From: Fluviicoccus sp.
GTDB taxonomy: Bacteria; Pseudomonadota; Gammaproteobacteria; Pseudomonadales; Moraxellaceae
NCBI RefSeq assembly: GCF_030646115.1
Contig: NZ_JAUSMX010000002.1
Location: 1-64,000, forward strand
Direction of reading: 5' to 3'
Length of the DNA stretch: 64,000 bases
Positions within the stretch are counted from its first letter, which is position 1. Every line of letters begins with the position of its first letter. The translations under genes and the position numbers were made by a program. Positions 1 to 64,000 of the stretch are shown one piece after another. The notes under the pieces are model-generated. The model did no database searches. It was given only the letters and a program-made list of their open reading frames with translations, and was not told where the DNA came from.

Positions 1-114
1 ATAGCCGTGGAAAGCTCGTTTTTGAGGCTATATCGGGTGGTATAGGCGAAAAAAGCGTGTACGAAATGAGCTTCCAGCGGATTTTTGCTTTCAGAGAATG
101 CAGGCGGTGGAAAT

Positions 115-708
115 TCAGGGATTTTTCACCACCCTGTTAAGGATACGGATCACCGCCATCGCCCGCTCGCTGTCCAGCGGCGCGGTCGGCTCATCCGCCA
201 GAATCACCGGCGGCCGGTTGACCAGGCCGCGCGCAATCGCTACCCGTTGCTGTTCGCCCCCGGAAAGCTGTGACGGCATGGCCTTGGCCCGGTGCTGCAC
301 ATCCAGCGCCGTCAGCAACTCCAGCGCTCTGGCCCGCGCCGCCCTGTTGGAGACACCCGCCAGCATCGGCAGCAGCGCGACATTGTCGGTGACATCCAGA
401 AACGGAATCAGGTACGGGGCCTGAAAGACAAAGCCGATCTTGTCCCGGCGCAACGCCCGCAAGTCACGCGCCTTCCAGCCGTTGTCGTAAATGACCTGAT
501 CGCCCAGCACCATGCGCCCGGCGGTGGGGTCAATCACCGCCCCCAGACACTTCAACAGCGTGCTCTTGCCGGAACCGGAAGGGCCGATCAGCCCCACCAC
601 TTCGCCCGGCGCCACGGCCATGTTGACGCCCTTCAGCGCATCCACGGCTGTGTCGCCACTGCCGTAACGCTTGGTCAGCCCCTCAATCAGAATGCCGTTG
701 CCGCTCAT
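115..708 (-). CDS. ABC transporter ATP-binding protein (MacB/LolD/DevA-like)
   Basis: Walker A GPSGSGKST, signature LSGGEQQR, Walker B VILADEPT; start chosen at MSGNGILIEG. Confidence 0.93.
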   Translation of the reverse strand: MSGNGILIEGLTKRYGSGDTAVDALKGVNMAVAPGEVVGLIGPSGSGKSTLLKCLGAVIDPTAGRMVLGDQVIYDNGWKARDLRALRRDKIGFVFQAPYLIPFLDVTDNVALLPMLAGVSNRAARARALELLTALDVQHRAKAMPSQLSGGEQQRVAIARGLVNRPPVILADEPTAPLDSERAMAVIRILNRVVKNP

Positions 709-709
709 C

Positions 710-1912
710 TCAACCTCCAATGGCTTCCGCCGGATCAACCCGTAGCGCCATGCGGATCGACACCAGGCTGGCCAGCACGCAAATGGCCATCACCACCAGA
801 AAGCCGGTGATGGAGTCCTGCGGCACCAGCAACACGTATTTGGGAAACAGCGGTGCGGCAAAGGTGGCGGTGATCTTGCCGACCACGAAGCCGATGAGCC
901 CCAACGCCACGGCCTGCTGCAAAATCATCGCGGCGATGGTGCGGTTGCGGGTGCCGAGCAGCTTCAGCACCGCGATTTCGCGGATCTTGTCCATGGTCAG
1001 GGTATAGATAATGAAGGCGACAATGGCGGCGCTGACTACGGCCAGGATCACCAGGAACATGCTGATCTGCTTGGCGGAGGTGGCAATCATCTTGCCGACC
1101 AGAATCTCCTCCATCTGCGGCCGCGTATACGCCGTGAGGCGCTGCCAGCGCCGGATACCGGCGGCGACGGCTTCCGGGGCTTGGCCCGGTTGCAGGCGCA
1201 CCAGCACGGCATTGACGTAGGCGTTACTGGTCTGGGATGCCATCACCGCTTCCAGCAGGCCGGGTGCGCCGGGGTGGTTGAAGGCCGGGTTGGCTTCGGT
1301 GCGGCGGCGGCCTTGAAGCACGGCGTCGTTATCCTTGAGGAATTGCGCGGTCTGGGCATCCTTGAGCGGAATGAACACCATGGGATCGCCGCCGGACGAC
1401 ACCATGCGCCGGGTGAGCCCGACAACGGTGAACAGGTTGCGGCGGATGCGGATGCGGTCGCCAAGCCGGAAACGGGTGGCGAGATCCGCCACGGCTTCGT
1501 AATGGCTGCGCGTCATGTGCCGTCCGGCCACCAGATACGGCGGCCGTCCGGGGGTGTCCGCTTGTCCGGGAGCCATGCCGACCACCATTGAGCGCACATC
1601 ACGGTCGCCCTGCCGCACCTGCATCGTCTGGTAGGTGACATTGGCCGCCTGCGCCACACCCGGCAGGCCGAGCAGGCTGAGATAGACGTCATCGCGGATA
1701 CTGGAGGATTCGGCATACGGCCCCAGAGTGTCCTGCTGCACCACCCACAGGTCGGCGCCGCTGTTATCCAGCAGGGCGCGGCCGTCATCCACCATGCCCC
1801 GGTACACCCCGGCCATGATCAGCGTCACGCCGATCAACAGCCCCAGCCCCATGCCGGTGAAGACGAACTTGCCCCAGGCATGGAGAATGTCCCGCCCGGC
1901 AAGGCTGATCAT
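710..1912 (-). CDS. ABC transporter permease (FtsX/MacB/DevC-like)
   Basis: N-terminal TM, large periplasmic domain, C-terminal FtsX-like TMs; adjacent to the ATPase. Confidence 0.9.
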   Translation of the reverse strand: MISLAGRDILHAWGKFVFTGMGLGLLIGVTLIMAGVYRGMVDDGRALLDNSGADLWVVQQDTLGPYAESSSIRDDVYLSLLGLPGVAQAANVTYQTMQVRQGDRDVRSMVVGMAPGQADTPGRPPYLVAGRHMTRSHYEAVADLATRFRLGDRIRIRRNLFTVVGLTRRMVSSGGDPMVFIPLKDAQTAQFLKDNDAVLQGRRRTEANPAFNHPGAPGLLEAVMASQTSNAYVNAVLVRLQPGQAPEAVAAGIRRWQRLTAYTRPQMEEILVGKMIATSAKQISMFLVILAVVSAAIVAFIIYTLTMDKIREIAVLKLLGTRNRTIAAMILQQAVALGLIGFVVGKITATFAAPLFPKYVLLVPQDSITGFLVVMAICVLASLVSIRMALRVDPAEAIGG

Positions 1913-3060
1913 TTTCCGGCTCCGGGGATGCGTTCCACGATCGTGATCCGGCTGTCCGCCTTCAGCGCCTTTGCGCTGTAAACCACCACCCGGTCGCCGC
2001 GCGCAACGCCGGACAGCACCTGCACCCGGCCCTCCAGATCACCGGCTCCCAGTTGCACCGGGGTGAACCGGACTCCGCCCTCCACCACCTTCCAGACCCC
2101 GGTTTCCCTGCCGTCCCGCCGCACAGCGGCATTGGGCAGAACCGGTGTTGCCGCCAGTGACGGCAAGGCCAAGGTGACTTCGGCCAACTCCCCCAGAGGC
2201 GGCAGGGGCGCAGGCAGTGTCAGGAACAGCACCTTGGCCCGGGTTTCCTCGGTCACGGCGTCAGCCATCGGCTCCACCCGCAATACGCGGCCGGCCAGTA
2301 CCTGTCCGGCCCGCGAGCGCAGCTCGATGCGGGCGGGCAACCCGGCGCGGAGACCGGCGGCGGTTACCTGATCAAAACGGGCGTTGACCCACAATCCGGC
2401 GGGGTCTATGACTTCGATCACGGCTTGTCCGGCAACGACGGTGGCGCCGGGGTCGGCATGCCGCGCCACCACAAGACCGTTCACCGGCGCGGTCAGTTGC
2501 AGGTTCCGCTGCTGCGCCGCCAGCGCCCCCCGATCAGCCGTGATCCGGCTCTGGTCTTCATGCAGGGCGGCCAGTCCGGCATCGGTAATCTGCAACTCCT
2601 GGCGCTTGGCGGCCAGCATTTCCTCACTGGTCAGGTTCGCTGCAAACAACTGCTCGTAGCGTTTCGCCTGGGCTTGTGCGTAGGTCTGCCGGGCCCGCGC
2701 TTCGCGAAGCTGGGCCTGGATGCGGCGGAATGCGGCGTCCTGAGCAAGCAGCCGCTGTTCCAGGTCCACCGGGTCCATGCCGCCAATCACCTGCCCGGCC
2801 TGCACACTGTCGCCCACATCCACTTCCAGCCGTTGCAAACGACCGGCGGCGGTGGGGCCAATGCTGACGAGATGACGGGACTCGACAACTCCCAGGCCAA
2901 AGAGCGACGGCGTCACGGCCGCCGTTTCCACCGTCGTCACCGTAACGGCCACCGGCGCAAGCGGCCCGGAACGCAGGGCGACAAAAATGAACAGGCCCAG
3001 CAGCGGCAGGATGACGGCCAGCAGCGCCAGCGCGCGGCCGGAGAAGGGAAAGCGTTTCAT
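1909..3060 (-). CDS. HlyD-family periplasmic adaptor (membrane fusion protein)
   Basis: N-terminal TM, biotinyl-lipoyl-like region (RLQRLEVDVGDSVQAGQVIG), beta-barrel domain; overlaps permease gene. Confidence 0.9.
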   Translation of the reverse strand: MKRFPFSGRALALLAVILPLLGLFIFVALRSGPLAPVAVTVTTVETAAVTPSLFGLGVVESRHLVSIGPTAAGRLQRLEVDVGDSVQAGQVIGGMDPVDLEQRLLAQDAAFRRIQAQLREARARQTYAQAQAKRYEQLFAANLTSEEMLAAKRQELQITDAGLAALHEDQSRITADRGALAAQQRNLQLTAPVNGLVVARHADPGATVVAGQAVIEVIDPAGLWVNARFDQVTAAGLRAGLPARIELRSRAGQVLAGRVLRVEPMADAVTEETRAKVLFLTLPAPLPPLGELAEVTLALPSLAATPVLPNAAVRRDGRETGVWKVVEGGVRFTPVQLGAGDLEGRVQVLSGVARGDRVVVYSAKALKADSRITIVERIPGAGK

Positions 3061-3659
3061 GCCGGACTCCGGATACCGCGCAGGTAAATGGCAAAGACCT
3101 TGGGCGCATCACGGCCAATGCGCTCCTCATCCCCGGCCAGCAGGGACTGCATCACCAGCCCCTGCAGCGTGCCGATAAACAGCGTGGCCGCCGCCCCGGC
3201 ATCCAGAGTTTCCGGCAGCTCCCCGCAGGACTTGCCCTGCGCAATCAGTCGGTGCAGGCGTTCGCTGTACCCGCCAATCAGCCGTAATACCCGGTTTTTG
3301 GCGGGGGTGTCTTCCGCGTGCTGCAACTCGCCAAAAATCATCCGGGGCACGCCGGGATGCTCCACCACAAAGGCGGCATGGGCCAGAAACATCGCTTGCA
3401 GGGCTGCCAACGGTGAATTCGGCCCTTGTGCTGCCTGGTCCAGACGTTTCATCAGGTGTTCCGCCACCCAGTCCATCACCGCCAGCCACAGTTCATCCTT
3501 GGTGGGAAAATGACGGAACAGCGCGCCTTGCGTCAGACCCATGTAACGGGCGATTTCGGTGGTGGTGATGTCGGCGGGATTTTGCCGGGCGGCCAGTTGA
3601 ATGACGGTTTGTATAGTGAGGGATCGCCGCTCTTCTGCGGGAAGTTTACCGGAGGTCAT
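3057..3659 (-). CDS. TetR/AcrR family transcriptional regulator
   Basis: N-terminal HTH (TTTEIARYMGLTQGALFRHFPTKDELW). Confidence 0.92.
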   Translation of the reverse strand: MTSGKLPAEERRSLTIQTVIQLAARQNPADITTTEIARYMGLTQGALFRHFPTKDELWLAVMDWVAEHLMKRLDQAAQGPNSPLAALQAMFLAHAAFVVEHPGVPRMIFGELQHAEDTPAKNRVLRLIGGYSERLHRLIAQGKSCGELPETLDAGAAATLFIGTLQGLVMQSLLAGDEERIGRDAPKVFAIYLRGIRSPA

Positions 3660-3672
3660 GCAGGGCGCCTGC

Positions 3673-3704
3673 GCTATAGTAAGTGACTTATTACTTACTA
3701 TAGC
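3673..3704. promoter_or_regulatory. Palindromic operator candidate upstream of tetR
   Basis: GCTATAGTAAGT-gacttatt-ACTTACTATAGC, perfect 12-bp inverted repeat 14 bp upstream of the tetR start. Confidence 0.75.
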
Positions 3705-3763
3705 ATTGATGGATTAAAGTTCAAGGTGAAAAACGGGCTGGCCAACTTTATATGGCAGGAAAC

Positions 3764-5194
3764 CTATAAGTGCTTTTTGACTCTACAGCCCGTCAACTGG
3801 AATGCGGCAACCCCCAGCGCCACCAGAACCAGCCCTGCCGCCACCGAAAAGGTGGCACTTAAACCACTCGTCATCGCCAGCGGCACGTCCGGCAAAGCTC
3901 TTTCCGAAGCCCTTACAAACACAGCACCCATCACCGAAGCCCCCGTCACAAAACCCAAATTGCGAGACAGGTTTAGTAAACCGGAAATGACGCCGCGCTG
4001 CTCCGGCCGGGCCTCGGCCAGCACTGCCGTATTATTCGCCGCCTGAAACAGCGCAAACCCCGCAGTCAAACTCATCAACGGCAACACATAACCGGAAACT
4101 CCCCACCCGGAGGGCGCCATTGATAGCATCACTACCCCGCTCAACATCACCATCAGTCCAGCCAATGTCATCAACGGCGCGCCAAAGCGGTCAACCAGGC
4201 GGCCGGACGGCACCCCCGCCAGCGCAGCCGATGCAGGTCCGGCGGACATGACCATTCCCATCATAGACGTCGACAAGTCCAGACTGCAGGAGAGATAAAA
4301 CGGCCCCACCACCAGCGTCGCCATCATCACCGTTGTCACCAGAGCGCTCATGATGAATCCGCTGCTGAATACCGCGTTCCGGAACAACGACAATCGGATA
4401 AGCGCTGAATCGGTTCGGGTTTCCACCCACAGAAACAAGGCCAGTCCGACCGCTGCAGCCATCAGAAGCGGCAGGTTGATCAAGCCTGCATTTCCCCGCC
4501 CCGTGGTCATGGCCAGCGCATACGCCGCCAGTGTCATAGCCAGCAGCATCATGCCGGGCAGGTCTAAACCGGCACGGCCGGTTCTTGCTGCAGTCTCATC
4601 GGCCGGAAGGTAACGGGAAGCAAGCCATGCAGCAATAAGACCCAATGGAAGATTGATCACAAACAGAAACCTCCAGTCGAACGTGGCAATCATCAGCCCG
4701 CCCAGCGTGGGCCCCAGTGCAGTGCCTACGGCTGACATGGCGCCCAGAAAGCCCATGGCGCTGCCTGTCCGTTGCTTTGGCACTGTCTCACCGACCAGGG
4801 CCAGAGTCAGTGCCATCATCACGGCAGCTCCCATTCCCTGCAGTGCGCGGGTGGCAATCAGCCATCCCAGCGACGGGGCCAGACTGCACAGAGCCGAGGC
4901 CACCGTAAACACCCCTATACCGGTCAGCAGCACGCGCCGACGGCCCAGCAGGTCGCCCAACCGGCCCGCACTGACTACCAGCGTAGTGACTGACAGCAGA
5001 TAGGCAATAACCACCCACTGGACATCGGCAAAGGGCGCATCAAACACCCGCGCCAGTGTCGGCAAGCCAACATTGGCGATACTGGATGCCAGCGAGGACA
5101 ACAGCACGATCAGCGACAGGCTGGCCAGCGGCCGGTTGCTACGGGATTCGGCTCCAAGGTGCGTGGCGGTCTTGGGGAGAATGGATAAGGACAT
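3764..5194 (-). CDS. MFS transporter, DHA2-like (copy 1)
   Basis: Multiple TMs, MFS motif GRLGDLLGRRRVLL; paralogue of 10482-11894. Confidence 0.92.
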   Translation of the reverse strand: MSLSILPKTATHLGAESRSNRPLASLSLIVLLSSLASSIANVGLPTLARVFDAPFADVQWVVIAYLLSVTTLVVSAGRLGDLLGRRRVLLTGIGVFTVASALCSLAPSLGWLIATRALQGMGAAVMMALTLALVGETVPKQRTGSAMGFLGAMSAVGTALGPTLGGLMIATFDWRFLFVINLPLGLIAAWLASRYLPADETAARTGRAGLDLPGMMLLAMTLAAYALAMTTGRGNAGLINLPLLMAAAVGLALFLWVETRTDSALIRLSLFRNAVFSSGFIMSALVTTVMMATLVVGPFYLSCSLDLSTSMMGMVMSAGPASAALAGVPSGRLVDRFGAPLMTLAGLMVMLSGVVMLSMAPSGWGVSGYVLPLMSLTAGFALFQAANNTAVLAEARPEQRGVISGLLNLSRNLGFVTGASVMGAVFVRASERALPDVPLAMTSGLSATFSVAAGLVLVALGVAAFQLTGCRVKKHL

Positions 5195-5249
5195 GGTGGC
5201 TGGCTCCTGAAAAATTCATGGTTTCCAGCAGCCTAATGCTCCATCTGTC

Positions 5250-5298
5250 GTGGCGGAAGACGCAGCATTTGCAGTTTAATAGTGCACTAAACGCCATA
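5250..5298. promoter_or_regulatory. Conserved intergenic operator-like block (copy 1)
   Basis: GTGGCGGAAGACGCAGCATTTGCAGTTTAATAGTGCACTAAACGCCAT, nearly identical to 11946-11994. Confidence 0.65.
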
Positions 5299-5326
5299 TA
5301 TTCGAAATTTGCCTGAGGAATGCATC

Positions 5327-6220
5327 ATGTCATCGCCGGATTTCAATCTGCTGCTAACGCTGGATGTGCTGCTGGCGGAAGGCAATGTGGCGCGTGCGGC
5401 GCGTCGCTTGCGACTGAGTCCGTCCGCCATGAGCCGGGCGCTGGCGCGCTTGCGGGAAACCACCGGCGATCCTCTGCTGGTGCGGGCCGGGCGCAGCCTG
5501 ACGCCCACGCCCCGCGCCCTGGAGTTGCGGGCACAGGTCAGCCGTCTGGTGGAAGAAGCAGAAACGTTGCTTCGACCGGCGGAACAGCCGGATCTGAAGC
5601 AGGTGGTGCGCAGTTTCACGCTGCGCACCCGCGAGGGCTTCGCCGAAAATTTCGGTCCGCCGCTGATCGCCCGCGCCGATCAGGAAGCTCCGGGTGTGCA
5701 GTTATGCTTCCTGCCGAAACTGGACCGGCATAGCACCCTGCTGCGCGACGGCACGGTGGATCTGGAAACCGGGGTGGTGGATGCGGCGCTGGGGCCGGAG
5801 TTGCGGGCGCAGGCCTTGTTCCACGACCGTTTTATCGGCGTGGTGCGCGAGGGGCATCCGCTAAGCCGGGGGAAGGTCACGGTGGAACGTTATACCGGCG
5901 GGCGGCATGTCGGCGTGTTGCGCGATGGTATGGATCACGCACCGATTGACGCAGCGCTGAATCCGCTGGGGCTGGAACGACGAGTGGCGACGATGGTCGG
6001 CGGTTTCGCCACCGCGCTGGCGCTGGCGCGGTCATCCGATCTGATCGCCACGGTGCCGGAGCGGCATTCGGGCAATCTGCGGCAGGGCATGTTCAGTTTC
6101 ACGCTGCCGGTGGCGGTGCCGGAGTTCGCGGTGTCGCTGTTGTGGCATCCGCGCCTGCAGGCGGACCCGGTGCATCGCTGGCTGCGGGAGATGGTCAGGG
6201 ACGTGTGCGCCGGGGAATAG
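5327..6220 (+). CDS. LysR family transcriptional regulator (copy 1)
   Basis: N-terminal LysR HTH (NVARAARRLRLSPSAMSRALARLRETTGDPLLVR); divergent from MFS gene. Confidence 0.93.
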   Translation: MSSPDFNLLLTLDVLLAEGNVARAARRLRLSPSAMSRALARLRETTGDPLLVRAGRSLTPTPRALELRAQVSRLVEEAETLLRPAEQPDLKQVVRSFTLRTREGFAENFGPPLIARADQEAPGVQLCFLPKLDRHSTLLRDGTVDLETGVVDAALGPELRAQALFHDRFIGVVREGHPLSRGKVTVERYTGGRHVGVLRDGMDHAPIDAALNPLGLERRVATMVGGFATALALARSSDLIATVPERHSGNLRQGMFSFTLPVAVPEFAVSLLWHPRLQADPVHRWLREMVRDVCAGE

Positions 6221-6372
6221 TCCGGACTTCCACAAGCCCCCCCATCCCGGGGGTACACGCCCCACACCTCCCTTCTTACACTTCCCTTACCCACACGGGC
6301 CCCACGCCCGTCTTCAGGGCGACCGGCCGACCGCAACGGCGCCCTTCTATTTGGAAGTCACGGAGACTGATC

Positions 6373-7470
6373 ATGCCCAACAACAAAAATCTTCTGGCCG
6401 CCGCCATTGCTGTCGCTCTGGTCACTCTCGTCAGCGGTTGCGTGTCCAACGCCGCCAAGACCGGAGGCGCGGACAGTGCGGCCCCGGCGGCTACGGCCAC
6501 ACAGTCCGCACAGGCTCCGGCAGCGGCCTCCGTCAGCAAGGGCAACGCCTCCGGGATTTCCGTACCTGTTACCGCCGTCAACCCGGAAGACCTTCTCGAC
6601 TACAACAAGACCATCGTGGTGCCCACGGCCTACGTGAAGTTCGTGGTCGATGGCAAGGTGGGGGTTTCCAAGCAAGGCAGCGCCCTGTCCACGCTGGGCG
6701 GCGGCAGCGCCAATTCGGTCAAGGCCAGCGCCAAATACCATCTCAGCGGCCTCGACAAGTCGCTGGCGCAGTCCATCGCCAAGAAAGCCTATGACGATTT
6801 CGTCGGCCAACTGCGCGCCGCCGGATACACCGTGCTGACCTGGAACGACATCAAGGGCCGCGATTACCTGCAAGGCATTGCCTTGGCCAAGACCGACGCC
6901 AAGTGGGGGCTGCCGGTGGAGTCGCCGGTGGGCAGCCCCGATACCCTGCTGGTGGCCGCGCCCAGCGATGAACAACAGATCAAGATAGGCTTTACCGGTC
7001 CGTTCTCCGAGTTCATCAGCATGGGCAAGCCGAAGATCAAGGATGCCACCATCCTTATTCCTACTTACACCATCGTCGCCCCGCAAATTTGGGGGGAAAC
7101 TGGCGCTTCTTACTCCACCATTTCCGCCGGTATCCAGACCGCGCCGGGCATGAACCTGCAAGCTGCGTCGGTCACCTGGATGGGCAAGCCGAAAACCCGC
7201 ATGATGCGTGGCATTCCCGGCGTGGCGACGAAAGCGCCAGTGCTGAATATCAGCACCAATGCCGGGACACTCAGCAAGACTGACACAACCTCCAATGCCG
7301 CCAATGCGCTCAGCAAGGGGCTGTCATTGTTGTCCGGTGCGGGCAGCATTTCCTCCACCAGCGCCGATTACACCTTCACTGTCAATCCAGCGGCCTACAC
7401 CAACGGCGCCATGAAGGGTATTGCCGCTTTCAATGCCGAAGTGGCGAAGGTGGCTCGCGAGGCCAAATAA
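6373..7470 (+). CDS. Putative secreted lipoprotein, unknown function
   Basis: Signal peptide with lipobox LVSGC; ORF with good start context. Confidence 0.75.
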   Translation: MPNNKNLLAAAIAVALVTLVSGCVSNAAKTGGADSAAPAATATQSAQAPAAASVSKGNASGISVPVTAVNPEDLLDYNKTIVVPTAYVKFVVDGKVGVSKQGSALSTLGGGSANSVKASAKYHLSGLDKSLAQSIAKKAYDDFVGQLRAAGYTVLTWNDIKGRDYLQGIALAKTDAKWGLPVESPVGSPDTLLVAAPSDEQQIKIGFTGPFSEFISMGKPKIKDATILIPTYTIVAPQIWGETGASYSTISAGIQTAPGMNLQAASVTWMGKPKTRMMRGIPGVATKAPVLNISTNAGTLSKTDTTSNAANALSKGLSLLSGAGSISSTSADYTFTVNPAAYTNGAMKGIAAFNAEVAKVAREAK

Positions 7471-7493
7471 ACACGGCCATTCAGCCAACAAAC

Positions 7494-7517
7494 GGGCGGC
7501 CCTTGAGCCGCCCTTTT
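7494..7517 (+). terminator. Rho-independent terminator
   Basis: GGGCGGC-ccttga-GCCGCCC-TTTT between convergent genes. Confidence 0.8.
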
Positions 7518-7535
7518 CATGTCCGGTCGGCCGGA

Positions 7536-8189
7536 CTATTTGCGGATCAGCCCCAGGCGCGAGGCGCTCAGGCTGGCTTCCGCACGCGAGGAAATTCCCA
7601 GCTTGCGGTAGATGTCCTTCACATAACCGCGTGTGGTGTGTGCGGAAATGCCCAGGCTGGCAGAGGCCTCGGCCACGCTCAGCCCGTTGGCGATCAACAC
7701 CAGCACTTCCTTCTCGCGTCCGGTCAGCTTTTCGGCTTCCGGGTTTTCGCGCAGGCGTTCCTGCTGCACGAAGAAATCCATCATCCGCCGGGCGACGCTG
7801 GGGGAAATCGGCGGCACACCTTCGCGAATTCCGGCCAGGGCGCGTTCAATGTCATCATCGCCCTGATCCTTAAGCAGATAGCCGCCCGCCCCGGCCCGCA
7901 GGGCGCTGAAGATGTGGGCGTCATCGTCGTAGATGGTGGCCACCACCACGGTGATGTTGCGTACCGCTGTCAGTTCCGGAATCAGTTCGACGCCGTTGCC
8001 GTCCGGCAGACCCAGATCCACAATCGCCATACCGAAGCTTTCGCGCTGCAACAGTTTGCGCGCAGCCGCCAGCGTGTGCGCCTGCCGCACCGTCCGGGTT
8101 GCGCCGCAGGCGGCCAGCACGCGCGCGGCCAGCCAGTCGGCCGTTTCCTTCACGTCCTCTACAATCAGCACCTGTTCGCGGTCTGTCAT
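7536..8189 (-). CDS. LuxR/NarL-type response regulator
   Basis: Receiver domain (VLIVEDV, MAIVDLGLPDGNG) plus LuxR HTH (LTGREKEVLVLIANGLSVAEASASLGISAHTTRGYVKDIYRKL). Confidence 0.92.
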   Translation of the reverse strand: MTDREQVLIVEDVKETADWLAARVLAACGATRTVRQAHTLAAARKLLQRESFGMAIVDLGLPDGNGVELIPELTAVRNITVVVATIYDDDAHIFSALRAGAGGYLLKDQGDDDIERALAGIREGVPPISPSVARRMMDFFVQQERLRENPEAEKLTGREKEVLVLIANGLSVAEASASLGISAHTTRGYVKDIYRKLGISSRAEASLSASRLGLIRK

Positions 8190-10378
8190 GTTGTTTCTCC
8201 TTGTCCTTCTGTCCGCACCGCCACCGGAATCCGGATATTCACCCGGCAACCGCCCTGCGGCGACGGACGCCACTCCGCCTGCCCGCCCAGTTCATCCACG
8301 CGGGAATGAATAATGTGATGCCCGCGCCCGCCAAGTTCCAATTGCGCAGGGTCGAAGCTTCCGTCATCGCTGACGGTCATGCACAGCCAGTCGTCTTCCA
8401 GCGTCATCGCCAGCTCCAGCCGCGACGCACCGGAATGCTTGATGGCGTTGGTGATGCATTCGCGCACCATGCGTTTCAGGTTGGCATACTGCCGTGCCGA
8501 CAGCATGACGCCCGACATGGCCTGCACCGGCGGCAACCTGATACCGAATGTGATCCCGGCGCGTTGCAGCCGCTCCGACGCTTCCTCGCGCATCAGCTGC
8601 GCGGCTTCGCTCAGGATGACGCTGCGTTCATCCAGCGTCGCCAGCATTTGCCGCAAATCGCGGATCGCCAGCCGCGCTTCCTCGCGCATGCCCGCTTCCT
8701 GACGCCCGTGCAAGATCGACAGCAGTCGCGCGCCCAAGTCGTCATGCAGGTCGCGTTTGATGCGGTCGCGTTCCAGTCGCGCGCCCTGCTGTCGGGCCGC
8801 CAGCGCCTCGCGCGCATGGCGGGCAATACCGTACAGTTCGCGGGCGGTGGCCAGATCGTCACGGTTGAACAGGCGGCCGCCGCGTTCGCAATAGGACAGC
8901 ATCACATGCCGCCCGTCCTCGACATCCGGCAGGCATAGCAGCAGGCCGTTGTCGGTCACCATGAAATCGCGGTCACCGTCGCGCCGTTCCATCACCAGAG
9001 GGCTGAAAATGCTGCGTATCACATCCGGCCAGTGCGCGCACAGCGCCTCGTCGGTCGGCAGGTCGAACAGGTGGCGGATGGCGCCCGCCTGCAGTTGTCG
9101 CGTCGAATTCCCACGCTGCAACAGACGCTCCACCAACCATTGCCGCAGCGGGAAGTACAGCCATCCTGCCACCCCGACGGCCAGGCTCAGCGCCATCCAG
9201 CCGTCGGTGCGCAGGAACCACACGGCAATGCCGTCCACCAGCAGCACCAGGATGCCGCCGAACAGCCAGCTCCATGCGGCCAGCCACCAATGCTCCAGCT
9301 GGAACAGGCGGTACCTGCTGATCCCGGCCGCCAGCCCCAGATACACAATCAGGAACACTCCCGATGACAGGCTTTGCGGCACCGGCGTCTTTACGCCCAT
9401 CATCAGTGGCACCACTTGCAGCGCCACAAACGCGCCGCTGCCCAGCAGGAAGGACAGCAACAGCCAGCGCAGGGCCATGCGCGACACCGGGTCGCGGCGT
9501 GACAAGCGCCACTGTTGCCAGGCACACCCCGCCCCCATCAGGAAAATCACCAGCAACCACAGATAGAAGCCTTGACTGAAGGTATCCGTCACCTGCCGGA
9601 TATCCGCGACCCAGGCCAGCAGCCCCAGCAGCAGCGCCAACACTGCCACCGGCCGGCGGGCCAGTGGCCGGGGGTAACTCCACAGCAGCGCCAGCATGGC
9701 GCAGTCAAACAGCAATGCGCCGCCATGATTGATGATGGACAGCAAGCGGAACAGGTCCGGATGCATCAGCAACTCGCGCGAGCTGTACAGGCTGGCCGAC
9801 CAGGTGCCCGCCGCAAAACCAGCTGCCGTCAACAGCAGCAGGTTGACCACGCGCTGGCGCGGCCGGAATACCCAGATGCCGCAACCGATGCCCAGCGCAA
9901 TGAGTCCGAAGCCCAATTGCAGCCAGAAAACGGCAGGAATATCCAGCGGTCCGCGCGGCCGCATCACCACCGGAAGTTCGCGGCCGTCCTGCAGCACCAG
10001 CCGTGCGCGGCCGCTTTGCCATTCCGCCAGCAGCGGTGCCTGGACCTTCATCAGGGTGTTATAGGCGCTGACCTTGTCCAGAAAGTCAGGCTCTTCCACC
10101 GCCAGCCAGGACGGCAGGGGCCGCAGGCGGCCGTCGGACTGGCGCAGTCCCGCCACGGCGGCTGGTTGCGGCTGGGATTCCGTGCTGACCAGCAGCACCT
10201 CGCCGTCGGCATGAAACCGGAATCCGGCCCAGGGCTGCAACAGCATGACACGCACCAGCCCGGTCACCATGATCGCCAGCAGGAAGGCAAGCACAAACCC
10301 GCGCGAAGCGGGAGACATACCGTGCCGGGCCTCTGGCGTAGCCGTTGATGCCGGGGATTGGGGTTGAACCGGGAGCAT
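8186..10378 (-). CDS. Membrane sensor histidine kinase (HisKA_3/NarX-like)
   Basis: Multiple TMs, dimerisation/phosphoacceptor DLHDDLGARLL, HATPase motifs; overlaps response regulator. Confidence 0.9.
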   Translation of the reverse strand: MLPVQPQSPASTATPEARHGMSPASRGFVLAFLLAIMVTGLVRVMLLQPWAGFRFHADGEVLLVSTESQPQPAAVAGLRQSDGRLRPLPSWLAVEEPDFLDKVSAYNTLMKVQAPLLAEWQSGRARLVLQDGRELPVVMRPRGPLDIPAVFWLQLGFGLIALGIGCGIWVFRPRQRVVNLLLLTAAGFAAGTWSASLYSSRELLMHPDLFRLLSIINHGGALLFDCAMLALLWSYPRPLARRPVAVLALLLGLLAWVADIRQVTDTFSQGFYLWLLVIFLMGAGCAWQQWRLSRRDPVSRMALRWLLLSFLLGSGAFVALQVVPLMMGVKTPVPQSLSSGVFLIVYLGLAAGISRYRLFQLEHWWLAAWSWLFGGILVLLVDGIAVWFLRTDGWMALSLAVGVAGWLYFPLRQWLVERLLQRGNSTRQLQAGAIRHLFDLPTDEALCAHWPDVIRSIFSPLVMERRDGDRDFMVTDNGLLLCLPDVEDGRHVMLSYCERGGRLFNRDDLATARELYGIARHAREALAARQQGARLERDRIKRDLHDDLGARLLSILHGRQEAGMREEARLAIRDLRQMLATLDERSVILSEAAQLMREEASERLQRAGITFGIRLPPVQAMSGVMLSARQYANLKRMVRECITNAIKHSGASRLELAMTLEDDWLCMTVSDDGSFDPAQLELGGRGHHIIHSRVDELGGQAEWRPSPQGGCRVNIRIPVAVRTEGQGETT

Positions 10379-10481
10379 GAATAGTTCCGTTGTGCTGATG
10401 GTCAATGCTGACAGCATGGCAAATCGGGAAGCACCCCGCAAACTGGGGGGGCAATTCAGTGGTGTACCCGCCAATCCGTAG

Positions 10482-11894
10482 TCAATCGGTGGAAGAGTCA
10501 CGCTTCAAGGAGGCAATAAATATCGCCGCCAGAATCAGCGCAGACGCCACCGCAAACGTCATCCGCATGCCCGCTGCCACTGCCTCCGGTGCTGTCACCT
10601 GCGCATTCACCATCGTCCAGGCAAAAACTGCCCCCATCACAGTCGCCCCAGTGATAAAGCCCAGATTGCGCGAGAGGTTAAGCAGGCCTGAAATTACCCC
10701 GCGCTGTTGCGGCCCGGTGTTGGCCAGCACTGCCGTGTTGTTTGCCGCCTGAAAAAGTGCAAACCCTGCCGTCAGGCACATCAGCGGCGCCACATAACCG
10801 GGAATTCCCCAGGTGCCAGATAGTATCGACAGCAGCATCGCCCCGGCCAGCATGGCTGCCAGTCCGCAGACCGTCATAGGGGTTGCGCCAAAACGGTCCA
10901 CCATCAGGCCAGACGGCACGCCCGCCAGCGCCGCCGCCGCCGGTCCGGCGGACATGACCAGACCCGTCAGCACTGGGGACAAGCCCAGCGCTCCGTCCAG
11001 GTAGAACGGTCCCACCACCAGTGTCGACATCATCACCGTTGTCACCAGGGCGCTCATGGCGAATCCCCTGCTGAATACCGCCTGCCGGAACAGAGACAGC
11101 CGGATCAGCGGAGCCACGGTTCGGGATTCCACCCACAGAAAAAGGCCCAGCCCGACAGCGGTTGCCGTCAACAGCAGCAGAAGGACCGACTCGTCGCGTA
11201 CCGTGGTCATGGCCAGGGCATACGCCACCAATGTCACAGCCAGCAGTACGGCGCCCGGCACGTCGAAACGGATGCGTCGGGTCTTCGGTAAAGTTGCATC
11301 CTGTGGCAGATAACGCGATGCCAGCCACACAGCCAGCAGTCCCAGGGGCAGATTGATGACAAACATAAATCGCCAGCCAAATCCGGCAATCAGCAGCCCG
11401 CCCAACACCGGCCCCATCGCGGTGCCGACGGCGGACATCGTGCCCAGAAAGCCCATGGCGCTGCCGGTTTTCGCTTTGGGTGCTGTCTCGCCCGCCAGTG
11501 CCAGGGTCAGCGCCATCATTACTGCCGCGCCGATGCCCTGCACCGCCCGGGCGGCAATCAGCCAGCCCAGCGATGGGGCCAGGCCGCACAGTACCGAAGC
11601 CGCTGTAAACAGCCAGATGCCGGCCAGCAGCAAGCGGCGGCGGCCCATCTGGTCGCCCAGCCTTCCCGCACTCACCACCAGAGCGGTGACAGACAGCAGG
11701 TAGGCAATCACCACCCACTGCACGTTGGCAAAGCTGGCATTGAAGACCTGCGCCAGCGCCGGCAGACCGACATTGGCAATGCTGGACGCCAGCGACGACA
11801 GCAGCACAATCAGCGAAAGGCTGGCCAGCGGCCGGTTGGCCGCAGAGCCAGTAGGCCGGCCGGTGGATGCAACGGCTGGAAGATTTATTCGCAT
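10482..11894 (-). CDS. MFS transporter, DHA2-like (copy 2)
   Basis: MFS motif GRLGDQMGRRRLLL; strong paralogy to 3764-5194. Confidence 0.92.
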   Translation of the reverse strand: MRINLPAVASTGRPTGSAANRPLASLSLIVLLSSLASSIANVGLPALAQVFNASFANVQWVVIAYLLSVTALVVSAGRLGDQMGRRRLLLAGIWLFTAASVLCGLAPSLGWLIAARAVQGIGAAVMMALTLALAGETAPKAKTGSAMGFLGTMSAVGTAMGPVLGGLLIAGFGWRFMFVINLPLGLLAVWLASRYLPQDATLPKTRRIRFDVPGAVLLAVTLVAYALAMTTVRDESVLLLLLTATAVGLGLFLWVESRTVAPLIRLSLFRQAVFSRGFAMSALVTTVMMSTLVVGPFYLDGALGLSPVLTGLVMSAGPAAAALAGVPSGLMVDRFGATPMTVCGLAAMLAGAMLLSILSGTWGIPGYVAPLMCLTAGFALFQAANNTAVLANTGPQQRGVISGLLNLSRNLGFITGATVMGAVFAWTMVNAQVTAPEAVAAGMRMTFAVASALILAAIFIASLKRDSSTD

Positions 11895-11945
11895 GGCGGG
11901 AAGCTCCTGAGTGGGAATGTTCAGAAGCGTAGTCAGTTGCAGGTA

Positions 11946-11994
11946 GTGGCGGAAGACGCACCATTTGCAGTTTAATGGTGCATGAAACGCCATC
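11946..11994. promoter_or_regulatory. Conserved intergenic operator-like block (copy 2)
   Basis: Contains perfect inverted repeat GCACCATT-tgcagttt-AATGGTGC (11958-11981). Confidence 0.7.
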
Positions 11995-12025
11995 TGTCCG
12001 TACGGTCTACCTTGGGAGTCACACC

Positions 12026-12919
12026 ATGTCTTCACCGGATTTCAACCTGCTGCTGACGCTGGATGTGCTGCTGGCGGAAGGGAATGTGGCGCGTGCGGCC
12101 AGACGTTTGCAGCTCAGTCCCTCGGCCATGAGCCGGGCGCTGGCGCGACTGCGGGAAACCACCGGCGACCCCCTGCTGGTGCGCGCCGGTCGCGGCTTGG
12201 CGCCCACGCCGCGCGCTTTGGAACTGCGGGACCGGGTCAGCCGTCTGGTCGAGGAAGCCGAAGCCGTACTGCGTCCTACGCAACAGCCTGACCTGCGGAC
12301 CGTGGTCCGCAGCTTCACGATCCGCACCCGGGAGGGATTTGCTGAAAATTTCGGTCCGGCGCTGATTGCGCGTATTGGCGAAGCTGCGCCGGGGGTGCAG
12401 TTGTGCTTTCTGCCCAAGCTGGACCGGCAAAGCACCCTGCTGCGGGATGGAACGGTGGATCTGGAAACCGGGGTGGTTGATGCCGCAATGGGGCCGGAAT
12501 TGCGCACACAAGCCTTGTTCAGGGACCGTTTCATTGGCGTGGTGCGCGCAGGACATCCGCTTTGCGAGGGGGAAATCACCCCGGAACGGTATACCGGCGG
12601 CAGGCATATCCAAGTATTCCGGGACGGGGCGGATTATGGGCCGATTGATGAGGCTCTGAACCCGCTGGGCCTGGAGCGCCGGGTGGTGACGATGGTCGGG
12701 GGCTTTGCCACGGCGCTGGCGCTGGCAAGGTCGTCCGACCTGATTGCCACGGTACCGGAACGGCATTCGGGCAATCTCCGGGACGGCATGTTCAGTTTTG
12801 CGCTGCCGGTTCCGGTGCCGGAATTTGCGGTTTCACTATTGTGGCATCCGCGACTGCAGGCAGACCCGGTGCATCAGTGGTTGCGCGACCGGGTGCGGGA
12901 GGTTTGCGCCGGGGGATGA
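12026..12919 (+). CDS. LysR family transcriptional regulator (copy 2)
   Basis: Near-colinear paralogue of 5327-6220. Confidence 0.93.
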   Translation: MSSPDFNLLLTLDVLLAEGNVARAARRLQLSPSAMSRALARLRETTGDPLLVRAGRGLAPTPRALELRDRVSRLVEEAEAVLRPTQQPDLRTVVRSFTIRTREGFAENFGPALIARIGEAAPGVQLCFLPKLDRQSTLLRDGTVDLETGVVDAAMGPELRTQALFRDRFIGVVRAGHPLCEGEITPERYTGGRHIQVFRDGADYGPIDEALNPLGLERRVVTMVGGFATALALARSSDLIATVPERHSGNLRDGMFSFALPVPVPEFAVSLLWHPRLQADPVHQWLRDRVREVCAGG

Positions 12920-13023
12920 CGAACAAGCCACGGCGCACGGTCCATCCCGGTTGAAATCGAATCAGACAGAACAATCACTTTCTCACGGGGCCACCACACA
13001 AAACCAACAGCCCAACCGAGACT

Positions 13024-13473
13024 TCAAGCAGCGAACTTCCGGCACTCCCGGACACAAGCCTCGCAACTCTCCATGCAGGCTTTGCATTCCGCATGTTTTT
13101 CCGCAAATTTCTTGCACTCCTCACCGCAGTCCCTGCATGTCTCCAAGGCAAGTTTCGCCATTAGCGGCAGGTATTTTGACTTTGCGTTAGCCAGGCTTTG
13201 CAGCGCGCCGCACACCGACAGCAACTCCATGACCGACCGGGCGCAAGCCGCCATGCTCTTGTCACCCTGGTTCAGCAGCACCAGACAATGGTTGAGGCAA
13301 ATCTGGCCGGTTTGCACGCAATCGGCTGCAGCGGTCGCCAGACCAGCTGTCTGCGGTCCCATGTCATGATGGTGGTGTTCGTGGCTACCGGCCTCAGCCG
13401 CTGTGGCAGTTTTACTCAGCGCCAGTGATGCCAGGGCGGCAGCGCCGCCCGCCAATAATTCCCGACGGTCCAT
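13024..13473 (-). CDS. Four-helix-bundle copper-binding protein (Csp/DUF326-like) with Tat-like signal
   Basis: MDRRELLAGGAAALASLAL signal, His-rich HEHHHHDM, many Cys in CxxxC-like spacing (CRDCGEECKKFAEKHAECKACMESCEACVRECRKF). Confidence 0.88.
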   Translation of the reverse strand: MDRRELLAGGAAALASLALSKTATAAEAGSHEHHHHDMGPQTAGLATAAADCVQTGQICLNHCLVLLNQGDKSMAACARSVMELLSVCGALQSLANAKSKYLPLMAKLALETCRDCGEECKKFAEKHAECKACMESCEACVRECRKFAA

Positions 13474-13609
13474 GATGAAGCTCCTCGCATTATTGATGTC
13501 GGTTTTCATCATGGCACCGGGTAAGGACGGATGCAATATTCAGTCCCTTCTATCCTTAGGGTTACAGTCAGGCTATTCACCAGGCATGATGCTGGCCAGT
13601 GTCGCCCGG

Positions 13610-13669
13610 CAGCACACCAGAAACCGGTACAATCCCCAACCGGCCGCACCCGCTACCAGCAGCAATAAC
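13610..13669. pseudogene. Short degenerate duplicate of a copD segment
   Basis: caccagaaaccggtacaatcccc-aaccggccgcacccgctaccagcagcaa resembles copD nt 14226-14280. Confidence 0.55.
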
Positions 13670-13756
13670 CTGACAGAGTGGCTGGAGAAGACTGTGGGGG
13701 GATTGTGTATCTGGCGTGGAAACGCGAAGATAACAGCCGGGTTAAACCACTGATGA

Positions 13757-14068
13757 TTGTCAGGCTGTTGTGTGGCTTATTTGGAGATGGATATGGAAGT
13801 GGAAATAACATGGGGTAGGGTTTTTCGCATTTGGTGGGCATATTTATGGCGAAATTTGATTGCCATTATTGCAGCCATGATAATTGGCGGAATTATAGGC
13901 GGCATTCTTGGTGCTATATTGGGGGCCATGGGAGTATCACTTTCAACCATTCAAATGATTGCCGGACCGATAGGGCTTATTTGTGGCTTGATGATTTCAG
14001 TTTTCCCAATAAAAATGATATTGGGCAAGGATTTCGGTGACTTCAGATTGGTCTTGATTCGTAAGTAA
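13757..14068 (+). CDS. Small hydrophobic membrane protein, unknown
   Basis: Two TM-like segments, Gly/Ile-rich (IIAAMIIGGIIGGILGAILGAMG); start may be internal (MDMEVEITW). Confidence 0.55.
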   Translation: MSGCCVAYLEMDMEVEITWGRVFRIWWAYLWRNLIAIIAAMIIGGIIGGILGAILGAMGVSLSTIQMIAGPIGLICGLMISVFPIKMILGKDFGDFRLVLIRK

Positions 14069-14084
14069 CCAAAGCCTGCTTGGA

Positions 14085-14957
14085 TCATAGCAGGCTATTT
14101 GCCGGGGGGGGGGTGCTGCCCAGTTGCACGCCCAACAGCATCACCAGCCCCAGCAAGACGGCTTCCAGCAGGGCAATCAACATGAAGCGATTCTGAAGCT
14201 TGGACGACGCCCCTACCCCCGGCATCACCAGAAACCGGTTCAATCCTCCCAAACCGGCCGCACCTGCTGCCAGCAGCAGTTTCACACCCAGGTCTGCCGC
14301 ATAGACAGAGGTGAGGAACGATGTCTTTCCGGAAGCCTCAACTATCCGCAGCACATCCGCCAGTCCGGTAAACATCACCGTCAGCAGGCATAACAAAGCC
14401 ATTTCCGAAAGGTAGCGAATTACTTCGCCATGATTGGCTAAAGCCGCCTTGTTGCCAAGCGTCAGGTACGCCACCAGCAAGCCTGACCAGCTGCAGGCGG
14501 CCACAATATGCAGGGTGTGGATCATGACGGCTGCCGTGTACAAGCCGCTGTCTCCGGCATGTCCGCTTGCCGCACGCGCCCAGGCGGCCAGGACAAAGCC
14601 GCTTAATGCCGCAACCACGGCCGCAATCCGGGAAATGCGTCCGGAGACCGCCATGATCATGAGCAGCCAGCCCGCGATCAACGGCCAAACCAACCGCCCG
14701 GTCTGGGAGTGCGTCAGCACCAGCGGAATCTGGCCTATGGCATTCGGTAAGGGCTGGTCGGTGAACAATGCCGCTGTCGCCAGCAAGTAAACCGGAATCA
14801 TCACCGCCAAAAGCATGAGCCCGGCAATGGCAAGCTTTCGCAAGCGCAGGTGTTTGGCTTTGACATAGAGGATTCCGCTTCCCGCCAGCAAGGCCAGCGA
14901 CAGGTCCATCAGCCAGATGCAAATGGTTCTGGCGGTTTCCACATCGGGAAAGTTCAT
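14085..14957 (-). CDS. copD: CopD-family copper resistance membrane protein
   Basis: Multi-TM protein, HTLHIVAACSWSGLL motif, overlaps copC. Confidence 0.85.
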   Translation of the reverse strand: MNFPDVETARTICIWLMDLSLALLAGSGILYVKAKHLRLRKLAIAGLMLLAVMIPVYLLATAALFTDQPLPNAIGQIPLVLTHSQTGRLVWPLIAGWLLMIMAVSGRISRIAAVVAALSGFVLAAWARAASGHAGDSGLYTAAVMIHTLHIVAACSWSGLLVAYLTLGNKAALANHGEVIRYLSEMALLCLLTVMFTGLADVLRIVEASGKTSFLTSVYAADLGVKLLLAAGAAGLGGLNRFLVMPGVGASSKLQNRFMLIALLEAVLLGLVMLLGVQLGSTPPPANSLL

Positions 14958-15313
14958 TTCACGCCGAAGGTGTACTGGCCTTTGATGCGATGACCGTCAA
15001 CGGAGACCACAGCCCATTTCACCGTATAGCTGCCCGGGGCCAGTTTTGGCACAGGAACACTCAGGGTTTTATGGGTGGCTTCGTCCACGCCGGCTTTTTC
15101 AGTGGCAACACGGACTCCTTGCGAGTCCAGTACGGTCAGTTGCGAGAAGGCGGGTTCCAGGGCTTCGTTGAAGCTGACCGAAACGGCTGCGGGAGCATCA
15201 ACTACCGCATGGGCGGCGGGATAGCTTTGCATCAGCTTGGCATGGGCCAGGGCCGTCCCCGCATGCAGTCCGGACATCAAGATCAGGGCAACGGAAAGTT
15301 GATGGCGGTTCAT
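14954..15313 (-). CDS. copC: CopC-family periplasmic copper-binding protein
   Basis: Signal peptide ending AHA with mature His; SVDGHRIKGQYTFGVK C-terminus typical of CopC/YobA. Confidence 0.9.
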   Translation of the reverse strand: MNRHQLSVALILMSGLHAGTALAHAKLMQSYPAAHAVVDAPAAVSVSFNEALEPAFSQLTVLDSQGVRVATEKAGVDEATHKTLSVPVPKLAPGSYTVKWAVVSVDGHRIKGQYTFGVK

Positions 15314-15362
15314 GGAAGTTCCCCTGAAGTATAAAAACCTGAATCCAGGTCATTATCTCACA

Positions 15363-15394
15363 GCATGAATGCCTGCACCGGCAGGCATTCATGC
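15363..15394 (-). terminator. Perfect 14-bp hairpin after the small lipoprotein gene
   Basis: GCATGAATGCCTGC-accg-GCAGGCATTCATGC; no clear T tract, so the terminator assignment is tentative. Confidence 0.5.
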
Positions 15395-15403
15395 CCTGTG
15401 TTG

Positions 15404-15610
15404 CTATTGCGGCGGTTGCAGGTCTGCCGGAAGTACATCCCCGGCAGGCGGTGTATCCAGCGCGGCAACATCGGCCCCGGGTGTCAAGGTATCCAGTGGA
15501 GTTGCCACCGCAGGAGGTGTAGTTGTGTTCTGGGGAGTGTCGGCATTGTCGTCCCAGAAACAACCGGACAAGGCAATGCCCGCCACCGCCAGTATCATTA
15601 GTCGGATCAT
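15404..15610 (-). CDS. Small Pro/Thr-rich lipoprotein
   Basis: MIRLMILAVAGIALSGCFWDDNAD lipobox; 68 aa, between ycnI-like gene and copC. Confidence 0.6.
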   Translation of the reverse strand: MIRLMILAVAGIALSGCFWDDNADTPQNTTTPPAVATPLDTLTPGADVAALDTPPAGDVLPADLQPPQ

Positions 15611-15622
15611 GACCGCCCCGCC

Positions 15623-16309
15623 TTAGTACTTGACCAGGATTTCGGTGTTGGCGGGAACCTGCTTGAGTTCCAGGCCCTTCTTCTGGATCAGTCCCAGCGT
15701 CAGCGGGTTGATGCTCCAGGCGGATTTACCTGACCAGACGATCTGCGCGTCGCTCAGGAAGCTTTTGTCGGCGCCCGTCAAATCCAGGGCGACCGGGGTA
15801 ATGTACTTGTTCCAGCCGGGGGTGCGGCCGGGTACGGTGCGGAGGGTCGGTGCGTCGGCGCCGGACCAGGTCTGGGTCAGTTCATTGCCGGAGCCGTCGC
15901 GGCAGTACTGGACCGTGGTAAAGGCTACGGACTTGAAGGCGGTGCCCGGCATGGTGCCGCGGAAGGTGAATTGGTAAAGCTGGCTGTCATCGGCCAGGAT
16001 ATCGCTGTCGGTCTTGGTCCAGACCAGCTTGGTGACGTTGCCATTGCCATCCTTCAGAACACCGGCCTTGCCAAACACCGCGCTCATGGGACGAACGCCG
16101 CCGAACTCGGCGGGAATGCTGATTTCCACCTTGTAGGAATCATATTGCTTGGCATTGGCGTCCTCGCAGCCATGCGGCACATTCAGCGTGGCCACCATGC
16201 TTTTACCGGCCGTGCCGGTGGAGGTGACAAAACTGGCGTGGGCAAAGGCGGCCCCGGCGTGAAGCAGGGCGTAACTCAGGATGGTGAGGGAAAATACGGG
16301 GCGAATCAT
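15623..16309 (-). CDS. YcnI/DUF1775-family copper-binding protein
   Basis: Signal peptide followed by AHASFVTSTGTAGKSMVATLNVPHGC typical of DUF1775 N-terminus. Confidence 0.85.
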   Translation of the reverse strand: MIRPVFSLTILSYALLHAGAAFAHASFVTSTGTAGKSMVATLNVPHGCEDANAKQYDSYKVEISIPAEFGGVRPMSAVFGKAGVLKDGNGNVTKLVWTKTDSDILADDSQLYQFTFRGTMPGTAFKSVAFTTVQYCRDGSGNELTQTWSGADAPTLRTVPGRTPGWNKYITPVALDLTGADKSFLSDAQIVWSGKSAWSINPLTLGLIQKKGLELKQVPANTEILVKY

Positions 16310-16374
16310 GGCGGCAGGTCTCCGATGCGGTTGTGAATGAGACGCATTCTATAGGCCACTGGGAAGGTCTGGGA

Positions 16375-16391
16375 TGTGACATGTTGTCGCA
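16375..16391. promoter_or_regulatory. Palindromic operator candidate upstream of ycnI-like gene
   Basis: TGTGACATGTTGTCGCA, one mismatch from 19845-19861. Confidence 0.7.
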
Positions 16392-16403
16392 CCCCGGCTT
16401 GAC

Positions 16404-17636
16404 CTACGGCATTTTCCGCTTGGACAACCAACCCCCCAAATCCACCTGGTAGCGGGTCAGAAAAATCAGGTTGGCCTTGGCAGCGCCGGTATCTTCCTGA
16501 TGCACCTCCAGACTGATCCGCTGGACGGAATCCGGCCGCCAGTTCAAGCCCAGGCCGACCCGGGTCAGGGTGTTGTCAGCATTACCGAGTCCCGCTTCAT
16601 TCGCCACCAGCGCCGACCCGGGGCCGTTCAGGCGATGATTGGCGCTCATGCCCTCCCCCCGCAGCATGGCTTGCCAGCCGGTACAGAATGTCCAGTGGGC
16701 GGTAACCCAACCGCCTTCAACGGTTCCCTTATATTCGGCATTGCCATTGGTGCTGAACAAATCGCCGGTTTCCCGCTTGATCCAGGCCTCGCCATCCAGC
16801 GACACCGGCCATTGCCGGGAGGTCCAGACCCCTGCCAGGGACGCCAGCTCACTGCGTCCTTCCAGACAGACTTCATTGGCCACGGGGGCATGGCAAACGC
16901 TCTGCCCGTGTGAATGTCCAATCAGGCTGGTGCTTTTGGTCGGGCGTCCGTCCGCTTCCAGCCGGGCGAAGCTGACCATGAGTTTGGCATCGTCCTGTTC
17001 CCAGCCGCCTTGTAACAGCGCGGCTCCGGGGCCGGATGCGGATGCACCGGGGAAACTGTCACCGGCGTAGAGACCGCCGCCCGCAAACCAACCGGATTCC
17101 CAATCCAGGCGGGCATTTAATCCGTCATCCCGCCAGCCTTCGCCAATTGCGGCCCTGTAGACCAATGGAGCCAGACCGAAATCATGGTTGTGGGCGTGTT
17201 CGCGGTTCAGCAGGCCAAACGGAACCTGTGAACGACCGGCGCGGACCGCCAGTTCCCGGTCCTCACCCGCTGCAACACTCCGCTGCACCCACGCTTGCTC
17301 AATCGAAAAGTCATTGCCGCCATCGGGTCCGTGCCAGGAGCCCTTCAGCATCGCCCGCCACTGCCGCCAGTCCGCCTGCACACCGATATCGGCATATTCC
17401 TCTGCCAGCCCCTGTTTCCAGGCCGCCTGACTGCCGCTTTCCAGCACGCCCGGCAGCCGCGCACCCGGCCAAGGCAGATCGGAATCTAGATAGCGCGCGC
17501 CCACGGTCAGGATCGGGGTGAAGGAATGACCGGCATCCGGTGCGGTCTCATGGGCCTGTGCGGTCACGCTGCCCAAGGCCAGCAACAGGCACAGCCAATC
17601 AAGGCGCAGCAAAGGGGTCGGCAAATCGCGGGTCAT
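16404..17636 (-). CDS. Outer-membrane/porin-like protein of the MbnP/MbnH locus
   Basis: Signal peptide, beta-strand-rich 410 aa, C-terminal strand; overlaps mbnH-like gene. Confidence 0.65.
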   Translation of the reverse strand: MTRDLPTPLLRLDWLCLLLALGSVTAQAHETAPDAGHSFTPILTVGARYLDSDLPWPGARLPGVLESGSQAAWKQGLAEEYADIGVQADWRQWRAMLKGSWHGPDGGNDFSIEQAWVQRSVAAGEDRELAVRAGRSQVPFGLLNREHAHNHDFGLAPLVYRAAIGEGWRDDGLNARLDWESGWFAGGGLYAGDSFPGASASGPGAALLQGGWEQDDAKLMVSFARLEADGRPTKSTSLIGHSHGQSVCHAPVANEVCLEGRSELASLAGVWTSRQWPVSLDGEAWIKRETGDLFSTNGNAEYKGTVEGGWVTAHWTFCTGWQAMLRGEGMSANHRLNGPGSALVANEAGLGNADNTLTRVGLGLNWRPDSVQRISLEVHQEDTGAAKANLIFLTRYQVDLGGWLSKRKMP

Positions 17637-18762
17637 GGATAAACTGCTCGTCGGTCAGGGTCTTGAGGAAGGCAATGATGTCAGCCTTGTCCTGGTTGGT
17701 CAGCTTGATGAGGCCGATCAGGTCGCTCTTGTGCGGGTTACGGCGGCCGTCTCCAGCCTCGGGGCCGCTGGTGATGTTGCGGCCCCCGGCGGCATAGAAA
17801 TCCAGCACTTCTTCCAGCGTGGCCAAGGAGCCGTCATGCATGTAGGGCGCGGTCAGGGCAATGTTGCGCAGGCTTGCGGCGCGGAACTTGCCCATGTCTT
17901 CCGGCTTGCCGCTGGTCTCGAAGACCCCGCGGTTGGGAAACGGAAATTCCCCCGTGCCGCCGATATTGAACAGCCCGGTGTTGTGGAACGGCGTTTCCAC
18001 CACGCGGCTGCCTGCGTGGACTATCTGGTCATTGAAATTGAAGCTGCCATGGCAATGGAAGCATTCTGCCTGTTCGCCGTTGAACAGCTGCATGCCACGC
18101 TCCTCCCCGGGGGTCAGCACGGTTTCGCGGCGGAGATACTGGTCATAGCGGGAATTGCCGGAAATCAGCGTGCGCTGGAAGGAGGCAATGGCCTGGATCA
18201 CATGTTCGTAGGTGACAGGGTCCGCATCGGCAGGCCATACCGCGCGAAACCTCGCGGCATAGGCAGCATCCGCCTTGATGCGGTCCAGCACGGTGGCCTT
18301 GTTGCTGTCATTGATACCCATTTCCACCGGGCTTTCCCCGAACAGCGGCACCAGCATCTGTTGCTCCAGCCGCGTCAGCGCCGGGTTGGCCCAAGTCAGG
18401 GTGGCGTTGTAGACGACGTTGTGCAACGGTTGCGAGTTGCGCGGATGAAGATCGCCGGTGGAGCCGATGGCGACCCGGCGGCCGTCCGTAAAGGCTTTGG
18501 CCTGCAGGTGGCAGGAGCCGCAAGACTGCGTGCCGTTGCCGGACAGGCGCTTTTCATAAAACAGGTGACGGCCCAGTTCCACCTTGTCAGCGGTCAGCGG
18601 GTTGTTCTCGGGAACCTTTGGGGTCGGGAAGAAAGCCGGAAGACTCCAGGTCCAGCCCGATGCCGTCAGGGAGGGGTCGGTGGTGGTGGTTCCGGTGTTG
18701 CAGGCTGAAAGGCCGAAGCCCAGCAAGCCGGGTAACAGCATTCGGGCGATATGGCGCAGCAT
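17599..18762 (-). CDS. MbnH-like di-haem enzyme (cytochrome c peroxidase/MauG superfamily)
   Basis: Two CXXCH motifs (CGSCH, CFHCH), lipoprotein signal LSAC, PFHNTGLFNIGGTG; next to MbnP-like gene. Confidence 0.88.
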   Translation of the reverse strand: MLRHIARMLLPGLLGFGLSACNTGTTTTDPSLTASGWTWSLPAFFPTPKVPENNPLTADKVELGRHLFYEKRLSGNGTQSCGSCHLQAKAFTDGRRVAIGSTGDLHPRNSQPLHNVVYNATLTWANPALTRLEQQMLVPLFGESPVEMGINDSNKATVLDRIKADAAYAARFRAVWPADADPVTYEHVIQAIASFQRTLISGNSRYDQYLRRETVLTPGEERGMQLFNGEQAECFHCHGSFNFNDQIVHAGSRVVETPFHNTGLFNIGGTGEFPFPNRGVFETSGKPEDMGKFRAASLRNIALTAPYMHDGSLATLEEVLDFYAAGGRNITSGPEAGDGRRNPHKSDLIGLIKLTNQDKADIIAFLKTLTDEQFIHDPRFADPFAAP

Positions 18763-18845
18763 GCTGGGCGCATCCTCCTTGGTGAAGTTGAAATGCGCCG
18801 GGCCGTCGCTGACGGCCCGGGTGCTACATGATGACCGTTTAAGGC

Positions 18846-19781
18846 TTATTTGGCGACAGCCTTGAAGACAGTCTGTGACGTTCCCAGATTGATTGGCTGG
18901 CCGTTCGCCTGATCGATCTGCATGGCCGTAAAGATGGGCGTGCACTCAGCATCAGCGCCTGACATGCAGCCAACCGGGCCGCCCTCGTCCTTGGTCAGGT
19001 TTGAGTTACCCAGCAGGCCGTTCAGGTCCAGGGCCGCCTTCTGGGTGGCGATGTTGAAGGAGGTCAGTCGAACGCTCATGCGGTTGGGCTTGGTGCAGGT
19101 CACCGCCTCGCCACCCGCCGGGTTGCCGGTGCAACCGGTGGAGCCCAGATGCACGTTGAATGTCGGCGCCACCGTGGTGTCGGGCTTGGTGACGCCGCCC
19201 ACGGGATTGACTTCCAGCTTGAGGAACTTGCGGCCGGACTGCCAGCTCCAGGCCAGCGCCTGTGAGTCCAGCGGAGCCGGTGCGGTGGCGTAATCGCTGT
19301 GGTTGAGCGAGACGGTCTTGCCGTCGGCATCAACGGCGCTAACCGGCACACCGACGGTAAACATCAGGCCGGTGTAGGTGCCTGACGGAACTTTACCGGT
19401 GATGGTGGTATTCGTTTCAGCCGAGCCGCCCGCGCAACTGTTCAGGCCGTTTTCAAAATCCAGCATGGCCACATTCAGGTATTGGTTGGGGTTGACTGGG
19501 TTCTGGTCCAGCTTGACCGCCACTTCTTCACCTTTGTTATTGATCAGGCGCACATCGGAAACATAGTAGCGCAGGTCCTTGAGCGTCATGGCGGGGTTGC
19601 CCGCGCTGATGGCGGCGATGTTGCTGGCACAGGTGATGTCAGCGCCATTGGCCTGTGCGGCAAACTGGATGCTCACGGCTTGGGTGGTGGTTACGACAGC
19701 CGTGCTGTTGGAGTCCGAGGAGCCGCCACAGGCAGCCAGAAAAAGGGAAGGAATGATAGTGGCGGAAACGAGAGCGCGCAT
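18846..19781 (-). CDS. MbnP-family copper-binding lipoprotein
   Basis: Lipobox LAAC; family hallmark LAWSWQSGRKFLKLEV; conserved RYYVSDVRL block. Confidence 0.88.
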   Translation of the reverse strand: MRALVSATIIPSLFLAACGGSSDSNSTAVVTTTQAVSIQFAAQANGADITCASNIAAISAGNPAMTLKDLRYYVSDVRLINNKGEEVAVKLDQNPVNPNQYLNVAMLDFENGLNSCAGGSAETNTTITGKVPSGTYTGLMFTVGVPVSAVDADGKTVSLNHSDYATAPAPLDSQALAWSWQSGRKFLKLEVNPVGGVTKPDTTVAPTFNVHLGSTGCTGNPAGGEAVTCTKPNRMSVRLTSFNIATQKAALDLNGLLGNSNLTKDEGGPVGCMSGADAECTPIFTAMQIDQANGQPINLGTSQTVFKAVAK

Positions 19782-19844
19782 ACAGCACCAAGGTTGAGGT
19801 TAATTGATGCTGTATATCTTAAGGGTGCGGCCATTCGGGGGGAA

Positions 19845-19861
19845 TGCGACATGTTGTCGCA
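19845..19861. promoter_or_regulatory. Palindromic operator candidate upstream of mbnP-like gene
   Basis: TGCGACA-TGT-TGTCGCA perfect 7-bp inverted repeat 64 bp upstream of start. Confidence 0.75.
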
Positions 19862-19867
19862 GGGGGG

Positions 19868-20824
19868 TTATGTGACCCTTACATATTCCGGAAATAACCG
19901 CTGATTACGATCCGGATACCGGACTTCCGGTGTCACAGCCATCACCCGCTCCAGCACCACCGCCAGTTTTGCCCTGTTTTCCAAGGACATCGGCAGCATG
20001 GGCAGGCGTAATTCTTCCCGGATGAGACCCTGCATGGCCAGTGCGGCTTTAACAGGACCGGGATTCGGCTCGCTGAACAACGACCGGATTAAAGGCAGCA
20101 AGGCGTTGAAGATCAATCGGGCTTGCCCGATTTCCCCTTCTTGCACCAGATCAAACACCTGTACAAACAAATCAGGTCGAATATGGGCTGCCGCCGCAAT
20201 CGCGCCATGACCACCCAGCCGAAGCATCTCGAAGAGTGAGGCGTCATCACCGGACAACACCGTCAACGGGGTTCGGCTGAGCAGATCGGTCACCGACGAA
20301 TGATCAATGCCACCGCACTTCTTGATGGCGACAAACTGTGGGTTCGCCGCCAGCGTGGCTACCGTCGCCAAGTCCATCGCTACGCCTGTTCTGGCGGGAA
20401 TGTCATAAAGAATGATGGGGCGAGTGGTCGCCGCCGCCAGCGCCTGAAAGTGCAGGATGACTCCTTGCTGAGACGGGCGGACATAGGCAGGCGGCGAAAT
20501 CAGAAAGCCGTCAACGCCAAAATGGTCCAGATACGCCACTCTTTTGGTCATTGCCCTCGTGTCGCTGCCACTGATACCCATGATCACCGGGCAGCGTCCG
20601 CCAACGGCTTCCTGTACGGCCCGCAATACAGCGGTCTGTTCGTCATCGTCCAGCAGTGCGGCTTCCCCGGTTGTGCCGCAGGCAACCAGACCGTGTACGC
20701 CCTTGTCTGCCATACGTGCGGCCAAGCATTGCACTGTATCAAGGTCAACCGCTCCTTCCCGGTACGGTGTGACCAATGGCACCCAGATGCCGCCAAAGAA
20801 TGGAGTCGCAGTTTTGGAAACCAT
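19868..20824 (-). CDS. dapA: 4-hydroxy-tetrahydrodipicolinate synthase family protein (DapA-like)
   Basis: GIWVPLVTPY, CGTTGEAALL, YDIPARTGV, KKCGGIDH motifs. Confidence 0.88.
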   Translation of the reverse strand: MVSKTATPFFGGIWVPLVTPYREGAVDLDTVQCLAARMADKGVHGLVACGTTGEAALLDDDEQTAVLRAVQEAVGGRCPVIMGISGSDTRAMTKRVAYLDHFGVDGFLISPPAYVRPSQQGVILHFQALAAATTRPIILYDIPARTGVAMDLATVATLAANPQFVAIKKCGGIDHSSVTDLLSRTPLTVLSGDDASLFEMLRLGGHGAIAAAAHIRPDLFVQVFDLVQEGEIGQARLIFNALLPLIRSLFSEPNPGPVKAALAMQGLIREELRLPMLPMSLENRAKLAVVLERVMAVTPEVRYPDRNQRLFPEYVRVT

Positions 20825-20840
20825 AGTGATGATCATCCGG

Positions 20841-21287
20841 TCAGGCTTGCGTGATTCGGCCGAATTCGGCGCTGGGCAGACCACACATGACAGTATGCAT
20901 GATCGAATCGATGATGGTTTTTTTCAGGCTGAGGAGCACCTGGATTTTCTCGGAGCGGGCGACCGGCTCTGCGCGAATGAACGCGGCCTGATCGCCGCAG
21001 GTCCCCTTCAGCAGTTGTTGAAGCGGTGTGACCAGGCCCGGCTCAAGAGTGATGGTCATCAACAGTTCATGGGCGACCGGGCAAGTGTTCGGACTGGCCA
21101 GGGAATGAACTGATTGTTGATTGCCTGTGGACGTCGGTGTAATTAGTCCCGGCGTCATGAACGTGGTTTTGATTTGTGAAGACATGCCTGCGGCAAGGGG
21201 GGAATTGCGGGTGGATCTGGCGGAATACGGTCGGGATCTGTCGGCTCGCACCGGGGAACGGGATTGCGACCGGATCGTGCGGTTCAT
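20841..21287 (-). CDS. Hypothetical protein (possibly ACT-like)
   Basis: 148-aa ORF directly upstream of dapA; MTITLEPGLVTPLQQLLK... resembles ACT-type fold; start uncertain. Confidence 0.4.
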   Translation of the reverse strand: MNRTIRSQSRSPVRADRSRPYSARSTRNSPLAAGMSSQIKTTFMTPGLITPTSTGNQQSVHSLASPNTCPVAHELLMTITLEPGLVTPLQQLLKGTCGDQAAFIRAEPVARSEKIQVLLSLKKTIIDSIMHTVMCGLPSAEFGRITQA

Positions 21288-21380
21288 TTCAAACCTCTGC
21301 TTGTTGTGATCGATGCGCCGAGATTAACCACCTTCCTGTAAAAATTTTCTAAAAATAGCGATCTCTGACCGGTATCAATT

Positions 21381-21403
21381 TTTGCACCCTTTTTACACCC
21401 CGA
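21381..21403 (+). promoter_or_regulatory. Candidate KdpE-box-like T-rich element upstream of kdp
   Basis: TTTTGCACCCTTTTTACACCCCG, two T-rich direct repeats; resembles the E. coli kdp promoter KdpE site. Confidence 0.5.
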
Positions 21404-21465
21404 CTTCTACAGTTACCCCATGGCTGCCACCCGGCAGCGCCTGTTAACCACGGGGTGACCTGAAA

Positions 21466-21555
21466 ATGACTTACTTCTACTGGCTGGGCGGCATCACGTC
21501 GGCCCTCCTGTTCGGCTATCTGCTTTACGCCCTTTTCCACGCGGAGGATCTGTGA
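21466..21555 (+). CDS. kdpF: KdpF-like small subunit of K+-transporting ATPase
   Basis: 29-aa [32 protein letters not shown]; single TM; stop overlaps kdpA ATG; absent from ORF track. Confidence 0.85.
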
Positions 21556-23270
21556 TGACAGCTATGTCCTGGGGCTTGCTCCTTATTTTTCTACTGACGT
21601 TGTTGATGCTGGCCTTGCCCTTGGGGCGCTATCTGGTCAAGGTGGCGGATGCCGGCTGGCGGCCACGGGTGATTGGGGCGGCTGAAGGTCTTCTGTACCG
21701 CACCGCCGGTGTAGCGCCGCAGGCGGACATGACCTGGAAACAGTATGCCGGGGCGGTGCTGGTCTTCAACGTCCTGGGCATCCTGGCGGTGTTTGCCGTG
21801 CAGATGGCTCAGGCCGCCCTGCCGCTTAACCCGCAGCAATTCGGCAACCTCACCTGGGATTCCGCGCTCAACACCGCCGTCAGCTTTGTCAGCAACACCA
21901 ACTGGCAGGGTTATGCCGGTGAAACGACCATGAGCTACCTGACGCAAATGATGGCGCTGACGGTGCAGAACTTCCTGTCCGCCGCGACCGGCATTGCTGT
22001 CGCCTTTGCGCTGATTCGCGGTTTCGCCCGTCGTCAACAGCCGGGTGTAGGCAATTTCTGGGTGGATGTCACCCGCATCACTTTGTACGTGCTGTTGCCC
22101 GTTTCCCTGGTCTTTGCGCTGGTGCTGGTCTCGCAGGGCGTCATCCAGAATTTTGACCCTTACGTGAGTTACACCACGCTGGAAGGCCATGCACAAACGC
22201 TGGCGATGGGACCGGTGGCTTCACAGGAAGCCATCAAGATGCTGGGCACCAACGGCGGCGGTTTTTTCAACGCCAACTCCGCCCATCCCTTCGAAAACCC
22301 GAGCGAGCTGACCAACTTCCTGCAAATGCTGTCGATCTTCGTCATTCCGGCCGCGCTGTGCTTCACCTTCGGCAACATGACCGGCGACCGTCGTCAGGGC
22401 TGGGCTGTCCTCGCCGCCATGACGCTGATCTTCGTGCTGGGCGCTGTGGCATTGACCTCCGCCGAGCAACAGGGCAATCCGCTGTTCACCCCGTTGGGCG
22501 TGGATCAGCAGGCCGGGTTGCTGCAATCGGGTGGCAATATGGAAGGCAAGGAAGTGCGTTTCGGCATCGCCGCCAGTTCACTGTTCGCCACCATCACCAC
22601 GGCGGCCTCGTGCGGGGCGGTCAACGCCATGCACGATTCACTGACCCCGTTGGGCGGCATGGTGCCGACCCTGATGATGCAGTTGGGTGAAGTGGTGTTC
22701 GGCGGCACCGGTTCCGGCCTGTACGGCATGCTGGCGCTGGCAGTGCTGGCTGTGTTCGTCGCCGGGCTGATGATCGGCCGCACCCCGGAATACCTGGGCA
22801 AGAAAATCGAAGCCTTCGACATGAAGATGGTGGCGCTGATTATTCTGGTGACGCCCTTGCTGGTGCTGACCGGTACCGCGCTGAGTGTACTGGTCGAGCC
22901 GGGTCTGGCAGGCATGCTCAACCATGGCGCGCATGGCTTCTCGGAAGTGCTGTATGCGCTGTCTTCCGCGGCCAACAACAACGGCAGCGCCTTTGCCGGG
23001 CTGTCCGCCAACACGCCTTATTACAACCTGTTGCTGGCCGTGGCCATGTTCGTCGGCCGCTTCGGCGTCATCCTGCCGGTGCTGGCACTGGCCGGGTCGC
23101 TGGCCGCCAAGAAGTATGTCCCGGTGTCGGCCGGTTCGCTGCCTACGCACGGCCCCTTGTTTGTCGGCCTGCTGGTGGGTGTGGTGCTGCTGATCGGCGC
23201 ACTGACCTATCTGCCCGCGCTGGCGCTGGGCCCCATTGTCGATCATCTGCAGTTGCACGGCATTCGCTGA
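21555..23270 (+). CDS. kdpA: K+-transporting ATPase subunit A
   Basis: Characteristic KdpA sequence ([26 protein letters not shown]). Confidence 0.97.
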
Positions 23271-23323
23271 AATATCCGGAGGCCCTTCCGGGCCCCGGAT
23301 CACCATAATTTGGAGTGTAAATC

Positions 23324-24061
23324 ATGAAAAGCTCAATTCCTGGAATCGCAATGCTGCTGGCCGGTGCTGTCATGTGTTCCGCATCCGCCCAGGCCGCCGA
23401 TTCCGCCATCACAACTTCGGCCAGCGTCGCCTTAACTTCTGACTACCTGTTCCGGGGGGTGTCGCAAACGTCCAACAATGCCGCCGTACAAGGGGCGATG
23501 ACGATCAATCATGCCTCCGGCGCTTATCTGTCGTTCTGGGCATCCAGCATCGCCAGCGCCGCCGGCGGCCAGGAACTGGATTCGCTGCTAGGGTATACCG
23601 GCAAGTCCGGGGATATGGGTTATGACCTGGGGGTCATGCGCTACAACTATCCCGGCGCCAATAAAGCCAGTAACGGCTTCAACCCCGATTACAACGAGAT
23701 TTACGCTTCCATCAGCGGGCTGGGCGGCAAACTCGGTCTGAACTACAGCCCTGACTACTACCAGCAGTCCGATGCCTACCTGTATGTCTACGCCGGGTAT
23801 GGCGCGGACGTCGGCGGAGTGACGGTTTCCGGTTCCCTGGGCCTCAACCGTTTTGACAGCCCCGCCATGATGACCCGTGCGCTGGCCCTGAATCCGGCCA
23901 ACAGCAATGACTCCTACATGGATTACAAGCTGGCAGTGGCGAAGACGGTCGGTGGTTTCGGCATCGAGGGCGCCATCATCGGCTCTGATATCGACGAGGT
24001 GGATTGTGACGGCGGGCTTTGTGACGGTCGCTTTGTTGTGACCATCTCCCGCAGTCTTTAA
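23324..24061 (+). CDS. TorF-family putative porin (gcw_chp-like)
   Basis: Signal peptide ASAQA, SASVALTSDYLFRGVSQTSNNAAVQG typical N-terminus. Confidence 0.85.
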   Translation: MKSSIPGIAMLLAGAVMCSASAQAADSAITTSASVALTSDYLFRGVSQTSNNAAVQGAMTINHASGAYLSFWASSIASAAGGQELDSLLGYTGKSGDMGYDLGVMRYNYPGANKASNGFNPDYNEIYASISGLGGKLGLNYSPDYYQQSDAYLYVYAGYGADVGGVTVSGSLGLNRFDSPAMMTRALALNPANSNDSYMDYKLAVAKTVGGFGIEGAIIGSDIDEVDCDGGLCDGRFVVTISRSL

Positions 24062-24073
24062 GGAGTACCCGCC

Positions 24074-26140
<2,067 letters not shown>

Positions 26141-26155
26141 ACCCGGAGAACGAAC

Positions 26156-26764
26156 ATGAACCTGAAATCCACATTACGCCCCGCCCTGGTGTTGTTCACC
26201 GGCCTCACGCTGCTGACCGGGCTGGTCTATCCTCTCGTGGTCACCGGCCTCGGCCAGGTGATGTTTCCTGCCGCCGCCAACGGCTCGCTGGTGCAGTCGG
26301 ACGGAAAAACGCTGGGTTCCGGACTGATCGGCCAAAGCTTCACCCGGCCGGACTATTTCTGGAGCCGTCCGTCCGCCACGGGGCCGGAACCCTATAATGC
26401 TGCCGCTTCCGGCGGTTCCAACCTGGGGCCGAACCACCCGGATCTGCGCAAGGCGGTGGCGGAGCGGGTAGCCGCCCTGCGCGCCGCCGATCCGGGCAAC
26501 CTTCGCCGGGTCCCGGTGGATCTGGTCACGACTTCGGCGTCAGGTCTGGACCCGCATATCAGCCTCGCGGCGGCGGAATACCAGCTGGGCCGGGTTGCGC
26601 GGCTGCGCGGTGTTCCCGAATTGCAGCTGCGCCATTTGCTGGGCGGGCTGGCCACGCAAACGGTCTGGGGCGAAGCCCGTGTTAATGTCCTGGCGCTGAA
26701 TATGGCGCTGGACCGGCAATATCCCGTACGCTCACAGCCGTCTGATGCGACACCGAGGACTTGA
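26156..26764 (+). CDS. kdpC: K+-transporting ATPase subunit C
   Basis: N-terminal TM, FWSRPSAT, SGLDPHIS motif. Confidence 0.95.
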   Translation: MNLKSTLRPALVLFTGLTLLTGLVYPLVVTGLGQVMFPAAANGSLVQSDGKTLGSGLIGQSFTRPDYFWSRPSATGPEPYNAAASGGSNLGPNHPDLRKAVAERVAALRAADPGNLRRVPVDLVTTSASGLDPHISLAAAEYQLGRVARLRGVPELQLRHLLGGLATQTVWGEARVNVLALNMALDRQYPVRSQPSDATPRT

Positions 26765-26766
26765 AC

Positions 26767-29466
26767 ATGGTGGATGAGGGACAACGCCCCGATCCGGACC
26801 GACTGCTGGCGGAAGTGACTGCAGAACGGGAGAAAGCCGCCCGCGGCCGCCTGAAGATTTTCTTCGGCGCCTGCCCCGGCGTCGGCAAGACCTACGCCAT
26901 GCTCACCGAAGCCACACGATTGCGCGAGCAGGGACTGGACGTCGCCGTCGCCATTGTCGAAACCCACGGCCGCGTCGACACCGCCGCCCTGACGCAAGGA
27001 CTGGAGATACTGCACCGCCGGTCCGTGGCGCATCAGGGCCGGCCGCTGGAGGAAATGGACTTGGAGGCGGTATTGCGCCGCCGGCCGGCGCTGGTGCTGG
27101 TGGACGAGCTGGCGCACAGCAACGCGCCCGGCTCGCCGCACCCCAAACGCTGGCAGGATGTCGAAGAGTTGCTGGCGGCGGGTATTAATGTCTACACCAC
27201 CCTCAACGTGCAGCATCTGGAAAGCCTGAACGACATTGTCGGCCGTATCACCGGCATCCAGGTGCGTGAAACCCTGCCCGATCATGTTTTCGACGAAGCC
27301 GACGAGATCATGCTGGTCGATCTGCCGCCCGACGACCTGCTGCAACGGCTCAAGGCCGGTCAGGTTTACATGGGCGAACAGGTCGAGCGCGCCGCCGGCA
27401 ACTTCTTCCGCAAGGGCAACCTGATGGCCCTGCGTGAACTGGCGCTGCGCCGCACGGCCGAACGGGTGGACCACGCCATGCGCGCCTACCGGCAGAAGCA
27501 GCCGGGGGCCGAAGTCTGGCCCGCTGACGAGTCGTTGCTGGTGTGCATCGGCCCGCAACCGGGCATGGACACGCTGGTGCGGTCCTGCGCCCGGCTGGCC
27601 ACCCAGCTCAACGCCCGCTGGCATGCCCTGTCGCTGGAAACGCCGGAACTGCAATCCCTCAGTGAGCAGGACCGCAAGACCATTCACGATGCCCTGCATC
27701 TGGCGGAAACCCTGGGCGCGGAAACCGCTATCCAGACTGCTCAGAGCGCGGCGGAAGGCACCATCCGCTACGCCCGCCAGCACAATCTGTCGCGGGTGGT
27801 GCTGGGACGACGGCGCGGCGGACCCGGACGCTGGTGGCGGAGCAGCCTGGCCGACCGCATTGCCACGGAAGCGCCCGATCTGGATATCGTCTGGATTTCC
27901 CGGGGCAAGGAAACCCTATCTTCGGCCCCCAAAGCCAAAGATGCCGTCCGGATGGTCTGGCGTCATTACCTGCTGGCCATGCTCATCCCGGCCGTCACCA
28001 CGGTGCTGGCCATGCCGGTGTTCCGGCTGTTCGACATCGCCAACATTGTTATGTTGTTTCTGGTCGGGGTGGTGGCTGCCGCCATGCGTTGGGGCCGTGG
28101 ACCGGCGGCGCTGGTTGCTGTGCTCAATGTCGCCGCCTTCGATTTTTTCTTCGTGCAGCCGCGCTTTTCCTTCGCGGTCACGGACGTGCAGTACCTGTTC
28201 ATGTTCGCGGTGATGCTGCTGGTGGGGCTGGTGATTGGCCAGTTGACCGCCCGGTTGCGGTTTCAGGCGGAATCGGCGGGACTGCGCGAACAACGCGCCA
28301 CCGCCCTGTATGAAATGGCCCGCGAAATGTCGTCCACCCTTACGGATGACAGTGTGGCTGAAATAGCCACCCGCCATCTGTCGCGGGTGTTACAGGCACG
28401 TGCGGCGCTTTACCTGCTCGACCTGAGCGATCAACTGGTGCTGATTCATCAGGACGCAAACCCCATCGCCACCGACGACGCCATTGCCCGCTGGGTGCTG
28501 GACCACACCGAACCGGCGGGCTGGGGCACCGACACCCTGCCCGCCACCCCGCAGCTGTACATGCCGTTGCGCGCGCCCATGCGCACGCGCGGGGTGCTGG
28601 TGATTGACAGCGAGCAACCGGAAAACCTGCGCAACCCCGAGCAGTACCGGCTGCTGGAAACCTTTGCCGCGCTGACGGCCATGGCTTTTGAACGGGTGCA
28701 TTTCGTCACCGTGGCCCAGCAGACACTGGTCAATATTGAGTCCGAACGCCTGCGTAACACTTTGCTGGCGGCGCTGTCTCATGATCTGCGCACACCGCTG
28801 ACCACCCTGGTCGGTATTTCCGAGAGCATGGCGCTGGACCCGGCGCTGACTTCCCCGGCGTTGCAGGCCCAGGCCAAGACCCTGGCGATGCAAGCGCGCG
28901 GCATGGCGCGGCTGGTGCACAATCTGCTGGACATGGCGCGCCTGCAATCCGGAGAGCTGCAACTGAAACCGGACTGGCATTCCTTCGAGGAGCTGGCGGG
29001 CAGTTCGCTGGCGCTGATAAGAAGGCAACTGGGTGAACGGGAAGTCCGTTTGAATCTGGATCCGGATCTGCCGCTGGTGTGGTGTGACGGCATCCTGATG
29101 GAACGGGTGCTGGTCAACCTGCTGGAGAATGCCGCCAAGTACACCCCGGTGGATGCCTCTCTTGGGCTGGATGCCTGGGTTGAAGGCGAGTCGGTCTGCT
29201 GGCGGGTGTGGGATAATGGGCCGGGCTTTCGCGTGGAGAATCCGGAAAGCCTGTTTGGCAAGTTTGTGCGCGGCCAGCCGGAATCCGCCGTGGCCGGGGT
29301 TGGTTTGGGGCTGGCCATCTGCCGCGCCATCCTGCAGGCGCATGGCGGCTCCATACGGGCGTTTGCGCATCTGCCGTCCGGCGCGGCTTTTGAGTGTCGG
29401 GTGCCGCGTAAGGAACCCCCTGTTTTTGAGTTGGAATGCCCGGCCGAACCGGGACAGGACAAATAA
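26767..29466 (+). CDS. kdpD: Osmosensitive K+ channel histidine kinase
   Basis: KdpD N-terminal domain (GACPGVGKTYAML), USP, DUF4118 TMs, HisKA/HATPase. Confidence 0.97.
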   Translation: MVDEGQRPDPDRLLAEVTAEREKAARGRLKIFFGACPGVGKTYAMLTEATRLREQGLDVAVAIVETHGRVDTAALTQGLEILHRRSVAHQGRPLEEMDLEAVLRRRPALVLVDELAHSNAPGSPHPKRWQDVEELLAAGINVYTTLNVQHLESLNDIVGRITGIQVRETLPDHVFDEADEIMLVDLPPDDLLQRLKAGQVYMGEQVERAAGNFFRKGNLMALRELALRRTAERVDHAMRAYRQKQPGAEVWPADESLLVCIGPQPGMDTLVRSCARLATQLNARWHALSLETPELQSLSEQDRKTIHDALHLAETLGAETAIQTAQSAAEGTIRYARQHNLSRVVLGRRRGGPGRWWRSSLADRIATEAPDLDIVWISRGKETLSSAPKAKDAVRMVWRHYLLAMLIPAVTTVLAMPVFRLFDIANIVMLFLVGVVAAAMRWGRGPAALVAVLNVAAFDFFFVQPRFSFAVTDVQYLFMFAVMLLVGLVIGQLTARLRFQAESAGLREQRATALYEMAREMSSTLTDDSVAEIATRHLSRVLQARAALYLLDLSDQLVLIHQDANPIATDDAIARWVLDHTEPAGWGTDTLPATPQLYMPLRAPMRTRGVLVIDSEQPENLRNPEQYRLLETFAALTAMAFERVHFVTVAQQTLVNIESERLRNTLLAALSHDLRTPLTTLVGISESMALDPALTSPALQAQAKTLAMQARGMARLVHNLLDMARLQSGELQLKPDWHSFEELAGSSLALIRRQLGEREVRLNLDPDLPLVWCDGILMERVLVNLLENAAKYTPVDASLGLDAWVEGESVCWRVWDNGPGFRVENPESLFGKFVRGQPESAVAGVGLGLAICRAILQAHGGSIRAFAHLPSGAAFECRVPRKEPPVFELECPAEPGQDK

Positions 29467-30155
29467 TGGAAACGCCATTCACCGTGTTGCTGGTTGAGGA
29501 CGAGGGAGAAATCCGCCGTTTTGTGCGTTCGGTGCTGGAACAGCAGGGATTCCGGGTGTTTGACGCCGAAAATCAGCAACGCGGCCTGATTGAAGCTGGT
29601 TCGCGCAAGCCGGATCTGATCATTCTTGATCTGGGGTTGCCGGATGGCGACGGCATGGACGTCATTTCCGGCGTGCGGGCGTGGTCTCAACTGCCAATCC
29701 TGGTGCTGTCGGCGCGGGTGGATGAAACCGACAAGGTCGCGGCGCTGGATGCCGGGGCGGATGACTTCCTGACCAAACCGTTTGGTGTTTCGGAGTTGCT
29801 GGCGCGGGTGCGCGCCCTGCTGCGCCGCCGCGCGTCCAGCGTGGATGCAGAGTCTCCGGTGCTGCAGTTCGGGACAGTGCGTCTGGACCTTGCCAACCGG
29901 GTGGTGGAACGTGACGGTGAGCCGGTGCACCTCACCCAAGTGGAATTCCGGTTGTTGCAAATGCTGGCCACCCACCCCGGCAAGGTGCTGACTTACCGGC
30001 AGTTGTTGCGGGAGGTATGGGGACCGCAGCATGTTGAAAGCAACCACTATGCGCGTATCTACATGGGGCATCTGCGGCAGAAACTGGAGGAGAACCCGGC
30101 CCAACCCCGGTTCTTTCTGACGGAAACCGGGATTGGGTATCGGTTTATGCCGTGA
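29466..30155 (+). CDS. kdpE: KdpE response regulator (OmpR family)
   Basis: Receiver plus winged-helix; overlaps kdpD stop. Confidence 0.95.
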   Translation: METPFTVLLVEDEGEIRRFVRSVLEQQGFRVFDAENQQRGLIEAGSRKPDLIILDLGLPDGDGMDVISGVRAWSQLPILVLSARVDETDKVAALDAGADDFLTKPFGVSELLARVRALLRRRASSVDAESPVLQFGTVRLDLANRVVERDGEPVHLTQVEFRLLQMLATHPGKVLTYRQLLREVWGPQHVESNHYARIYMGHLRQKLEENPAQPRFFLTETGIGYRFMP

Positions 30156-30250
30156 AAGCGTTCCTCAGGTTTGTTTCCCCCCTTGAAACACGATGATGGC
30201 CTCACGCCCGCTACTTGAAAAGAGAGGTAGTGAGATTATGCTCTCTTTGG

Positions 30251-30448
30251 CTAATGGGCGTCCCTATTTTCTTGATGCTGGCACCAGGCAAAGGCCCGGA
30301 TTGCAATGCGGACGAATAACTGGCGGCTGAGGCGGTGTTGCTTGTCCACGCGGTACATTTCGCCAGCCAGGGCGGACAGCAGGATAAGCAGGCACACGAA
30401 CCAGACCGGGGCGTCTTGTACCTGGTCTTGCAGGGTGGCTTCGGGCAT
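30251..30448 (-). CDS. Putative phage holin-like small membrane protein
   Basis: 65 aa MPEATLQDQVQDAPVWFVCLLILLSALAGEMYRV..., one TM, directly downstream of amidase. Confidence 0.5.
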   Translation of the reverse strand: MPEATLQDQVQDAPVWFVCLLILLSALAGEMYRVDKQHRLSRQLFVRIAIRAFAWCQHQENRDAH

Positions 30449-30456
30449 GGTGGTTC

Positions 30457-30921
30457 TCAGGGGGTTTGCAGCCAGGCGCGAACATCGAAGCAGGGGCAGT
30501 CTTTGGCGACGTTGGGAAAGTCGCGGTGGCCCTGGACGATGGCTTGCGGGTAGCGGGTTTTCAGTTCGGCCAGCAGTTGCCGCAGGGCGTCGAGCTGGGC
30601 CGGGGTGAAGTTGTTCTGTGCCTTGCCCTGGCAGTCGATGCCGCCCACCAGGCAGATGCCCAGGGCTTTGCTGTTGTAACCTTCCACATGAGCGCCTGCG
30701 TTGCGTTCCGGCCTGCCCTTTTCCACGGCTCCGCTGCGGCGGATGACGTAGTGATAGCCGATGCAGGCGAACTTGCGGGCGCGGTGCATGGTGTCTATGT
30801 CGGCGGCGCCGATGTTGGCGGTGGGCCGGGTGGCGCTGCAATGCACGGCGATGTACTGGACGCGCTCCATGAGGGCCAGGCGCATTAGCGGCAGGCTTAC
30901 GGGGCACGGCAGGATTGTCAT
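30457..30921 (-). CDS. N-acetylmuramoyl-L-alanine amidase (phage endolysin, AmpD/T7-lysozyme-like)
   Basis: VQYIAVHCSAT, IGYHYVIRRSG, QGHRDFPNVAKDCPCFDV. Confidence 0.9.
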   Translation of the reverse strand: MTILPCPVSLPLMRLALMERVQYIAVHCSATRPTANIGAADIDTMHRARKFACIGYHYVIRRSGAVEKGRPERNAGAHVEGYNSKALGICLVGGIDCQGKAQNNFTPAQLDALRQLLAELKTRYPQAIVQGHRDFPNVAKDCPCFDVRAWLQTP

Positions 30922-30998
30922 GGGGGCGTTCCTCGGGCATAAAAAAACCCGCCAAGACAGACTGTGTAAAAACACTCGCAGTTTGAATAATGAGCGGC

Positions 30999-31030
30999 GA
31001 CAATGCCCGTACACCAGTACGGGCATTGTC
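30999..31030 (+). repeat. Stem-loop just upstream of transposase start
   Basis: GACAATGCCCGTAC-acca-GTACGGGCATTGTC perfect 14-bp stem ending 4 nt before ATG 31035. Confidence 0.8.
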
Positions 31031-31034
31031 ATTT

Positions 31035-32461
31035 ATGAGCTATGTCAAAGGCGAAGCGCCGGGCCAAACCAGCCTGTTCCCGGTATCCCTCGATGAGCTG
31101 ATTCCGGAAGATCATCTGGTCCGTGTCATCAGCGCCTATGTCGGCCACCTTGATCTGCCCGCCCTGGGCTTCACAAGGACCTCGCCCAAGCGTACCGGCC
31201 GTCCGCCTTACGATCCCGCCGATTTGCTCAAGCTTTATCTGTACGGCTACCTGCACCGCATCCGCTCCTCGCGCCGCCTGGAAGCGGAGTGCCAGCGCAA
31301 CGTCGAGGTCATGTGGCTGCTGGGGCGCTTGGCTCCGGATCACAAGACCATCGCTGACTTTCGGCGCGACAATCACGCGGGCTTCACCGCCCTGTGCCGG
31401 GCTTTTGTCCGCTTCTGCCGTCAGGCCGGTCTGGTAGCGGGGGAACTGGTCGCCATTGACGGCAGCAAGTTCCAGGCCGTCGCATCGCGGCGGCAACTGG
31501 TCACCCCGGCCCGACTGGAGCGGCAAGAGAAAGCGCTGGAGAAGCGCATCGCCGACTACCTGCAACAGATGGAGGAAGCAGACCGGCAAGAGGCGCGTAC
31601 CGAGATTGACCGGCGGGCGATGAAGGAGGCCTTGCAGTTGCTGAATGACCGGCGCGCCGATGTCCAGGCCACCCGCGCCCTGATGGCGGAGTTGGGGTTG
31701 AACCAGTTGGTCGCCACCGAACCGGACGCCCGCGACATGCGGACCGCGCAGGGGCAACGCGTGGCCTATAACACGCAAACGGCGGTAGACGGACAGCACG
31801 GGCTGATCATCCATCATGAGGTGACGCAGGCGGGGAGCGATAACACGCAGCTGGAGCCGATGGCCAAGGCGGCGATGGCGGTGCTGGAGCAGGAGGCGTT
31901 GCGGATGCCGGGTATTCCAACCTGAACCAGTTCCAGAACTGCGAGGATGCCGGAATTACCCCGTATGTACCGCCCAACCGGTCGGTCAACACCCAGGAGG
32001 ACGGCCGGTTGTTTGACCGTTCACGCTTTGACTACGATGCGGAGCAGGACGAGTATCGTTGCCCGGCCGGCCACCGGCTGGTGTTGAAGCAGCAGAATGC
32101 GCGTGACCGGAACCGTATTTATGCGGCCAACGCGGCAGATTGTTCGGGATGCCCGCTAAAGTCGCAATGCACGAAGGCGGAACGGCGTCATGTCAGTCGC
32201 CATGAACACGAGGCGGCAGGCGAGCGCATGGCGGCGAGGATGGCGGGATCACCGGACAAGATGGTGGCGCGGCGATCCCTGGTGGAACACCCGTATGCGG
32301 TATTGAAGTATTGGATCATGGGGCACGGCCGCCTGCTGATGCGGGGGCTGCGGGGAGCGGGAACCGAGATGGCTTTGGCGGTTAACGTATTTAACCTGAA
32401 ACGGGCGATCAATATCCTGGGCGTGGCCGGTATGCGGGAAAAGTTGCTGTCAGCGGCCTGA
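31035..32461 (+). pseudogene. IS1182-family transposase, frameshifted
   Basis: ORF 31035-31925 ends in ...EALRMPGIPT*; the expected continuation ADAGYSNLNQFQNCEDAGITPYVP lies in another frame to 32461. Confidence 0.85.
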
Positions 32462-32576
32462 AGTCGTGCGGTAGATCCGGATCCGGCCGGAAACCCTGCC
32501 AATGACGGAGCTTCCAGCCTGATACGGATGCGTGGGCAGGCAGGAAGGCTGATGAAGGTCGTTCGTCCGAAAACAG

Positions 32577-32603
32577 GAACGCCCCAATAATGATGGGGCG
32601 TTC
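32577..32603. terminator. Hairpin near IS right end
   Basis: GAACGCCCCA-ataatga-TGGGGCGTTC, 10-bp stem; weak T tract. Confidence 0.45.
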
Positions 32604-32796
32604 TGTTCAGCCGCTAAACGAGACAGTGTTTTTACACAGTCTGAAGAGGCGGGTTGATGGGGTTACAAGTGCGTTGGACGGACTTGTCCGAGGGTTATGC
32701 TACGACAGGACGGGGTTCTACGGCGGATGTTGAATATATTAAGGATGGAAGTTAGACTCAGAAGAATCTATGAACATCAAATTGCAAGGAGCACCC

Positions 32797-33657
32797 ATGG
32801 CCTAGATATCAATTCGCTTCGACGGAGACTTGGTCACCAACAACCAAATCTCCATGCGTACACTTGGTAAGACGCTTCAGAACTTGCAGACTGTTTTTGA
32901 TCGCGCTGCAATCGAATACCATGAGAAGAAGCTCGAAAAAAACAAAAAAATGAACCCGAAATATTATTCTGATGTTGAGTTCATTGTACAACAACCAAGA
33001 CCCGGCAGCTTTATACTTGACCTTACATCAATTAGTACTACAACCAAGAAGATAATTGATCGGGTTGCTAATGTTTTAAAAGCATCTTTCGATGATGCGA
33101 TGGGAGATGGAATCAAAGAAGCAAATGCAATCACCAATCAAATTCATGAAATTAAGGCAAAATTAGCAATCGGAAATGATCTTATTGATAAACCAACTGA
33201 AGATAACGACTATAAAGATTATGCAGAGTATGCTATTGCCAGCAATTTCAATCATATATTATCGATCATTAGGGCTGATTCCTCCGGAAAGACAACTTTT
33301 GAAATTACGTTAGAAGGAACCCAAAAAACAACATTGACCTTTGACCGTGAAAAAGCAGAAAAGTTTGGATTGGCCATAACTGAAAGACGCCTTGGCCAGC
33401 CAAAGCTTTATATTGCAAAAGTAGAAGAAATGAATAATGTAATGTTGAAGGCAAAGGTTTTTAATGTACAAACCCAAAAGAAATCATCACTCAAATTTGT
33501 AGGAGGGGCTGATTTAATATCTGTCATTCCGTACTTTGAAAAAAAGAAGCTGATGAGGTTTGTCGCCTGCCCATTAATACAGTATGATGCAATCGACAAC
33601 AACGCTGGCGATCTTGTTTTTGTGAAGGTGATTGAAGATGGACTCACTGATCGATAA
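32797..33657 (+). CDS. Uncharacterised protein, about 275-286 aa; in-frame TAG at codon 3 from the best RBS/ATG
   Basis: AAGGAG RBS then ATG GCC TAG ATA TCA ATT CGC TTC GAC...; track start is TTG 32830. Confidence 0.6.
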
Positions 33658-34327
33658 GTATCTCAATGATATAACCAGTAAGTACCCCCCTCACCGCCTG
33701 GTTGTATTCTTTATTTATCTCTTTTCAATATATTTCTACAATTATAGTCAATCAAGCCTCCGGTTGGCACACGAAATTTCCATCTTTAAGGCAGCTGACC
33801 TCGGCTCGTTGATCTATGGCGAAGAATCATTCTTCACAATCTTTCATTATATTTTTGCCTTTTTTCTATGTATGGTAACCACGTTTTTCTACAGCAGCTT
33901 AAAACTTAGAACCTTTAAAATACTCACTTCATATTTTGAAAAAAGACAATCCTATATTGATGTATTAGTCAATATAATCAAGCCTGAACTTACTGCCAAC
34001 TCGCCAGCTGTTAATTCCACCATACTCAATCAGACAGCGGCAAGTTTATTAAGGGCCAAACTTGACGTTCAGAGGACTTACGCTTACGGTGAAATTTGCG
34101 CAGCATCGTTGTGTGTATTTATTTGGGGTGCCAATAAGTTCATTCTTAATGACTGGTTTTATACTTTGACTCTCTTGGCTCTAGTTTTGTACTTTCAATT
34201 TAAAAGTTACAGAATTTATATTTCCAAGCTTACCCCACACCACGTTACTTTGAGCCTTCTACTCAATAGAAAAATTACTTTCGAATATGAAATTGCAGAA
34301 ATAGCTCAGGATTCTTCCTCAATTTAA
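33638..34327 (+). CDS. Uncharacterised membrane protein (cargo block A)
   Basis: Several TM segments; 20-bp overlap with upstream gene. Confidence 0.7.
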   Translation: MDSLIDKYLNDITSKYPPHRLVVFFIYLFSIYFYNYSQSSLRLAHEISIFKAADLGSLIYGEESFFTIFHYIFAFFLCMVTTFFYSSLKLRTFKILTSYFEKRQSYIDVLVNIIKPELTANSPAVNSTILNQTAASLLRAKLDVQRTYAYGEICAASLCVFIWGANKFILNDWFYTLTLLALVLYFQFKSYRIYISKLTPHHVTLSLLLNRKITFEYEIAEIAQDSSSI

Positions 34328-35040
34328 ATTTTCTTAGCGACATCAATTACCGCATCATTCTTCATCTTTCTTAAAAGTGCTATAAATTGCGACTTCAATT
34401 CGGAGTCCATATTTTCTTTATGAAATATCATCAAACGAAGGCAACAAATGCAATCAATCAAGTTGCATCGCAAGGACAACCAAAATATATCCCTGCTAAG
34501 CTCCTTAATAGACTCATCAATTGCATGGCTATTACTATAATCCAGCGCAATATTTGCTGTATCAATGTGCTCATGCCCATCAATCATTTCCAAAACCTTC
34601 GCTCCATATTTCTCCATTGCCACAAATGCGTCTTTCGTGAATGAATTTGAGCTGAGTCGAAATGCCAATAATGGTGAAACAGGAGCTAGCTTCTTAATAA
34701 CACCAACATATTCGTCAAAATCTATGTCAGCTTTTTTCCCAATAGAAGCCGCAAAGCCAGCTTTAATTATGGGGGTAAGAAAATTCTTTATTTCGGCGCG
34801 ATTCACATCGATTGATCGGTCGTCGGGAAAAACTTCTTTGGCAGCCTCAAGATAAATATCGACGCATCGATTCACATCCGGAAGCTTTAATCGATTTAAA
34901 TTTGCCTGCAGTCGAAGCAATGAATATAAAGACTCATTCAATATTGCCAAGCCATCAAGCCTGCGCTTATAAAAAAATGAAACAAATGATGCAAGTAAAC
35001 CAAGTACTGCACCAGCAAGCAAATAAAACTCTTTTTCCAT
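34324..35040 (-). CDS. Uncharacterised membrane-anchored protein (cargo block A)
   Basis: N-terminal TM (YLLAGAVLGLLASFVSFFY) then 200-aa helical domain; convergent with 33638 gene. Confidence 0.65.
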   Translation of the reverse strand: MEKEFYLLAGAVLGLLASFVSFFYKRRLDGLAILNESLYSLLRLQANLNRLKLPDVNRCVDIYLEAAKEVFPDDRSIDVNRAEIKNFLTPIIKAGFAASIGKKADIDFDEYVGVIKKLAPVSPLLAFRLSSNSFTKDAFVAMEKYGAKVLEMIDGHEHIDTANIALDYSNSHAIDESIKELSRDIFWLSLRCNLIDCICCLRLMIFHKENMDSELKSQFIALLRKMKNDAVIDVAKKI

Positions 35041-35384
35041 TTGTTAACGCTCCATTTTAACTATTATATTCACAGACATTTCCATATTCAGGGCAAATCC
35101 GTGTAAGGCTTCACAATCTTTGAATTTTGCCCTGATACCCATGAAATAACAAGAGTAAATTTCAAGCAAAGAATGCCAGTTGCGTCACAACAACCTCTCA
35201 CCCCAATCCACAACCACCTCCTCCTACCTCCCCGCCGTAGTCGCCTGTCCCGGCATCCCCTCCGCCATCACCTCCTCCAACTCACTGAATAACCCCACAA
35301 TAAACCCCTTCGCAGCTTCTGGTTGGTGTTCATATCCTTAACAATCCAACAAAGCCTTGATGTAAGCCACTGGACTCCTTTTTG

Positions 35385-35681
35385 TCAAGCGTTGGCGCAC
35401 ACAAAGTCGATCAAAGCAATCGACTCTGAAAACTTTTCAGTTAGAGGCTTGGCAAAGTATGCAAAGCGATCCTTCGAGATTTCTATGACTTCACCTGTAC
35501 CAGGTTGCTCTGGACCACCGGGGATGCAATATGTCTTGTTGTGTTGAAGGCGTGCTGTTTCTTTATCCTTACTTAAGACAACGTACTCTTTGACCTCGTA
35601 ATAGCCTGTCCCAAAGATATGCGACGGTACGTAAACCATTCTACCCACTGAAAAATTTTCATCGTACGACATCTCGTTCAC
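35385..35681 (-). CDS. Hypothetical protein (98 aa)
   Basis: ORF of plausible composition; no recognised family. Confidence 0.4.
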   Translation of the reverse strand: MNEMSYDENFSVGRMVYVPSHIFGTGYYEVKEYVVLSKDKETARLQHNKTYCIPGGPEQPGTGEVIEISKDRFAYFAKPLTEKFSESIALIDFVCANA

Positions 35682-35931
35682 CTATATCATAGTTGTTGAC
35701 GAAAGACTTAGCTGATCAGTCTGCATAGATTTTGCCGTGTTTTCATGCCATGTCAATCAACTGCAGCGGCATCAAATCTAGGTAGGGATGCTGCCCTGCC
35801 AACCTCATGGAAGCGGGCGGTGACCACCGCTCACATTACTAACATCTGGGTTGTAGCTTAGCAGGTGAAGGTAAAGCTGGCGTATCCTCTAACCTGGCGG
35901 GTAAGCTCGGTATCGTCTGCCGCTGCAGCCT

Positions 35932-36327
35932 CTAACCCACCCCAGCTCCAGAATTTCCTTCTCCTGCAAGCCCTCGCAACAACGCGAGATCGTGCCATTT
36001 CATCTGTTGGATCCTAGCATTCACCTTCCAGGCGTAATCCATCGGAGAAAGCGCCATTTTCTTGCCAGCATGTCGCCGACGATTGCAGATCGAACACGCC
36101 GCCACAATGTTGTCAGCCTTGTCCTTCCCACCATCACAACGAGCATGTAAATGTTCAGCTGTACACTGCAGTCCTTTGACTTGGGCAAGTGTCAAGCCAT
36201 GAGCTTGGGCGAAGACTTCGGGTTGAGATTGCCACATCGGAAGGCCACAGTAGAAGCAGCGGCCGGATTGACGTTGAAAAGCAGTGATTCGGTGTTTCTG
36301 GATAGCGGTTTTCATCGCCGACTCCAA
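35932..36327 (-). CDS. HNH endonuclease
   Basis: CFYCG...CTAEHLHARCDGGKDKADNIVAACSICNRRR. Confidence 0.9.
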   Translation of the reverse strand: MESAMKTAIQKHRITAFQRQSGRCFYCGLPMWQSQPEVFAQAHGLTLAQVKGLQCTAEHLHARCDGGKDKADNIVAACSICNRRRHAGKKMALSPMDYAWKVNARIQQMKWHDLALLRGLAGEGNSGAGVG

Positions 36328-36616
36328 TTAAAAAATAATGGAAGTCCGCTCGAAAACTCGCTGTTTCCTGCGGTACCGGCAACGGCTTAGCCTGCCAGCC
36401 CTTCAGATTTAGGGGTCTACGCCACCCGATCTAGAGATTTCACGCTTGATAATCTCCGTTCATTAATTTAGCCCACCGACTGGTCATTTGCAAGCAGGTG
36501 GGCTCACCCTCACATCAACAACCCCACCTACCCTACCCATCCACCACGCCCCCCAACCATCTTGATTGCTGTTCTGCCAATTCCTAGAATCCGCGCCCTG
36601 TCATGGAGACTACTGG

Positions 36617-36763
36617 ATGAACAACATGAAATCGAAGAAGCCGGGGCTTACCCAGGAAGATGTGGTCTTTTTTGTGGCTTTTGGCATGCTAATGCTGATT
36701 ACCGGGGCATCGGCCTGGTTGGAGTGGATGAAGCAGGAGCTTATGGTGTTGGGCCTTCTATAG
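36617..36763 (+). CDS. Tiny single-TM protein, tandem paralogue 1
   Basis: 48 aa MNNMKSKKPGLTQEDVVFFVAFGMLMLITGASAWLEWMKQELMVLGLL; GGAG upstream. Confidence 0.55.
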   Translation: MNNMKSKKPGLTQEDVVFFVAFGMLMLITGASAWLEWMKQELMVLGLL

Positions 36764-36786
36764 CATATTCGACCGTCAAGGTCTGG

Positions 36787-36930
36787 ATGAGCGACTTGGA
36801 AACGAAGAAGACCGGACTTACTCCGAATTATTTACTTTGTATTGCAATGTCTTTTTCGCTTGTATTGATAAGTTGGGCTTTCGGGTGTTTGGAATGGATG
36901 AATAAAATCATCAATTTCAGATTAAATTGA
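36787..36930 (+). CDS. Tiny single-TM protein, tandem paralogue 2
   Basis: 47 aa MSDLETKKTGLTPNYLLCIAMSFSLVLISWAFGCLEWMNKIINFRLN; shares KKxGLT...LEWM. Confidence 0.55.
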   Translation: MSDLETKKTGLTPNYLLCIAMSFSLVLISWAFGCLEWMNKIINFRLN

Positions 36931-38404
36931 TATTTTCCGACGGGACATGCAAATGAAGTTGAATTTTCTTTATAACTTCCTCAACTTCAGACTCATTATC
37001 AATCAAGTACGTTATATTCACTAACTCCTCATTCATAACTTCAACATCATCACAGACAACCCGAGCCACTCTTCTTAAATCCGTATTTAAAATAGGCTCA
37101 CTCACCACCACCACTTTTCTTTTGAATGACAAATCAAATAATGATCTGATTAATTCGATAGACTCACTCATCAACCCTAATATCATTCCATAATCATCAT
37201 CATCACTTACAATTGACTCCTCTACAATAATCATGCTTTCAGCCTTTTTCAATTTTTCGTATTCAACTTCGTCAACCACTTTATAATCATGCATGACATC
37301 GATTAATTCGCCAGCCGACTTTCTAAATTCTATCGGATGACGTGATCGCCCTAGATAACTTTCTATTGATACTGGCAACCCAATAAACACACAATAATCC
37401 TCTATTAAGCCATTCATGGTTCGCCTCATTGACAATATATTCATAGATTTATCTTTAATAATGCCATCAAAATCCTCATCAGCCTTCTTTATTCCTAACG
37501 ATGTAAAATCAGGAGTTTTAATCTTATCAATTGAATCATCAAATATTCTATTGAAAGCACTTATCAAGTCCAAGGCTTCATCATAATTTCTGCGTGTGAA
37601 CTCGCGATTGTGAGCAATCAAGTTTCGCAAAGTTTTCAGTCTTTCCCATTGGTATTTTATTTGCTCTTCATTCATACCTTCAACAATATCTTGAAAAGAC
37701 TGATTCCAATGTGACCTAGGAATAAAATCCAGCAGCTTGTTGATTGTATGATCAGCCGTTTCAACTGAAGCAGATCGCTGGTAATCAACCAACAACTTAT
37801 CAACCAAATCACAAGACATCCCACGGTAACTATCAAACAAGAATGATGATAACGTTTCGAAATTTGCATTCTGTAGAATATTGTCCCTACCTTTATTTCC
37901 ATCCGAATCGCCACATTTTTGTTTTTTTTGCAAATCCTCTTTGAAAGCCTTAGGTACTTTAACTGAAGCCCAATTAGAACCATGAGCCTTATACATAATA
38001 TAAGTTATAAGATGACGAAGCTTATTCTCAATCAGATTAATCTCCGAATAAATTAGACATGAATAATGATGCGATAAATCATCATGAAGCATATCAACCC
38101 TAAACCCCAATTGACCAATCACCCTCCTAATTTCATCAATTATTAATCCTGCATTTTCTATTTTCTCCTTGGAAATTTTTTTATGAATACATAGATGAAA
38201 ACATCTATCATCGCCTGGAAGTTCAAGAACTATAATTTTTAGATTGCATACAAACCCTTTACCACAACTAACGGTGCCTCTCTTGATGATTAATTTTGTG
38301 CTTTTCGTACATAGAAGCCGCAAGAAATCATCATTATTATTTAACCCTAAAAATCCGTTATGGCTATTAACCATGAATTCCACTTTGAAATCCATATTAC
38401 TCAC
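36917..38404 (-). CDS. HEPN-domain protein (Swt1-like), putative defence/RNase
   Basis: RX4H motif in LKTLRNLIAHNREFTRRNYDEAL; upstream ENKLRHLITYIMYKAHGSNW resembles Swt1-like HEPN architecture. Confidence 0.65.
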   Translation of the reverse strand: MSNMDFKVEFMVNSHNGFLGLNNNDDFLRLLCTKSTKLIIKRGTVSCGKGFVCNLKIIVLELPGDDRCFHLCIHKKISKEKIENAGLIIDEIRRVIGQLGFRVDMLHDDLSHHYSCLIYSEINLIENKLRHLITYIMYKAHGSNWASVKVPKAFKEDLQKKQKCGDSDGNKGRDNILQNANFETLSSFLFDSYRGMSCDLVDKLLVDYQRSASVETADHTINKLLDFIPRSHWNQSFQDIVEGMNEEQIKYQWERLKTLRNLIAHNREFTRRNYDEALDLISAFNRIFDDSIDKIKTPDFTSLGIKKADEDFDGIIKDKSMNILSMRRTMNGLIEDYCVFIGLPVSIESYLGRSRHPIEFRKSAGELIDVMHDYKVVDEVEYEKLKKAESMIIVEESIVSDDDDYGMILGLMSESIELIRSLFDLSFKRKVVVVSEPILNTDLRRVARVVCDDVEVMNEELVNITYLIDNESEVEEVIKKIQLHLHVPSENINLI

Positions 38405-38405
38405 T

Positions 38406-38618
38406 TTAACCCTGTCGACTAAAATAATTTATAAGCAATTTCCCCGTCATCGCCACCCTCGGCCCCAACGAAGACCTCACCTTCCCTGCCCGCTCCAGAT
38501 AGTTCAACCGACTGGCCACCCCCGAAGCCTCCACCGCATCCGGCAACGCCCGGCGGATCTCAATAGCCGCCAAAGGACGCCCCGCCACAGCCAGGACTCT
38601 CAGAATCCTATCATTCAA
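38406..38618 (-). CDS. Small winged-helix DNA-binding protein (phage-like), possibly truncated
   Basis: ILRVLAVAGRPLAAIEIRRAL...VASRLNYLERAGKVRSSLGPR. Confidence 0.5.
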   Translation of the reverse strand: MNDRILRVLAVAGRPLAAIEIRRALPDAVEASGVASRLNYLERAGKVRSSLGPRVAMTGKLLINYFSRQG

Positions 38619-39030
38619 ACTTTACTCACGCATAGCTCTTTTCCTCCAACTTCTCCAGCACAAACGCCTTCCCACTAACCAGAAGTGCCCTGCTGTGCAG
38701 AGCCCATTCCACCGCAGCAAAACCCGCCGCCAATCGCCAGGCATACCCTCCAGCAACCGCTCCACCATCATCCGCAGCGCATCGTCCGCCACCGCCCTCA
38801 TCCCACACATAGCGGGACGAATGGTCGTTCCACTTCCGCTCGGCACTGCCGCACTCCACCGCCACCTACCGGACAATATGGAGACGGCTAATGGGTGCCC
38901 ACATTTCCAGTCTTATTCCATTTAGGAACTACCATATCACCCCAAAGTATTTTTAATTATTTAAGGAATTGCCTACATTGCCCTCAAGCGGTCACCACGA
39001 CCCAGAACAATGATCTTGAGGAATTTTGCA

Positions 39031-40023
39031 ATGAACAAGACCCTGCTGGCATTTGCCCTGACCCTCGGCCTGGCCGCCCCGGTACTGGCCGACGTTTCCC
39101 TGCTAAACGTCTCCTACGACCCCACCCGCGAACTTTACCAAGACTACAACGCCGCCTTCGCCAAATACTGGAAAACCAAGACCGGCGAAACCGTCACCTT
39201 CAAGCAATCGCATGGCGGTTCCGGCAAGCAGGCGCGCGCCGTCATTGACGGCCTGGAAGCCGATGTAGTGACGCTGGCGCTGGCGGGAGACATCGACCAG
39301 ATCGCCAACCGCGGCATCATTGCGCCGAACTGGCAAAAGCGTTTGGCCAACAGCTCCTCGCCTTATACCTCCACCATCGTCTTCCTGGTGCGCAAGGGCA
39401 ACCCCAAGAAAATCCTCGACTGGAACGATGTGGTTCGTCCCGGCGTGGATGTCATCACCCCGAATCCCAAGACCTCCGGCGGCGCCCGCTGGAACTACCT
39501 GGCCGCCTGGGGCTACAAGCTGCGTCAGCCCGGCGCCAATGCAGACCAGGCCAAGGACTTCGTGAAGAAGCTGTTCAAGAACGTCAAGGTGCTGGATTCC
39601 GGCGCGCGCGGGTCCACCACCACCTTTGTGGAGCGTGGCATTGGCGACGTGCTGCTGGCCTGGGAAAACGAAGCATATCTGGCCGTAAAGGAACTGGGTC
39701 CGGACAAGTTTGAAATTGTCACCCCAAGCGTTTCCATCCTGGCCGAACCGCCGGTAACCGTAGCTGACAAGTACGCCAAGAAGCACGGCACCACCAAGGT
39801 TGCCCAGGCTTACCTGCAATATCTGTATTCCCCGGAAGCCCAGGAAATTGCCGCCAAGAACTACTATCGCCCCACCGATGCGGCCGTTGCTGCCCGCTAC
39901 AAACAGCAGTTCGCCTCGGTCAAGCTGTTCACCATCAAGGATTTCGGCGGCTGGTCGGTGGCTCAGGACGCGCACTTCGCCGATGGCGGCATCTTCGACC
40001 AGATTTACCAACCGGGCCGATAA
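39031..40023 (+). CDS. sbp: Sulfate-binding periplasmic protein
   Basis: [37 protein letters not shown]. Confidence 0.95.
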
Positions 40024-40046
40024 CCTCAGACTGACGGGAGCACATC

Positions 40047-40868
40047 ATGAAACGACGTGTCTTGCCGGGTCTGCCGTTGACCCTGGGCTACACCCTGACC
40101 TATCTGACCCTGATTGTGCTGATTCCGCTCAGCGCTGTGTTCCTGAAAACGGCCACGCTGGACTGGAGCCATTTCTGGGATGTGATCACCGCACCACGGG
40201 TTGTGGCTTCGTACAAGCTGACCTTCGGCGCTTCGTTGCTGGCGGCGCTGATCAACACGGTCTTCGGTCTGATATTGGCCTGGGTGCTGGTGCGCTACAC
40301 CTTCCCCGGCAAAAAGCTGGTGGACTCGCTGATTGACCTGCCCTTTGCCTTGCCAACGGCAGTGGCCGGTATCGCGCTGACGGCGCTGTATGCCCCCAAC
40401 GGCTGGATCGGCAGCATCCTGGAACCCTTGGGCATCAAGGTGGCTTTCACGCCGCTGGGGGTGCTGGTGGCCTTGATCTTCATCGGCCTGCCCTTTGTGG
40501 TGCGCACGGTGCAGCCGGTGCTGGAAGACATTGACAGCGAGCTGGAAGAAGCCGCCGCCAGCCTCGGCGCCAATCGCTGGCAGACCTTCACCAAGGTGCT
40601 GCTGCCGATCATCTCTCCGGCGCTGCTGACCGGCTTTGCTCTGGCTTTTGCACGCGCGGTGGGGGAATACGGCTCCGTCATTTTCATCGCCGGCAACATT
40701 CCGCTGGTATCCGAAATTACGCCGCTGATGATTATCAGCAAGCTGGAACAGTATGACTATGCCGGGGCGACTGCCATTGCTACGGTAATGCTGGTGATTT
40801 CCTTCGTCCTGCTGCTGGTGATCAACGGGCTGCAGGCCTGGACCAAGAAAAGCCGGGAGACCATATAA
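40047..40868 (+). CDS. cysT: Sulfate ABC transporter permease CysT
   Basis: CysT-type permease; EEAAASLGANRWQTF motif. Confidence 0.95.
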   Translation: MKRRVLPGLPLTLGYTLTYLTLIVLIPLSAVFLKTATLDWSHFWDVITAPRVVASYKLTFGASLLAALINTVFGLILAWVLVRYTFPGKKLVDSLIDLPFALPTAVAGIALTALYAPNGWIGSILEPLGIKVAFTPLGVLVALIFIGLPFVVRTVQPVLEDIDSELEEAAASLGANRWQTFTKVLLPIISPALLTGFALAFARAVGEYGSVIFIAGNIPLVSEITPLMIISKLEQYDYAGATAIATVMLVISFVLLLVINGLQAWTKKSRETI

Positions 40869-41750
40869 ATGGGAGCCGCCATTGGAGCGCGCCACAAGGT
40901 TGGCGCTTACAGCAACAAGCTCGCCACTCGTGAACCGGCCTGGATCAGGGTGCTTCTGTTGACGCTGGGACTGGGTTTCTTCGCCTTGTTCCTGCTGATG
41001 CCCCTGATTGCTGTGTTTGGGGAAGCCCTGCGCAAGGGCTGGGATGTCTATGTGGCTTCGCTGGTGGAAGCCGATGCGCTGTCCGCCATCAAGCTGACGG
41101 TGCTGATTGCCGTGATTGCCGTGCCGCTGAACCTGGTGTTTGGCGTGGCGGCGGCCTGGACCATCGCCAAGTTCGATTTTCGCGGCAAAAGCATCCTGAC
41201 CACGCTGATTGACCTGCCGTTCTCGGTGTCGCCGGTGGTGGCGGGTCTCATCTATGTGCTGATCTTCGGCAGCCAGGGCTGGTTCGGGGAGTGGTTTTAT
41301 GACCATGACATCAAGATCATCTTCGCCGTGCCCGGCATGGTGCTGGCCACGGTGTTCGTCACCTTCCCCTTTGTGGCGCGGGAGCTGATTCCGCTGATGG
41401 AAGCCCAGGGCCGTGACGAAGAGGAAGCCGCCGTGGTGCTTGGCGCCAACGGCTGGCAGACCTTCTGGTATGTGACGCTGCCCAACATCAAGTGGGGGCT
41501 CATCTACGGGGTGGTGCTGTGCAATGCCCGGGCCATGGGCGAGTTCGGCGCGGTGTCGGTGGTGTCGGGCCATATCCGCGGCGAAACCAATACCATGCCG
41601 CTGCATGTCGAGATCCTCTACAACGAATACAACTTCGCCGCCGCCTTCGCCGTGGCCTCCCTGCTGGCCTTGCTGGCGCTGCTGACGATGGTGATCAAGG
41701 TCTTCATCGAGTGGCAGGCCAACCGTCAGGCCCAACCGGAATCCGAATGA
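40869..41750 (+). CDS. cysW: Sulfate ABC transporter permease CysW
   Basis: CysW-type permease; [16 protein letters not shown]. Confidence 0.95.
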
Positions 41751-41762
41751 GGTGATGAAATC

Positions 41763-42830
41763 ATGAGTATTGAAGTCAAGAATATTTCCAAGCGCTTCGG
41801 CAATTTCGTGGCCCTGGACAATCTGAGCCTGGAGTTCCCCACCGGGGAGCTGGTGGCGCTGTTGGGCCCGTCCGGATGCGGCAAGACCACCCTGCTGCGC
41901 ATTATTGCCGGTCTGGAAAGCGCCGATGCCGGTGACGTCTATCTGGAAGGCGAAAACGCCTCCGACGCGCATGTACGTGAACGTCAGGTGGGTTTCGTGT
42001 TCCAGCACTACGCCTTGTTCCGCCACATGAGCGTCTATGACAACGTCGCCTTCGGCCTGCGCATGAAGCCGAAGAAGATTCGTCCGAAGGAACCGGAAAT
42101 CCGCAAGAAGGTCATGGATTTGCTGAAGCTGGTGCAACTGGACTGGCTGGCCGACCGCTACCCGTCACAGCTGTCCGGCGGCCAGCGTCAGCGCATCGCC
42201 CTGGCCCGCGCCCTGGCGGTGGAGCCGCGCGTGCTGTTGCTGGATGAGCCCTTTGGCGCGCTGGACGCCAAGGTGCGCAAGGAACTGCGCCGCTGGCTGC
42301 GCCAGTTGCATGACGAGCTGCACATCACCAGTATTTTTGTGACCCACGATCAGGAAGAAGCCCTGGAAGTGGCCGACCGCGTGGTGCTGATGAATAAGGG
42401 CCGTGTGGAACAGCTGGGCTCGCCGGACGAGGTCTATGACCACCCGGCCACCCCGTTTGTCTACGGCTTCCTGGGTAACGTCAACCTGTTCCACGGCCGC
42501 ATTCACGGTGACACGCTGCAAACCGATGACGCCATCCTGGCCATTCCCGGCCATGAGCTGAACCATGGGGATGAGGTGGTGGGTTTTGTGCGCCCGCACG
42601 ATCTGGAAATTGTGGTGGATACCAGGGATGGAACCGGCGGCGTGCTGGCGACCGTGAGCCGGGTGCTGGCCTTTGGCGCCAGCGTACGCGTGGAACTGAC
42701 CGGTCTGGATGACAAGCTTTATGAAGTTGAACTGACGCGCACCCAGCGCGAAACCCTGCAACTGCGCAGCGGCCAGCAAGTGATTTTGCGCCCGGTGCAG
42801 GTCAAGGTGTTTGATAAGAAGGCGGGGTAA
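41763..42830 (+). CDS. cysA: Sulfate ABC transporter ATP-binding protein CysA
   Basis: Walker [22 protein letters not shown]-like C-terminus. Confidence 0.95.
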
Positions 42831-42949
42831 GTCAGGGTGAATCCCGTGTTCCGGCACGGGGAATAGAGCGACGCCGGTCTGCTCGGGGTTCGTGTTGCCA
42901 TTCGGCCTCTCCACCTTATAATGCTAAGCCATCCTTGGGTAAGCCCCCG

Positions 42950-43378
42950 ATGAATAATCCCTACAGCCCCCCTCACAGCCAACTGGAACCGGACCTTTCC
43001 AACCACCGAACGCCATCAGTATTCTGGAAGATCTTCTTTTGGTTCAACATCCTGCTCTGCGGAATTGTTTATCCGTTCGCCATTGCCGAACAGACGATGA
43101 GTGCTTTGGATACCATAGACATGGTGATGACTTTGGCTGGCCTGGTGGGTATCTATGGCTATATCCGGCAAAAATGGCTGAATTACAGTCGCTTCTGGAA
43201 AGGGCTAACCATCGCTTATGTAGTCTGGTTCATGCTGTACACCTGGATTCTCCCCATGGCTTTCGAAACCTTGGTTTATGGCGAAAACCCCGAAATGGAT
43301 ATCATCATGATCATAACGGTCCTGATTAGTGGCTGTACCGTATTCGGCTTGTACAAGTTCGCTTTTACTACTAAATGA
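42950..43378 (+). CDS. Small membrane protein, unknown
   Basis: MNNPYSPPHSQLEPD N-terminus then four TM-like segments. Confidence 0.65.
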   Translation: MNNPYSPPHSQLEPDLSNHRTPSVFWKIFFWFNILLCGIVYPFAIAEQTMSALDTIDMVMTLAGLVGIYGYIRQKWLNYSRFWKGLTIAYVVWFMLYTWILPMAFETLVYGENPEMDIIMIITVLISGCTVFGLYKFAFTTK

Positions 43379-43412
43379 AAAAAACAGGAGGGCGCATCGT
43401 GTGCGCCCTCCC
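43377..43412 (-). terminator. Rho-independent terminator for porin gene
   Basis: GGAGGGCGCA-tcgtg-TGCGCCCTCC stem with T-run on minus strand. Confidence 0.75.
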
Positions 43413-43493
43413 GTATTCAAAATGCAAATAGCTTACCGATTGGACAAATACTCTACCCTCCAATACTGGTTGCAATCCGTTCCAAGTGCAGGA

Positions 43494-44495
43494 TCAGAAT
43501 TTGTGATCGAAACCGACGGCCAGCACTTGTTCGTCGATGTCGTTTGCATTGCCCTTCAGCACATCTTCACGCGTGGTGTAAAAGGCAAAGGCTTTGGTCT
43601 TGGAGGTGAGGTTATAGTCGCCGCCCAGCGAAATGGACTTGCGTTCGGTGCTCTTGCCGGCGGCGACCTTGGCGTCATCGTCCGAAGCCGCCGTGCTGTA
43701 TTGCGCCTTCAGAACAAAATCATCCAGCTTGTAGGCAGCGCCCAGCAGGTAGGATGTTTCACCATCCTTGCCGTCATACTTTTCACTGGTGCCGTACAGG
43801 GCGTTCAACGTCAGGTCAGATACCTTGTAGGAAACCACCAGACGGATGTTGTCGCTTTCGCGGGTACCGGCCACCAAGGCAGCCTTGCTGTCAATGCCGA
43901 AGTCAGCGGCCAGGGCGGCATACAAGCCTTGCTCTTCATTGGTATAGGCCACAGACACAGAGGAGCCGTTCTTGGCGCCGGCAGCCACATCCTGGGTCTG
44001 GCTCAGCAAGCCGATCTGAATGTTGGAAAAGACCGGGGCTTCATAGGAAATGACGTTGTTGATGCGGTTTTCACCGGCTACCGTCCACTCAATGTCACCG
44101 GAGTAGTCGTTGAACAGGTCAATTTCGCCCTGGGCGGTCTTGACGAAAGTGTCCAACTTGCCGAACTTCAGTGTACCCAGCTTCTTGCTTTTAACACCCA
44201 AAAAGCGGTTACGTTCTGACAAATCAGCACCGGTATCGCCGTCAGCGCGGACATGCCATTCAATGCCGTAAACGGCGCTCAGGTCGGCAGTCAGCTCATC
44301 TTCACCCTTCACGCCAAAGCGGGAAGCATTGCTTTGCAGCCGGGTATAGTTTTCGTCCACTTTGGTTCCGTCTTCAAAATCCTTCTTGTAGGACTCAACG
44401 GAAACGTTCAACTTGCCGTAAACCTTGGGGGCAGCGTTAGCCAGCGGAGCTGCCAGGGCGGCGGCAATGCTGAGAGCGATAAGCGACTTTTTCAT
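43494..44495 (-). CDS. Gram-negative general porin
   Basis: MKKSLIALSIAAALAAPLANA signal, KVYGKLNVSVE..., C-terminal ...AVGFDHKF. Confidence 0.93.
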   Translation of the reverse strand: MKKSLIALSIAAALAAPLANAAPKVYGKLNVSVESYKKDFEDGTKVDENYTRLQSNASRFGVKGEDELTADLSAVYGIEWHVRADGDTGADLSERNRFLGVKSKKLGTLKFGKLDTFVKTAQGEIDLFNDYSGDIEWTVAGENRINNVISYEAPVFSNIQIGLLSQTQDVAAGAKNGSSVSVAYTNEEQGLYAALAADFGIDSKAALVAGTRESDNIRLVVSYKVSDLTLNALYGTSEKYDGKDGETSYLLGAAYKLDDFVLKAQYSTAASDDDAKVAAGKSTERKSISLGGDYNLTSKTKAFAFYTTREDVLKGNANDIDEQVLAVGFDHKF

Positions 44496-45057
44496 GACCG
44501 GGTCTCCTCGAAACTTCGATTGAATCCGCTGTAACACGGGTGTCACAACGATGATGTAAAAATGGCGGACCCTGAATGCTGAAGCTTACTTCAGTTTTGA
44601 TATATCAACAGTTTTCAGGATTAATTCCCGCAACAGTTGCAACTTTATCGCTCAGCTTTAATTCTGCAAAATACTTATATATTTTATTGTTATTCGATTA
44701 TGGAATAACTCAGGCCATAAAAAACCCGCCGTGCGACTGGTTAATGGTAATGACCCTATGCTTGGGGTCGGCCTGCCATACTTTCTGGAAGGCGGGATCG
44801 GTGGATGATCTTCAACTGGATATCGGTCGGGCGGTGATTGCGCTGATCAAGTCGACGGAGGTGTCGATTGCGGTGATATGAGCGGGAACTTGTTGGAGCC
44901 TGCGGAATTTATTATTGCGGGATTTCAGGAAATTCCGACCATCATCCATGGCGGTAACTTTCGTCCAGACGGGGGTTGTAAATTCGAAAGTAATATCTAA
45001 GATTAAGTCAATTAAACAAAACTGAATTTTAGCCATGAAAAGTTCAGGGTGATCGAC

Positions 45058-46347
45058 ATGGATGCTGACCGCAGTAACACGGCTGAGCCGGATTTCAGGG
45101 CGCTGTTTGAGTCCTCCCCTGGGCTGTACCTGATTCTGACACCCGAATTTCGCATCGTGGCAGTGAGTAATGCGTATCTGGCTGCAACCATGACACGGCG
45201 CCAAGCCATACTCGGGCGCTCTTTGTTTGAAGTGTTTCCCGACAACCCGGACGACCCTGCCGCCGATGGCACACGAAATCTCCATGCTTCGTTGTTGAGG
45301 GTTATACAGACGCACGCTCCCGACACCATGCCCATCCAGAAATACGACATCCGCCGCCCTGAAGCTGAAGGCGGTGGCTTTGAGGTCCGCTACTGGAGTC
45401 CGGTTAATTCCCCCCTGCTGGATCAGCACGGCCTGCTGGTTCATCTGATTCACTGCGTCACAGATGTCACCGACTTTGTCCGGGTTCGTGATGAAGGGCT
45501 CCGGCAAGAAGCGTCAGCAGTCGGCCTGCGTCTGAAAAACGAGCAAATGCATATCGAAATATTCCAGCGCGCCCGCGAGATTGCCGAGGCCAATCACCAG
45601 TTGCACCGCCTTAATGACGACCTTGAAATCGCCAATCAGGATCTGGAGAGTTTTACTTATTCGGTTTCCCATGATTTGCGGGCGCCGTTGCGGGCCATTG
45701 ACGGTTTTGCCGGCATGTTGATGGATCGGGCATCCGTGCGTCTGGACAGTGAGGATTTGCGCTTGCTGGGCATCATGCGCCAAAGCAGCAGCAACATGGG
45801 GCAGTTGATGGACGATTTGCTGCAGTTTTCCCGCTTTGGACGTGCGGCGCTGCGCAAGCAGGATCTGGATATGGGCGCCTTGGTTGCCGATGTCTGGCAG
45901 GAGATCAAGCCGGGCTTTCGCGGCATTTTCAGACTGGAGCCCCTGCCCCGGGCCTATGGCGACCCGGCCCTGCTGCGGCAGGTGTGGGTGAACCTGTTGT
46001 CCAATGCCGTCAAGTTTTCCGGCAAGGTTGAGTCTCCTTGCATTGTGGTTTCCGGTGAATCCGAAGCGCAGATGCAGCGTTACCGGATCAGTGATAACGG
46101 CGTCGGCTTTGCCTCCGGTCATGTTCACAAGCTGTTCCAGGTTTTCCAGAGGCTGCATGCCGCCCAGGAATACCCGGGTACGGGCGTCGGTTTGGCCATC
46201 ATTGCCCGTGTGATCAGCAGGCATGGGGGTGATGTCCGGGCCGAGGGCGAAGCCGGTAAAGGAGCGTGTTTCCAGTTCGAACTGCCTGTCAAGGATATGA
46301 ATGAAGGAGTAAGTAACCATGCAGAAAATCAGGGTGTTGATGCTTGA
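45058..46347 (+). CDS. PAS-domain sensor histidine kinase
   Basis: PAS region, His[21 protein letters not shown], HATPase motifs. Confidence 0.9.
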
Positions 46348-48397
46348 AGATATGGCCACTGACGCTGAGCTGGTCAGGTTGGCGTTAGGACGGGCCAACC
46401 TTCCCGTCGATATCCGCTGTGTCGCGGATGAAAGCCTGTATCGGGAGGAGTTGTCGTCATTCCATCCGGATATCGTGCTGGCGGATTACCATCTCCCTGA
46501 TTTCAGCGGACTGAAGGCGTTGCAAATCCGCAACGCCGAAAAACCGGACATCCCTTTCATCTTTGTGACCGGGTCGCTGGGCGAGGAGCGCGCGGTGGAA
46601 ACCCTGCGCGAGGGTGCCACGGATTTTGTGCTGAAGGACCGAATGGCGCGCCTTGGCGCGGCGGTCACACGGGCGCTGGACGATGCCCGTCGGGAAGCCG
46701 CACAGAAAGCGGAGCAGGTGTTGCACAACACCATCCTGAACACCGCTCAGGCCATGATTGTGGCGCTGGATGAACATGGGCGGATTCTGCACGCCAATAC
46801 CGCTGCGGTTGCCCTTGCACGCCCGTCCGAAACCGGCATTCTTGGCCTGCCATTTTGGGATTGTTTCGCCGAGGTCCGCGACCTGGAACAGACCCGCCTC
46901 AAAATCCTGTCCCTGACTGAAGTCATACAGGAGGCTGAGACGGTTTGGCAAATGTTCGGCCCGCGAGGCCGCATCATTGTCTGGACGGCCGGTTCCCTGC
47001 ATGGCCATCATCCTCTGGCCCGTTGGGTGCTGAGCGGTATCGATATTACGGATCAGCAGCATGCGCAGGAAAAAGCCTATTTCCTTGATCATTTTGATGC
47101 GGCCACCACCCTGCCGAACCGCCGCCTGTTCCAGCTGCAATTACAGCAGTACTGTGACAATGCCCCTGCCGGAGCCAAGGTTCAAATTGTCACCGTCATT
47201 GTCGGGTTGGGCCGCATTCAGGATATCCGCGACAGTTATGACGAAACGATCATCCAGAAGATACTGATGGAGATTGTGCAACGCCTGCGTACCTGGCAGG
47301 TTAATCATGAATTGCTGGCGCGACTGGGTGACGTGGATTTTGCGCTGGCCTTCGAAGTTGAGCAAAACTCCGATCTGGAAAGCACCCTCCCTTTTATCCT
47401 GCACGAACTGCATGAACCCATTGAGGTGGATGGCGCGTCCTGGGTGATTCCCTGTCATATGGGGGTGTCGGTGCATTATCCGGGCAAAAAGCCTTCGCTG
47501 CTGATCCGCGAAGCGGAGGCGGCGCTGCACGACGCCCAAGCACGTGATGCGGCCTATGTTTGTTACAACCCCCATCTTTCCAGCAAGGCCCGGGAACGCC
47601 TGCAACTGGAAACCGAGCTTCATCAGTTGATTCAGCATCCGGAGCAGTTGGTGATGTATTACCAGCCCCAGGTTGATGCAACTACCCACCGCCTGATCGG
47701 GCTGGAGGCATTGGTGCGCTGGCGGCATCCCCGCCTGGGCCTGATGCTGCCGGTACGATTCATTCCGGTGGCGGAACTGGCGGGCTTGATGCCTGCCCTG
47801 GGAGGGGAAATTATCCGCAGTGTCTGCCGGCAGATTGCCGATTGGCAGCAGGAAGGGCTTTCGCCACCGCCCGTCGCCGTCAACATTTCAGCGGACGAAT
47901 TCTCATCACCCGATTTGATCGGTCGCCTGAAAGAAGCCATGACCGATTTCAATGTCGCCCCGCATAACCTGGAGCTGGAGTTGACCGAGTCGGCCAGCAT
48001 GAAGAACCCGGAGCAGACCATAGCTACCATGAATCAACTCATCAGCATCGGCATCCGCCTCGCCATTGACGATTTCGGAACCGGCTACTCCAATTTGAGT
48101 TACCTCAAGCGTTTCCCGGTCAACCGGCTGAAACTGGATCAGGCTTTTGTCCGGGACATCCTGACTGACAGTGATGATCTGGCCATTTCACAAGCCATCA
48201 TTGCCATGGCGCACCAACTGCGCCTGGAGGTGGTAGCCGAGGGCGTGGAGAGCCTTCAGCAACTCAAGGTTTTGTCACAGGCGCGTTGCGACCACATTCA
48301 GGGTTATCTGTTCAGCATTCCGCTGCCGGGTGATGCCTGCAAGGCCTGGTTGCAGCAAGGGGTGGTTTCGCCAACCACGCCGGTATTGCCAGTTTGA
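46319..48397 (+). CDS. Receiver-PAS-degenerate GGDEF-EAL protein (putative c-di-GMP phosphodiesterase)
   Basis: Receiver ([10 protein letters not shown]), LGDVDF in place of [37 protein letters not shown]. Confidence 0.9.
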
Positions 48398-48423
48398 CCG
48401 AACCAAAGTCAGGGCGGTTTTTG

Positions 48424-49056
48424 TCAGTCAGGGTGTCGCTTGGGTTGCGGAGCCTCCGTTAACCCTGCCCCCTGAAACACCTTCAACGAGGCATACGCAT
48501 CGTTGGCGGCATACAGCAACTGCTGCGGGGAAAGTTCCCTCACGGACCAGTTGGACGTTGTCACCCATTTCGGCTTCTGCATTTTTTGCCCCAGTACCAC
48601 CGCTACAGCGGATTTGACACCCAAGGCATTCTTGTAACGCAGTGAGCGCAGCGCCACTGACAAGTCCACCGCAGCTCGCAGGCTGATGCCTAGTTTTTTG
48701 AACAGGGGGCCGCGGTCGGAGTTGAGGCCGAAACCGACCTTGATGATCTCGTCCGACTCAATCACGGCCTTGAGGAAATCCAGCGGCGTGGCGGGGTTGA
48801 CCTGGATGATGTAGGCGCAGTCGTCAATAGCCAGCTGGATGACATGCGGCCCGGTGCTGACTTCCCCTTTGCTAAAGGTGGGTTTGGATTCGGTGTCGAA
48901 GCCGACATGGCGCGCCAGCCGGATGGCGATGAGGGCTTCGGTGAAGTCGGCGTCGGTTTGAAGTATCCGGATACGGTCGAGGGGCAAGCCGGGGAAAACC
49001 GGGAGTTCGGCGATTTCGGCGCTGGAGGGCGGAGTTTTCAGGGGGAGGTTTGACAT
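48424..49056 (-). CDS. 3'-5' exonuclease (DEDDy, RNase D-like)
   Basis: FDTES motif and C-terminal LLYAANDAYASLKVF. Confidence 0.85.
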   Translation of the reverse strand: MSNLPLKTPPSSAEIAELPVFPGLPLDRIRILQTDADFTEALIAIRLARHVGFDTESKPTFSKGEVSTGPHVIQLAIDDCAYIIQVNPATPLDFLKAVIESDEIIKVGFGLNSDRGPLFKKLGISLRAAVDLSVALRSLRYKNALGVKSAVAVVLGQKMQKPKWVTTSNWSVRELSPQQLLYAANDAYASLKVFQGAGLTEAPQPKRHPD

Positions 49057-49156
49057 GCTGAATTCAGCCTCTGGCCAGAGGCCTTAGTTTTTTCATTATT
49101 GCAGATTTCATGAATTAATGGAAAACGGACAGTATGAAGAGGGCCACTTCAAGCAA

Positions 49157-49330
49157 AAATGGCGGGCTACTGACGCTTCTGGAAAGGGCGACCCATTGCT
49201 GACGTGGTATGTCTCCTGCAGTACATCTGGATTCTTCCCATGATTTTCTGAACCTTGGTCCTGGGTGAAACACCGGAATCGACACCCTGGTGGCGGTTGT
49301 CAGGCAACTGGCCGGAAGTTATGTTGATGG
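49157..49330 (+). pseudogene. Relic of a paralogue of the 42950-43378 membrane protein
   Basis: cgcttctggaaagggc...gtacatctggattcttcccatg parallels 43168-43300; LQYIWILPMIF*TLVLGETPE contains an internal stop. Confidence 0.65.
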
Positions 49331-49341
49331 TGTGCAAAATG

Positions 49342-49363
49342 AACCCCGCTTCGGCGGGGTTTG
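49342..49363 (+). terminator. Rho-independent terminator-like hairpin
   Basis: AACCCCGC-ttcg-GCGGGGTTT. Confidence 0.6.
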
Positions 49364-49434
49364 TTATTATGGTGCCAATATTCATCCTCTCGATCAGCAC
49401 TATTGTCATGCCTGCCAGACCCACCGGAATTTTC

Positions 49435-51190
49435 ATGGAACAGAAACTGCCAACTTCCCGACACCCTTATCCACTGGCCCTGCTAATACCGGTTGCTGCT
49501 TTGTTAGCTGCTTGCGGCGGCAACAGCGATAGCGGTGCGGTGAACACCGGCAATGTCAGCGTCAGCGGCGTGGTGGTAGATGGCGCGTTGCAAGGCGTCA
49601 CGGTATGCCTCGATCTGAATGACAATCTGGTGTGTGACCCGGCTGAGCCCCGTGATATCACTGACAGCCAAGGCAAGTACAAGCTGGACACCCTGACGCA
49701 AACAGCCCTGGACCGGCACCGGTTGATTGCCAATGTTCCCGTCGGCGCTGTGGGTGCCGATGACCCGGCTAACCCGGTCGCCACTGCTTATACCCTGACC
49801 GCACCCATCGGCAAGCATGCGGCTATTACCCCCATCACCACCCTGATCAGCCTGACCATGGACGATGATGCCGGGCTGACAGCGGATGAGGCTGCGAAGG
49901 TTGTGGCGGCACGGATCAACCTGGCGGCTACCCCTGCGGAGCTTTTTGCGGATTACACCCGGTCGGGGGGGAGCAAGGTCGGCGCGTATTCATAATGTCG
50001 CCCGGGAGATTGCCGGGCGGATATCAGAAAATCTTCATGTAATCAGCCAGCAGTCCGACGCATCGTCCTACCCTGCAGCGGCCAGGCTGACGTTGGCTGT
50101 CCGGTTCACGTTGTTGCAGAACTGGTTGTTTCTGGAAAATAATCCTGATTCCAAAGCAGATTTCTTATTAAGGCCACAGTTGCAGGGAAATGCAGCCGAA
50201 CTGCTGGCAATCCAGCAGTCTGCCGCCTCTCCGGTTTCCTTCATGAACCTGCCGGATACCCTCTTTGCACTGGAATGTTTTGGCAGTCCCTGTAAATCAG
50301 ACCCGGTTGCGGGCAAAGTCCCGGTGCTGGTCAATACTTTGACTGTCAGCCGCCAAAATAACACTTTGTTGCTGCGGGACAATCCGGTGCTGTTTGAGCC
50401 TTCCGCAAAATCCACTACGCCAGCGGTATCGGCCTTCGAAAACCAGGAGTTATCCCCCGATGGCTGGTTGTCGCGCACGGGCCTCAGCCTGCCCTATGAT
50501 GACACCCGCATTAGACGTTTCCGCCTTGAAGGCCGTGATATCAGCGCAGTGATCGAATACTTCGGGTTGTATCATTGGGTTTCAATCAGCCAAGGGGCAA
50601 CCTTTGGTGCCGGTGCGGAAATTTTTCGTGTGGACCTGCGGTTGAGGAACGAATCTTATCGGACAACAGGGATAAGTCCCGAGGCTGGGGAAGTATCGGC
50701 CAGCCTGACCGAATTCACGTCAAGGCATGGTTTGTCGGAAAGCAACTGGATGTCCTCCCCGCTCTGTTCACTTGATATGGAGATTGATTGGCAAAAGGAC
50801 GGCCAGCCAAGAATCAAGGACGATTACCGTGTCCGCTCCGAGATGTTGTTTCAACCGAATGGTATCTCTCTTAACAGAAAATCTGTGTATCACGATATTT
50901 ACAATCCCTTTCCCGGTGAGCTTAGCTCAACCGAAAACCGGCAAACCGAACTGGCCAACGGTACTTGGCAAATCCGTAACGTCAATGGGCAAACCCTGCT
51001 GAAGGTGGAGCCAGGCGCAGATCTCAACTGCCTGAGTGCCGGGCAGAATTTCTATTTCACCTTGCATAACGGTCGTGTTGAGAATGTCTTCTCGCTTCCC
51101 GCGGGCACCATCCAGACCTTCTATTTGCTGAATCAGGCTGCCATGGATCAGTTAAAGGCCAGTGTCTTGCCGCAAAACGCCACGGAGTGA
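49435..51190 (+). pseudogene. Lipoprotein gene interrupted at a G7 tract
   Basis: Lipobox LLAACGG; ORF 49435-49995 continues in frame +1 to 51190; G7 at 49965-49971. Confidence 0.7.
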
Positions 51191-51222
51191 AACACGGGCC
51201 AAATGGTTTCTGATTCACATAT

Positions 51223-51246
51223 TCCCCGCCCCGGCGGGGTTTGTTT
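51223..51246 (+). terminator. Rho-independent terminator
   Basis: CCCCGC-cccg-GCGGGG followed by TTTGTTTTT. Confidence 0.65.
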
Positions 51247-51314
51247 TTGGTGGCCTTCAAGCACAATTCCCGGCATTATTCCCCCATGCCGCCCACAAAA
51301 CCCGAGGCCCCATC

Positions 51315-51734
51315 ATGACTCCCGAGCAAACTGTCACCGCCTTCCTCCATGCCCTCGAAGCCCAGGATCACACCCTCGTCGCCACCCTGCTGGCTCCCGA
51401 CCTGCGCTACACCAACGTCTCGCTGCCCACCATCAAGGGCGGGCAACGGGTCGCCACCCTGTTCGAGAAAGTTCTGCGGCGCGGCACCGGCTTCGGCGTC
51501 AAGATCCACAGCATCGCAACCAGCGGCGACACGGTCATGACCGAACGCACCGACATCATCAAGGTCGGGCCGCTGTACGTCCGCTTCTGGGTGTGCGGCA
51601 CGTTCCAGGTACGGGACGGTCAAATTGTCCTCTGGCGCGACTATTTCGACTGGTGGGACATTACGCGCGGCACCCTGCGCGGCATGGCCGGTATCGCCCT
51701 GCCCGCCCTGCGTACGGATATGAGCACCTTGTAA
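51315..51734 (+). CDS. Limonene-1,2-epoxide hydrolase-like / SnoaL-like protein
   Basis: NTF2-like 139 aa; TERTDIIKVGPLYVRFWVCGTFQVRDGQIVLWRDYFDW. Confidence 0.8.
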   Translation: MTPEQTVTAFLHALEAQDHTLVATLLAPDLRYTNVSLPTIKGGQRVATLFEKVLRRGTGFGVKIHSIATSGDTVMTERTDIIKVGPLYVRFWVCGTFQVRDGQIVLWRDYFDWWDITRGTLRGMAGIALPALRTDMSTL

Positions 51735-51868
51735 CGCACTGGAATTTGGAGATCACTAAAGCCTCTCCGGCCATCTGATCTCCTTTTTTCCTTCTGAACT
51801 GAGTCTGTTTTCGCCCACGGCTTGACCATCATCATGGCAACATCTCCCTGCTGATGGTTTTTTCCGCC

Positions 51869-53254
51869 ATGACCGAACGAATACCCACCCGCAACATTCC
51901 CATCGAAGCCTCTGGCAACATCCATACCCGCCGCTTCACCGGCTTTTACCGCAACCTTCGGCTGTATGGCGCCGGTGTACTGATGCTGTTCTTTTTCGGC
52001 ACCGCCTGGTTGAACTGGCAAGGCCGGCAGGCGGTGCTGTGGGATCTTGCCGACCGCAAGTTCTACATCTTCGGGGCCACCATCTGGCCGCAAGACCTTT
52101 TCCTGCTGGCCGCCCTGCTGATGATTGGCGCTTTCGGCCTGTTCACGCTCAGTGTCTTCGCCGGGCGCGTGTGGTGCGGTTACGCCTGCCCGCAAAGCGT
52201 CTGGACCTGGATGTTCATGTGGGTGGAGCAAATCACCGAGGGCGACCGCAACCAGCGCATCAAGCTGGATGCCCAACCCTGGTCGGCCGCCAAGCTGGCC
52301 CGGCGCAGCGCCAAGCACAGCCTGTGGCTGTGCATCAGCCTTGCCACCGGCCTCACTTTCATCGGCTATTTCACGCCCATCCGGCCCTTGGTGTCGCAAT
52401 TGCTGCACCTGACGCTGGATCTGGAAACCGCCGCTTGGGTAGGCTTCTTCGGCCTCTGCACCTACATGAATGCCGGTTGGTTGCGCGAAAAAGTGTGCCG
52501 CGACATGTGCCCCTATTCCAACCTGCAAAGCGTCATGTTCGATGCCGATACCCTGATCATTACCTATGACACCACCCGGGGTGAAAGCCGTGGCGCGCGC
52601 CGCAAGGATGAAGACCCGAAGGCGCTGGGTCTGGGTGACTGCATTGACTGCACGCTGTGTGTCCAGGTGTGCCCCACCGGCATCGACATCCGTGACGGTC
52701 TGCAACTGGAATGCATCAGTTGCGGAGCCTGTATCGACGCCTGCGACAGTGTCATGGACAAGATGGGTTACGAGCGCGGTCTGGTGCGTTACAGCTCGGA
52801 AAGGGAAATGACCGTGGGCAAAACGCATTGGCTGCGGCCGAAGATGGTGGCGCAGGTGGCCCTGTTGTCTCTGCTCTCTATCGGCTTTGTAGTGGCATTC
52901 CTCAACCGGCCGCTGGTAGCGTTGGATGTTTACAAGGATCGCGGTCTGTATCGGGAAAACAGCGAGGGCCAGATTGAGAATATCTATAGCTTGAAGGTGA
53001 TCAACAAGACACAGTCGCCGCACCGTTATGCCGTGTCACTGCACGACGACGACGGCCGGTTTGCCCTGCAGGGAGCACGTGATTTGGAGTTGCAGCCGGG
53101 GGAAATCCAGGTGCTGCCGGTCAGCGTGGTTCTGCTGGGAAAGCTGGAGCACGGAAGTTCAACGTCATTGCGTTTTGAGGTGCGTGATCTGGAAGATGAT
53201 GATATCCGCATAACCACAAAAAGCCGCTTTGTTGCCCCGGCCGGCAGCCTTTGA
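51869..53254 (+). CDS. ccoG: Cytochrome c oxidase accessory protein CcoG (FixG/RdxI)
   Basis: Polyferredoxin Cys motifs (CIDCTLCVQVCPTGIDIRDGLQLECISCGACIDACD), N-terminal TMs. Confidence 0.94.
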   Translation: MTERIPTRNIPIEASGNIHTRRFTGFYRNLRLYGAGVLMLFFFGTAWLNWQGRQAVLWDLADRKFYIFGATIWPQDLFLLAALLMIGAFGLFTLSVFAGRVWCGYACPQSVWTWMFMWVEQITEGDRNQRIKLDAQPWSAAKLARRSAKHSLWLCISLATGLTFIGYFTPIRPLVSQLLHLTLDLETAAWVGFFGLCTYMNAGWLREKVCRDMCPYSNLQSVMFDADTLIITYDTTRGESRGARRKDEDPKALGLGDCIDCTLCVQVCPTGIDIRDGLQLECISCGACIDACDSVMDKMGYERGLVRYSSEREMTVGKTHWLRPKMVAQVALLSLLSIGFVVAFLNRPLVALDVYKDRGLYRENSEGQIENIYSLKVINKTQSPHRYAVSLHDDDGRFALQGARDLELQPGEIQVLPVSVVLLGKLEHGSSTSLRFEVRDLEDDDIRITTKSRFVAPAGSL

Positions 53255-53313
53255 CCGGGCATAACCCGCTAGAATCCCCGGAATCCTTGCTGAATCCGGG
53301 GCCAGACCCAACC

Positions 53314-54723
53314 ATGAAACGCTACGAGCAGTTTGCCGAGCGGATTGCCGAATTGATCCGCAGCGGCGTGCTGTCGCCAGGACAGAAAACGCCCTCGGTG
53401 CGCCAAGCAGCGCAACGCTATGGCGTCAGCCTATCCACGGTGTTCGAGGCGTATTACCTGCTGGAAAGCCGTGGCCTCATTATGGCGCGCCCCCGCTCCG
53501 GATATTACGTACGCGAACGGGCGCAGCATCCCCTGCCGGAACCGGCGCTCACCGCCCCGCAAGTGCAAACCAGCGATGTGGATGTCAGCGAGCTGGTGTT
53601 TTCGGTATTCGGTTCGCTGAAGGACCCGGACATTGTGCCCTTCGGTTCCGCCTTCCCCAGTCCCGACCTGTTTCCCCTGGCGCGGCTGGCGCGCTCCATG
53701 ACCCATGCCCTGCGCAACCTGCCGCCCGCCGCCATTGTGGCCGAAATGACCGAGGGCAACGCCGGGTTACGCCGCCAGATTGCGCTGCGCTACACCGGTT
53801 GCGGCGTACACCTGCCGCTGGAGGAGCTGGTCATCACCAGCGGTGCCATGGAGGCGCTGAACCTGTGCCTGCAATGCGTCACCGTACCCGGCGATTTGGT
53901 GGCCATTGAAGCCCCGGCCTTTTACGCCACGCTGCAGGTGCTGGAACGGTTGAAGCTGAAAGCGGTGGAAATCCCGGTGCATCCGCGAGACGGTATGGAC
54001 CTAACCTGCCTGGAAGACAGCCTGCAACGGCTACCGGTCAAGGCCTGCTGGTTCATGAGCAGCCTGCAGAACCCGTTGGGGGCCAGCATGGGCGATGAAA
54101 AGAAACAGGCGCTTTACGACTTGCTTGTGCGGCATCAGGTGCCCATGATCGAGGACGATGTCTATGCCGAATTGTATTTCGGCGACCGGCCGCCGCGACC
54201 AGTGAAAAGCCTGGACCGCGAAGGATTGGTGATGCATTGCGGTTCGTTTTCAAAGTGCCTGGCGCCGGGTTACCGCATTGGCTGGGTGGCCGGGGGCAGG
54301 TTTGCCGAAGCCATCCAGCGACTGAAGCTGATGACCACCATTTCACCATCGGTGCCCGCCCAAGCCGCCATTGCCGACTACCTGCAGCATGGCGGTTACG
54401 ACCGGCATTTGCGCAAGTTACGGCATGTTCTGGAAAGCCAGCAGGAGTCGATGCTGGCTTCGGCGGCGCGACATTTTCCCGAAGGCACGCGGGTCACGCG
54501 GCCCATGGGCGGCTACCTGCTGTGGTTCGAATTTCCGGAACCGGTGGACTCCCTGCAATTGTGCCGACAGGCGCTGGCGCAAGGCATCAGTCTGGCTCCA
54601 GGCCCCATTTTCTCCGCCACCCGGCGTTTCCGGAACTGCGCCCGCCTCAACTACGGCTACCCGTGGGATGAGCGCAGCGAACAGGCCATGGTTGTGCTGG
54701 GGCGCTTGTTGGGGGAGTTTTGA
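53314..54723 (+). CDS. MocR/GntR family regulator with aminotransferase-like domain
   Basis: GntR HTH plus class I aminotransferase; SFSKCLAPGYRIGW. Confidence 0.93.
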   Translation: MKRYEQFAERIAELIRSGVLSPGQKTPSVRQAAQRYGVSLSTVFEAYYLLESRGLIMARPRSGYYVRERAQHPLPEPALTAPQVQTSDVDVSELVFSVFGSLKDPDIVPFGSAFPSPDLFPLARLARSMTHALRNLPPAAIVAEMTEGNAGLRRQIALRYTGCGVHLPLEELVITSGAMEALNLCLQCVTVPGDLVAIEAPAFYATLQVLERLKLKAVEIPVHPRDGMDLTCLEDSLQRLPVKACWFMSSLQNPLGASMGDEKKQALYDLLVRHQVPMIEDDVYAELYFGDRPPRPVKSLDREGLVMHCGSFSKCLAPGYRIGWVAGGRFAEAIQRLKLMTTISPSVPAQAAIADYLQHGGYDRHLRKLRHVLESQQESMLASAARHFPEGTRVTRPMGGYLLWFEFPEPVDSLQLCRQALAQGISLAPGPIFSATRRFRNCARLNYGYPWDERSEQAMVVLGRLLGEF

Positions 54724-54893
54724 GGTCGGAAAGTCAGGACTGGTTTTGTTCACGCCGCCGGTTTGCCGGGTTTTATGCTGACTCCGTGTGCTGCGCCGGG
54801 AGTGATGTTGATTCAGGATGGTCTGGGTTATGATGAAAGCTGGATACGGACATTGTCCGCCATTAAATTAAGCTCAGTTCCGGAGTAAGAACC

Positions 54894-55451
54894 ATGAACC
54901 ACAAGATCTGGATGATGTTGGCGCTCACCCTGTCAGCCACTGGCGCGCAGGCGGCTGATACCTATGCTGGCGTTGATTTCCTGATAGCGGACTATCAGGA
55001 ATCCGCGATGAGTGATTCTGTTGCGCCAAAGGCCATTGAGGTCAAGTATGGCATCCAGATGGATCAGAACCTGGGCGTGGAATTCCGGTTGGGTACCGGA
55101 ATTTCCAATGGCAAGACCTCAAACTTGTTGATTAATCCTCCTTCCGGCCCAAGAATAGTCCCGAGTTTTGAAGCCAGCCTGGATTTGCTGCTGGGGGCAT
55201 ATGGGCGTGCAGCCTTGCCTGTGACAGAAAACTTTCAGGTCTATGCCCTTGCAGGGGTAGCCTCGATTGAAACCACACATATCGTTCCCGGCGTCAATAT
55301 CACCAACACGGATACTAACTTTTCCTATGGTGCCGGTTTTGCGTTCAAGCCCAATGAAACAACTACGATATCCACAGAGTACATGATGCTGGTGGATAAC
55401 AACGACCTGCAAATCACCTCGCTGAACCTCGGTTTTGCCATGAAGTTCTAA
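54894..55451 (+). CDS. Outer-membrane beta-barrel protein
   Basis: Signal peptide, alternating beta pattern, C-terminal ...LNLGFAMKF. Confidence 0.75.
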   Translation: MNHKIWMMLALTLSATGAQAADTYAGVDFLIADYQESAMSDSVAPKAIEVKYGIQMDQNLGVEFRLGTGISNGKTSNLLINPPSGPRIVPSFEASLDLLLGAYGRAALPVTENFQVYALAGVASIETTHIVPGVNITNTDTNFSYGAGFAFKPNETTTISTEYMMLVDNNDLQITSLNLGFAMKF

Positions 55452-55684
55452 GGTATGCACCAAGCAGGGACAAGCCCGCCTTGTCCCTGCCCGTTTACTG
55501 TGCCGCCGCCCGCCATTGTCTTGCCAAATAACGACTATACCGTTTGCAATATAGCGCTGTTCCTTAACATTTCCACGCAATTCGGCTAGTATTCCGCCCA
55601 CCGTTTTTCTCCGTCCAAAGCCGGTATGCCCTTTGCATCACCAGCCGGACCGGAACACCCCCGATTGACCAAGAGGAAACCACC

Positions 55685-58300
55685 GTGCTTGAAGCCTACC
55701 GCCAACATGTCGCCGAACGCGCCGCCCAAGGCGTCCCCCCGAAGCCGCTTGATGAAAAGCAGACCGCCGACCTGGTTGCTTTGCTGAAAAACCCGCCCCA
55801 GGGCGAAGAAGCCTTCCTGGTTGACCTGCTGGAAAACCGCGTTCCCGCCGGTGTGGACCCCGCCGCTTTCGTGAAGGCCGCCTTCCTGGCAGCCGTCACC
55901 AAGGGTGAAGCCGCCTCCCCGCTGGTGACGCCGAAGCGCGCCGTGTACCTGCTGGGCACCATGCTGGGCGGCTACAACGTCGAACCGCTGGTTTCCCTGC
56001 TGGACAACGCCGAGCTGGCCGCCGAAGCCGCCACCGCGCTGAAGTCCACCCTGCTGATGTTCGATTCCTTCCATGACGTGGAAGAAAAGGCCAAGGCCGG
56101 CAACGCCTTCGCCAAGGACGTGATCCAGTCCTGGGCCAATGCCGAATGGTTCACCAACCGTCCGGAAGTGCCGAAGCAGATCACCGTCACCGTGTTCAAG
56201 GTTACTGGCGAAACCAACACCGACGACCTGTCCCCCGCCCAGGACGCCTGGAGCCGCCCGGACATCCCGCTGCACGCCAACGCCATGCTGAAGAACGTGC
56301 GTGACGGCATCAACCCCGACAAGCCCACCGAAATCGGCCCCATCAAGCAGATCGAAGCGCTGAAGGCCAAGGGTAACATCGTCGCTTACGTCGGTGACGT
56401 GGTCGGCACCGGCTCCAGCCGCAAGTCCGCCACCAACTCGGTGCTGTGGTTCACCGGCGACGACCTGCCGCACATCCCCAACAAGCGTGACGGCGGTGTC
56501 TGCATCGGCTCCAAGATCGCCCCCATCTTCTTCAACACCATGGAAGATGCCGGCGCCCTGCCGATCGAGCTGGACGTGGGCAACATGAACATGGGCGACG
56601 TGATCGTCCTGAACATCAACCACGACACCGCCGAAGTCAGCGCCACCAAGGACGGCGTGGAAATCGCCAAGGCCCCGTTGAAGACCCCCGTGCTGCTGGA
56701 CGAAGTCCGCGCCGGCGGCCGTATCAACCTGATCATCGGCCGCAGCCTGACCACCAAGGCGCGTGAGTCGCTGGGTCTGCCCGCCTCCACCCTGTTCCGC
56801 CTGCCGCAACAGCCCGCCGACACCGGCAAGGGTTACACCCAGGCCCAGAAGATGGTCGGTCGCGCTTGCGGTCTGCCGGAAGGCACCGGCATCCGTCCGG
56901 GCACCTACTGCGAACCGAAGATGACCACCGTCGGCTCCCAGGACACCACCGGCCCCATGACCCGTGACGAACTGAAGGATCTGGCCTGCCTCGGCTTCTC
57001 CGCCGGTCTGGTCATGCAGTCCTTCTGCCACACTGCCGCCTATCCGAAGCCGGTGGACGTGCAGACCCACCACACCCTGCCGGACTTCATCATGAACCGC
57101 GGTGGTGTGTCCCTGCGTCCGGGTGACGGCATCATCCACTCCTGGTTGAACCGCATGCTGCTGCCGGACACCGTCGGCACCGGCGGCGACTCGCACACCC
57201 GCTTCCCGCTGGGCATTTCCTTCCCGGCCGGTTCCGGTCTGGTCGCCTTTGCCGCCGCCACCGGCGTCATGCCGCTGGACATGCCGGAATCGGTGCTGGT
57301 TCGCTTCAAGGGCGAAATGCAACCCGGTATCACCCTGCGTGATCTGGTGCATGCCATCCCCTACGCCGCCATCCAGCGCGGTGAACTGACCATCGAGAAG
57401 AAGGGCAAGAAGAACGTCTTCAACGGCCGGATCCTCGAAATCGAAGGCCTGGAACACCTGACCGCCGAACAGGCGTTCGAGCTGTCCGACGCCTCCGCAG
57501 AACGTTCCGCCGCCGGTTGCTCCATCACCCTCAGCGAGAAGTCTGTTGCCGAATACCTGACCTCCAACATCACCATGCTGAAGTGGATGATCTCGGAAGG
57601 TTATGGCGACGCCCGCACCATCGGCCGTCGTATTGAAGCCATGCAAGCCTGGCTGGCCAACCCCAGCCTGCTGCGTGCCGATGCTGACGCCGAATACGCC
57701 GCCGTGTACGAGATCGACCTGAACGAGATCAAGGAACCGATCCTGTGCTGCCCGAACGATCCGGACGACGCCAAGCCGCTGTCGCAAGTGGCCGGTCAGA
57801 AGATCGACGAAGTGTTCATTGGTTCCTGCATGACCAACATCGGCCACTTCCGCGCCGCCGGCAAGTTGCTGGAGAAGGTGGAAGGCGGTTCGCTGAGCAC
57901 CCGTCTGTGGCTGGCCCCGCCCACCAAGATGGACGAGCACCAGCTGATGGAAGAAGGCTACTACAACATTTACGGCCGCGCCGGTGCGCGTACCGAAATG
58001 CCGGGTTGCTCGCTGTGCATGGGTAATCAGGCGCGTGTGGCTCCGAACACGACTTGTGTGTCCACGTCCACCCGTAACTTCCCGAACCGTCTGGGTCAGG
58101 GCGCCAATGTGTATCTGGCCTCTGCCGAGCTGGCTTCCGTGGCTGCCGTGATTGGCCGTCTGCCGACCGTGGAGGAGTACATGCAGTACGCCGCCAAGAT
58201 CAACAGCATGTCGGCGGATATCTACCGCTATCTGAATTTTGACCGCATGAGCGAGTACACCGCGAAGGCTGACAAGATTGATGTGGCGCAGTTGACTTGA
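55685..58300 (+). CDS. acnB: Aconitate hydratase B
   Basis: Full-length AcnB sequence ([27 protein letters not shown]..., [15 protein letters not shown]). Confidence 0.98.
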
Positions 58301-58322
58301 GCTTAGGCTGAGGTTGATTGGT

Positions 58323-58357
58323 AAAAATAACCCCCGCGAAATCGGGGGTTATTTTTT
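58323..58357 (+). terminator. Rho-independent terminator
   Basis: AAAATAACCCCCG-cgaaat-CGGGGGTTATTTTTT. Confidence 0.85.
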
Positions 58358-58374
58358 GGATTCGTGCATTACCA

Positions 58375-58759
58375 TCACGGGTGAAACTCATTTAACTCCT
58401 TAATCCGTTGTTGAGCACGAGTGGACATGCATTCGATATACATGGCATTCCGTATCGTCCCATCTGACCACAATGTATAAATGGCTTGGCAGTCCGCTTT
58501 GCGGAACTTCACCCACACTCTTTGGGCGTCAATTAACTGCTTTTTCAAATCGGACTTGTCTGTCATGGATGCTTCGTGACTGAATCTATCAATGGCTTGT
58601 AATGTGCTCTGGTATGTTTTATTTAACCGTTTTTCAATTTTATCAAGTTCAATCTGACTGCATTCATCTGTGTCAGGTGTGCTATACGCTGTCTTGCAAT
58701 CTAAGCCAAAAGCAAGGTTGGTTGCCAATATAGAAGCTCATCAATACATACTTCTTCAA
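58375..58759 (-). pseudogene. LprI/DUF1311-like protein with frameshift in signal peptide
   Basis: LKKYVLM... in one frame and ASILATNLAFGLDCKTAYS... in the next; mature domain intact. Confidence 0.6.
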
Positions 58760-58826
58760 GATTGCACTCCTTTTGGAATTTGTTCCGGTAAATGCTAAGG
58801 CTAAAGCGGAAATGCGGGACAGAGGG

Positions 58827-59243
58827 TCAACGTCCCTCCACATCCACCCAATTCTCCACCACCAAGCCCGGAACCCGCCCGAACTCCCGAACATTGTCCG
58901 TCACCAGCACCATGCCCAACGACCGTGCATGCGCCGCAATCAGCAGATCATTAGGACCAATCGGCTGCCCCGACATCTCCAGAAAACACCGGATGTCCGC
59001 ATATTCCCGATCCACACCGCTTTCCAGCGGCAGCACCGGAATCAGTGACAGCAACCGTTCAATCCGCTCAGACAGTGCAGTTGACTGACGCTTGGCGGCT
59101 CCCAACCGCAACTCACAGGCCACCACCACGCTGACAAATACCGCTGACTCCCCGACCTCGGAAACCCTTTGCATAACAGCGCCCTGAGGCTGCCGGATCA
59201 GATGAGAAACAATATTGGTATCCAGCAGATAGCCCGGCATCAT
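58827..59243 (-). CDS. vapC: VapC-type PIN-domain toxin
   Basis: YLLDTNIVSHLIR, PNDLLIAAHA, LVTDNVREF. Confidence 0.92.
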   Translation of the reverse strand: MMPGYLLDTNIVSHLIRQPQGAVMQRVSEVGESAVFVSVVVACELRLGAAKRQSTALSERIERLLSLIPVLPLESGVDREYADIRCFLEMSGQPIGPNDLLIAAHARSLGMVLVTDNVREFGRVPGLVVENWVDVEGR

Positions 59244-59485
59244 AGCGGTAAGTTCGCCTCGTCTACAGGCAACAGCCCCTCATCCACATCGGGAAAATCC
59301 ACATCCAAAGGCTCCATCCCGGCCAACATCGCCAGCAAAGATGACTTCTGAACCGGAACAATCACCAGCGTATTCCCTTCCTTGCGAATCAATACTTCAT
59401 CCTCCACAAATTCAAATTCGCGCGGAATACGGATGGCCTGGTTACGACCATTGCGAAACAGGCGGGCGTGACGTTCAAGGTTCAT
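59240..59485 (-). CDS. vapB: VapB-type antitoxin (AbrB/MazE fold)
   Basis: ARLFRNGRNQAIRIPREFEF; 4-bp overlap with vapC. Confidence 0.9.
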   Translation of the reverse strand: MNLERHARLFRNGRNQAIRIPREFEFVEDEVLIRKEGNTLVIVPVQKSSLLAMLAGMEPLDVDFPDVDEGLLPVDEANLPL

Positions 59486-59499
59486 GACTAGTATCTCAA

Positions 59500-59525
59500 C
59501 AGGCATATGTCAAAGCATATGCCTG
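59500..59525. promoter_or_regulatory. vapBC operator candidate
   Basis: CAGGCATATG-tcaaag-CATATGCCTG, 10-bp perfect inverted repeat upstream of vapB. Confidence 0.75.
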
Positions 59526-59709
59526 CAAGGCTACTGCGTCAATTTAATCGGTAGATGAGTCGAGCATCATTTACCTGTAACACCATTATCGTGCCACACA
59601 CCTTGCCCCTTTTGTTTGCCCGGAATTGAGGACTATCCGGCTTTCCGTTATTCTCGTTTCCGGTAAAATCGACTGCATTCCGCCAACATTGACAAGCAAG
59701 GAGAGGCTC

Positions 59710-60318
59710 TTGTTTAAACAAGGAAAAATCGTCAACTGGAACGATGATAAAGGCTTCGGATTCATTGAGCCCGCTTTGGGCGGCAAGCAGGTCTTTGTCC
59801 ATATCAGAGCCTTCCCCAGAGGCGCTTCAAGACCTGTGGTCGGAGCCAGCGTTCAATACCAGGAGTCGCTGGATGCCCAAGGCCGCTTGAATGCCGGCAA
59901 GGCTCGTTTTCCCCAAACCGGTACTCCGCTTAACGCAACCATGCAGGCATGCCTGGTCAGCTTTTCTTTCCTCACGGCTATTGGCATTGGGGTTGCGATG
60001 GACATGCTGTCCCAGCCCGTGCTTTGGCTATACAGCATCATGAGCCTGTTGACCTACGGCAGTTACGCCATGGATAAGGCCGCCGCCAAAAAAAGCGCGC
60101 GCCGTACACCTGAAAATTCACTGCATCTGATGGCGTTGCTGGGGGGATGGCCCGGAGCCCTGGTTGCGCAGCAATATTATCGGCATAAAACCAGCAAGCA
60201 GCCGTTCCGGACGATATTCTGGATCACGCTTGGGTTGAATGTGGCGGGTTTGGTTGTGCTGGTTTCGGACTCTGGAGCGCGGGTGGTAAAACAGCTTGGT
60301 GTCACTCTTATTGGATAA
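59710..60318 (+). CDS. Cold-shock domain plus DUF1294 membrane protein
   Basis: TTG start with GAGAGG RBS; FKQGKIVNWNDDKGFGFIEP CSD followed by DUF1294 TMs. Confidence 0.88.
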   Translation: MFKQGKIVNWNDDKGFGFIEPALGGKQVFVHIRAFPRGASRPVVGASVQYQESLDAQGRLNAGKARFPQTGTPLNATMQACLVSFSFLTAIGIGVAMDMLSQPVLWLYSIMSLLTYGSYAMDKAAAKKSARRTPENSLHLMALLGGWPGALVAQQYYRHKTSKQPFRTIFWITLGLNVAGLVVLVSDSGARVVKQLGVTLIG

Positions 60319-60420
60319 TGCAAATCAGTCAATGAAGTTTGTCCAAGGCTGGAGGACAAACCGAAAACGCCGCATGACCTGATTGAATCGTCAACGGCGC
60401 TCCGGCTGAAGTTCTCCCTC

Positions 60421-60999
60421 TCAATTCGGCGCCAGCTTCCTCACCATCCACGACGTAAACGACTGCAACACCGACGCATCATTCATTTTGCAACGCGGGT
60501 CGGTCTTCTGTATCGAATGGATCACGTATTCCGGAATCGGCAGCTTTTCGCAGCCATGACTGTCTTCGCAAATCATGTCCCATTCCGGTTTTGCCGCCAC
60601 ATGGCACGCAAAACAGTTCTTGTCGAAGCGGTTGTTGACATCAGCAAAGCCGCGTTTGCGGATCTTCGAACCATTCTTGTCGACATCCAGCTCAAAAAAC
60701 TCCCAGTCCTTGGTCACCGGGTTGAAGCCGGGCTCACGCTTCACCATCACTTCCGTGGGCACCAACTGCACCACAGAACCCGGAGGGTACACACCACCGG
60801 TGGACGACTTGGCAATGGCCAGGGTGCCTTCGAGATTGCCGCTCAGGTTGTCCACGAAAAATCCGCGCACCGGTGTCATTTCCTGCAGGCATCGGAAGGA
60901 TTTTTCCGAAATTTCGGCAGTGGCGGCCGTGACGTTGACGGCGGAGAGGGAAAGCAGCAAGGCCAGGCTCAGACGGGCGAATCGGGAAGTCGGGGTCAT
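60421..60999 (-). CDS. Periplasmic c-type cytochrome (P460-like)
   Basis: Signal peptide; single CXXCH (CFACH). Confidence 0.7.
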   Translation of the reverse strand: MTPTSRFARLSLALLLSLSAVNVTAATAEISEKSFRCLQEMTPVRGFFVDNLSGNLEGTLAIAKSSTGGVYPPGSVVQLVPTEVMVKREPGFNPVTKDWEFFELDVDKNGSKIRKRGFADVNNRFDKNCFACHVAAKPEWDMICEDSHGCEKLPIPEYVIHSIQKTDPRCKMNDASVLQSFTSWMVRKLAPN

Positions 61000-61075
61000 A
61001 GAGTTTCCGGATGAGAATAAGTGGAGTCACCTGACTTTGATGCGCCGGGTCGGCCGATGTTACACCCAATTTCAG

Positions 61076-61996
61076 TCAAACATGCCCGGTTTCCAACCAA
61101 CGACCGGCCAGTCGTAAGGCTCGGGTGGCCTCTGGTACCAAGGGCGCAAACATCGCAAAGGCATGCCACATGCCATCCCAGACAATCAGTTCGCAGGGCG
61201 TCCCCGCCGCCGCACAACGGGTGGCCAGCAGGCGGCTGTCATCCAGGAACACTTCGTCCGAACCGGTATGTACCAGTATTGGCGGCAAGCGATCCACTTC
61301 TGCGAACACCGGAGAAACAGCCGGATCAGTGGCAGGGTGCCTGCCAAGGTAATGACGGGCGAATACCCGGTGAATCCATTGGGCGCGATGCCGGTGCCTG
61401 CCCGTAAAACCGTCATACAACGCCGGGTCGCGATAGCTGTGCCCGGACAGGCTGAGGTCCAGCCAAGGTGAATGCAGGTATAGGCGCACCGGCTGGGGCA
61501 TGCCCTGATCGCGCAGTTGCTGGCTCAGGCCCAGGCACAAGCCGCCCCCGGCCGACTCTCCCGCCAGATAGAGCTGCGAGGGATCATGCGTCTGCAGCAG
61601 CGCTTGCCAGAACGACCAGATATCTTCCCGGCCTGCGGGAAACGGATGTTGTGGCGCCCGGCGATAAGACGGCAGCATCACCCGGTCAAATTTCCCGGCC
61701 AGCATCAGTCGGGCCGCCAGCGCACGGTGGGTTCGCGGATTGCCGGTGTTGTAGCCGCCACCGTGGATATACGCCAGTACCCGGTCACGATGGCGGTTGA
61801 GCCGGTGGTTATGGACAGTCACCACTTCCCGCCCGCCTACTGTCGAATGGATAGCAGATGTCAATCCGGGCAGAATCGCTGTCTTCTCCAACAGGGGTTC
61901 CAGCAAGGATATCTGGCGGGGATGATGCAAACGGCGCAGCAGGGGATGCTGGGAGCGCAAGAACCATTTGACAGCATAGGCGGAGGGACTGTTCAT
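61076..61996 (-). CDS. Alpha/beta hydrolase (HSL-like esterase)
   Basis: YIHGGGYNTG oxyanion motif, GESAGGG nucleophile elbow. Confidence 0.9.
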   Translation of the reverse strand: MNSPSAYAVKWFLRSQHPLLRRLHHPRQISLLEPLLEKTAILPGLTSAIHSTVGGREVVTVHNHRLNRHRDRVLAYIHGGGYNTGNPRTHRALAARLMLAGKFDRVMLPSYRRAPQHPFPAGREDIWSFWQALLQTHDPSQLYLAGESAGGGLCLGLSQQLRDQGMPQPVRLYLHSPWLDLSLSGHSYRDPALYDGFTGRHRHRAQWIHRVFARHYLGRHPATDPAVSPVFAEVDRLPPILVHTGSDEVFLDDSRLLATRCAAAGTPCELIVWDGMWHAFAMFAPLVPEATRALRLAGRWLETGHV

Positions 61997-62205
61997 GACC
62001 GAATACTGACCATGCGCCGCAACGATGGACAGTGCCGATGCGGACAGCCCGCATACCGATGGTGACATCTGTTCCAAATTTAGCCTTATTTCGGATAATT
62101 TTTCCCTTGATCATTCTTTGGAATCAGCAATTTCACTACTATGGAAAGGCATGTGCAGGAGATGCACATCTTTGTTGATACCTCACCAAGACCAGGAATG
62201 CTTTC

Positions 62206-62748
62206 ATGAAAAAAACAGTAGCAGTTATCGCCTTTAGTGCTGTATTGGGAACGCTGCAAGGTTGCGCTACCCCCGCTACCACGCAGGGCATGACCACCAC
62301 CCGCACCGTTGTCAGCCAGTCGCCTCTGGCCAACAGCATTTCAGTGACCGAAGTGGGCGGCGGCAAGAAGACCAACCCGCTGTGGACTTCGCAAATTTCC
62401 TCCGAAGACTTTGATGCCGCCCTTAAGGCATCCCTGAAAGCGGCTGGATTGCTGAGCAGCGACAAGGGCCGTTACACCCTGACTGCCACGCTGGTGGCGC
62501 TGGAGCAACCGATGTTCGGTATGGACATGACGGTGACCTCGCACGTGATGTACACCCTGACCGACACGGCTTCCGGCAAAAAACTGCTGGAAGAAACCGT
62601 GGTGGCACCGCACACCGCCACCGTCGGTGATGCCTTTGTGGCCATCAAGCGCCTGCGCCTCGCCAACGAAGGTTCGGTTCGTCAGAACATTGACAACCTG
62701 ATCGCCAAGATTGAAAAACTGAAGGTGGATGGCGTCAGCGTCAAATAA
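62206..62748 (+). CDS. Putative lipoprotein, unknown
   Basis: MKKTVAVIAFSAVLGTLQGCATP lipobox. Confidence 0.75.
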   Translation: MKKTVAVIAFSAVLGTLQGCATPATTQGMTTTRTVVSQSPLANSISVTEVGGGKKTNPLWTSQISSEDFDAALKASLKAAGLLSSDKGRYTLTATLVALEQPMFGMDMTVTSHVMYTLTDTASGKKLLEETVVAPHTATVGDAFVAIKRLRLANEGSVRQNIDNLIAKIEKLKVDGVSVK

Positions 62749-62799
62749 GCTTCTGCTTCAACCCCTGCCGGTTTGCTGAACTCCTTCGTCAAACCGGTT

Positions 62800-63798
62800 T
62801 CACCCCGGCCGCACATATTCCGACGGCGGCACGCCAAACCAGCGTTTAAACGCCCTTCTGAACGCCGTGGCATCCTGATAGCCCAGCGCCAATGCTACCG
62901 ATTCCACCGTATGCCGCTCCAGCTTCAGCAAGTCCAGCGCCTGCCTCGCCAGTTCCCGGTCCAGCAACTCCTGATAACTCACCCCTTCCGCCTTCAGGTA
63001 ACGGATCAGCGTGCGCGCAGACACATGAAAATGCTCTGCCAGTTCCGCCAGAGTCCATAACTTGCCGGGATGTTGCCGCAACAGGTGCAGGATGCGCGGG
63101 CTCCAGTCCGGTTGTTGCTCGCTGCGGATTTCCTGCTCCAGCTGTTCGCATTGGGCCAAGGCTTGCTGATACACGGTTTTGTCGCGAAACGGATTGGGTT
63201 GTGACAGCAAGGCCAGAGGGATGCTCACCCGGTTCTCACCGGACAAAAAGTGACAGGGACTGTGCAGGAAACGCGGATATTCCCCAACATGCACAGGAGC
63301 AGGTCCGGCGAAATAATAATTTGCCTCCCGTAACTTGCGGCCAATCACCAATTCAATGCCGCGTTGCACCGTCACCACCATCGCCTCAATGAGGAATTGA
63401 CCCAGATCGTCGGAGGGCATCTGCAGTTCCAGGCAGATATCCAGGGCGTTTTCCGTAAAGCGCCGTTTCAATTGCACCAGCGGCACGCGCAGGGCATGAA
63501 AGCGCTCCAGCGCTTCCCAGGCCTCTCCCAGGGTGGAACTGGACGACAGCAACTGCCCCAGCGGGCCATGGGCGGCAACGGACAAGCGGCTACTGACCTC
63601 CAATGCGAAGGTTGGTCGGTTGGCCAACTGCATGGCATTGCGGCCGATCCTGGCCTGTTGCTCGGCGCTGATCAGCAAGTCCAGCGTCATCAGGTCGGAC
63701 GGCGACAGCCCGGTGCCTTCCAGCAACCGGCGCTGGCCGCTTTCATCCAGCCGCAGTTCACGCGCCAGCAGACGCGAATAGGTGACGGGATACCGCAT
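62800..63798 (-). CDS. AraC family transcriptional regulator
   Basis: C-terminal AraC HTH (LAEHFHVSARTLIRYLKAEGVSYQELL...ALGYQDATAFRRAFKRWFGVPPSEYV). Confidence 0.93.
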   Translation of the reverse strand: MRYPVTYSRLLARELRLDESGQRRLLEGTGLSPSDLMTLDLLISAEQQARIGRNAMQLANRPTFALEVSSRLSVAAHGPLGQLLSSSSTLGEAWEALERFHALRVPLVQLKRRFTENALDICLELQMPSDDLGQFLIEAMVVTVQRGIELVIGRKLREANYYFAGPAPVHVGEYPRFLHSPCHFLSGENRVSIPLALLSQPNPFRDKTVYQQALAQCEQLEQEIRSEQQPDWSPRILHLLRQHPGKLWTLAELAEHFHVSARTLIRYLKAEGVSYQELLDRELARQALDLLKLERHTVESVALALGYQDATAFRRAFKRWFGVPPSEYVRPG

Positions 63799-63949
63799 GA
63801 TGTCCGCTTCCAGCCTGAAGGATTTCTGAAGACTACTGTAAGGCGGGCGCCGTGTCACTTATTGCATGTCTATTGTCAGCATCTCCCCTTTCATGAATGG
63901 CATTTATGGATGATGATCGCCATCATCGACAACTGCGAGTTTTCCTGTC

Positions 63950-64000
63950 ATGTCCGTGCAAATTCCTGTCCGCCTGCTGACCGAACACAAGGCCACCATC
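63950..64000 (+). CDS. Start of a CDS truncated by window end
   Basis: ATG reading MSVQIPVRLLTEHKATI... Confidence 0.4.
   Translation, partial: MSVQIPVRLLTEHKATI

Follow-up and report, generated by a model that had tools for sequence, protein, structure and literature searches.

Which genes of a low-GC block in a Fluviicoccus genome belong together, and what might they do? The block lies within the 64,000-nucleotide stretch of DNA analysed here (the window), and its GC content of 0.36–0.38, as against about 0.62 in the surrounding genome region, bears out the AT-rich character ascribed to it in a sequence-only reading. That reading had described three open reading frames of unrecognised families, with an overlap of 20 bp between genes 1 and 2 and a convergent gene 3, as a single unit in a prophage island with the soluble-plus-membrane layout of a defence or toxin module. 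The frames, the overlap and the orientation of gene 3 were all recovered at the positions it gave (Table 1). Genes 1 and 2 are real beyond chance, as judged from their matches to phrog_28486 (E=1e-63) and phrog_31922 (1e-15), respectively, both of which are PHROGs families of unknown function. The families were rightly called unrecognised, in that genes 1–3 had no accepted match in Pfam and no match at E≤1 in PADLOC 2.0.0.

Table 1. Coordinates of the features discussed (window positions unless a related locus, L002, L018 or L029, is named)
Feature	Coordinates	Strand	Observations
MFS-type transporter plus LysR-type regulator, divergent pair	3764-6220		similar to the next pair, the openings being almost the same; apparent duplication
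MFS-type transporter plus LysR-type regulator, divergent pair	10482-12919		as above
Transposase (DUF772 domain) in two ORFs	30990-32461	+	immediately precedes gene 1; resembles a disrupted insertion sequence
Gene 1, soluble protein of phrog_28486	32797-33657	+	PHROGs E=1.2e-63, nearly full length; start ATG 32797, AAGGAG upstream
In-frame TAG at codon 3, gene 1	32803-32805	+	translation; sense codons in relatives; frame open from 32806 to 33657 after TAG
Gene 2, membrane protein of phrog_31922	33638-34327	+	PHROGs E=1e-15; conserved directly after gene 1; four-helix model; start ATG 33638
Gene 3, convergent orphan, N-terminal hydrophobic anchor	34324-35040	-	ORF; no family match; 4 bp overlap with gene 2
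HNH endonuclease-like ORF	35932-36327	-	near phage HNH families (phrog_2118, 3.6e-15)
495-aa protein, Swt1-like HEPN domain	36917-38404	-	Pfam 3.4e-7; RNLIAH (Rx4H) motif; PADLOC candidate PDC-M34B (2.6e-8)
Relative of part of the HEPN protein, provirus L018	6-389		2.6e-10
PDC-S42 protein, L002	2518-3474	-	E=3.8e-120; directly upstream of diverged gene 1
DUF7946-like gene, L029	101-1749	-	the next gene codes for a protein with apparently two membrane spans; a baseplate-type gene adjoins

The conserved unit consists of genes 1 and 2. In the window a phrog_28486 gene is followed, in overlap, by a phrog_31922 gene. The former family is scarce, being present in 2/369 genomes in the class, 3/399 in the phylum and 2/295 in the order, with the window's own genome counted in each case. 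Neither tblastn searches of phages with gene 1, gene 2 and their relatives, nor the corresponding searches of plasmids with gene 1 and its relatives, nor single-sequence pattern scans returned any match. Alignment-guided scans, the first of which (A1, limited to two degenerate patterns) gave nothing, added four viral-contig loci, two of them nearly identical, and nine named genome contigs: Photobacterium damselae, Aeromonas salmonicida, Balneatrix alpica, Marinospirillum celere, Pseudomonas sp. EpS/L25, Gallionella sp., Burkholderia sp., Paraburkholderia bryophila and Phormidium tenue. The pair thereby spans gamma- and beta-proteobacteria as well as a cyanobacterium, Phormidium tenue. At every related locus gene 1 is followed by a gene-2-like membrane-protein gene at a spacing of -4 to +2 bp (-20 in the window), where some of the relatives' second genes lie beyond a blast match to gene 2 of the window and were assigned by position, length and alignment. 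A diverged gene 1 copy in genome G072 likewise overlaps a neighbouring membrane-protein gene. When phrog_31922 was searched independently, matches were found beside phrog_28486 in genome G705 and in both proviruses tested; a further match, in genome G550 (E=1.3e-4), covers 66 columns of a 528-codon frame. In species whose copies of the pair can be aligned as DNA (75–90% identical) the homology starts just before gene 1 and stops where gene 2 ends or no more than about 75 bases from that point; the transferred unit is close to exactly two genes. Genes 1 and 2 make up a genuine mobile module that as yet has no name, its novelty being judged against PADLOC-DB 2.0.0 (2023) and the open-access literature; in the latter no paper was found for DUF7946 (see below), the LAPAL motif or the PHROG numbers, and a later or closed-access report is possible.

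The co-occurrence in other genomes and defence islands that had been proposed as a check of the three-gene unit was thus found for genes 1 and 2, adjacent in all relatives, and failed for gene 3. The latter, with hydrophobic segments at residues 5-23 and, more weakly, 188-206, matched no entry in any family library (Pfam, PADLOC and PHROGs included) and had no relatives in 229 genomes, in the phage, plasmid and viral sets, or at the other loci of the pair. It was consequently rejected as a third component, and is a neighbour of the conserved unit. Nor was the prophage island confirmed: the region at 30-39 kb of the window showed no recognisable gene for an integrase, a terminase or a capsid protein, and contains an Amidase_2 ORF in addition to the broken transposase, the HNH ORF and the HEPN ORF. 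The protein with the HEPN domain is probably a separate defence-type gene of the same low-GC island.

L014 and L018 are P2-like proviruses, the former nearly identical to L015 and to the A. salmonicida locus (L021), and in both the pair has a gpA-like replication gene on one side and the portal gene on the other. For P2-like phages, the gpA-gpQ interval was described by Rousset et al. 2022 (PMC9122126) as a hotspot at which anti-phage systems accumulate. This placement holds for L014 and L018, not for the window itself, and the L014 hotspot also carries SLATT and DUF2971 (PDC-S31) genes. The provirus L019 is inovirus-like, with a gene that by eye resembles Zot, and its pair adjoins an HNH mREase_IV-like gene. 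The Balneatrix pair resides in an integron-like cassette, beside a TIR gene and bounded by attC-like sites, of which three were found versus 0.06 expected from shuffles. Among the remaining loci, the gene upstream of the pair is PDC-S42 in G072 (E=4e-120) and PDC-S05 in Gallionella, the end of a NERD-UvrD gene (PADLOC C3a187) lies immediately ahead of gene 1 in Pseudomonas sp., an McrBC-like pair lies nearby in Burkholderia, and in Paraburkholderia genes for a tyrosine integrase and for G2P-type replication come after the pair. No recognised defence gene adjoins it in Photobacterium, Marinospirillum or Phormidium. For comparison, ten genes located >5 kb from the pair gave one weak PADLOC match. 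The survey of neighbours is small and was partly chosen by eye, and the defence-gene neighbourhood is an association, not proof. As a separate observation, the PDC-S42 protein of L002 consists of an N-terminal part, one membrane span and a C-terminal beta-rich part, a layout that by eye resembles that of gene 1.

Structure prediction combined with a fold search, also proposed in the sequence-only reading, gave fold matches for gene 1 and none for gene 2. The gene 1 model is of good confidence (mean pLDDT 86, pTM 0.81) and comprises an N-terminal alpha/beta part and a C-terminal barrel. The barrel is of the OB type, since its order of elements, strand-strand-strand-helix-strand-strand, is that of the OB fold. 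Fold matches in the PDB include SilF, RPA32, IF5A and S1 domains, none of them below E=0.001. Among viral models, three proteins match most of the gene 1 chain at about 3e-08, and the first of these (E=2.8e-8; TM-score 0.37, 6% identity) is named DUF6575. The gene 2 model is of moderate confidence (pLDDT 75) and all helical, with four long helices, while hydropathy gives 2-4 strong segments depending on the family member. Matches of the gene 1 profile to influenza hemagglutinin in the PDB (best E=0.0014, about 20 bits) were confined to the helical middle region and were put down to coiled-coil similarity, and matches to Porin_5 and mevalonate kinase were taken as chance. At the level of sequence profiles, the N-terminal half of gene 1 aligns collinearly with DUF7946 (PF25678) and LAPAL_fam (NF053583), which match 6/13 and 9/13 members of the gene 1 family, respectively, all below the curated cut-offs; the window protein scores 17.1 of 27 bits and 29.2 of 60 bits. 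Membership is not claimed, as these cut-offs were not reached. The DUF7946 relative at L029, a soluble gene followed by a gene for a two-span membrane protein, has the same soluble-plus-membrane layout in another subfamily.

In combination, these observations lead us to assign a probability of roughly 50% to the reading that genes 1 and 2 form a mobile two-gene anti-phage module that would act like RexAB. An anti-phage role is suggested because the pair recurs in prophage defence hotspots, in an integron-like cassette array and in chromosomal islands of unrelated bacteria. The notion of a sensor that switches an effector arises because an OB-type soluble protein and its four-span partner ride elements that compete with phages. 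The ligand, gating and killing steps that we infer would run as follows. The C-terminal OB-type barrel of cytoplasmic gene 1 would bind something produced during infection, with nucleic acid or a nucleotide as the likeliest candidates, and the N-terminal alpha/beta domain would relay the signal; the four-span gene 2 product may then permeabilise or depolarise the inner membrane and stop growth, which would abort the phage cycle. Counting in favour are the adjacency of the pair, the two-gene extent of the DNA homology, the placement in hotspots and in a cassette beside a TIR gene, the defence-type neighbours, the OB-type barrel, the match to the DUF6575 model and the precedent of RexAB, Sbash and RexABpp (discussed below). 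Counting against are the three loci without a defence neighbour, the small and partly eye-chosen survey, the weakness of the OB matches together with the many things that OB folds bind, the moderate model of gene 2 and its lack of a fold match, and the absence of homology to the lambda Rex and Butters proteins. With a chance just short of even, we tentatively propose the broader formulation, namely an undescribed, horizontally mobile anti-phage system in which a DUF7946-like/OB-barrel protein is the sensor and a four-span membrane protein the effector, present in at least 2 phyla and on mobile platforms of several kinds (proviruses, both P2-like and inovirus-like, as well as integron-like cassettes and chromosomal islands). 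The defence layout claimed initially is accordingly retained for the pair, on the strength of its co-conservation and its presence in defence hotspots elsewhere, and dropped for gene 3.

Two other functions were weighed for the family. The pair could be an addiction-type or toxin-antitoxin module, in which gene 1 restrains a toxic membrane protein encoded by gene 2 and thereby retains the mobile element, with defence at most a by-product. Two small, overlapping and tightly coupled genes that move as a unit would suit such a role, as would their presence in an integron-like cassette array; toxin-antitoxin modules are common in integron cassette arrays. However, gene 1 comes first, is larger than the usual antitoxins and is a two-domain protein with an OB-type barrel, and no similarity to any catalogued toxin or antitoxin family was found, which makes this explanation unlikely. 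Alternatively, the genes may be cargo with a role in the envelope, in lysogenic conversion or in the phage structure. The last of these is what the NCBIfam label of LAPAL_fam, 'putative phage structural protein', would suggest from its sub-threshold matches, and the DUF7946 relative does lie beside a baseplate-type gene. Most of the loci are not phages but an integron-like array and chromosomal islands, and in the P2-like proviruses the pair occupies the accessory hotspot rather than a structural operon. The structural label probably reflects prophage location, and we regard the cargo role as improbable.

The copy in the window requires a separate assessment, as it is probably inactive, judging from the stop at codon 3. 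This TAG lies inside gene 1 since the aligned relatives have sense codons at the same position (start region MAKILLHFEGD in relatives, MA*ISIRFDGD in the window), and the match to the gene 1 family in the window's own genome is interrupted by one TAG. It is fairly likely that gene 1 is a pseudogene here and that the block is a dead remnant, functionless at present. Besides the stop codon, such decay is indicated by lone departures of the protein at 15 near-invariant positions (0-7 in other members), by its long end branch in the tree (1.39 versus a median of 0.34) and by the neighbouring transposase, which is broken into two ORFs. Still, there is a single stop, and the other 283 codons of gene 1 as well as all of gene 2 are open. 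The stop may be recent or a sequencing error, and the long branch could equally mark a diverged subfamily. Translation might also restart at TTG 32830, the next common start, with loss of strand 1 and the conserved FDGD motif, or begin unusually at ATA 32806. Decay of this kind would affect the window copy but not the family at large, and the anti-phage reading of the pair can stand alongside it.

If the anti-phage reading is true, gene 1 would bring a further sensor family to the two-gene abortive-infection pairs, a class that is growing, and a function would be given to the nameless families phrog_28486 and phrog_31922, perhaps also to the DUF7946/LAPAL group. Intact copies of the pair exist in cultured strains, so that the proposal is directly testable.

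The pair can be set beside known systems. It shares with the P2-like hotspot systems (PMC9122126) the location given in that paper, which it occupies in L014 and L018; it differs in having no PADLOC 2.0.0 model, and the comparison is one of location. DUF6575 occurs in a validated defence system of E. coli (Vassallo et al. 2022, PMC9519451), and a phage protein carrying that label gave gene 1 its best match among viral models. The match is to this phage protein and at the level of the fold, with no sequence match to Pfam DUF6575 in any of the 13 members of the gene 1 family. In layout the pair is like RexAB of lambda, RexABpp of the P. putida prophage P1 (PP_5643/PP_5644) and gp30-gp31 of Sbash and Butters, all prophage-borne adjacent genes with a soluble protein first and a four-span membrane protein second; for RexABpp and Sbash the likeness is by description, the sequence comparison covering lambda and Butters. 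In that comparison hhalign gave probabilities of 0.5% or less (gene 1 alignment A4: 0.5% against lambda RexA, 0.2% against Butters gp30), gene 2 had no sequence similarity to RexB or gp31, and RexA (8twq, present in the PDB set) did not appear in the top 50 fold matches of gene 1. As homologues, lambda RexAB and Butters gp30/gp31 were hence rejected, and gene 1 has no detectable homology to RexA, whereas the adjacent four-span partner is present in the form of gene 2 with the four long helices of its model. In lambda RexAB, Sbash gp30/31 and RexABpp the membrane-bound partner causes membrane damage and growth arrest (PMC7542560, PMC12894663); for RexABpp, over-expression of the soluble partner reportedly triggers an arrest that depends on the membrane one. 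By sequence the pair stands outside RexAB, and it is at most RexAB-like in its action.
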